Shown here in pieces: positions 1-38,497 of a DNA stretch of 38,497 nt (the stretch's first letter is position 1; each line of letters starts with the position of its first letter). Source of the stretch: an uncultured marine group I thaumarchaeote (GTDB taxonomy: Archaea > Thermoproteota > Nitrososphaeria > Nitrososphaerales > Nitrosopumilaceae). The translations under genes and the position numbers were made by a program. The stretch spans positions 1-38,497 of the forward strand of contig CACHDH010000003.1 in the NCBI GenBank assembly GCA_902578515.1, read 5' to 3'. The notes beneath the pieces are model-generated. The model was given only the letters and a program-made list of their open reading frames with translations, ran no database searches and had not been told where the DNA came from.

Positions 1-623
1 AGTTCTGAATAAAGTCTACTCAAAGAGGATTTTTTTCCTATTGCAATTACCAAGAAATCTTCATTCATCTTTCTTCCAGCAGTCATGATGGCTTCTGATA
101 TTTGTGTGGTGGTTGCAAACCTAAGCAAAATGTCCGTTTCAATTTTTTTTGATAACATGGTATTTGCTTTTTTAGCCTGGAAAGAGATTGCAAGTATTTT
201 TTTTGCATGCTGTGCACTAAGAAGAAATTTTGGGTTTATTGCCTGAATTATTAGCTGCTTGTGGCTAATTCTAAGATCATCTAAAAAATCTCTGTGAAGG
301 TCCTTGTGAAATAGAACATCAAATATCTCCACACTTGACTTGCCGATGGAAAACTGTATTCTGCGAGAACCTCCATGTATGATTGGTATGATGCTAATCT
401 CATCATTGTCACTCAACTTTGTGTCATAGCCTTTCAGTGCCGATGAATCAACGCCATTAACAGCTATAAGCAGGTTTTTTGTATCGAATTCTAATGTGTC
501 TTTTGGTTTCATTTCGACAAGGTGGCTAATCAACTCGTTTATTGTATCTGTCTTTTTTTCCAAAACTATTCTGTCAGTAGAAAATGATTTTTTGGCACCG
601 CCAAGTAGTTTCACAGTAATCAA
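1..623 (-). CDS. MoaD/ThiS-like ubiquitin-fold domain fused to KEOPS subunit Cgi121 domain (3' end truncated by window edge)
   Basis: Manual reverse translation from TTG at 623: (M)ITVKLLGGAKKSFSTDRIVLEKKTDTINELISHLVEMKPKDTLEFDTKNLLIAVNGVDSSALKGYDTKLSDNDEISIIPIIHGGSRRIQFSIGKSSVEIFDVLFHKD...NPKFLLSAQHAKKILAISF...ETDILLRFATTTQISEAIMTAGRKMNEDFLVIAIGKKSS. The first half is MoaD-like ending in HGG; the second half has Cgi121 signatures (NP..L.S..HA..A; E.LLR.A.T.QI.EAI...G). No stop before the window edge. Confidence 0.75.
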   Translation of the reverse strand, partial: MITVKLLGGAKKSFSTDRIVLEKKTDTINELISHLVEMKPKDTLEFDTKNLLIAVNGVDSSALKGYDTKLSDNDEISIIPIIHGGSRRIQFSIGKSSVEIFDVLFHKDLHRDFLDDLRISHKQLIIQAINPKFLLSAQHAKKILAISFQAKKANTMLSKKIETDILLRFATTTQISEAIMTAGRKMNEDFLVIAIGKKSSLSRLYSE

Positions 624-649
624 TGCATTAGACCGGAATTAGTTCAAAA

Positions 650-952
650 TTAATCTTGTACTTTGTCAGCAGGAGTCTCCTCGACCACATGCTCACTTGC
701 TGGTTCAGGCTGAGTAGGTGCTGTCTCTTCTGGCACCTCTTCCTCACTTTCTACAGCTTTTGTTTTCATTTCCTCATTTCTAAGCTCGTTTTTGATAAAT
801 TTTGTAATGTACCCAGCCAATTCGTTTCTTAACATTTTAGATCTAATTGTAGATATTTGATTTAGTGCTTCCTTATTCTTATCAAAATCGACTCCAAACA
901 TATCACGTTTGTCTTTTAGAACCTCCATTGAAAGTCGTTTTATCCTATTCAC
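650..952 (-). CDS. rps17e: 30S ribosomal protein S17e with acidic C-terminal extension
   Basis: N-terminus MNRIKRLSMEVL...FGVDFDKNKEALNQISTIRSKMLRNELAGYITKFIKNE matches the S17e pattern (IPSKKLRNKIAGYVT); E/P-rich tail. Confidence 0.85.
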   Translation of the reverse strand: MNRIKRLSMEVLKDKRDMFGVDFDKNKEALNQISTIRSKMLRNELAGYITKFIKNELRNEEMKTKAVESEEEVPEETAPTQPEPASEHVVEETPADKVQD

Positions 953-983
953 TGACTAATTGCATTTGGACTGTATTTTATAC

Positions 984-1739
984 CTATAGAATCAGATAGC
1001 GCTGAGAGTTTTGTTCTATTACGTTACATAACTCATCATAATTCATGTGTAAAACTTTGGACGCACAAAAAACTATGCTTGGAATAAAGTCAATTTGGGC
1101 AGTCTTGTTTTCAAAACACCTAGAGAATCTTACCGGACCGTCTGTTTCTACTAGTATTCTGTCTCTATTTGCTTTTGACAACAACACTTGTTTGTCCTGT
1201 GAATAAACCATAACAGGTCCGAAGGAAACATAGCATTGCAAATCCATTGCCTTTTGCAGTTGTTTCTTACTTCCGTCAAACCAATGTAATAAAACACTAG
1301 GAACTTTGTATGAAGGTAAGATCTCTAATATCTCGTCAAGTGTTTTCCTGGAATGAATTGAGACAGGCTTTACAAATTTTTCCGCAAGTGAAAGCTGAGT
1401 TTTGAAAACTTCTTCCTGTTTTTTGAATTCCTCATCGGAGTTTGTGTATGTTGTATCTAATCCAATCTCGCCTATTCCTGAAATTTTTGCATTGTTTTCA
1501 TCTATCATTTTGAATACAGAATCTGTATCATCTTGCGCTTTTTCTGGGTGAACACCTATGAACGGTAAGACTAGGTCGCTTTGTTCACCAAGCTCGAGAG
1601 TTTTTGTCGAGGAGGAATAATCCATCGAGACGCAGCATGCCTTGATGGAAAGTCTTTTCATTGAATTCATAATAACAGGAATTTCATCTTCATATTCTGC
1701 ATCAGAGAGATGGATATGCGAATCGTAAAGCCAAGTCAT
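984..1739 (-). CDS. TatD family metal-dependent hydrolase
   Basis: YDSHIHLSD N-terminus, GIGEIGLD, VSIHSRK, LLHWFDGS and LVETDGP motifs of the TatD/amidohydrolase family. Confidence 0.85.
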   Translation of the reverse strand: MTWLYDSHIHLSDAEYEDEIPVIMNSMKRLSIKACCVSMDYSSSTKTLELGEQSDLVLPFIGVHPEKAQDDTDSVFKMIDENNAKISGIGEIGLDTTYTNSDEEFKKQEEVFKTQLSLAEKFVKPVSIHSRKTLDEILEILPSYKVPSVLLHWFDGSKKQLQKAMDLQCYVSFGPVMVYSQDKQVLLSKANRDRILVETDGPVRFSRCFENKTAQIDFIPSIVFCASKVLHMNYDELCNVIEQNSQRYLIL

Positions 1740-1841
1740 ACAACAGATAACCTCGTCTGCCTAAAATAGTCTGTTTTGCTCATACTTGTAGTGGAATTTT
1801 TTTACTAATGATCTTTTATCATACATTTAACAAAAAAGAGT

Positions 1842-2063
1842 ATGAAATCATCAGAATTAGGATTATCTGCGATGTATCGCATTTTAAAAAAATCTGGAGC
1901 ACAGCGAGTTAGTGATGAATCTGCTGCCGAGCTTAGAAGAGTCATAGAGGAGATAGCTGAAGCTATTGCAAAAAATGCTGTCGACGATGCAAACCATGCC
2001 GGCAGGAAAACTGTCAAGGCTGAGGATGTTAAACTAGCTTCTAAGCAATTTAGTAAGTTTTAA
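1842..2063 (+). CDS. Archaeal histone (HMf-like)
   Basis: 73 aa histone fold: ELGLSAMYRILKKSGAQRVSDESAAELRRVIEEIAEAIAKNAVDDANHAGRKTVKAEDVKLA. Confidence 0.93.
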   Translation: MKSSELGLSAMYRILKKSGAQRVSDESAAELRRVIEEIAEAIAKNAVDDANHAGRKTVKAEDVKLASKQFSKF

Positions 2064-2103
2064 TCTAAAGAGTTAATTGCCGATTTTGTGTTTTTATTGA
2101 TAC

Positions 2104-2177
2104 GGTGAGGTAGTACAGTCCGGTAGTGCATGGGCCTGCAAAGCCTAGAGTCGGGAGTTCAAATCTCTCCCTCACCT
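2104..2177 (+). tRNA. tRNA-Cys (GCA)
   Basis: Acceptor stem GGTGAGG/CCTCACC; anticodon stem-loop TGGGC-CTGCAAA-GCCTA gives anticodon GCA; T-arm GGGAGTTCAAATCTCTCC; discriminator U as expected for Cys. Confidence 0.93.
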
Positions 2178-2243
2178 CTTTGATCTTGGTTATTTCATAA
2201 TCACCCACCACTTCTTAAGCAGGACAAAAAAGCAAGTACAAAA

Positions 2244-3998
2244 TTGACATCTAAAGAAGCAACTCTCTTAGATTATAGCGAAGAGGGACGTGCTCTTCTA
2301 TCTCAGCAATCAAGCGCACCTCTTGAGGGATTTGCAACACATGCAGTTGATGCAAGCATTACCGAATTCATGAAGGATGCAAAAAATGAAGTTGAGAAAG
2401 GACATCTCTATCTCTTATGGCACTTGTTGTACGTTGAGGAGGTACTGGAGGACGTTGCAGAAAATGCAATAATTGATGGTGCATATGATTGTGGAATCGA
2501 TGCGTATTTGGTAGATACCTCGGAAAAAAGAATTAGATTATTCCAATCAAAGTATGGTGAAGCTCATTCTATCGGAGCGATTGACAAGTTCGTGAAGGAT
2601 GTAGATCGTTTCAAAAAACTAGAACAATCAAAGATTAGACGTGATGAGTTACAGTATCTTTGGAAGCATCTTCATGAGAAAAACGTGAAGACAGAGTTGG
2701 TTTACGTGACTGATAATGATGTAGACGAGTATGAAGATGGCGAAGTGAAAGTTGTAGGAAAGGAGCAAGTCTACCAAACACTATGGGAACGCATTAAGAA
2801 ACCAGCCAAGGGTGAAAAGTCCAGTTTAAGGATTCAAAAATGTCTTGAGCATGATAATGCGCTATGCTGTATTGTCTCTGCATTTGACTATGCAGATTTC
2901 GTAGAAAGGAATGAACATTATGTCTTTGAATCAAATATCAGAAAGCACCTTGGCGGAAAAGGGTCAATTAACAAAGGAATAACAAAAACTCTGGAAGAAG
3001 ACCCTCACAAATTCTTTGAATGGAATAATGGGATTACCATAACTGTAGATAATTATTCAATGAAAGATAACAAGATTAGCCTAGGTGGAGCGCAAATTGT
3101 CAACGGTGCGCAAACATCCAAAAGCATTCTTGATAGAAAGAAGAAGACAAATAATCTGGATGCGGAACTTTTGGTTACCATTATCAAAACCAAGGACGAG
3201 GAACATCAGAGAAATATCACAAAATTCAGAAATTCTCAGAATGCCATTAAAGGTAAAGACTATGTTTCACTAGAGGATTATCATATAGCAATACATTCTA
3301 TGTTACAAAGAGTAGGATATTTCTACGAACATCAACAGGGTTCCTGGCTTAACCTACCATCTTCCATGAAAGCTAAATTCAACGGTGATGAAATTTACAA
3401 CAAATACCTATCAGATAAAAAAGAAAAATGTAGAATTAAAGATGATACTGCGATTGCCTCAATGGTCTCATATTTTGAACAGAGGCCAAATGACGTGTAT
3501 GGTGGTATAGGGAAATATCTTCCCAAGGGTGCAAAATATGAAACTGTATTTGATGATGAACTGGAATGTGACTATCGTTACTTTCTATTCCCACACTTAA
3601 TTCGTGAGTATGCCAAAAATGAATTGGGATACGACAGAAGTAATACACAAAATAGATACAAGAAATATGCACAGAATCTTTTTGTTGCAGTTACTGCAAG
3701 AATTGTTCACAAAAACATTATAGGAAAAAATGATGATTTCAAGAAGGACATTTCTGAGTTAGAAAAGATGATTCAGAATATTGGATTGTTTACAAAAGTC
3801 CTAAAAACTGCAGATAAAATTGTAACAAAGTTTCTTGAAGATTCTAAGGTTGAAGAAAAGATAGATGAGGCTAACACTGCTCACAACTTTTTCTCAAACC
3901 AGGTTTATGGCAAATCCATGTTAGAAGTCATAGACTCAAAAATTAGGCAAGAACAGGAAGAGATAGAATACATCAAAAAAACATTTTCAGGAATTTAA
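2244..3998 (+). CDS. AIPR-family (abortive phage infection) protein
   Basis: 584 aa; central AIPR signature KFFEWNNGITITVDNYSMKDNKISLGGAQIVNGAQTSKSI. Starts with TTG. Confidence 0.85.
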   Translation: MTSKEATLLDYSEEGRALLSQQSSAPLEGFATHAVDASITEFMKDAKNEVEKGHLYLLWHLLYVEEVLEDVAENAIIDGAYDCGIDAYLVDTSEKRIRLFQSKYGEAHSIGAIDKFVKDVDRFKKLEQSKIRRDELQYLWKHLHEKNVKTELVYVTDNDVDEYEDGEVKVVGKEQVYQTLWERIKKPAKGEKSSLRIQKCLEHDNALCCIVSAFDYADFVERNEHYVFESNIRKHLGGKGSINKGITKTLEEDPHKFFEWNNGITITVDNYSMKDNKISLGGAQIVNGAQTSKSILDRKKKTNNLDAELLVTIIKTKDEEHQRNITKFRNSQNAIKGKDYVSLEDYHIAIHSMLQRVGYFYEHQQGSWLNLPSSMKAKFNGDEIYNKYLSDKKEKCRIKDDTAIASMVSYFEQRPNDVYGGIGKYLPKGAKYETVFDDELECDYRYFLFPHLIREYAKNELGYDRSNTQNRYKKYAQNLFVAVTARIVHKNIIGKNDDFKKDISELEKMIQNIGLFTKVLKTADKIVTKFLEDSKVEEKIDEANTAHNFFSNQVYGKSMLEVIDSKIRQEQEEIEYIKKTFSGI

Positions 3999-4130
3999 AA
4001 AGGCAGACATCCGGCCAGAGTAAAATCTTGCAGGAGGTTACAATGGCCAGACATTCTACCGGTAATTTATAAAAAAAGCTTCTATTTAACAAAATATGGT
4101 TTTTATAACAAATCAAAAGTGATTACATGT

Positions 4131-4295
4131 ATGAACTCTGAAAAATGTGCAGTTTGTGATGGAGACATGGAACATGCATACTTGCCTATGAAAGAATGGA
4201 AGATAGATGGACATTTGTGTGGTGACTGCTATTCAAAAAAACTTTCAGAGTTTTATCCTGGCGATCATGTAAGAGTGGATCTTTCAGATAATTAG
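4131..4295 (+). CDS. Small zinc-ribbon protein (54 aa)
   Basis: Manual translation MNSEKCAVCDGDMEHAYLPMKEWKIDGHLCGDCYSKKLSEFYPGDHVRVDLSDN*; CxxC...CxxC pairs. Not in the supplied ORF track (below length cutoff). Confidence 0.65.
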   Translation: MNSEKCAVCDGDMEHAYLPMKEWKIDGHLCGDCYSKKLSEFYPGDHVRVDLSDN

Positions 4296-4885
4296 TTAGT
4301 ATCTTTTTCCGCATACTTGTTAACTGAAAAACAATTCCATGCTAATACATCGTCTTTTACTTCAGCCTCTGTAAGGAACTTGATATTAGTGACAGTTTTC
4401 TTCTTTTTTACCAAGTTTACTTGGAAAGTTTCAAACTTCTCACAGTCACAGTCTTCAAAGAGACAAGCATCGTTATCATCTCCTTCTTCATGATCCTCCT
4501 TTATGTGACCGCAGTTACACTTTGCGTCGTTCTTTACATCTTTCTTGAACTTTTTTACCCAAGTACCTAAACGCAGATATGCACTACCTTCATGTCCCTT
4601 CTTGAACCGATCATAATGTTCAGACTTTGGAAGTACTTTGAAAAGAAATTTGTTGTCTTGAGCCTTACGTGATTCTCCACCAAGTATGAACCAGTAAGTG
4701 TCACCAGTCTCGACAAACCTAATTTTGATCGAGTGGTCGTTCCACCAATGAATTGTTTCCCTCCAAAAAACCTGTGCCTCCTTCAGATCAGAAAATAGTG
4801 GAACAACATTCATACGTATTTCATAATAACGATAAGCTACTCCGATGAAATTATCAAACCATGGAATGGCGGGTTCTGAAGACAA
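4292..4885 (-). CDS. Hypothetical protein with CxCGHxxxDH / CxxxxCxC cluster
   Basis: 197 aa ORF, convergent 4-nt overlap with 4131..4295; CNCGHIKEDHEEGDDNDACLFEDCDCEKFE. Confidence 0.7.
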   Translation of the reverse strand: MSSEPAIPWFDNFIGVAYRYYEIRMNVVPLFSDLKEAQVFWRETIHWWNDHSIKIRFVETGDTYWFILGGESRKAQDNKFLFKVLPKSEHYDRFKKGHEGSAYLRLGTWVKKFKKDVKNDAKCNCGHIKEDHEEGDDNDACLFEDCDCEKFETFQVNLVKKKKTVTNIKFLTEAEVKDDVLAWNCFSVNKYAEKDTN

Positions 4886-4970
4886 TACCTACGAAATCAA
4901 ATTAATATTATATGTATTTGATCACTTTTACAGTTATACTCTTATATCAGAGTGAAACTCAAATTCATTA

Positions 4971-5252
4971 ATGGTCGTATATAGAACCAGCATGCAAATT
5001 GTAGCCGATCTCTTGGTAGCTACAGATCAATGCGGTCAAGAAGGAATCAAAACCACTTCTTTGCTAACAAAGGCTAATCTTTCACATTCTAGATTAGAGA
5101 AATTTGTAGGCAACTTGACTGGTGCAGGTCTTGTCAACAAAATAGAATACGACGGAAAAAATGTTTTTGTAATTACTCCAAAAGGAAAACAATATCTCGA
5201 CCAATACAGAAAATTTGCTGATGTTGCAGAATCTTTTGGTCTAGAAATGTAA
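4971..5252 (+). CDS. Winged-helix transcriptional regulator-like protein
   Basis: 93 aa; IVADLLVATDQCGQEGIKTTSLLTKANLSHSRLEKFVGNLTGAGLVNKIEYDGKNVFVITPKGKQYLDQYRKF resembles archaeal single-domain wHTH (HTH_45-like). Confidence 0.8.
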   Translation: MVVYRTSMQIVADLLVATDQCGQEGIKTTSLLTKANLSHSRLEKFVGNLTGAGLVNKIEYDGKNVFVITPKGKQYLDQYRKFADVAESFGLEM

Positions 5253-5255
5253 AAA

Positions 5256-5474
5256 TTATTTCTTAAATTTTCTTCTTCTTTCTCTGTTTGCTTTTTGTCT
5301 TGCTTTCTTTCCCTTATATCCACTGTAAACTATAACTACAATTATTCCACCAATAGAGGCATAAAACAACGGAATGAATGGTTGTTCTCGAAGTTCCCCA
5401 GTAGTTGGTGAGATAAACGCTATTGGTATTCCAATCATGAGGAAACCCAATACTACCATCAGAGTCTTGTCCAC
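5256..5474 (-). CDS. Small two-TM membrane protein
   Basis: 72 aa, two hydrophobic segments followed by a basic tail (GYKGKKARQKANRERRRKFKK). Confidence 0.65.
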   Translation of the reverse strand: MDKTLMVVLGFLMIGIPIAFISPTTGELREQPFIPLFYASIGGIIVVIVYSGYKGKKARQKANRERRRKFKK

Positions 5475-5525
5475 GAAAGTCTGTTGTTATAAAGCCATAT
5501 ATCTTTTTGATGTTAATTTCATACA

Positions 5526-5705
5526 ATGTCAAAAATTATGGAAATCATCGGTCTGATTCTAATTGGTGGAACTATTTACTCGTTCATCGGAATGACAGAG
5601 TCAGAACTTAGATGGCCTGTTTTTTGGTCATGTGCAGGTGGTGCGATGGCAATCATTGTGTACAGAAACTACATAAGAAAAAGAAAAAAGAATCAGATGA
5701 AATAA
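5526..5705 (+). CDS. Small two-TM membrane protein, apparent paralog of 5256..5474
   Basis: Manual translation MSKIMEIIGLILIGGTIYSFIGMTESELRWPVFWSCAGGAMAIIVYRNYIRKRKKNQMK*; same topology and aligned residues (ELR, GG..IIVY..Y..K). Not in ORF track. Confidence 0.6.
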   Translation: MSKIMEIIGLILIGGTIYSFIGMTESELRWPVFWSCAGGAMAIIVYRNYIRKRKKNQMK

Positions 5706-5766
5706 GTAACTAAACTACAAACCGGCAGATCTATAAAGGAGCATTTTACGGTTACTTGAGGGGAGT

Positions 5767-5859
5767 ATGACGGAACAAGCTGACGAATGGTGGAAAGGTT
5801 TAGGAGAAGAACTAGAAACTGACATAGAAGCCCTAACTGACAAAGCTGAAAACTCTTAA
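5767..5859 (+). CDS. Possible 30-aa acidic microprotein
   Basis: ATG..TAA: MTEQADEWWKGLGEELETDIEALTDKAENS*; amphipathic acidic composition only. Confidence 0.35.
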   Translation: MTEQADEWWKGLGEELETDIEALTDKAENS

Positions 5860-5900
5860 AATTATTTTAAAAAGTTGTAACTGAAAAGAAATTTTATCAA

Positions 5901-5974
5901 AGCCTCGAGCGAGATTCGATCTCGCGACCTAACGCTTACGAGGCGTTCGCTCTACCAGGCTGAGCTATCGAGGC
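5901..5974 (-). tRNA. tRNA-Thr (CGT)
   Basis: Reverse complement GCCTCGATAGCTCAGCCTGGTAGAGCGAACGCCTCGTAAGCGTTAGGTCGCGAGATCGAATCTCGCTCGAGGC; anticodon loop CTCGTAA gives anticodon CGT. Confidence 0.92.
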
Positions 5975-6017
5975 ACTAACCATTTCCTCTCAGAGTTTAA
6001 TAAAAAGCGTATCTAAG

Positions 6018-7325
6018 TTGGAAACATTGAAAGTAACAATTTCAGGAATTAGGGGCATTGTTGGAAAAGACCTAACACTACGTGACGTATTGAAATTTTC
6101 AAAAAACTTTTCCACATTGATAGATTCAAAGAAATGTGTCATTGCAACAGATACCAGACCAACAGGACAGATGATAGCAGAGACCGTTAAAGCGCAACTA
6201 ATGGAATCTGGAATAGATGTTTATGATTTGGGTATAGCACCAACACCCGTAGCATTTCGCGAGTCACGAAAATATGGCGCAGGGATAATTGTCACCTCCT
6301 CTCACAACCCTATAGAATGGAATGGCATGAAGATGATCATAGATGGGAGAGGAATAACCGAGGAACAGCTTGCTACGGTAATGAAAGAGCAAAACCCACC
6401 AAAATCAGAAATTGGCAAGGAACACAAGATAGAGTCTTCCTATATTGACGATGCATCCAAAATCATAGGTGCAATCCCTGACCCACCAGCAGTTACGGTT
6501 GACATTGGTGGCGGTGCTGCAAGAGGATTCTCGTCACAGTTGCTAGAAAAAGTGGGATGCAACGTTGTCACAATTAACGATGAACGTGAAAAAAGTTCTC
6601 GAGGACCAGACCCAACCACAGATGCACTAAACGACCTTGTTGCAAATACGAAGGATAGGGACATTGGATTTGCATTTGACTTGGATGGCGACAGACTTGT
6701 TATTGTGATTAATGGGGAGAAAAAGAACCCAGATGTTACCTTGGGAATTGGCGTAGTAAAGGCGCTTGAGATTGGGTGCAAGAATTTTGTGCTAAGCCAG
6801 GACACAAGCATATCTGTAGAGAAGTACATAAAACAAAATGGTGGAACCATCTACCGCTCTAAGGTTGGAGAGGCAAATGTTGCATCAAAGATGATTGAAA
6901 CAGAATCACAAGTTGGTGGTGAGGGAAGTAGCGGTGGATTCATACTTTCTGACTTTAACTATTGCAGAGATGGAATTTTAACTAGCGGCTTGATTGCGTC
7001 GATAATCAAGAAAGAGAAATTTACAGACGTACTAAACTTTATGGAAAAATACCACATAATACGAGACAAGGTAGGGTATGACTCGGAACAGCATGACAAC
7101 ATACTGAAAATATTACATGACAAGATGAAAGAAAAATTCGGTAATGTTGACACACTTGATGGTCTTAAGGTAATGATTGACGAGGATAGTTGGGTTTTGG
7201 TTAGAAGATCAAACACTGAGAATATAATTCGTATCTCTACGGAATCTGACAGTTTGGAAAAAGTTAGAAAGATCGATCAAGAGATAAAGGATCTTATCAA
7301 AGAAAGCCATGAGCAAATTAAGTGA
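6018..7325 (+). CDS. glmM: Phosphoglucosamine mutase / phosphomannomutase family
   Basis: GIRGIVGKDLT, GIIVTSSHNPIEWNGMK (TSSHNP phosphoserine motif), FAFDLDGDRLVI (DGDR), GGEGSSGG, RRSNTENIIRI. Confidence 0.88.
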   Translation: METLKVTISGIRGIVGKDLTLRDVLKFSKNFSTLIDSKKCVIATDTRPTGQMIAETVKAQLMESGIDVYDLGIAPTPVAFRESRKYGAGIIVTSSHNPIEWNGMKMIIDGRGITEEQLATVMKEQNPPKSEIGKEHKIESSYIDDASKIIGAIPDPPAVTVDIGGGAARGFSSQLLEKVGCNVVTINDEREKSSRGPDPTTDALNDLVANTKDRDIGFAFDLDGDRLVIVINGEKKNPDVTLGIGVVKALEIGCKNFVLSQDTSISVEKYIKQNGGTIYRSKVGEANVASKMIETESQVGGEGSSGGFILSDFNYCRDGILTSGLIASIIKKEKFTDVLNFMEKYHIIRDKVGYDSEQHDNILKILHDKMKEKFGNVDTLDGLKVMIDEDSWVLVRRSNTENIIRISTESDSLEKVRKIDQEIKDLIKESHEQIK

Positions 7326-8259
7326 AAAAAAAATCATTGAACTTTTTCAGAGTAAACTAGGCAATGCAAGTTTTGTTCCGGAGGATGTTGAATCGTTTAA
7401 AATTGGAAGGCAGCAGCTTGTTGTCAAAGTAGACACATTTGTTGAAAGCACCGATCTACCACCACAAATGAAATTGGAGGATGCTGCACGAAAAAGCATT
7501 GTATCTTGTGTAAGTGACTTTGCTGCCAAGGGGGTAAAACCAATTTTTGGAATCGTATCCCTAACAATCCCAAGAAAACTTTCGAGATCCAATATAGAAA
7601 ATTTGGCTAAAGGATTTCAGGGCGCTGCAAGAGAATTTGGGCTGAAGATACTTGGCGGGGACACTAACGAGGGAAAGGAACTTGTGATAACCTTCTCGTT
7701 GTTTGGCACTGGGAAAAAAATTGTGAGCAGGAGCGGTGCAAAAACCGATCATGTGATAATTACATCTGGTTCATTTGGATATACTGGTGCTGGATTATCC
7801 ATACTGATCAAAAATAAAAAATCTTCAAAAAAATTTCGTGCAAAGGCAAAGAATGCTGTGTTTAAACCAAAATGCCGACTTTTGTTTGGATTGAAAAACC
7901 AAAAACACTTCTCCTCAAGCATGGATTCCAGTGACGGACTTTCAACAACGCTCAACGAGATGTCAAAACAAAGTAAGAAAAAATTTGTAATTACCAGTAT
8001 GCCTTCAGATAATGACATCCTTGAATTTGCAACACTAAACAAGCTGAATCCAAATGATCTAATCCTTAATGGTGGTGAGGAATATGAGATTGTTGCGACT
8101 GCAAGCAAATCCAATCTGCCAAAGATCAAAAGTCACGCAAAAAAACACAGAATCAAACTATATGAGATTGGTTACGTCACAAAAGGAAGAGGAGTGTTTC
8201 ACAAAAGAAACGGAAAACTAGATAGGATCAGGGACAAAGGATGGGAACATCTGCAATGA
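7309..8259 (+). CDS. thiL: Thiamine-monophosphate kinase
   Basis: LVVKVDTFVESTDLP, GGDTNEG, MDSSDGLSTTLNEM, LNGGEEYEIV motifs; 17-nt overlap with upstream gene. Confidence 0.88.
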   Translation: MSKLSEKKIIELFQSKLGNASFVPEDVESFKIGRQQLVVKVDTFVESTDLPPQMKLEDAARKSIVSCVSDFAAKGVKPIFGIVSLTIPRKLSRSNIENLAKGFQGAAREFGLKILGGDTNEGKELVITFSLFGTGKKIVSRSGAKTDHVIITSGSFGYTGAGLSILIKNKKSSKKFRAKAKNAVFKPKCRLLFGLKNQKHFSSSMDSSDGLSTTLNEMSKQSKKKFVITSMPSDNDILEFATLNKLNPNDLILNGGEEYEIVATASKSNLPKIKSHAKKHRIKLYEIGYVTKGRGVFHKRNGKLDRIRDKGWEHLQ

Positions 8260-8316
8260 ACTAGCTATAATAAGATGTGAATATGTTTTTTAAACCCCTC
8301 ACAACTGTGGTATACA

Positions 8317-8880
8317 TTGTCTGAAACAGAAGCAGTTAGCGAAGAGGAAGTAAAGGAGGTAGTCTCCGAAGAATCATCTGAAGCTCCAACTGAAGCTGTT
8401 AAAGAATCCACTGAAGCTGCTGAAGAATCCGCTAAATCTAGCGAGACAGCAGCTGAAGCTAGTAAAGAGGCCTCAACACAAACCAAGAAACCAGCGCAAG
8501 AAAAATGGGGAATTGCACACATCTACAGCAGCTACAACAATACAATCATCCACATAACTGATACCACCGGTGCAGAAACTGCAGCAATTAGTTCTGGTGG
8601 TCACCATGTAACTGCTGCGAGGTACGAGTCATCACCATTTGCGGCAATGAAAGCAGCTAACGCTGTGGTGGAAGCTGCCAAAACAAAAGGCTTTACTGCA
8701 ATACACATCAAGGTGCGAGCAGTAGGCGGTGTGGGCTCTAGAGTCCCAGGACCTGGTGCACAAGCTGCAATCAGAGCACTAGCAAGAGGAGGATTCAAGA
8801 TTGGACGTATTGACGATGTTACTCCAATACCACATGATACTACCAGAAAGAAGGGTGGTAAGCGTGGAAGAAGGGTCTAG
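8317..8880 (+). CDS. rps11: 30S ribosomal protein S11 with acidic N-terminal extension
   Basis: [49 protein letters not shown]...[55 protein letters not shown]. Confidence 0.93.
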
Positions 8881-9189
8881 TCCTTAACAATCTTCACTTT
8901 AACATTACAACCCTGAGATTCAAAATACTGTCCTAGAAAATTTACAAACTTCTCATCAGGCTTGTCTCCCTTGGTTTTTCTTATCATATCTGCAAACTTG
9001 TCCTCCATTCCTACGTATAGCTCCTGATCTAGGAACATCCGGAAGAACGTCCAGCCAAACTTTGAAGTTGGGTCTCCAAACTTGAAACCATTTGAAACGT
9101 TACAAAGCGCAGCCATCTTGTTCATGAGCAGCTGGATACTTTTGATATCCTCATCATATTTTGTGGTGCTAATTTCAAAGAAAGCCATG
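8877..9189 (-). CDS. Conserved hypothetical protein; likely true start MAFFEIST
   Basis: ORF 8877..9242 in the track. An internal ATG ([14 protein letters not shown]) gives a start that minimises overlap with the upstream PDCD5-like gene; boundary approximate. Confidence 0.55.
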
Positions 9190-9600
9190 TTACTCTGTAG
9201 ATAATTTTCCCAACTTGTCAGAAAGTGATACAAACTTGCCATCCTTTTCCACGTTGATTTTGGTCTTCATTCTCACATTAAGGCCGACCGCCCTGAATAA
9301 TGCAAGTAGGTTGCCCCCATCCAATGTTTCCTTGATCTCGCCTGACGATATCAGTTCTGATAATTTCAATACTATGATCTGCGTTTCTCTTGGAAATTGG
9401 TACTCTGCGTTTTGCAGAACCTCCATTCCCCGATAGCCCAAACGCTTTACTATAATCTCACGTGGTGATGGTTTCTTGTCTTGCTCTTCCTTTTGTGATT
9501 CGGTAATCTTCTCCTGATGTCGCTGAGATGAAATGTTATTCCGCATCTCAGCCAGACGCTTTGCCTTTAATCTTTCCAGGTCCTTGTCCTCGTCGCTCAT
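9190..9600 (-). CDS. PDCD5-family DNA-binding protein-like
   Basis: DEDKDLERLKAKRLAEMRNNISSQ N-terminus, REIIVKRLGYRGMEVLQNAEYQFPRETQIIVLKLSELISSGEIKETLDGGNLLALFRAV resembles the PDCD5/TFAR19 organisation. Confidence 0.65.
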   Translation of the reverse strand: MSDEDKDLERLKAKRLAEMRNNISSQRHQEKITESQKEEQDKKPSPREIIVKRLGYRGMEVLQNAEYQFPRETQIIVLKLSELISSGEIKETLDGGNLLALFRAVGLNVRMKTKINVEKDGKFVSLSDKLGKLSTE

Positions 9601-11045
9601 CCCTTGATCACTCCTACTGGTACAAGCTTTGCAACTTTAGTGGCAATGCCAAGCTCGTGTGAAACGTTAACCACAGAATCAACATCCTTGTATGCTTGTG
9701 GCGTCTCCTCCACCACACCATCTCGCGTCAAGGACTTTATGAAAATTCCTTTATCGTTAAGTGATTTTTTTACTTCAGATTCTGTAAAGTTTCTCCTTGC
9801 CTTTGAGCGGGACATCATTCTTCCTGCTCCATGTGCTGTCGAACCAAATGTTGTATTCATTGAGTTTTCTTTTCCTAAAAGTATCCAGCTTCCCGTTCCC
9901 ATTGAACCTGGTACCAGAACTGGTTGACCAAGATCGCGGTACTTTGCTGGAACGTCATCCATGTTTGCAGGGAATGCTCTGGTAGCTCCTTTACGATGGA
10001 CAACAACTGGTTTTAACTTGCCATCAATCTTGTGGTTTTCCACCTTTGCTATGTTATGTGCTACGTCATAAACTAGTCTCATATCCAGATCAGATTCTGA
10101 TTGTTTGAAAACCCTTTCAAAGGACTTTCTTGTCCAATGTGTAATCATTTGTCGATTACTCCAGGCAAAATTCAGTGCTGCAAACATTGCTGTCCTGTAT
10201 GATTCTCCCTCCTCCGATTTGTTTGGGACACACGCAAGCTCCCTGTCCGCTAGATGAATATCATATTTCTTTTGAGCCTGCTCTGAAATTCTAAGATAAT
10301 CACTACATATTTGGTGACCAAATCCTCGCGAGCCACAATGAATCAGTATGGTAACACTTCCCTTTTCAATTCCCATTGCAGCAGCTGCCTTCTCGTCATG
10401 AACCTCTGCAACCTTTTGTATTTCTAGGAAATGATTTCCAGAACCAAGGCTACCAAGCTGTGGTGCACCTCGTTTCCTTGCACGGTCAGAAACTTTGTTT
10501 GGGTCGGCATTTGCCATCTGTCCACTCTCCTCACACACGTCTGCGTCGTCCGTTGTACCATATCCGTTATCAATTGCCCAACTTACTCCCTTAACCAAAA
10601 CTTCATCCAGCTGTGACGGGTTTAGTCTGATGGCACCTTTTGATCCAACACCTGAGGGAATAGACTTGAAAAGATCAGTAACAATGTCTTTCAGCTTTGG
10701 CCTAACGTCATTTTCCGTCAAGTTAGTTCTAAGAAGCCTGACGCCACAATTGATATCATAACCAACGCCACCTGGGCTGATCATTCCCTCCTCCGCATCC
10801 ATCGCAGCAACACCGCCAACAGGAAATCCGTATCCTTCATGACCATCTGGTAGAACTATTGAATGCTGTTGAATTCCAGGAAGTGTTGAAACATTCACCG
10901 CCTGCTGGATTGTCCTGTCGGTCATCATTTTTGTAAGCAGTTTCTCATCAGCGTAAATTGTTACGGGTACTTTCATTCCAATGGATGAATCAGGATCTAT
11001 TTGATATCGCATATCACCGATTTTTTTGGGTTTGAAGTTGGACAT
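9597..11045 (-). CDS. rtcB: tRNA-splicing ligase RtcB
   Basis: LPDGHEGYGFPVGGVAAMD, GGVGYDINCGVRLL, GSLGSGNHFLEIQ, HCGSRGFGHQI, HRKGATRAFPA, GSMGTGSWIL, HGAGR motifs; no intein apparent. Confidence 0.96.
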   Translation of the reverse strand: MSNFKPKKIGDMRYQIDPDSSIGMKVPVTIYADEKLLTKMMTDRTIQQAVNVSTLPGIQQHSIVLPDGHEGYGFPVGGVAAMDAEEGMISPGGVGYDINCGVRLLRTNLTENDVRPKLKDIVTDLFKSIPSGVGSKGAIRLNPSQLDEVLVKGVSWAIDNGYGTTDDADVCEESGQMANADPNKVSDRARKRGAPQLGSLGSGNHFLEIQKVAEVHDEKAAAAMGIEKGSVTILIHCGSRGFGHQICSDYLRISEQAQKKYDIHLADRELACVPNKSEEGESYRTAMFAALNFAWSNRQMITHWTRKSFERVFKQSESDLDMRLVYDVAHNIAKVENHKIDGKLKPVVVHRKGATRAFPANMDDVPAKYRDLGQPVLVPGSMGTGSWILLGKENSMNTTFGSTAHGAGRMMSRSKARRNFTESEVKKSLNDKGIFIKSLTRDGVVEETPQAYKDVDSVVNVSHELGIATKVAKLVPVGVIKG

Positions 11046-11116
11046 TTAGATTTGAATTGCTGATTGACAATTTAAATCATAATTAGATTAAAATGAAATG
11101 AGATTGTTGGACAGTT

Positions 11117-11764
11117 ATGAAGACTGCCATAGTTTTAGGGGGTTCAAGGGGAATCGGCAAGGCAATTGCTGACTCGCTGAAATCAATTGACTGTGATGTC
11201 ATTGCCACCTCAAAGAATGATTTGGACACATCAAGCTTGGAAAGTGTTTCAGGCTTTGCTGAAAAACACAAGCAGGCAGACATTCTAGTTCTAAACACAG
11301 GCGGTCCTGAACCCAAAGAATTTTTTTCCATAACAGAGGATGATTGGAATCATTATCATAATCAATTGTTTCTGGGATTTTGTTCTCTCTTACAAAAGAT
11401 CAAGATCAATGACAACGGATACATCTTCCTCATGTCATCCAATGTGATAAAGGAGCCAAATGCAAAACTGATCATCTCAAGCGCTTACCGCTCCGCTTTC
11501 TCCAGTGTCTTTAAAATTTTGAGTAAGGAGTTTGCAAAGAGACAGATTAGTTGCATCAACATAGCACCGGGACCAATCCACACTGACAGAACAAAGGAAC
11601 TAATCGATGACGTTGATGCATTCGCAGAAACCCTCCCAATGAAAAGACTTGGCAAGCCACAGGAGATTGGTGATTTTGTAAAATCAATAGTTGAACATGA
11701 TATCAAGTATCTTTCCGGCGCAGTAATCAATTTTGACGGCGCAAACTCGAATTTTGTTTTCTAG
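11117..11764 (+). CDS. Short-chain dehydrogenase/reductase
   Basis: GGSRGIGKAIADSL dinucleotide motif, LVLNTGG, SAYRSAFSSVFKILSKEF, INIAPGPIHTDRT, FDGANS. Confidence 0.85.
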   Translation: MKTAIVLGGSRGIGKAIADSLKSIDCDVIATSKNDLDTSSLESVSGFAEKHKQADILVLNTGGPEPKEFFSITEDDWNHYHNQLFLGFCSLLQKIKINDNGYIFLMSSNVIKEPNAKLIISSAYRSAFSSVFKILSKEFAKRQISCINIAPGPIHTDRTKELIDDVDAFAETLPMKRLGKPQEIGDFVKSIVEHDIKYLSGAVINFDGANSNFVF

Positions 11765-11804
11765 CAAGACATAGATTTATTTCCAGAACAAGCTAACGGT
11801 AATT

Positions 11805-13166
11805 GTGTCCATTTTACCTATAGATACTGGCCGCTATGGTACGAAGGAGATGCTGGAAATTTTCAGGGAACAAAAGAAGATTGATTATCAGCTAGAGATT
11901 GAAGCTGCAGCCGTACTATCACAAAACGAGATAGGACTGATTCCAGCTTCCGTTGCGAGAGACATAGCAAGAGCAGCCAAATCTGGCAAGATAACAGCCA
12001 AGAGAATCAAACAGCTTGAAGCTAAGAGTGACCATGACACTGCTGCACTAGTAGAAGCACTGGCTGAAAAATGTCAAAAGGCATCAAGACCATGGATTCA
12101 CTACGGTCTAACATCAAACGACTTGGTTGACACAAGTAACTCGATGCAGATGAGGGACGCAATTAAGATCATCCAACCAAAAGTTTCAAAGTTATCATTA
12201 CTACTTTCAAAAAATGCTGTAAAGTACAAGAACGTTCCAGCCGTCGGAAGAACACACGGCCAGCATGCCAGCATCATTTCATTTGGATTAAAATTTGCAA
12301 ACTGGGCTGCGGAAATGTCAACCCATCTTGAGAGATTAGATGAGATAAAGAAACGTGTTCTCATCTGCAAGACGATGGGTGTTGTCGGTACCGGCTCACT
12401 GATGGGAAAGAATGCCATAAAAGTTCAGGACCGCGTAGCCAAGAAGCTTGGACTTTATCCTGCAAGGGTCACCACGCAGATCATTCCAAGGGAGAGATAT
12501 GCCGAATACATATTCCAGTTGTCACTGCTTGGCGCGACCTTGGAAAAGATTGCCATAGAGATTAGAAACCTACAGCGTACAGAGATTGCCGAAGTCTCGG
12601 AACATTTCAAGAAAGGCCAGATGGGAAGCAGCGCGGTACCAACAAAGAGAAACCCAATCAAATCAGAACGGATATCATCCCTATCAAAACTTCTGAGAAG
12701 CCAGATTAACATATCATTTGAGAACATTCCACTCTGGCATGAGAGAGACCTATCAAACTCTGCCAATGAGAGATTCATCCTTCCAATGACATCCATTCTA
12801 CTGGATGAGATGATAGAGACGATGACCAGAATAATTGAAAATCTTCAGGTTAACACAAAGCGCGTACAGGAAAATCTTCACATAACCAGGGGGCAAATCT
12901 TTGCAGAATTTGTTCTGGAAGCCCTGATCAAAAAGGGAGTCCCAAGGTTCGAAGCGTACAGGGATGTGCAACGTGTTGCTTTTGATGCACACAAAAAGGG
13001 AATCGACTACCTTGATGCAATTAAAAATGACAAGTTGATCTCGACCAATCTTTCTGATAGAGAAATAGAATCGATATTTGTCCCAGAGAAACATCTTGGT
13101 GCATCACTTGGAATAATTGATAATGTGTTCAGCCACGTAAAGGCAAACGCTAAGAAGTTTTCCTAG
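11805..13166 (+). CDS. purB: Adenylosuccinate lyase
   Basis: KSDHDTAALVEAL, WIHYGLTSNDLVDTSNS, GRTHGQHASIISFGLKFANWA, GSSAVPTKRNPIKSERISSL lyase signature. Confidence 0.95.
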   Translation: MSILPIDTGRYGTKEMLEIFREQKKIDYQLEIEAAAVLSQNEIGLIPASVARDIARAAKSGKITAKRIKQLEAKSDHDTAALVEALAEKCQKASRPWIHYGLTSNDLVDTSNSMQMRDAIKIIQPKVSKLSLLLSKNAVKYKNVPAVGRTHGQHASIISFGLKFANWAAEMSTHLERLDEIKKRVLICKTMGVVGTGSLMGKNAIKVQDRVAKKLGLYPARVTTQIIPRERYAEYIFQLSLLGATLEKIAIEIRNLQRTEIAEVSEHFKKGQMGSSAVPTKRNPIKSERISSLSKLLRSQINISFENIPLWHERDLSNSANERFILPMTSILLDEMIETMTRIIENLQVNTKRVQENLHITRGQIFAEFVLEALIKKGVPRFEAYRDVQRVAFDAHKKGIDYLDAIKNDKLISTNLSDREIESIFVPEKHLGASLGIIDNVFSHVKANAKKFS

Positions 13167-13905
13167 ATTTTAACAACGACTTGTGTATCTGAGAGCCATA
13201 CTGTAGTGCCTTTTTCTGTTTTTTTGCGGCAACCTCCGGCACACCATAATCCATGGCTAACTCACGAATAGGATGCTTTCTCTGCATGTCATCTAGACCA
13301 TGAATCTTTTCAGAGACTGGAATTGTTTTCGAGTAATCTACAAAACTTGGTGAGAGGAAAGGCTGGACCATCTTCACATCAAACTCTGCAGTAACTTTAT
13401 TGATTGCAATCATCATCTCTCCCTCATTCTTCAATTTCTCATCCATCATTTTTGTAACCTCATCCTCTCCTTTCTCAATTGCCTCACGGTAAGAATTGTA
13501 ACCGCAAAACAGTTCATCAATGCCATTGGCGGTAGCAACTGTCTTCAGACCATTCTTTTGCGCAAGCCCAGCAACATAATGGAACGCAATCGAGTTCTCA
13601 TTCCAAGAGAGGTTGTCTGATTTGATTATTTGGTTGATCTTCTGGCTAACCTCCTTAAACTTTTCAGGATCAATTTCAGAAATGCTGTGTTCCAAGTTGA
13701 GCAGCTGATTTACTTCCTTGGCAAAATTGATGTCATGGGAATCCTGAAATCCAATTGTCAGAAGATGGACACCATATCCCATATCCTTGACGAGCTTTGC
13801 CAATAGGGTGCTATCTACTCCACCCGAAAATGCAACACCTATCTTCTTGTCAGAGATGGTTTCCTTTACCGCGTTCTCCATTTCACTAAGTAATTGCTTA
13901 TTCAT
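13150..13905 (-). CDS. Asparagine-synthase-like / PP-loop ATPase
   Basis: VAFSGGVDSTLLAKLV PP-loop, ATANGIDELFCGYNSYREA; asparagine synthase C-domain-like, no glutaminase domain. Confidence 0.8.
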   Translation of the reverse strand: MNKQLLSEMENAVKETISDKKIGVAFSGGVDSTLLAKLVKDMGYGVHLLTIGFQDSHDINFAKEVNQLLNLEHSISEIDPEKFKEVSQKINQIIKSDNLSWNENSIAFHYVAGLAQKNGLKTVATANGIDELFCGYNSYREAIEKGEDEVTKMMDEKLKNEGEMMIAINKVTAEFDVKMVQPFLSPSFVDYSKTIPVSEKIHGLDDMQRKHPIRELAMDYGVPEVAAKKQKKALQYGSQIHKSLLKSRKTS

Positions 13906-13959
13906 AATTGCAATGAAGTAATCTAGACAATTTATTAATTAACTCTGCCATGTCCCTAC

Positions 13960-14241
13960 ATGGGATTAACAAAACTATCAGATGAGGAGATTCAAACAGC
14001 ACTTCAAGACTTGGAGGGCTGGTCAGTTGTAGATGGCAAGCTCCACAAGGAATTCCAATTTTCAGATTTCAATGAGGCGTTTGGCTTTATGGCCAGAGCA
14101 TCGATGCACATTGAAAAGATGAATCACCATCCAGAATGGTTCAACGTATACAACAAGCTGGTTGTTGATTTAATGACCCATGATGCCTCTGGCATAACTG
14201 AAAACGATACCAAATTGGCAAAGATTCTCAATTCGATTTAG
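13960..14241 (+). CDS. 4a-hydroxytetrahydrobiopterin (pterin-4a-carbinolamine) dehydratase
   Basis: [71 protein letters not shown]. Confidence 0.93.
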
Positions 14242-14243
14242 AT

Positions 14244-16553
14244 ATGGAACCAAAAATTCAGGAGAAGGTATGGGACCCCAAGATAGAATCTGACATTAGA
14301 AAAAAATGGGAGGACTCGAAACTTTATGAATTTAATTCTGGTGCTGACGGTTATACGATAGATACTCCACCACCATATCCATCTGGCAGACCATGGCACA
14401 TCGGAGCCGCGGCACACTATGCTCAGATAGATATGGTTTCAAGAACAGCTCGCATGAATGGGAAGAATGTTTACTTTCCAATTGGTATCGACCGAAACGG
14501 TTTGCCTGTTGAACTTTACACGGAAAAAAAACATAGCATACGAATGCGGGAGACCGAGCGAGGAAAATTCTTGGACCTCTGCAAGGATGCGCTTGATGAT
14601 CTTGAGGCTGAGATGATTCAGATTATGAAAAATCTTGGGCTCAGCTGTGACTTTGATAACTATTACCGAACGGACTCGGAGGAATATCGAGCTCTAACAC
14701 AATCTACCTTCATTGAATTATGGAAGAATGACTCGATTTACCTAGCAACCAGACCCAACAACTATGACTGGGTGACTGGAACAACAATAGCAGATGCCGA
14801 GATAGTCTACGAGGAGCTCCCAACCAAACTAGTCCACATGAAGTTCAAGGCGGGAGGAAAGGAAGTCATCATTGCTAGTACCAGACCTGAGCTTTTGTGT
14901 GCCTGTAAAACCATAATTGTAAACCCAGATGACGAAAGATATTCTGATTTAGTTGGAAAGAAAGTAACTGTCCCAATATCAAATCAGGAAGTTGAGATTC
15001 AGACTCACCACTCTGCCGAGATGGAGTTTGGTTCCGGTGCTGTGATGGTCTGTAGCTATGGTGACCAGAACGACGTTGCGCTGTTTAGAGAATTAAATTT
15101 GGAGGAGGTTGTCGCAATCGGGCAGGACGGAAGGATGACCGAGGCTGCTGGAGCTTATACAGGCCTCAAACCAAAGCAAGCCCGCACAAAAATAATTGAG
15201 GACCTAGAAAGTGGCGGCTTTGTTGAAAAGATTGAGGAGATTTCCCACCGAACGCCAGTCTCGGAACGAAGCAAGACTCCAATTGAGATCATTCCCATGG
15301 AAGAATATTATTTGAAACAGAAGGAATCTGTAGGAAAGATGAAAGAGCTTGGAGCTCAAATCAAGTTTTACCCAGAGATGCACCAGCAAATTCTAATGAA
15401 CTGGTTGGATTCGATTAAGATAGACTGGCCAATTTCTCGCAGACGATTCTATGGAACAGAGATTCCAATCTGGTATTGTAAGAAATGTTCAGAGCCATAC
15501 TTGCCCGAGCCAGGAAAATATTATCGTCCATGGAGCGAGCCATGTCCGGCAGAGAAGTGTTCCAAGTGTGACTCGACCGAGTTTGTTGGGGAGGAGAGAA
15601 CCTTCGATACCTGGATGGACTCTAGTGTCTCACCATTATTCATTACAAAATTCAAAAAGGATGAGGAGTTTTTCAAAAGAACTTATCCAACCGGAGTAAG
15701 GCCACAGGCAAAGGACATTGTCAGGACTTGGCTGTACTATACTCTTCTGCGATGTGAGAATCTCACCGGCGAGAAGCCATGGTCCGAGGCTTGGGTCATG
15801 GGATATGGTTTGGATGAAAAGGGAATGAAGATGTCAAAAAGCAAAGGAAATGCTCTGGATCCCCTACCAATTATTGAAAAGTTTGGTGCTGATACCTTCC
15901 GATTTTGGAGTGCCAGCGAAGTAAACCATGGTTCTGATTTCCGATGTAGCGAACAAAAAATTGATTCAACGAAAAAATTCCTCACTAAATTATGGAACGT
16001 ATCCAGATTTCTTTCTAGTTTTCCTATAATTGAGTCGGCGGACCTGGCTGACACCGACAAGTGGATCATCTCCGAGCTGGATAAGCTGGTAAAGGACTGC
16101 AAGGTTGGCTTTGACCAATACAACTTCTTCATCCCAGCCACAGCAATTCGAGAGTTCACCTGGAATGTCTTTGCTGCCCAGTATATTGAGATGGCAAAGA
16201 CTCGGGCATATGGAATTGAATTTTCAGATGCCGAGCGGGACGGAGCAATCTATACCTTGCATAAGGTTTTGTCCACCCTGCTGAAGCTTTTGGCTCCAAT
16301 CACCCCATACATTACCGATTTCCTCTGGCAAACCCTCTACTCGGACAAGAGCATCCACACCGAGCAGCAGGCAAAGGAGGAATCAAACGAGGACATGACC
16401 CAGCACACTCAGGCCATCAGCGACTTCAACTCGAAGGTTTGGAATGAAAAAAAGGAGAAGGGGCTGTCTCTCAAGGACTCGATCAAGATTGAGATTCCAA
16501 AAGAGCTTGAGATTTTCAAGAAAGACCTAGTTGCGATGCATCATTTGGAATAA
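14244..16553 (+). CDS. valS: Valyl-tRNA synthetase
   Basis: Class I aaRS: PPYPSGRPWHIGAA (HIGH-like), GIDRNGLPVE, KMSKSKGNALDPL (KMSKS), editing domain ASTRPELL. Confidence 0.92.
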   Translation: MEPKIQEKVWDPKIESDIRKKWEDSKLYEFNSGADGYTIDTPPPYPSGRPWHIGAAAHYAQIDMVSRTARMNGKNVYFPIGIDRNGLPVELYTEKKHSIRMRETERGKFLDLCKDALDDLEAEMIQIMKNLGLSCDFDNYYRTDSEEYRALTQSTFIELWKNDSIYLATRPNNYDWVTGTTIADAEIVYEELPTKLVHMKFKAGGKEVIIASTRPELLCACKTIIVNPDDERYSDLVGKKVTVPISNQEVEIQTHHSAEMEFGSGAVMVCSYGDQNDVALFRELNLEEVVAIGQDGRMTEAAGAYTGLKPKQARTKIIEDLESGGFVEKIEEISHRTPVSERSKTPIEIIPMEEYYLKQKESVGKMKELGAQIKFYPEMHQQILMNWLDSIKIDWPISRRRFYGTEIPIWYCKKCSEPYLPEPGKYYRPWSEPCPAEKCSKCDSTEFVGEERTFDTWMDSSVSPLFITKFKKDEEFFKRTYPTGVRPQAKDIVRTWLYYTLLRCENLTGEKPWSEAWVMGYGLDEKGMKMSKSKGNALDPLPIIEKFGADTFRFWSASEVNHGSDFRCSEQKIDSTKKFLTKLWNVSRFLSSFPIIESADLADTDKWIISELDKLVKDCKVGFDQYNFFIPATAIREFTWNVFAAQYIEMAKTRAYGIEFSDAERDGAIYTLHKVLSTLLKLLAPITPYITDFLWQTLYSDKSIHTEQQAKEESNEDMTQHTQAISDFNSKVWNEKKEKGLSLKDSIKIEIPKELEIFKKDLVAMHHLE

Positions 16554-16555
16554 TC

Positions 16556-16996
16556 ATGAGTAATTTACGCGATAGTGTTGAACGCTGGTTAGTTCAAGAT
16601 GGATATTCAATTACTGAAACTAAAACTGAAGATAATTTCAAAATTATAGTAAAAAATATTGATGCGTTCAGTAATGATTTAGAAATTTTTGAGCCAAAGC
16701 AGCAGGCCGGTGTACTAGTAATTGGTGTAAAGATTCCGCTGAAAGGCAAGCAGATGATGAGATATAATCAATTGAATGAAAAGGAAAAGACAAATTTCGA
16801 GAAAAAAATGACAGATTTTTGTCAATCAATACAGGCGATTAACAAGTTTTTTGATGAAGATGGGATGAAAAAGGTGGGAGTTTACATTGTATTGGATAAA
16901 AAAGAGCAGCTAAACCAACCAAGCTTTATTGCAACACTGCCAAAAATTATAGAAATAAGCGAAAAAACCGCCCAATTTCTCTTCAAGTCATTTTAA
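16556..16996 (+). CDS. Conserved hypothetical (possibly DUF2299-like)
   Basis: 146 aa ORF 2 nt after valS; family assignment tentative. Confidence 0.6.
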   Translation: MSNLRDSVERWLVQDGYSITETKTEDNFKIIVKNIDAFSNDLEIFEPKQQAGVLVIGVKIPLKGKQMMRYNQLNEKEKTNFEKKMTDFCQSIQAINKFFDEDGMKKVGVYIVLDKKEQLNQPSFIATLPKIIEISEKTAQFLFKSF

Positions 16997-17007
16997 TTGA
17001 TGAAAAA

Positions 17008-17145
17008 ATGAAGTTTGAGGGTTTTACCCCTGGCAGTCTTGAGGATATTATGGATAAAAAACGCAAGGAATCGTTTACTTATCATGATCCTCGTAATCCT
17101 AGCTACACGTACAGTTCCGAATATTTTGAAGAAAACAGTGGTTAA
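17008..17145 (+). CDS. Small hypothetical protein (45 aa)
   Basis: Manual translation MKFEGFTPGSLEDIMDKKRKESFTYHDPRNPSYTYSSEYFEENSG*. Confidence 0.45.
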   Translation: MKFEGFTPGSLEDIMDKKRKESFTYHDPRNPSYTYSSEYFEENSG

Positions 17146-17218
17146 GTATTACTTAATTCACTACTACTAATATTAATTCCTGCTTAATACTCATATACGA
17201 TGCAAACTAACCATATTT

Positions 17219-17428
17219 ATGAAAAATAATTGGAAACAAATTTTCGAAGGGGAGTATCTTGACATTTGGCAAACCCCTAAGGGCAAAGATGGAAAGAGTG
17301 ACTTTGTTTTGGCCGTTGGTGGCACACACTTGTTCCTGAATGCTAACACTGTGTTTCCCGAGCTAAAGATTGCTACGGACACAGTAAGTCGTGAAGTGTT
17401 AAAACCAAACGAGGCGTGCTACCAATGA
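17219..17428 (+). CDS. Hypothetical protein, operonic with the next ORF
   Basis: 69 aa ORF overlapping the 17416 start by 13 nt. Confidence 0.55.
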   Translation: MKNNWKQIFEGEYLDIWQTPKGKDGKSDFVLAVGGTHLFLNANTVFPELKIATDTVSREVLKPNEACYQ

Positions 17429-18000
17429 GCAAGGCATTACAAGTCTACGATAAACTTGAAAAAAAGGTAGTGGACATACCAGAGGACGAAGTTGAATCAG
17501 TACAGAATTCGAGGCGAATTTATTTTGCTATTCAAAAGAAGGTCTTCGAGCCAAGCACAGTAGGAACTGTCGCCAACATTTCAGTCCGGAGCTTTATCAC
17601 TGGACTCTTGCGGTATGGAATAACAGAAGTTGAGAGTGGTTTGAAACAAAAACCAGAACTCGATGAGCAATGGCAAAGGATTTGGGAATCCGTAGGACAT
17701 AAGATCGCTGACATAGCAGCAGAAGCAGCAGATGCAGAAGACGACAGGATTGCCATAGCGAAATTCAAAAAACCGTACAAGCAGCTTAGTGACGCAGAAA
17801 AGGAAACTCTGGAAGAGGACTTGGATGATCGATACACACTGGATGCAATAACATATTGTTTCATATGGCAAGCATTAAACACATGGACTCCAAAATTCTG
17901 GAGACTCAATGATGTTGCAGCCAAGATAGCGGAAGTAGAGCGAGTTGAGGTGGAAAAAGAGAAAGCCAAGGCTGAAAAAAGAGTACCCTTAGGAAACTAG
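17416..18000 (+). CDS. Hypothetical protein
   Basis: 194 aa ORF; KALQVYDKLEKKVVDIPEDEVESVQNSRRIYFAIQKK...; no recognised family. Confidence 0.65.
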   Translation: MLPMSKALQVYDKLEKKVVDIPEDEVESVQNSRRIYFAIQKKVFEPSTVGTVANISVRSFITGLLRYGITEVESGLKQKPELDEQWQRIWESVGHKIADIAAEAADAEDDRIAIAKFKKPYKQLSDAEKETLEEDLDDRYTLDAITYCFIWQALNTWTPKFWRLNDVAAKIAEVERVEVEKEKAKAEKRVPLGN

Positions 18001-18086
18001 GGCCTCAATTTTTTCTTTGATATTATATTGAGGCTGTACAGCGATCAAACTTATACATCATAAGCCGATCCAATATTCTTACAGAT

Positions 18087-21000
18087 ATGAGTCTAAGTGG
18101 GCAATTTGGGGATAAAGAAAAAAAAAGTGATAAGCAAGTTATCATTGAGAAATTCCATAAATTATTTCCTCTAGAGCATATTAAGATAATATTAACTGAA
18201 TTTGATGCTGATTTTTATAACCAAATCAAACAACTAGATGAAAAAAATCCAGGAAAATTAGATCATAAAAAATATGTAAATTTTCTATATGAGGTTGTAG
18301 GGAGTAATTTTTTAGTTAACTCAAATATTGGTAAACAAGAAAAAAGTGCGCCAATTGGTAACCGTGAATGGTTTTTAGGTGCTTTGATAATTAGAGAAAT
18401 GAAACAGAACAAATACTTACTAGATAATGTGATTGACATCTTTAAGAAAAAGCAATGGAAACCACAAGAAGTAGGGAAATGTAAGCACTGTAAAAAATCC
18501 TGGAATATTGATAAAAAAGAGTATAGATTAAAGTTTTCTAAAAAAAATATAATCAAATGTATAGATGTAGATTGCTATACACAACAACTTCATGATGCGG
18601 GATTAACTGATTATAATGGATCGGATAATGAGCAAAAAAAGAAATGGAAAAAAAAATTAGTAAAATTTTTTGGTCTTTTAACACCAAGCCATAGATATGA
18701 CTATGAAGAAATCGCTATCTGTTTAGGCCTTCCAGCTAGTTGTGCTGCAGCGATGCCAGGTTCTCAAAGACCAGAAAAAGTCACTGTACGTCCCATAGAA
18801 AATCTTAATCCACTATATGATTTTCAAAATGAAATTAGTGGAAAAATAAAAGAAATGTTACAAGTATATAATCCTGATAAAGCCAAAGCAATTGTAGCGC
18901 TTCCAACAGGGTCTGGAAAAACTAGATTGGTTGTTGAAACTATAGCAGATTGGATAAATTTAGGTAGACCAGGAAAGGATCAAAACAAGAGATTTATTCT
19001 GTGGGTTGTCGAAAGGCAGGAATTGTGTTGGCAAGCTTATAATGAATTTCAAAATGTGTTTACAAATAAAGGTAAGTCGTCTTCACCACTGGAATTATAT
19101 CCTTACTGGGGAACCGCGGGAAAAAATATGCGAGATATACTTGACAATTCAGAAGGCGATGTAGTAATAGTAGCTAGTAAAGATTCCCTTGATAAAAAAG
19201 CAATTAATGAAAATAGAGCTACCATAAAGGAACTAGGAAAGCGATGTTCCATTGTGATATTGGATGAAGCTCATAGAGCAACGGCACCAGGCTACATAAG
19301 ACTTCTAAATGCTCTGGGATTTAGAAAGAATCAGCAACACCCAGAACAAACCATTTTGTTAGGATTAACAGCTACACCATTTAGAGGTAAAAAAACAAGT
19401 GATCTAGAACAAAGATTTGGGAATCGAATTTTATGGCCAACACTTGCTGGCGAAGCAGGTTCAAATCAAAAACCGATACCAATACTTGAAGTGCAAGAAG
19501 AGGCAGTGGAAAATCAAATTGTGAGAATATATGGAGAAAGATCATTTGATAAGGATGGTACTATAGCGGAATATTACTGGAAAATACTGCGAATTCCAGA
19601 AGAAATGCAGGAGGCGGCAGATGATCATTTAATTTCCTTTGTGGATCAATTTGGTAATCAAGAATTATCCACAGAATTTAAGGAATTATACAAAAGAGCT
19701 GGAGAAAGTTCAAATTTTATTCTTGATTCAGAAACTTCGAAATATGAAAAACTAAAAAAGGAAAAAAATATTGAATTTAAATTTCCTGAACCAGGATTCT
19801 ATCTTATTGCTTTAGAGGTATCAGATGATGAAGGTATACGAAGCCAACTCCCGATATCTCATTACATTAGAATATTAGAAACTCCAGTAGAAAATTCTGG
19901 TAATAATCCTCAACAAATGCAGAAATTATACAGAAGATTAATGGAAAAAAGAATTCTATCTAAGGTTCAACATAGAATTCTAGGATATACAGGCAGAGAA
20001 TATGAAGACGCTATCATTTCTGAGACTGAATATGAAGATCTTACTGAGGATAATATTCGTGTAATAGGCGAAGATCCTGATAGAAACAATATGATTATAG
20101 AAGAATTAAGAAATTTGGTAATAGAAGATAAGAAAAAATCTATTTTATTTTTTGGCTGTTCAATTGCACATTCTAGAGCAATTGCAATTACATTGAATTC
20201 ACTTTATAGTGATGAGGGAATTGTGGCAGAACATGTCTCTGGTGAAACAAGTTCTAAAAGAAGAAATGAGATAGTTAATAAATTCAAGGAACAAAAAATC
20301 AATGTCTTATGTAATTATGGACTTTTTACTACGGGGTTTGATGTTCCCAAGATTGATTGTATCTTTATAGGAAGACCAACTTACAGTTTACTTTTGTATA
20401 CACAGATGATTGGACGTGGACTTAGAGGCCCAAAAAATAAGGGTACTCCTGATTGTTTAGTTATTGATACTGATGATCAAATTCAATATTACAAAGTGGT
20501 AAAAGACACTGACATTGATGATTTAGATGGTGAAGAATTAATTTCTCCTGACAATGAAAAACTAGATCAAGCATGGCGAATTTTTGACGAATTGTGGGAT
20601 ACAGATGAAAAAAAATATTGGTATGACGAAAAATTCCATCATACACCACCGCCACCAGATTCTATCAAAATTAAAAAAGTCAATTTACAAAAAAGTATTA
20701 CATCCTCAAAAAACGTATGGAAATGTAAAACATGTCATGTAAAAGGAAGTACAAAAAACAAAACTGATAGAAGCTTTACAAGTAGAATATTTGGTACTAA
20801 TTCAAAAAATATAACTAATGACAACCCAGATGGATTCAATCATAAATGTCTTAATTGCAGAGAGAAGGAACAAAGAGATATGGCTGAAGGTTTACGTTAT
20901 ATCAATATACTACAAAAAGATGGTACATTACTTTCGCATCAAATAAATCGATTGGGTGAATTCTTTGAAAAATTTCCTGAACAAATTAAAAAATGGTCAA

Positions 21001-21125
21001 AAGCTTTCGAATATGTATCAAAAAAATTAGAAGAAAAAAGAAGGAAACAACGTGAAGATGCTAAAAAACAAGATGCTAACGACGCTTCGTTTACATTTTA
21101 TGATCCAGAAAATAAAGATGACTAA
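18087..21125 (+). CDS. DEAD/DEAH (SF2) helicase with PKD-like insertion and zinc-binding CxxC modules
   Basis: AIVALPTGSGKTRLV (Walker A), SIVILDEAHRATAPG (DEAH), LGLTATPFRG, YTQMIGRGLRGPKNKG (motif VI); N-terminal CKHCKKSW and C-terminal WKCKTC..HKCLNC; PKD-like SFDKDGTIAEYYWKIL...FPEPGFYLIALEVSDDEG between the RecA domains. Confidence 0.9.
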   Translation: MSLSGQFGDKEKKSDKQVIIEKFHKLFPLEHIKIILTEFDADFYNQIKQLDEKNPGKLDHKKYVNFLYEVVGSNFLVNSNIGKQEKSAPIGNREWFLGALIIREMKQNKYLLDNVIDIFKKKQWKPQEVGKCKHCKKSWNIDKKEYRLKFSKKNIIKCIDVDCYTQQLHDAGLTDYNGSDNEQKKKWKKKLVKFFGLLTPSHRYDYEEIAICLGLPASCAAAMPGSQRPEKVTVRPIENLNPLYDFQNEISGKIKEMLQVYNPDKAKAIVALPTGSGKTRLVVETIADWINLGRPGKDQNKRFILWVVERQELCWQAYNEFQNVFTNKGKSSSPLELYPYWGTAGKNMRDILDNSEGDVVIVASKDSLDKKAINENRATIKELGKRCSIVILDEAHRATAPGYIRLLNALGFRKNQQHPEQTILLGLTATPFRGKKTSDLEQRFGNRILWPTLAGEAGSNQKPIPILEVQEEAVENQIVRIYGERSFDKDGTIAEYYWKILRIPEEMQEAADDHLISFVDQFGNQELSTEFKELYKRAGESSNFILDSETSKYEKLKKEKNIEFKFPEPGFYLIALEVSDDEGIRSQLPISHYIRILETPVENSGNNPQQMQKLYRRLMEKRILSKVQHRILGYTGREYEDAIISETEYEDLTEDNIRVIGEDPDRNNMIIEELRNLVIEDKKKSILFFGCSIAHSRAIAITLNSLYSDEGIVAEHVSGETSSKRRNEIVNKFKEQKINVLCNYGLFTTGFDVPKIDCIFIGRPTYSLLLYTQMIGRGLRGPKNKGTPDCLVIDTDDQIQYYKVVKDTDIDDLDGEELISPDNEKLDQAWRIFDELWDTDEKKYWYDEKFHHTPPPPDSIKIKKVNLQKSITSSKNVWKCKTCHVKGSTKNKTDRSFTSRIFGTNSKNITNDNPDGFNHKCLNCREKEQRDMAEGLRYINILQKDGTLLSHQINRLGEFFEKFPEQIKKWSKAFEYVSKKLEEKRRKQREDAKKQDANDASFTFYDPENKDD

Positions 21126-21127
21126 AT

Positions 21128-21895
21128 TTACACATATATGATATATTTTTGTTCGATTAATCTATCAATTATTTCATCAACGTCTTTTGCAATACTTCCT
21201 TTGTATTTGATACCCAACTCAAGATTTCGTTCTAGAGCACGACCAGTCAGATTTGCTGATGTTATCAAAATTTGATTAGAATCAACAACCCATGCTTTTG
21301 CATGAATTTTACCATTATACGTGTAAATTCTTGGAAATGCTATGATGTTTTTCCAATATTGCATAAAGTATTCTTTTATTGTCAATTTCTTCTTTTTCCC
21401 AACCCTTTTCTTTTTGTCTGCCTCATTAAAGATAATTCTAATTTTTACATTACGTTTTTTTGCTGCCGACATTAAAGATTCTATAATCTCTTCCACATTT
21501 TCTTCATCCCACAACCAATAACCAATTATTGTAATGGTTTTTTTCGCAGAGTTTACCATTTCGTGTATTACAGGTGCTGTATTGTCAGCCATTTCGTTAA
21601 AAATAGGGCCAGACCATACTAATCTAACATTTTTGGAAAACTTGTGTTGTTCTCGTTCAAGTTCTTTTAGCAATTCTAAATTCATTAAAAATGCTTCTAC
21701 ATCAGAAACCTTCTCGAGTATTTTCTTTACATAAGCAAATTCCTCTGATGTTAGCTTTAGTTTTGATTTAATTGTAAAAATATCATTTGGTTTTAAAATT
21801 TTCTTTTTTTCTAAGAGTAACTTTAAAGAATGTAATTTTTTGTCTGGGATATGTGTTAAAATATTTTCCAGATCAATTCTAGTTATTTTTTTCAA
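21128..21895 (-). CDS. drmC: Phospholipase D-like protein, DrmC-like (DISARM)
   Basis: 255 aa; single HKD motif GKIHAKAWVVDSNQILITSANLTGRALERNLELGI; position next to drmB. Confidence 0.75.
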   Translation of the reverse strand: MKKITRIDLENILTHIPDKKLHSLKLLLEKKKILKPNDIFTIKSKLKLTSEEFAYVKKILEKVSDVEAFLMNLELLKELEREQHKFSKNVRLVWSGPIFNEMADNTAPVIHEMVNSAKKTITIIGYWLWDEENVEEIIESLMSAAKKRNVKIRIIFNEADKKKRVGKKKKLTIKEYFMQYWKNIIAFPRIYTYNGKIHAKAWVVDSNQILITSANLTGRALERNLELGIKYKGSIAKDVDEIIDRLIEQKYIIYV

Positions 21896-21897
21896 CT

Positions 21898-23823
21898 TTA
21901 CTCAGAAACTATTTTTTTAAAAAATCCACATTCTATGTTATTAATAGTCCATCTATCAAGTAAATTATTAAAATTTTCACAACTTGTTTCTGGTAATAAG
22001 GTGCAAGAATAACAACTAGAACCACCCATATTACTAGTTATGATTCCTGCCTTCTTAATTTTCTCTGGATTATTTTCAAAACACATAGGATCACGTGAAC
22101 ATCTGGTTGATTGTTTTATAGAATCTTTGAGTATCTTCAAAAATCGTTTTCCCTCACCAATTCTTACTAATCCACCCAAACTTCCTTGCGAAGAAACACT
22201 AGATGTATACAACATTACACCATTAGTGTTTTTTGAATGGTATATTCTCTCTTGTATATCCCCTTCATGGTATCCAGATCCCATTGAAAGTTGACGTACG
22301 AGTAAATGGGATAACGTATGTAACAAAACATAACGTGGATGAGAAAATGTATCTATAATATATTCACTTTTAGATCTTTTTTGTTTTTCCACTGATGTGA
22401 TATAGTTTTCACGCAAGCCCTCAAATCTTTCTTTTACTTTCTTTTGTTCTTCCCATTCTCTTAATTTTTTCTCGTTTAAACTAAAGAAAATTCCTTCTCC
22501 ATTGTTTTGTACTCCTGGTAACCATGTGATAGGAACAGTATTTCCAGTGGGATCTTTTCGTGAACCTGGAGATATTGGTCGAAACTTCTCATTTTTCTTC
22601 GAAAATTCCTCTGGTGCAAATGGATCTGGTGGTTTTCCCCTCGTAAATCCTCGCAAAACCTTGATTTCTGTAATTCGATTAAGTTTTTTCAAAAAGTCAA
22701 AATATTCTATAAGATCACCTTCCAGAGAAACTGGTTCAACATCAATTCTCGGATCATCAATACTCGGTTTAATCAATCTAGTTTTGATATTTTTAAGATC
22801 TGCAAATTCAACGTCAAGAACATTTTTTAAATCAGCTGTTTCATCGGGAATTTGTTCGTATCGTAATTCTAGTTCTTTTTTTATTTCATCAGCAGAAAAC
22901 TCTTCAAGAAGTTTTCCAAACACTGTAGGTTTTAATGAGTTGATTATTTCGTCAAAGCTTTGGCCATTTTCTCTTAATACTCTAACTGCAGTATCTGATT
23001 GCCCCTGTTTATCTTGTAATGCATCATGTACAGGATGAATCCAACTTGGAATTGATAATGCACTTGAGACAGATGGATAATAAATAGAAGATGCTCTTGT
23101 CTGAACGCCATACGGTGTTTCACTGCAATTTTTCTCCTGAGATTTTCCTGATTGTCCTAACCATGGTTGTTTAGCATAACAAGTATTGAATCCTAAATCA
23201 CGTCCTAATACTTTTTTATCTGTAGCTCCTGCGCAAGAAGCAATGGCATTACAATGTAAACACCTTACTTTGTAGTCACCCAAACCTGAACTCTTCCCTG
23301 ATGATCTGAAAGTTAATTTTTCGCTCTCTTTAGATTCCTTACAACCACCCTTATTTTTTTTATCATGTTTATGTGCCCATCTATTCCAAGGAAAATCATC
23401 TATGTGTCCATTATCACAAATTTGCACAAATCTTGCATGATAAAGATGCTGCTGCCCACTCTTTCCCCATGAACAAAATCTGCAGTAAAATCCACCGCCC
23501 TTATTTGTTGATTCTTTGGAATGCTTTTGTAGTCTGTTACATGCTGGATTGGGGCATACACCATATTGTGGAAATGAAATACATGGAACTGCAGCATCTC
23601 CTTTTATCGTCATTGGCATCTTAAAGAAAGTTACATGAAGAAGATTTTGTAAATATGGATGGTTGATCTCCTGGAAATATTTTTTATCATCTGTGTTTTC
23701 CTGCCATTTGTGTAATCCCATTAGCATTATTGCATCATGTTCCATGTTTATGATAGAACCTGGACCAAATGTTGTAATAATTTGACTTGGGCGTAATTTT
23801 CCTGGCTCAACCATTATCATCAC
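21898..23823 (-). CDS. drmB: DUF1998 protein, DrmB-like (DISARM)
   Basis: LLHTLSHLLVRQLSMGSGYHEGDIQERIYHS...GVMLYTSSVSSQGSLGGLVRIG...CSRDPMCF...GGSSCYSCTLLPETSCENFNNLLDR DUF1998 signature; N-terminal RPSQIITTFGPGSIINMEHD. Confidence 0.82.
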   Translation of the reverse strand: MMIMVEPGKLRPSQIITTFGPGSIINMEHDAIMLMGLHKWQENTDDKKYFQEINHPYLQNLLHVTFFKMPMTIKGDAAVPCISFPQYGVCPNPACNRLQKHSKESTNKGGGFYCRFCSWGKSGQQHLYHARFVQICDNGHIDDFPWNRWAHKHDKKNKGGCKESKESEKLTFRSSGKSSGLGDYKVRCLHCNAIASCAGATDKKVLGRDLGFNTCYAKQPWLGQSGKSQEKNCSETPYGVQTRASSIYYPSVSSALSIPSWIHPVHDALQDKQGQSDTAVRVLRENGQSFDEIINSLKPTVFGKLLEEFSADEIKKELELRYEQIPDETADLKNVLDVEFADLKNIKTRLIKPSIDDPRIDVEPVSLEGDLIEYFDFLKKLNRITEIKVLRGFTRGKPPDPFAPEEFSKKNEKFRPISPGSRKDPTGNTVPITWLPGVQNNGEGIFFSLNEKKLREWEEQKKVKERFEGLRENYITSVEKQKRSKSEYIIDTFSHPRYVLLHTLSHLLVRQLSMGSGYHEGDIQERIYHSKNTNGVMLYTSSVSSQGSLGGLVRIGEGKRFLKILKDSIKQSTRCSRDPMCFENNPEKIKKAGIITSNMGGSSCYSCTLLPETSCENFNNLLDRWTINNIECGFFKKIVSE

Positions 23824-26800
23824 CGCTTACGCCATAATCTTTGATATAGTATGTAGATACTTCTGATTCTGCTTCTCTTAATGACTCTGGTATAACAAAT
23901 CCCTGCGGATTATAATCTCTAGAACTGTTAAGTAGATAAACTTCATCTTTGGGTGCATCACGTCGTTGATACATTGGTCGTCTGTATTTCAATTTGATTG
24001 TTCCATTATGATGTTTAGTTGATAAGCTATCCCATCTGTTTACAAAACTATCTAGCTGTTTCTCTGTTTCTTGTTTTTCTGATGGATCCAAAAGTTCTAC
24101 TCTTGCTAAAATTTTTGCCTTAATATCATCAACAAGTTTAGAAACATCAGGATCTTTACGATGAAACCGTTCTGGATTCTTAGCGAGAAGGCAACTTTCT
24201 AGTCTTATCAATGCGACAAATACTCCAAATAGTCCTCGATCTCTTGCTCTTGCTGAGAATGGAGTAAGTGTTCCTGGTTCAACTTCTTTATGAAACGTTG
24301 TATGGAAGTGTAAGAAATTTTCAAAATATGATAAATCTCTTGATTTGGTATAAGTGTAGTTAGTAACCACAAGACCAGGGTACTTTCTGCCAACTCTTCC
24401 TGTAGCTTGAATATATTCAGATGTAGAACCTGGTTGCCCATTAACTAAAAGTACAGATAATCTATCGATATCCACTCCCACTGATAACATGTTAGTACAT
24501 AGTAAAGCATCTATCGCTTCATTCTTACTGTCTAATTTTTTTCCAACTGCTTCCAAAGTTTTTGGAACATCGAAATGACTAATTCTGCCAGTAAGTTCCT
24601 TTACTGTAAGATTTGTATCTTGTTTTGGTTTTGTTTTTTCATATGTATTGATAATAGTTTTAATAAAATCAGGTATAGAGTCATCATACATTCGTACGGA
24701 AGCGCCCAAATTTTTGATAGTGTTATAATATTCAACTAAAGTATAGTAGGGATCAAGATCATCATCGGAAAACGAATAATCTTTACCTTCAAAATTATAT
24801 TTTGATTTCATTTCTCTAATTTGTCTGATTTTTCTTAATACGGTGGCAGCTATTCTTGCATCAATAGTATAACCACCAACAGAAGTAGCACAAATTCCTG
24901 CGTAAATTTTTCCTGGGTTCTTAGGACTCACAGGTAAAATTTCTGCAAAGAATGAATCTCCGAATCTGTATCCTTGTGATGGAAAAATCTTTGTTTCATT
25001 CTTGGCAAACAAGTGACTAATTTGATCAGCTGATTTTTTTGTTGTAGCTGTTGATGCAATTATTTTTGGTCCAATACCATCTTGCTCACATAGTGCAGAG
25101 ATTGCAGTCTCATATAATCCAGTTAAAGTTCCCAGTGGGCCAGAAATAAGATGTAATTCATCTTGTATGATCAAATCTGATTTATCTATTCCTTGTGGGA
25201 GGGGGATTGTTTCAAATGGTGATCTTGTTCCATCCTTCCAACCAACTGCATTATGATTACAACCTCTCGCGTTTCCAGGTCTAAATGCATCCTGTGCACA
25301 GTATTGGTTAACGTTACCAAATAATGATGAATATCTGTAATTCCAAGAAATTTGTGCAAATTTATCTACGGTAGAAATCAGCAATGAGGGGCAAAAATTT
25401 CTTATGTCATCATCAATGAAAATGACCGGTAGATATCTATCATTATCACCAGGTTTACCGAAGAAACAATCCTTATGACACTTTATTCTAATTCGTTTAG
25501 GTCTAAAGTCTTCTGGATTAGTCTCAGATGGTTTTTGCTCCTCAAATTTGTAATTATGAGCGTCCAGTTTTCTACCACAAGAAGGGCAGCTCAAAAGTAT
25601 TACAGGATTTTCTGATTCGTATACTGTACCTTTTCGCATCCATTCAATTCTCTCTGCCGCTGCAGCAAAATCATTAGGAGTGGTAGCTCTTCCTACCCAT
25701 AAACCAACAAAAAATGGCGAATTGCCAAACTTTTTGCGGTTTTCTTTCTTCCTCAGTCGAATACGTTCACATGCACACATTAATGCTGACGCACGTTGGA
25801 ATTGTTGTAAAGTAAGTAATCTGTATGTATAACGCATAATTACTGTGATCCCATATCGGGCAAATTCTTCTTCAAATGTTTTAGCGTCTTTTTTTAGTAA
25901 ACGACGCAATGCCATCGTAAATGCAATAATGCCAAAATAAGCTTCAGTTTTTCCACCACCAGTAGGAAACCACAATAAATCAACCGTCTTTCTATCCAAT
26001 GACTTTGGGTTGTAAATTGATTCGATGTTTAGTAGAATGAATGCTAATTGAAAAAGTCGCCAAGATGGTCTATCTTTAGGATTATCAGTCTCAGGTTCAT
26101 CTCTTAGAACTTTACCGCCACGTTCCCGATTTTCTTGTGCCCATTGACTGTAAATTCTTTGTAAATACATTGCTTCATTTGCAAAGCGAAATGCTTCTGC
26201 AGCATCAGCGTTCTCAGAAATTATTTGAATTCCATTACTAATTCTTTGTTTTGCGTCTAGACAATTATCAATTTGATGTTGTGGAATATCAAAATCATCA
26301 ACAAAAATTGGATCTACATTTTTTTTATCTTTTGTTAAGTCATTAATCCAATCAGAATACTTTTCCACAAGCGGTTCAAGGATCTCTTTATACTTACTAG
26401 AATCTTGGACTTCGTATAAAATCCTCATATCCAATAATTTTTTAATTTCTTCTGTTGGTTCCCTAGGCTTTATTTCTGGCACAGTGTAAGTTGGGAAGAA
26501 TGTAGTTCTAACCCATGATCTTTTGTTATCTTTATCATCTTGATCCCAATCCACAGAACAATTATGACCCTGTGCAAAATTATGTTCATCTTTAAACAAA
26601 AATGTGGTGATTCTATCTTCTGGATCATCAGGGAGACTATCTTTTTCAATTTTAGTAAAGTTAAGAAAGATCTTTTCTGAATTTGGAGATGACAACTCCA
26701 TTTCTGGATGAAAAATACAATCGAAATCCTGAGTAAATTCCCCTTCTACAGTTTCTTTTTCATTTGTGAGAAATATACTAAGTGATGTTTTATCATCCAG

Positions 26801-27373
26801 TAATTTGATTTGATATTTTACATAACAATCATCTTTTATTTTGAGTGAGGAAAACTCTTCATCTGTATCGACTAATTCTATAGATTTTGTTTCATTGGTT
26901 TCTTCTCTTATCCATTTTTCATATCTTTCTCTGCCTGTCTTGGTTTCTTGTTGTTTTGGTTCTTCCTTTTTCTTTTTTGTATTAGAATTATTTTCTACTT
27001 TATCATCTTTTTTTTTATCATCTGTACCATGATAAATTCCGTATTTGATTTTAATATCAATTGATTTTGTACCTGGTAAAAGATAACATGTTAATCCCAT
27101 CGAACTTGGCTTAGTATCAAACTTTAGTGCAGTTTTATCAGCACTATCATCATTCTCATCATTCTCGTTTGAAGAAGTTTGAATATCACCTTCAACTATA
27201 TCATCACTTTCATCCAATGGTGTTCGCTTTGGATACAAAACACCACTAAAGTAGCGGCTTTGTGGTCGTTCAAAATCAACAAATTCCTCCTCTTTTTCAC
27301 GTGGACCAATAGAATCCTTCTTTATAGCATCGATGAGAATTTCTCGTAATTTGAGTGTGTTTTCCTTATTCAA
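23807..27373 (-). CDS. drmA: Large SF2 helicase, DrmA-like (DISARM)
   Basis: LLWFPTGGGKTEAYFG (Walker A), DLIIQDELHLISGPLGTLTGLYE, CTNMLSVGVDIDRLSVLLVNGQPGSTSEYIQATGRVGRKYPGLVV; 17-nt overlap with drmB. Confidence 0.82.
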   Translation of the reverse strand: MNKENTLKLREILIDAIKKDSIGPREKEEEFVDFERPQSRYFSGVLYPKRTPLDESDDIVEGDIQTSSNENDENDDSADKTALKFDTKPSSMGLTCYLLPGTKSIDIKIKYGIYHGTDDKKKDDKVENNSNTKKKKEEPKQQETKTGRERYEKWIREETNETKSIELVDTDEEFSSLKIKDDCYVKYQIKLLDDKTSLSIFLTNEKETVEGEFTQDFDCIFHPEMELSSPNSEKIFLNFTKIEKDSLPDDPEDRITTFLFKDEHNFAQGHNCSVDWDQDDKDNKRSWVRTTFFPTYTVPEIKPREPTEEIKKLLDMRILYEVQDSSKYKEILEPLVEKYSDWINDLTKDKKNVDPIFVDDFDIPQHQIDNCLDAKQRISNGIQIISENADAAEAFRFANEAMYLQRIYSQWAQENRERGGKVLRDEPETDNPKDRPSWRLFQLAFILLNIESIYNPKSLDRKTVDLLWFPTGGGKTEAYFGIIAFTMALRRLLKKDAKTFEEEFARYGITVIMRYTYRLLTLQQFQRASALMCACERIRLRKKENRKKFGNSPFFVGLWVGRATTPNDFAAAAERIEWMRKGTVYESENPVILLSCPSCGRKLDAHNYKFEEQKPSETNPEDFRPKRIRIKCHKDCFFGKPGDNDRYLPVIFIDDDIRNFCPSLLISTVDKFAQISWNYRYSSLFGNVNQYCAQDAFRPGNARGCNHNAVGWKDGTRSPFETIPLPQGIDKSDLIIQDELHLISGPLGTLTGLYETAISALCEQDGIGPKIIASTATTKKSADQISHLFAKNETKIFPSQGYRFGDSFFAEILPVSPKNPGKIYAGICATSVGGYTIDARIAATVLRKIRQIREMKSKYNFEGKDYSFSDDDLDPYYTLVEYYNTIKNLGASVRMYDDSIPDFIKTIINTYEKTKPKQDTNLTVKELTGRISHFDVPKTLEAVGKKLDSKNEAIDALLCTNMLSVGVDIDRLSVLLVNGQPGSTSEYIQATGRVGRKYPGLVVTNYTYTKSRDLSYFENFLHFHTTFHKEVEPGTLTPFSARARDRGLFGVFVALIRLESCLLAKNPERFHRKDPDVSKLVDDIKAKILARVELLDPSEKQETEKQLDSFVNRWDSLSTKHHNGTIKLKYRRPMYQRRDAPKDEVYLLNSSRDYNPQGFVIPESLREAESEVSTYYIKDYGVSGDDNG

Positions 27374-27425
27374 GAGATCATTGAAGATGATTTAGAACTG
27401 TATAAGATTTTAGCTTATTTTCAAA

Positions 27426-28364
27426 TTAAAAGTGTAATTTTTTATTTTTCACTTTGATATTTTCTGGTAACTTCCAAATCACATGAAGATTTTTTGTGTG
27501 AACATAATCATCCCATAATTTTGTAATATCATCAGCTTGTCGTAAACTTTCTAATCTTTTTTCAATAAGAGAGACATTATCATTATCAAGTTCAATTCCA
27601 ACTGATTGGCGCTGAAGTTGTTTTGCAACTACAAGTGTAGTACCAGTTCCTGCAAAAGGATCAAAAACCAGATCGTTTACTTTAGTTGAAGATAGAATTA
27701 TTCTTGTCAAAAGAGCTACTGGTGATTGCTGTTTGTGTGCTCTCTCCGCAACACGTACCGTAAAATCTCCTTTATTACATTTTTTACACTTAGGGAATGT
27801 TTGTTCTCCAATTTTTCTATAAGGTTCATGGCCAGCAAAATATCCTGCAGTAAGCTCCCGTATATCATCCCAAACATCAGTTAGCATCATACCATTTTTT
27901 CTGCGGTATCCTAATTCGGAATGACTCTTAGCATAGGGAGGATCAATTCGTAGTTTATTGAATACGTGAGGTTTATCACCTTTAGTTGCATATGCTATAA
28001 TCTGATAATGTTTTGCATACCTAGTTCTACCTGGAACAGCAGCAGATTTTTTTCTCCAGATGATAAGATTTTGAAAAGTCCAGCCTGACTTTGATAATGC
28101 TTGTAATACAAAGCTGGTATTTTTCTCTCTTTGCATAAAGTAGATTGCCCCACCGTTGGCTGTTTTTTGATAAATTAATTTACAAACGCGTGTCAGCCAA
28201 TTCCAATAATCATCTTCAGACATGTTATCATCGTGACTGTTGTATTCTTTGCCCTGATTAAATGGAGGATCAAAGAATGTCAGATGTATTTTTTTTGAAA
28301 AATTACTTTTGAGGGTTTTTTCGCAATCATCTTTTATAATATCACAAAGAAGTTTGTTTTCCAA
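27426..28364 (-). CDS. Beta-class DNA methyltransferase (N4-cytosine or N6-adenine)
   Basis: Motif IV FDPPFNQGKEY precedes motif I VFDPFAGTGTTLVVAKQLQRQSVGIEL, i.e. beta-class circular order. TTG start. Confidence 0.9.
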   Translation of the reverse strand: MENKLLCDIIKDDCEKTLKSNFSKKIHLTFFDPPFNQGKEYNSHDDNMSEDDYWNWLTRVCKLIYQKTANGGAIYFMQREKNTSFVLQALSKSGWTFQNLIIWRKKSAAVPGRTRYAKHYQIIAYATKGDKPHVFNKLRIDPPYAKSHSELGYRRKNGMMLTDVWDDIRELTAGYFAGHEPYRKIGEQTFPKCKKCNKGDFTVRVAERAHKQQSPVALLTRIILSSTKVNDLVFDPFAGTGTTLVVAKQLQRQSVGIELDNDNVSLIEKRLESLRQADDITKLWDDYVHTKNLHVIWKLPENIKVKNKKLHF

Positions 28365-28374
28365 TTTTAATCAT

Positions 28375-29661
28375 CTAAACTTTCTTTGCCTGCCTTATAA
28401 TTTTCTCTAAATATTTTCTGTAAATCTTGGCGTCATCTTCGATCTTTTCTCTTATTATATGCTCTAACGTAGATTCATCAATTTTCATATCAGCGTTTTT
28501 CAAGTCCTTCATCACATTCTTCTTTTCCTTTTCCATAAGTAAATCGATGAATGATCTACTGTCTTTGAATTCAGATTCGTACTGTTTTTTGGCCTCATCT
28601 ATTATGGTTTTATCTGAGACGACCGTAATTGTTTCAGTATTTGCCCTCCACTTATCAAGCGTTTTAGAATTTCGAATTCCTAAACCTATTTTATTTATAT
28701 TAACAGAACTTACTACAACTCGTTTATTTGTAATAACCAATTTTCCATGAATATTTTTTTTTGGAATACCTACATCTATCCCTAATGAGATCATATTTTG
28801 AAAAATTGAATTAGTTCTGGATTGAAAATCTGCACTAATTCCTGAACTGAGTAATTTTATTTCCTTGCCTTTTTGCTTTTGATTAATAAGAAACTTACCA
28901 AAATCATCATCAGTTAGTGTCTCTGAGGAAATAAATGCAAAATTGGATTCCTCAATTATTTTTTCTAGGTAACTTCTAGCTCTGCAATCAAATGGTGATA
29001 TGTACAATCCATCATTAATGGTAGAAGGTTCTTGACAAATTTCACCTGGATAATCCCGTACCCAATGTTCGCGTAATTCTTTATTTTTTACCCTTTCTTC
29101 AGGCTTTAATAAAATTGGAATTTTTTCCTTAGGATATTTTTTAGCATTTTCAATTAATGAACTAATCTTATTACTAGGATCTGAGAAATTTTCAATCAAC
29201 CAATCAAATTTCTTATTATATAACTGGATTTGCCTATCATTTTTTTCGAAAATTAATAATGCATCTAATTCATCTTCATCAAGAAAATTTGCAGATAGTG
29301 TGATTGCAGATTTTTCCGTTACAGCAAATTTTCCGTGAAAAGAAAACCAAGAATCTGGATATACATTTGTGCTTGTTCTAAGTGGAGAACCAACATTCCA
29401 CCAACAAAGGTAGATTTTGGCACCAAGTTTCTCTATTTTTTCAAAGTTCTTCCTAACACTTTCAAAGATTTTTGGTTTTACACTTTCATGTGGCAGTGTA
29501 AAAACTTCAATTTTTACACCTTGTTCGAGTTTTCTCTCTAGTAATTCAAAAACATCATCTCGATGAATTTGAAACATAGCAATCCTGATGTATTTCTCAG
29601 CTCTTTCCAACTCACTGAGAACATTATCAACAATTTTTGTACTATACTCGAATCTAATCAA
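28375..29661 (-). CDS. Two-HKD phospholipase D-like protein
   Basis: 428 aa with two HxK motifs: FHGKFAVTEKSAITLSANFLDEDELDALL and IHGKLVITNKRVVVSSVNINKIGLGIR. TTG start overlapping the upstream stop by 4 nt. Confidence 0.78.
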   Translation of the reverse strand: MIRFEYSTKIVDNVLSELERAEKYIRIAMFQIHRDDVFELLERKLEQGVKIEVFTLPHESVKPKIFESVRKNFEKIEKLGAKIYLCWWNVGSPLRTSTNVYPDSWFSFHGKFAVTEKSAITLSANFLDEDELDALLIFEKNDRQIQLYNKKFDWLIENFSDPSNKISSLIENAKKYPKEKIPILLKPEERVKNKELREHWVRDYPGEICQEPSTINDGLYISPFDCRARSYLEKIIEESNFAFISSETLTDDDFGKFLINQKQKGKEIKLLSSGISADFQSRTNSIFQNMISLGIDVGIPKKNIHGKLVITNKRVVVSSVNINKIGLGIRNSKTLDKWRANTETITVVSDKTIIDEAKKQYESEFKDSRSFIDLLMEKEKKNVMKDLKNADMKIDESTLEHIIREKIEDDAKIYRKYLEKIIRQAKKV

Positions 29662-31043
29662 TTAAGATCGTATTTTTTTCCTATCTCTACTGTTGTAATC
29701 TTATCTGTAACTTTCTTGTATGCATCTGGATTTTCTGTATGAATTGGATAAAGCATCTTGGCATCTATTCCTTTTACAATCTCAAGTAGGTCATTTCCCT
29801 TAGAATGGCCAGAACAATGGCTTTGAATTCTGTTTAATCCAAAGTGGTCTAGCCACATATTGACTCGTTTCTGGTCAAAAACTCCTTCATCATTGAATGG
29901 CTCACTAAGAGAATGAAGATAGAGAGCTCCAGGAGTTGGCTTTATGTCAATCAGTGCACCAAAATGCCAAAATGAAAATGCACATAATGACCTGTTTTGC
30001 CGCTTTACGATGTCTTCGGCTGTTGTAATGTTGGAGCCAGTTAGATATTCCTTCTCAAATTTTTTCCAAGATGATTTTTTTGGTGCAAAAATTTCAATAT
30101 TTTCATCATCAGGCTTTGGTACATTTAGCTGTGGATCCTTTGAAAGATATTCTAGATATGCCGCATCCTTAACATCAACTACGAACTTTCTGTCATTTTC
30201 TTTTGCAATGTTGTAAAATGTTCGAAGCCTATCCATATCTTTGAAATTAAAATCAGCAATTGCAAGCTTGTCTGATTTTGAGACATGTTCATTGCACTCA
30301 CTGTAAACTTTAGCCTCAGACTCGTCAGTTTCTAGATCATCAATTCTGGTCCCTTCTGCTAAGAGAGCGATTGGTTTTACCTCAATTGCTTTTTTGACAA
30401 AATCTTCTGTCATTTTTGGATTAGTACCATGTAGCCGAATGTCACCGGTGTAAACTACAGGACCAGACGATGTGTATATGATAAATCCATATGCACCTGG
30501 GACGGAATGATCAACATGAATTGGTTCCACTTCTAATGAACCAATTTTGAACTTGTCACCGGTTCGGAATGTGTTAATGTCTCTGTCAATCGGCTCTGCC
30601 TTTTTGTCATGCCTTGGCTTGAAGGATAAAATCTCCCGCTCAAAAGTTCTAGATGATCTACGCTCAATTGCCTCTAAGATTAGTTTGCAAGTTTCGCCCA
30701 TGTAGACAGGAATGTCTTCGTGTAGAAATGAGATGTAATCAGCATGATCAGCATGTGCATGGGTTAACAATACAGCGTCAATGTCAGTTTCTGTGTCTGT
30801 TCTTTCCATCATTTGTAAAAGGTCTGTTCGGTAAACTCCTTGCAGGTCGGGAAGTAAGCCCATCTCGAAAAAATCTTTCATACCAGTGCTTAACCTCGGA
30901 CTCATAAACTCGTCAAAATATGCACCTCTTTGAGAAAAGCTCTTACCAAAATCTAAGAAAACCTTGGTATCCTTGTCTTCTAGTAGGATTTTGTTTCCTC
31001 CAATTTCATTTACACCACCATAGAAAGTTAAACTAGTCATCAA
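29658..31043 (-). CDS. MBL-fold beta-CASP/RNase J-like nuclease
   Basis: FYGGVNEIGGNKILLEDKDTKVFLDFG, LLTHAHADHADYISFL (motif 2), EPIHVDHSVPGAYGFII, VVYTGDIRLHG, CSGHSKGNDLLEIV, LYPIHTENPDAY. Confidence 0.85.
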   Translation of the reverse strand: MMTSLTFYGGVNEIGGNKILLEDKDTKVFLDFGKSFSQRGAYFDEFMSPRLSTGMKDFFEMGLLPDLQGVYRTDLLQMMERTDTETDIDAVLLTHAHADHADYISFLHEDIPVYMGETCKLILEAIERRSSRTFEREILSFKPRHDKKAEPIDRDINTFRTGDKFKIGSLEVEPIHVDHSVPGAYGFIIYTSSGPVVYTGDIRLHGTNPKMTEDFVKKAIEVKPIALLAEGTRIDDLETDESEAKVYSECNEHVSKSDKLAIADFNFKDMDRLRTFYNIAKENDRKFVVDVKDAAYLEYLSKDPQLNVPKPDDENIEIFAPKKSSWKKFEKEYLTGSNITTAEDIVKRQNRSLCAFSFWHFGALIDIKPTPGALYLHSLSEPFNDEGVFDQKRVNMWLDHFGLNRIQSHCSGHSKGNDLLEIVKGIDAKMLYPIHTENPDAYKKVTDKITTVEIGKKYDLN

Positions 31044-31087
31044 ATAGAATATGAGAATCTAATACAAAAACAAGATCTTAGTAAAAT

Positions 31088-31127
31088 AGTATCTACAGTA
31101 TGCATACTATGTCTTTGATATTTAATA
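31088..31127 (+). promoter_or_regulatory. 40-bp palindromic operator-TATA element, copy 1
   Basis: AGTATCTACAGTATGCATACTATGTCTTTGATATTTAATA; core AGTATGCATACT perfect palindrome; TTTAATA box ends 25 nt before ATG 31153. Confidence 0.75.
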
Positions 31128-31152
31128 GATTTATTCCAACTAATATGGTAAT

Positions 31153-31443
31153 ATGGAAAAAGAAAACAACTCGAAGATTGACAAACTTGAAAAATGTGTC
31201 ATACGACAATCACAGGAAATCAGGAAACTAAAGAAAAAACCAGAAAGAAGGATGACGGAAATGAAGTTTGTCGGTGTAATATTTGATCCAGAAAAATACA
31301 AAAACGGCGAGAACGAAATCAACAATGCATTAGCCAATGGCTTTGAAGTCTTACGTGACTTTGAGACAGGTGGTGGAATTGTAATAGCACTTGGAAAATG
31401 GGTGAAAAAAGACGAGAAGGTGAAGAATGGATGGACCAAATAA
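31153..31443 (+). CDS. Hypothetical coiled-coil protein
   Basis: 96 aa; MEKENNSKIDKLEKCVIRQSQEIRKLKKKPERRMTEMKFVGVIFDPEKYKNGENEINNALANGFEVLRDFETGGGIVIALGKW. Confidence 0.6.
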   Translation: MEKENNSKIDKLEKCVIRQSQEIRKLKKKPERRMTEMKFVGVIFDPEKYKNGENEINNALANGFEVLRDFETGGGIVIALGKWVKKDEKVKNGWTK

Positions 31444-31688
31444 AAAATGTCTCTATAGATTCAAGGAAAAAGTCTCTAATAGAAACAACCCTCGATATTT
31501 TTTTAGGATTTGTAATGTTTCTACCAGTAAATTACTTTATTCTTCCATTATTTGCAGAAATGATAGCAGAACATAGCATTTTGGCTGCAATTCAGATAGG
31601 TATGATATTTTCTGGAATCTCACTTGTTCGTAAATTCGCTATTAGACGTTGGTTTGAAAGAATGAGAGAGGAAGTTACAAAAGTTTAA
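31431..31688 (+). CDS. Small two-TM membrane protein
   Basis: In-frame with ORF 31398..31688; internal ATG at 31431 (MDQIKNVSIDSRKK) reduces overlap; two hydrophobic helices. Confidence 0.6.
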   Translation: MDQIKNVSIDSRKKSLIETTLDIFLGFVMFLPVNYFILPLFAEMIAEHSILAAIQIGMIFSGISLVRKFAIRRWFERMREEVTKV

Positions 31689-32431
31689 AGTAAAAATTCA
31701 GAGGCATAGTTTCCATCGTCGGTTAGCTTTAACCATCTGTTTCTTCCTATCTTTTCAACCTCAACAAATCCCCACGTATCTACCAGCGGTTGTACAATAT
31801 TCTTGTCCAGACTTGCAAAGCGTGCCTGAGTAAAGTTCTGTTTCCTTGCATTAACAATTATAATCTTACTCTTCTCGGCCTCCTCGGCCATCTGCTTTTT
31901 CTGAATGCGGCCGCCTGCATTTTTTATTATCCTTATAGCATCTATCAGTTCAGGTTTTGGTGTTCCAATTCTATATGTAGGAAGTGGATGTATCTCGGCC
32001 ACCCCATATGTTTGCTGTAAAGTTCCATCATATTCAGGATATTTTTCTGCCTGTGCGTAAAATGGATGTATTTTTTCCCTGTCATCAAACATCATGCAGG
32101 CCATCATACATCCTATGGAATGAATCTTGGAACCACTTGCAACGTTAATGTAGATCTCATTTTTTCTCTCCTTGATAATTATCTCTGTGACAACTTTGAT
32201 AATTGGAAAAAGTCTAAGCCTATTGGCATAGGCGATCTCAGTCTTGATTCCATTTTTTTCCAGCTGCTTTACAATATTTTCCCGATATTTTACTGCCTTG
32301 TCTTCAGAAACATTATCATGTGCAATCAGCCAAACCTTGTCTGCTTTTTGCTCAGTTGCAGGAATTATTATTCTGTCAATCTCAAAACCGACAGGGGCTA
32401 TATGGATACGGAGGTTTACCATGTTCTTCAT
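31685..32431 (-). CDS. CARF-like (DUF6293/HFX_2341-type) + C-terminal wHTH transcriptional regulator
   Basis: Track ORF 31685..32482; likely ATG at 32431. LRIHIAPVGFEIDRIIIPATEQKADKVWLIAHDN...IYINVASGSKIHSIGCMMACMMF (CARF-like N.aSGsK) and C-terminal IRIIKNAGGRIQKKQMAEEAEKSKIIIVNARKQNFTQARFASLDKNIVQPLVDTWGFVEVEKIGRNRWLKLTDDG wHTH. Confidence 0.72.
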   Translation of the reverse strand: MKNMVNLRIHIAPVGFEIDRIIIPATEQKADKVWLIAHDNVSEDKAVKYRENIVKQLEKNGIKTEIAYANRLRLFPIIKVVTEIIIKERKNEIYINVASGSKIHSIGCMMACMMFDDREKIHPFYAQAEKYPEYDGTLQQTYGVAEIHPLPTYRIGTPKPELIDAIRIIKNAGGRIQKKQMAEEAEKSKIIIVNARKQNFTQARFASLDKNIVQPLVDTWGFVEVEKIGRNRWLKLTDDGNYASEFLL

Positions 32432-32434
32432 AAT

Positions 32435-32474
32435 AGTATCTATAGTATCCATACTATGGCTTTGATATTTAATA
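32435..32474 (+). promoter_or_regulatory. 40-bp palindromic operator-TATA element, copy 2 (intergenic, divergent)
   Basis: AGTATCTATAGTATCCATACTATGGCTTTGATATTTAATA; 37/40 identical to copy 1; TTTAATA box ends 23 nt before ATG 32498. Confidence 0.75.
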
Positions 32475-32497
32475 ATTTTCATACATTATTCTTTTAG

Positions 32498-32806
32498 ATG
32501 GCAGTTAGCAATTGGATTCTCTACATTGGGGTTTTTCTCTGCGCCACAGGATTTGGCGTAGTAATTGGTGCAATTTTCATTTTTTATTGGGGTATCAAGA
32601 AATTAGAAGAGGCCAAGCAAGGTAATTCTTACACTGAAAACTATACTGAAAATCACTTTACAGCTAACATAGATCACTACCACGCAGGTGATGATGGTTC
32701 CGATACTGATGATTGGCGTAAATCTGCAACACCCATACATGGTGCTGTTGGTGAAGACGTTCCAAGAGAATATCTCTCAAAAGATACACGGGAGGAAAAT
32801 CGATGA
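32498..32806 (+). CDS. Membrane-anchored small protein (single N-terminal TM)
   Basis: 102 aa; MAVSNWILYIGVFLCATGFGVVIGAIFIFYWGIKKLEEAKQGNSYTENYTENHFTANIDHYHAGDDG. Confidence 0.6.
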   Translation: MAVSNWILYIGVFLCATGFGVVIGAIFIFYWGIKKLEEAKQGNSYTENYTENHFTANIDHYHAGDDGSDTDDWRKSATPIHGAVGEDVPREYLSKDTREENR

Positions 32807-32817
32807 AGTGGACAAAC

Positions 32818-32857
32818 AGTATCTATAGTATGCATACTATAGATATGATATTTAATA
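32818..32857 (+). promoter_or_regulatory. 40-bp palindromic operator-TATA element, copy 3
   Basis: AGTATCTATAGTATGCATACTATAGATATGATATTTAATA, containing a 26-bp perfect palindrome at 32820..32845; TTTAATA box ends 23 nt before ATG 32881. Confidence 0.8.
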
Positions 32858-32880
32858 ATTCTAGTTCTATTATAGTAGAC

Positions 32881-32928
32881 ATGAATTCAAAAAAAATAGA
32901 GAAAGAAAAACTGGTGGATTGTAGATGA
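32881..32928 (+). CDS. 15-aa leader peptide ORF, ATGA-overlapping the next gene
   Basis: ATGAATTCAAAAAAAATAGAGAAAGAAAAACTGGTGGATTGTAGATGA = MNSKKIEKEKLVDCR*; first ATG after the copy-3 TATA-like box. Confidence 0.5.
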   Translation: MNSKKIEKEKLVDCR

Positions 32929-33344
32929 GTACCTGCACAGTTTGCCAGAAAGATAGCAAGAAACACAGTCAAAAACTGTGGGAATTGCACAAGCAGGTAA
33001 CAATATGCGAGTTTTGCTTCAAATCAAGCAGTACCCATACAGAAGAACTTTGGGATATGCATCGAAGAACTGTAGAGACCGCTAAGAGCAAAACAAGACA
33101 CAAGAAGTTATGGACTATGCAAGTTGGCTTTGGGCCAAAATGTCCGGCATTGCTTGACAATAACTTCAGCTACAACAGCAAGTTGAACATGGCTGAATGG
33201 CTGACACCAGTCTATATGTCATGTACTGACTGTGGACTTTTCCTCGGTAGCATTGAGACAGACCATGCAGATATGCTGGGTGGAATGTGTCTGAAATGTT
33301 TCATGAAAGCGACGGATCTAACAGGTTGGGGGTATGGTGAATGA
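32925..33344 (+). CDS. Zinc-ribbon protein with three HxxxLWxM[HQ] repeats
   Basis: CTVCQKDSKKHSQKLWELHKQVTICEFCFKSSSTHTEELWDMHRRTVETAKSKTRHKKLWTMQVG ... CTDCGLF...GGMCLKCF. Confidence 0.65.
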   Translation: MSTCTVCQKDSKKHSQKLWELHKQVTICEFCFKSSSTHTEELWDMHRRTVETAKSKTRHKKLWTMQVGFGPKCPALLDNNFSYNSKLNMAEWLTPVYMSCTDCGLFLGSIETDHADMLGGMCLKCFMKATDLTGWGYGE

Positions 33345-33637
33345 CAACTCAACTAGGTTATGAAATAGATAGTCAAGGAAACGTTGGGAATGAAACTAGA
33401 AGAATAGAAGATCTCCAACTGCGATTCATCCTTTTGATGGCGATGATAAACACAACCATTGAAGATTCGGAAGATTGTAAGAGGATGTCAGAGCAGGCAG
33501 TGAGGACATGCCACAAGGAAAGTGGAATTCCCATGTCCGAATTGGTATCTTTGATCAAGCGAATGACCAAGGAAGTCAAAGAGATTACCGATTACTTGGA
33601 AAAAAATTCTGAAGAAATACGGGGGTTCTTTAGATGA
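33341..33637 (+). CDS. Hypothetical protein (98 aa)
   Basis: ATGA overlaps at both ends (33341 and 33634). Confidence 0.6.
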   Translation: MTTQLGYEIDSQGNVGNETRRIEDLQLRFILLMAMINTTIEDSEDCKRMSEQAVRTCHKESGIPMSELVSLIKRMTKEVKEITDYLEKNSEEIRGFFR

Positions 33638-33750
33638 GATGCAAGCAATGTCTTAAAGTCACCAGACATCCAAGTTACAAATCAAAGATTTTACAAATCT
33701 GTGGTTTGTGCCGGAAGCATTTGGGTTTAGTGAGGCCGGAGCAATGTTAA
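33634..33750 (+). CDS. 38-aa CxxC...CxxC zinc peptide
   Basis: Manual translation MRCKQCLKVTRHPSYKSKILQICGLCRKHLGLVRPEQC*; ATGA overlap with upstream ORF. Confidence 0.5.
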   Translation: MRCKQCLKVTRHPSYKSKILQICGLCRKHLGLVRPEQC

Positions 33751-34031
33751 GTGATAGAGAGAAACTCATACTACATTTTGTAGCAATGATGACTATCGCA
33801 AGAATAAATGATACACCTCATCGTGACAAACTCATTCACAAAATGATAAATGATGTAGTACACAGTAGGTGCCGTTCATTGACTCCAGAAGATGTAGAAA
33901 ACATACTCAAAGAAATCAATGAAGAAATGATAGTCGGAAAAATCATGTTCGAACATCTGATGACCGAAACAGTATGGAGCATGACAGGAGAACGTCCAAA
34001 CAAGAATACCAATTGGAGGGATATGAGATGA
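33744..34031 (+). CDS. Hypothetical protein; likely start MLSDREKL
   Basis: Track ORF 33708..34031 (GTG); ATG 33744 overlaps the upstream stop (ATGTTAA). Confidence 0.55.
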   Translation: MLSDREKLILHFVAMMTIARINDTPHRDKLIHKMINDVVHSRCRSLTPEDVENILKEINEEMIVGKIMFEHLMTETVWSMTGERPNKNTNWRDMR

Positions 34032-34498
34032 AATCCCATTCACGCTATGCAAAGAAACTCAACAAAAAGCGAGTTTTGATTTGTATGATAATGTTTTTTG
34101 CACTTTTGCCAGTCTTCAGCTATCTACATGAGGCTGGACATGGACTAGTTTGTATTGCTGATGGTAACGAAGCAGAAATCAGTGTTGATTTTAGTGGAGG
34201 CACAACTCTTTGCCATGGAGATGTTAGTAATCTATTTGCATACAAAATCTCTGGAGGCCTACTTGCAGGAATCATTGGGACAACTATCGGTATAGCATTA
34301 TTCAGATGGAAGATTCCATTCATTGCTATTACAACAATTGGTGCTGGACACCTAGTCAATGCAGTAATTGAAACATTTGCAGATTCTTACTTTACACATG
34401 GTGGTGAATGGAGTTTAGTTTTGGGATTCATCGAGTTTGTTACATTTTTCAGTCTTTTGATAATTTTTGATAGGAAAACGGTGAAACAAAATGACTGA
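34028..34498 (+). CDS. Membrane metalloprotease-like protein (HEAGH, M50-like)
   Basis: In-frame ATG 34028 (MKSHSRYAKKLNKKR) with ATGA overlap; TM helix then FSYLHEAGHGLVCIADGNE (HExxH), further hydrophobic segments GGLLAGIIGTTIGIALF and IGAGHLVNAVIETF. Confidence 0.6.
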   Translation: MKSHSRYAKKLNKKRVLICMIMFFALLPVFSYLHEAGHGLVCIADGNEAEISVDFSGGTTLCHGDVSNLFAYKISGGLLAGIIGTTIGIALFRWKIPFIAITTIGAGHLVNAVIETFADSYFTHGGEWSLVLGFIEFVTFFSLLIIFDRKTVKQND

Positions 34499-34859
34499 AG
34501 AAAATCTAGATTTGATGTGCTGGAAGTGCCAATTAGAAATGACACAAGAAGAATTTCAGGAGAATGTTAAGGAAGAGCCAACTTGTAGAAAGTGCACTAC
34601 TATGGAAAATCGATTACGTGAGTTCTGGGAACATATGAATGACGATGAATATTGGCAGTATAACAAAGTTCCAGCATGGGAATTCTGGGCCAACCGTATC
34701 ATCTTGGATGCAGAAGACACTTCAATCTTTTTACACGACATAAACATGTTGAAGGAAGAAAAAGTTCCGATAGAAGATTATATAAAAATAATAGAAGTTT
34801 TACGAGATGCATTCCTTTGGGCCAAGTATGACGATGGAGCGTTTGAGTTACCTAGATGA
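34491..34859 (+). CDS. Small zinc-ribbon protein (122 aa)
   Basis: LDLMCWKCQLEMTQEEFQENVKEEPTCRKCTTMENRLREFWEHM; ATGACTGA overlap with upstream gene. Confidence 0.6.
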   Translation: MTEENLDLMCWKCQLEMTQEEFQENVKEEPTCRKCTTMENRLREFWEHMNDDEYWQYNKVPAWEFWANRIILDAEDTSIFLHDINMLKEEKVPIEDYIKIIEVLRDAFLWAKYDDGAFELPR

Positions 34860-35167
34860 TTATGATGGTTTCTCTAAAACAGGTCAATAAAATCATGTTA
34901 AAGATTTTCAGTGTAATGGAAAAGATTAACGAATTCTCAAATCAGATGGCAGGATCTGGTCTACCTTCAGATTATGGTAAAGAAAAAACAAAAAGAAAAG
35001 TCGAACATAAAAAACAAAAATTAAAAAATAAAAAAGAAAAGAAAAAACTGCGAGAAGCCGTTGCCAAGCCAGAAATTTTAGGCGGTTTTGACTGTAAGGG
35101 CATAGGCGACAGAATGATGGATGAATTTCAACGGCCGCATAAAGACAAGACAGAAGAAAACCAATGA
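34856..35167 (+). CDS. Lys-rich coiled-coil hypothetical protein
   Basis: 103 aa, KEKTKRKVEHKKQKLKNKKEKKKLREAVAKPE; ATGA overlaps at both ends. Confidence 0.5.
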   Translation: MIMMVSLKQVNKIMLKIFSVMEKINEFSNQMAGSGLPSDYGKEKTKRKVEHKKQKLKNKKEKKKLREAVAKPEILGGFDCKGIGDRMMDEFQRPHKDKTEENQ

Positions 35168-35340
35168 TGAATAAAAAAATGCAAAGAGACGTATTTTTCC
35201 TCATAATTATTGCGATGATTGCAACTGTTCTTATTCTGACTGGCGGATGGCTATACTTGATAGCTGCAGTAGGCGTTGCAGTAGCGGCTGTTGCAATAAC
35301 AAAATGGAGAAGAAGACAAAGAGCGGGGGTGTATGCCTGA
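35164..35340 (+). CDS. 58-aa two-TM membrane protein
   Basis: Manual translation MMNKKMQRDVFFLIIIAMIATVLILTGGWLYLIAAVGVAVAAVAITKWRRRQRAGVYA*; ATGA overlap with upstream gene. Confidence 0.5.
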   Translation: MMNKKMQRDVFFLIIIAMIATVLILTGGWLYLIAAVGVAVAAVAITKWRRRQRAGVYA

Positions 35341-35548
35341 AATGTTTGGAACCGAATTTGTGGCTTTTGCACTTGTAATTTTTACAATTATTGCAGTAAC
35401 TACCCGCCTTGGCATATTTGATTCTGTAATCAGGTCACATGGCACACAACTGTCTTCTGTCAGAACCAAATCATGGTTAGTTTTTCTTACCATAATTTTT
35501 GTCGGTATAATTATGGGTATAGCCTTACTTGTAGAATATTTTTACTGA
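35333..35548 (+). CDS. 71-aa two-TM membrane protein
   Basis: MPEMFGTEFVAFALVIFTIIAVTTRLGIF...SWLVFLTIIFVGIIMGIALLVEYFY; 8-nt overlap ATGCCTGA. Confidence 0.55.
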   Translation: MPEMFGTEFVAFALVIFTIIAVTTRLGIFDSVIRSHGTQLSSVRTKSWLVFLTIIFVGIIMGIALLVEYFY

Positions 35549-35625
35549 TCACTGTCAAACGAAAACTTATTTTGATCAGATGTGAATAAGTCATTACGAA
35601 TTCACAGCAAGATAGATTAAACGAT

Positions 35626-36600
35626 TTGTTAGATGCAATTAAAGAAAATCCTTACTATTCACCCAGAATTAGGATGGCAATTGTTATGGCTAAAAGACTG
35701 AAGAGGGATGAACTTTTTGTAAAAGATTTAGAAAGTAAGCTTACTGTGGCAATAAGCGAAGAGCGCAAACAAAGTGAGGAAGAAAATAAAGAAAAATTTG
35801 AAGAATATCAAAAACAACAAGAAGAACGTAAACGAAAGCGTGAGATTGAAGAGGAAGAAGAAGAAAGAGAAAGAAAGGAACGTAAACGAAAGCGTGAGAT
35901 TGAAGAGGTAGAACGAAATGAAAATGCTCAGAAATCATCCATAAAAAAAAATTGGGATTTATTCTTTATTACTCATATAGATAATCTACCCCACATTACA
36001 AAAGATGGAATAGTGGCACCAAAAATTAGACCGAAATATTACAAAAAAATTGCTGACGAAAAATTAGCTAGCATCCGTAATGATAAAATTATTGCAAATA
36101 GTAGATTAGCAGCAGAATATGCTCATGTCTACTTTAGACCAGATAATGCAATGTTAACTGCTGTATTAACTCGCAAAGGTTTTAGACTAAACGAAATTGT
36201 AATAATTAGAATTAAAATCGACATAACTGAACATGAACTATACATGACTGATCGAAATGCGTATTATTATGATAGTAATGATCCTCGCTTTATTCCTTCG
36301 AACAGATATATGGAAATTATTCCCAGGATTGAATCGATGATCAAAGAAGATGGTTGGAATCAGAGTTGTGATGAAGAAATGAAAAAGAAATTTATGGCCG
36401 AATGTCATATTCTCTATAAATTTCCACTAGACTCTTTGAAAGCTATTTGTATAGCTGATAAACAGTCGATTAAAAATAGAGGATATAATTTTGCAGAGTT
36501 TTATGATAATGTAAAGAGCAAGATAAGTAGAGGGTCAATATTAACAGAAGAAAATATTGAAGAACGTAGAGAATTTTTCTTTAAAGGTAGATATGGCTAA
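35626..36600 (+). CDS. darT: DarT-like (DUF4433) DNA ADP-ribosyltransferase toxin with N-terminal charged coiled coil
   Basis: LFFITHIDNLPHITKDGIVAP, AHVYFRPDNAMLTAV, IKIDITEHELYMTDRNAYYYDSNDPRFIPS; followed by DarG. Exact start uncertain (TTG 35626). Confidence 0.82.
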   Translation: MLDAIKENPYYSPRIRMAIVMAKRLKRDELFVKDLESKLTVAISEERKQSEEENKEKFEEYQKQQEERKRKREIEEEEEERERKERKRKREIEEVERNENAQKSSIKKNWDLFFITHIDNLPHITKDGIVAPKIRPKYYKKIADEKLASIRNDKIIANSRLAAEYAHVYFRPDNAMLTAVLTRKGFRLNEIVIIRIKIDITEHELYMTDRNAYYYDSNDPRFIPSNRYMEIIPRIESMIKEDGWNQSCDEEMKKKFMAECHILYKFPLDSLKAICIADKQSIKNRGYNFAEFYDNVKSKISRGSILTEENIEERREFFFKGRYG

Positions 36601-37141
36601 TTCACATATTTCCCTAGAAGATAGTAATATTTTCTTTACAAATCTTCAAACTATCATCATTACCGTAAACTGTGTAGGGATAATGGGTAAGGGTATAGCA
36701 CTTCAAGCAAAGGATCTTTTTCCTGACGCTTTTTTGTATTATAAAGATCTGTGTGATAAAGACAAAATGAATATGGGAACACCTGTTCTTTATGATAAAC
36801 CATCAAAGACTCTTCAGACTACTGATAAAGAATACAAAAAATTACTTCTCTTTCCAACAAAACAACATTGGAAAAAGCCTGGAGACATTGTTAGTATTGA
36901 AAAAGGATTACAATGGTTGGTAGATAATTATGAGAAGTGTGGAATAAAGTCACTTGCTACTCCAGCTCTTGGCTGTGGTAATGGTGGATTAAATTGGAAA
37001 GATATTGGACCTTTACTTTACAAATATCTTGGAATGATGAATATTCCTGTGGAGATATACTTGCCCAAACAAAGTATACCTGAAAAGTACCTTGCTGAGG
37101 AATTTTTACTAACTGAACCGCCTAAAATTACTGATTATTAG
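36593..37141 (+). CDS. darG: DarG-like macrodomain antitoxin
   Basis: Track ORF 36557..37141; ATG 36593 (MANSHISLED) overlaps the darT stop by 8 nt. ITVNCVGIMGKGIALQAKDLFPDAFLYYKDLCD...LFPTKQHWKKPGDIVSIEKGLQWLV...LATPALGCGNGGLNWKDI. Confidence 0.88.
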   Translation: MANSHISLEDSNIFFTNLQTIIITVNCVGIMGKGIALQAKDLFPDAFLYYKDLCDKDKMNMGTPVLYDKPSKTLQTTDKEYKKLLLFPTKQHWKKPGDIVSIEKGLQWLVDNYEKCGIKSLATPALGCGNGGLNWKDIGPLLYKYLGMMNIPVEIYLPKQSIPEKYLAEEFLLTEPPKITDY

Positions 37142-37148
37142 GGCGTCA

Positions 37149-37940
37149 CTACCCAATCTTAATCTTGTATTTTTTTAAATCTTTTCTTAGCCGCCTTACA
37201 GAATTTCCAATGGTTTGAGGGTTCATCAAAGTAATCTCTGCAAGTTGTTTCTGTGTAATAGCATTGACATCACTTTCAGATACCAGATACAATGCTGCAG
37301 CAGCTATGCCAGTAGGATTTGAACCTGTCTCGGAACTAGGAATACGATTAAGAATTTTGATTGCTTTTCGTGAGAAAAACTCTGGCATGCTGGCCTTTGA
37401 GGCTACATATCGAACCTTTTTGTCAGCCTTGTCTAAAGGCAGACTAATCTTATGCAGTTTACAAATCTGATTAAAAATATCAATGAGTTTGTCTCTTTTG
37501 ACATTGGTTAATTCTGCAATAATGGTGGGTGACGAAGGTATTTCTTGTTCTCGGCATGCAATGTGAAGGCATGCAGCAACAAATGAGTTGGTATCTTTTC
37601 CTTTGAGTAGCTTTCTAGAATTCTTGAATAACTCCTCTGTTCTGGAGGAGATTATTTTTTGTGAGCTAACTTTTTCTGTATATACCTCTATCAATTTCTT
37701 CGCAATGACCAGTATTTTATCAAAACCTGCAAGAAATTTGGTATTTGGTGCTACCTTTTTGAATCCACTTCCCTGCTTTCCAACGGTTCCACCTAATCCA
37801 TAGTCACCTTTTTCAGCGGAATAACCAACTTCTGATGTGACCTTCTTCCATAATCCACATTTAGAGCAGGATTTTTCTCCAACAATATCGTAAACCCATT
37901 TATGATTTCCACCAACTTGGCAAGTGTCCTTTGAATCCAT
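37149..37940 (-). CDS. tfb: Transcription initiation factor IIB (TFB) paralog
   Basis: Zinc-ribbon-like N-terminus HKWVYDIVGEKSCSKCGLWKKV and two cyclin-like repeats (FVAACLHIACREQEIPSSPTIIAELTNVKRDKL; GIAAAALYLVSESDVNAITQKQLAEITLMNPQTIGNSVRRL). Confidence 0.88.
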   Translation of the reverse strand: MDSKDTCQVGGNHKWVYDIVGEKSCSKCGLWKKVTSEVGYSAEKGDYGLGGTVGKQGSGFKKVAPNTKFLAGFDKILVIAKKLIEVYTEKVSSQKIISSRTEELFKNSRKLLKGKDTNSFVAACLHIACREQEIPSSPTIIAELTNVKRDKLIDIFNQICKLHKISLPLDKADKKVRYVASKASMPEFFSRKAIKILNRIPSSETGSNPTGIAAAALYLVSESDVNAITQKQLAEITLMNPQTIGNSVRRLRKDLKKYKIKIG

Positions 37941-37944
37941 CTAG

Positions 37945-38205
37945 TTACAAGTCTTCGTAGTCCAAGTCTTCATTATACTCTACCTCATCGAAATTATTAA
38001 CACGTTGTCTCTTTTCTCTTTCTTGCCTAAGTGATAGGTCAATATCTTCTCTTGTTATCTCGTCGTGGAGATTATAGTCCGATTCTTTTCTAACTCCTCC
38101 TATAATTCGATCTTCCGGAATATCTTTTGTATATCCTCTCGCTAGACAATTGCAACACAACAGAGTATCTGACACTACTCCACATCTGTAACAAACAGTA
38201 TACAT
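37945..38205 (-). CDS. Small zinc-ribbon hypothetical protein upstream of tfb
   Basis: 86 aa; YTVCYRCGVVSDTLLCCNCLARGYTKDIPEDRI; 4 nt before the tfb start. Confidence 0.55.
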   Translation of the reverse strand: MYTVCYRCGVVSDTLLCCNCLARGYTKDIPEDRIIGGVRKESDYNLHDEITREDIDLSLRQEREKRQRVNNFDEVEYNEDLDYEDL

Positions 38206-38293
38206 GTTACTTCTAAAGATCTATTTTCTAAATAAGATTTTATGATAGTAGGTCATTTGTCTTCAATGAACATCTTGTTTGCGTTTATCCTGG

Positions 38294-38497
38294 TCAGTAA
38301 AAATTGTTAAAACTTTTTCTAAGTTTTTTTTCTCGATCAGCACCAAAATGACCTTTTCTTCCAAAATCATCTCCTTTTTGTTCATCGGTCAGTTCATCAT
38401 GACAATCCCCGTGAACCATTGAAGTATTGAATTTGGTTGATGGGCCTCCCTCACTATATGGTACTTCATGGTGACATTCAGCATGATCCATATCTAA
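38294..38497 (-). CDS. HNH endonuclease-like protein (N-terminus beyond window)
   Basis: Frame open to the window edge: LDMDHAECHHEVPYSEGGPSTKFNTSMVHGDCHDELT matches the HNH pattern (DH...P.s.GG....N...vH.dCH). Confidence 0.65.
   Translation of the reverse strand, partial: LDMDHAECHHEVPYSEGGPSTKFNTSMVHGDCHDELTDEQKGDDFGRKGHFGADREKKLRKSFNNFY

Follow-up and report, generated by a model that had tools for sequence, protein, structure and literature searches.

The window, a stretch of 38,497 nt from an uncultured marine group I thaumarchaeote of the Nitrosopumilaceae, carries a gene for a DUF6293/HFX_2341-type regulator with CARF and winged-helix domains, which sits between the first two of three copies of a putative operator. 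An earlier note on this DNA had described these copies as a 40-bp palindromic operator fused to a TATA box. The consensus 40-mer matched the window exactly three times, at 31088-31127, 32435-32474, and 32818-32857 as claimed, versus no match expected from 100 shuffles. The recomputed pairwise identities were 37, 36, and 35 of 40, and the perfect 26-bp palindrome reported for copy 3 was found at 32820-32845. The distances from the end of the box to the ATG were 25, 23, and 23 nt (ATGs at 31153, 32498, and 32881), which agrees with the proposed leaderless-type spacing. Copy 2 also adjoins the start of DUF6293 on the opposite strand, where the ATG at 32431 lies ~2 nt past the operator, and its TATA box probably serves both directions. 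The coordinates of all features are collected in Table 1.

Table 1. Features of the regulator region in the window and related positions at other loci
Feature	Position	Strand	Evidence or remark
Operator copy 1, 23-bp dyad	31087..31109	-	PWM 38.4 bits; exact consensus match; upstream of the 31153 gene, divergent from the MBL-DISARM genes
TATA box of copy 1, GATATTTAATA	31117..31127	+	Sequence; spacing
Putative target 1a, 96-aa protein	31153..31443	+	ATG 42 nt from operator; clusters with homologs
Putative target 1b, DUF7220 small membrane protein, same operon as 1a	31398..31688	+	PF23858, 2.1e-15
DUF6293/HFX_2341-type CARF and winged-helix regulator, 248 aa	31685..32431	-	PF19810, PF22665, CARF3, predicted Csa3-like fold
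Operator copy 2, 23-bp dyad, common to DUF6293 (-) and the 32498 gene (+)	32434..32456	-	PWM 36.0 bits
TATA box of copy 2, GATATTTAATA	32464..32474	+	Sequence; conserved upstream of orthologs
Putative target 2, 102-aa protein, predicted N-terminal membrane helix	32498..32806	+	ATG 40 nt from operator
Operator copy 3, dyad inside 26-bp perfect palindrome	32817..32839	-	PWM 34.6 bits; reverse reading 26.0 bits
TATA box of copy 3, GATATTTAATA	32847..32857	+	Sequence
Leader ORF of putative target 3, 15 codons	32881..32928	+	ATG 40 nt from operator
Putative target 3, 139-aa Cys/His-rich protein	32925..33344	+	ORF; look-alikes behind operators in L122, L124, L126
DISARM-type defence cluster	21128-31040	-	DrmC 1.1e-32, DrmB 2e-73, DrmA 2.5e-226
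DarTG-type toxin-antitoxin pair	35674-37141	+	DarT-like PF14487, 1.6e-18; DarG-like macrodomain, 4.6e-49
TFIIB-repeat (TFB-like) paralog, accessory region of the window	37149-37940	-	
TFIIB-repeat (TFB-like) paralog, accessory region of L126	7352-8179	+	
ITNSQIITLGKYHT micropeptide loci	L106 7686; L108 4450; L109 2160; L131 5683; L152 6470; L156 3923		
RNase H-like gene	L128 5728; L134 18771; L136 9714; L145 9245; L154 6238		

The regulator matched HFX_2341_N (PF19810) with an E-value of 1.5e-36 (125.9 bits, cut-off 30) and the DUF6293_C winged helix (PF22665) with 8.7e-21 (74.7 bits, cut-off 27), and was assigned to CARF3 by PADLOC (1.2e-70). It missed the threshold of Csa3_N (PF22662), scoring 22.5 bits against a cut-off of 27. 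A profile search of PDB sequences gave no match. The AlphaFold2 model had a mean pLDDT of 89; in Foldseek the best PDB match of this predicted fold was cA4-bound Csa3 (6wxq, E 1.3e-7), followed by other CARF proteins. The motif SGSK of the ligand loop is kept in DUF6293 orthologs. The same two Pfam domains and a Csa3-like prediction were described for HFX_2341/Crr of Haloferax mediterranei, a transcription regulator that some species possess without having CRISPR (PMC11434293).

Within the window's own genome (690 kb in 58 contigs, 58% complete), no further operator copy was found, and a fourth match was copy 3, readable on both strands, in its reverse reading. The local three-promoter regulon of the earlier note is correct in outline but incomplete, as the element is conserved across Nitrosopumilaceae. 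Upstream regions of ~75 DUF6293 orthologs, in which the counterpart of copy 2 is kept at the same position, share a 23-bp imperfect dyad, TAGTATG-N9-CATACTA. Nitrosotalea lacks the inner palindrome GCATAC, which is dispensable. The 26-bp palindrome, real as it is in copy 3, occurs in that copy only and was rejected as the conserved unit. With a PWM of the dyad, 222 matches above 15 bits, which include overlapping both-strand readings of one site, were obtained in 1.11 Mb of fetched loci chosen for carrying the regulator or the motif, versus none in the reversed sequence.

The presence of the operator was scored with a 48-nt profile in 250 Nitrosopumilaceae genomes, mostly MAGs or single-cell assemblies. 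The operator occurred in 110 and DUF6293 in 112 of the 250, with 98 carrying both (odds ratio 73.5, Fisher p = 1.8e-39, phylogeny ignored); since the sites are phylogenetically related and the counts not independent, the p-value indicates a strong association only. Twelve genomes had an operator and no DUF6293 match, including G034 and G147 (both ~99% complete), whose operators may be remnants or under the control of another regulator. Fourteen had DUF6293 without an operator, the protein there being mostly a distant paralog or a fragment. Copies per genome ranged from 1 to ~10, some lying on other contigs or up to ~18 kb away. The motif search across genomes proposed by the earlier note thus revealed no random spread, and the shuffles, the reversed-sequence control, and the co-occurrence indicate that the operator is a real, non-random element. 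Viral contigs held neither a DUF6293 relative nor an exact operator match, and viral carriage of the two was rejected.

The covariation of palindrome and regulator, which the earlier note had suggested examining in relatives, was also observed, as the operator differs or is absent where the recognition helix differs. Nitrososphaeraceae orthologs (45-47% identity) have the helix SLNKN instead of SLDKN, and the TAGTATG dyad is absent from their upstream regions. In a paralog clade (~33-36% identity) the helix reads KHSQLRAIL, and in most members the start is immediately preceded by GTTAA-N5-TTAAC or a near variant of it. Such a pairing of helix change with operator change is in line with what is expected for a cognate protein and site. 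Together with the strong co-occurrence, it makes the DUF6293 protein the likely binder, as the earlier note had proposed, and the three copies are very probably its docking sites. At L209, L210, L212, and L213, this distinct palindrome or a near variant lies directly upstream of a distant DUF6293 paralog, apparently forming a second autoregulated circuit.

Target proteins across the sites fell into ~20 sequence clusters by a crude short-sequence clustering that merged some families. Most are tiny and unstudied, and micropeptides are the commonest. Micropeptides of 23-44 aa with YPRIIREFDDxDEPMxYG or close variants were found in most genera, whereas Nitrosotalea and its relatives have another type of 22-25 aa, with YPKVKSVFEDN or a near variant at the end. 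Both families look genuinely coding, because their diversity was 0.31-0.40 at codon position 3 versus 0.07-0.11 at positions 1 and 2. Other targets are a 30-aa NSQIITLGKY peptide, PIN-domain proteins (PF01850, 2.7e-6), zinc-ribbon-like proteins, small DUF7220 membrane proteins, and secreted coiled-coil proteins. For the genes of the window, homologs of target 1a are operator-driven, judged by position, in L102, L103, L125, and L127, and those of target 1b stand directly behind operators in L124, L126, and L127. The stop of the leader ORF of target 3 overlaps the ATG at 32925 of the zinc-finger-like gene. A UvrD-PDDEXK helicase-nuclease follows a micropeptide in L134, and a helicase of this type is found directly downstream of DUF6293 in L117. 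The regulator is near genes that read by eye, with no profile, as HerA, Mre11 and/or Rad50 in L114, L118, and L134. A second conserved micropeptide family of ~30 aa (ITNSQIITLGKYHT) was seen behind operators with a CATGTTTCTTAATAC box.

At five loci, the flank facing away from the target holds an RNase H-like gene (PF13482), which begins 40-49 nt from the operator. ORF starts on the DUF6293-like side of the other sites showed no clear enrichment (18 of 56 versus 24.6% at random positions), and a general control of genes on this side was rejected there.

The promoter geometry differs between the two directions of copy 2. Toward DUF6293 the order is TATA, operator, ATG, with the operator over the expected start site, a repressor position; toward the divergent gene it is operator, BRE/TATA, ATG, an activator position. 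The activator-type placement upstream of the TATA box claimed in the earlier note was hence seen on the target side. Of 130 sites picked by operator score alone, 118 have a rule-chosen start codon on the target side at a distance of 37-42 nt from the operator, 111 of them at 39 or 40 nt. Promoters that are not shared with DUF6293 often have a degenerate TATA box (TTTCTTAATA, TTTCATAATA), whereas shared promoters retain a good one, TATATAATAATT; core-promoter strength was judged here by the TATA box. In Pyrococcus furiosus, the palindromes of TFB-RF1 and CopR likewise adjoin BRE/TATA from upstream at a conserved distance, and CopR represses its own gene while activating targets (PMC5937170, PMC7830388). 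Their sensor domains are unrelated to CARF, and here a single operator serves both sides of a divergent promoter.

Archaeal activators typically combine a fixed spacing with a weak core promoter, and, given the self-repression of CopR, we favour a CARF regulator that represses itself and activates leaderless promoters of small genes, with a probability of about 0.66. A DUF6293 dimer would bind the 23-bp dyad. At its own promoter the bound regulator, between TATA and start codon on copy 2, would block RNA polymerase. At copies 1 and 3, and in the other direction of copy 2, the operator abuts BRE/TATA from upstream, ~40-63 nt before the presumed leaderless start, and the bound regulator would most likely help TBP/TFB onto a presumably poor TATA/BRE, thereby activating the small target genes. 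The CARF domain would gate the regulator by a nucleotide-like ligand other than the cyclic oligoadenylate of type III CRISPR. We infer binding, dimerisation, the sign of regulation, the leaderless TSSs, and the ligand from sequence, activation of the targets being read from geometry.

The same protein might instead repress in both directions, blocking TFB from its place beside the BRE, with the ligand relieving both regulator and targets. We consider this unlikely. The operator edge does meet the expected BRE position, the operator does span the DUF6293 start site, and over-expression of HFX_2341, mainly a repressor of transport and cas genes, lowers most affected genes and the cas genes (PMC11434293); but neither the tight 39-40 nt spacing over unrelated genes nor the degenerate TATA at target-only promoters is needed for repression, and both are typical of activators.

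The binder could also be a TFB paralog or an unlinked regulator, with DUF6293 merely one of the targets. Family-wide co-occurrence, the change of the operator with the DUF6293 recognition helix, and an autoregulatory site at the DUF6293 start in nearly all orthologs make this quite improbable, although TFB paralogs lie in the same region in both the window (37149-37940) and L126, and a few operator-bearing genomes lack DUF6293. It is hardly credible that the copies are a dispersed repeat or mobile-element end with a TATA-like sequence and no regulatory meaning. Three copies within 1.8 kb of an accessory region, and copy clusters among small genes of no known function in some relatives, would suit such a repeat, but the start-codon distance is fixed over unrelated genes, one copy lies at the DUF6293 promoter in most genomes, and viral contigs lack an exact match. 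A random or mobile repeat was rejected on spacing, the reversed-sequence control, and co-occurrence.

Related systems are known among CARF regulators. Csa3a and Csa3b of Sulfolobales, which share the CARF and winged-helix architecture and include the best PDB match, can activate or repress according to the promoter, and Csa3a has been proposed to activate via TFB recruitment to a non-canonical TATA box (PMC8844856, PMC7480081). Csa3b of Sulfolobus raises nurA-rad50-mre11-herA. MM_0565 of Methanosarcina mazei binds at its own promoter and, apparently, activates a large number of genes; it yielded no distinct motif, and its targets are different (PMC7465815). The HFX_2341 study described neither a binding site nor autoregulation nor a micropeptide target, in contrast to the predicted operator and targets here, and its authors call for ChIP-seq to find the sites (PMC11434293). 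For the DUF6293/HFX_2341 CARF family, neither a DNA site nor direct targets were reported in the open-access literature searched, in which the HFX_2341 study was the sole paper to mention the family, and the novelty of the operator is provisional.

Several candidate signals were considered. Csa3a and Csa3b are tied to type I/III CRISPR loci and cA4, whereas the Cas10 palm domain was found in none of 47 near-complete DUF6293 carriers. Judged by this domain, no link to a cA4-making CRISPR system was seen, and the cyclic oligoadenylate of type III CRISPR was rejected as the signal. Cyclic di-AMP, suggested for HFX_2341, was also rejected, as a diadenylate cyclase was present in only 1 of 24 carriers. 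SMODS cyclase matches were weak and lay in frames of ~450 aa that are probably CCA-adding enzymes, and this source was rejected as well.

It is possible, if rather doubtful, that the regulator heads a CRISPR-free CARF pathway of ammonia-oxidising archaea, in which a nucleotide signal would lead to leaderless micropeptides (YPRIIREFDDxDEPMxYG and relatives), PIN nucleases, and helicase-nucleases, and maybe to the MBL-DISARM genes via copy 1. If so, the whole would amount to a stress or antiviral circuit whose effectors are micropeptides. The results provide a DUF6293-family site predicted to the base in very abundant archaea, together with a putative regulon that includes conserved micropeptides of uncharacterised function, and they make it testable what CARF regulators respond to, and bring about, where type III CRISPR is absent.

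Copy 1 occupies the sole gap that separates the MBL-PLD-methyltransferase-DrmA-DrmB-DrmC genes, which point leftward, from the rightward 31153 gene, and the MBL start lies ~43-46 nt from its operator; a control of the divergent MBL-DISARM cluster by copy 1 may be taken as a lead only. Besides the three Drm genes, this cluster comprises a methyltransferase that is type II-like, another PLD protein, and a protein of the MBL fold, and the MBL gene adjoining the DUF6293 region recurs in L122 and L126. In L126 the TFB-like gene is convergent with DUF6293 and stands in a row behind the operator-driven DUF7220 gene.
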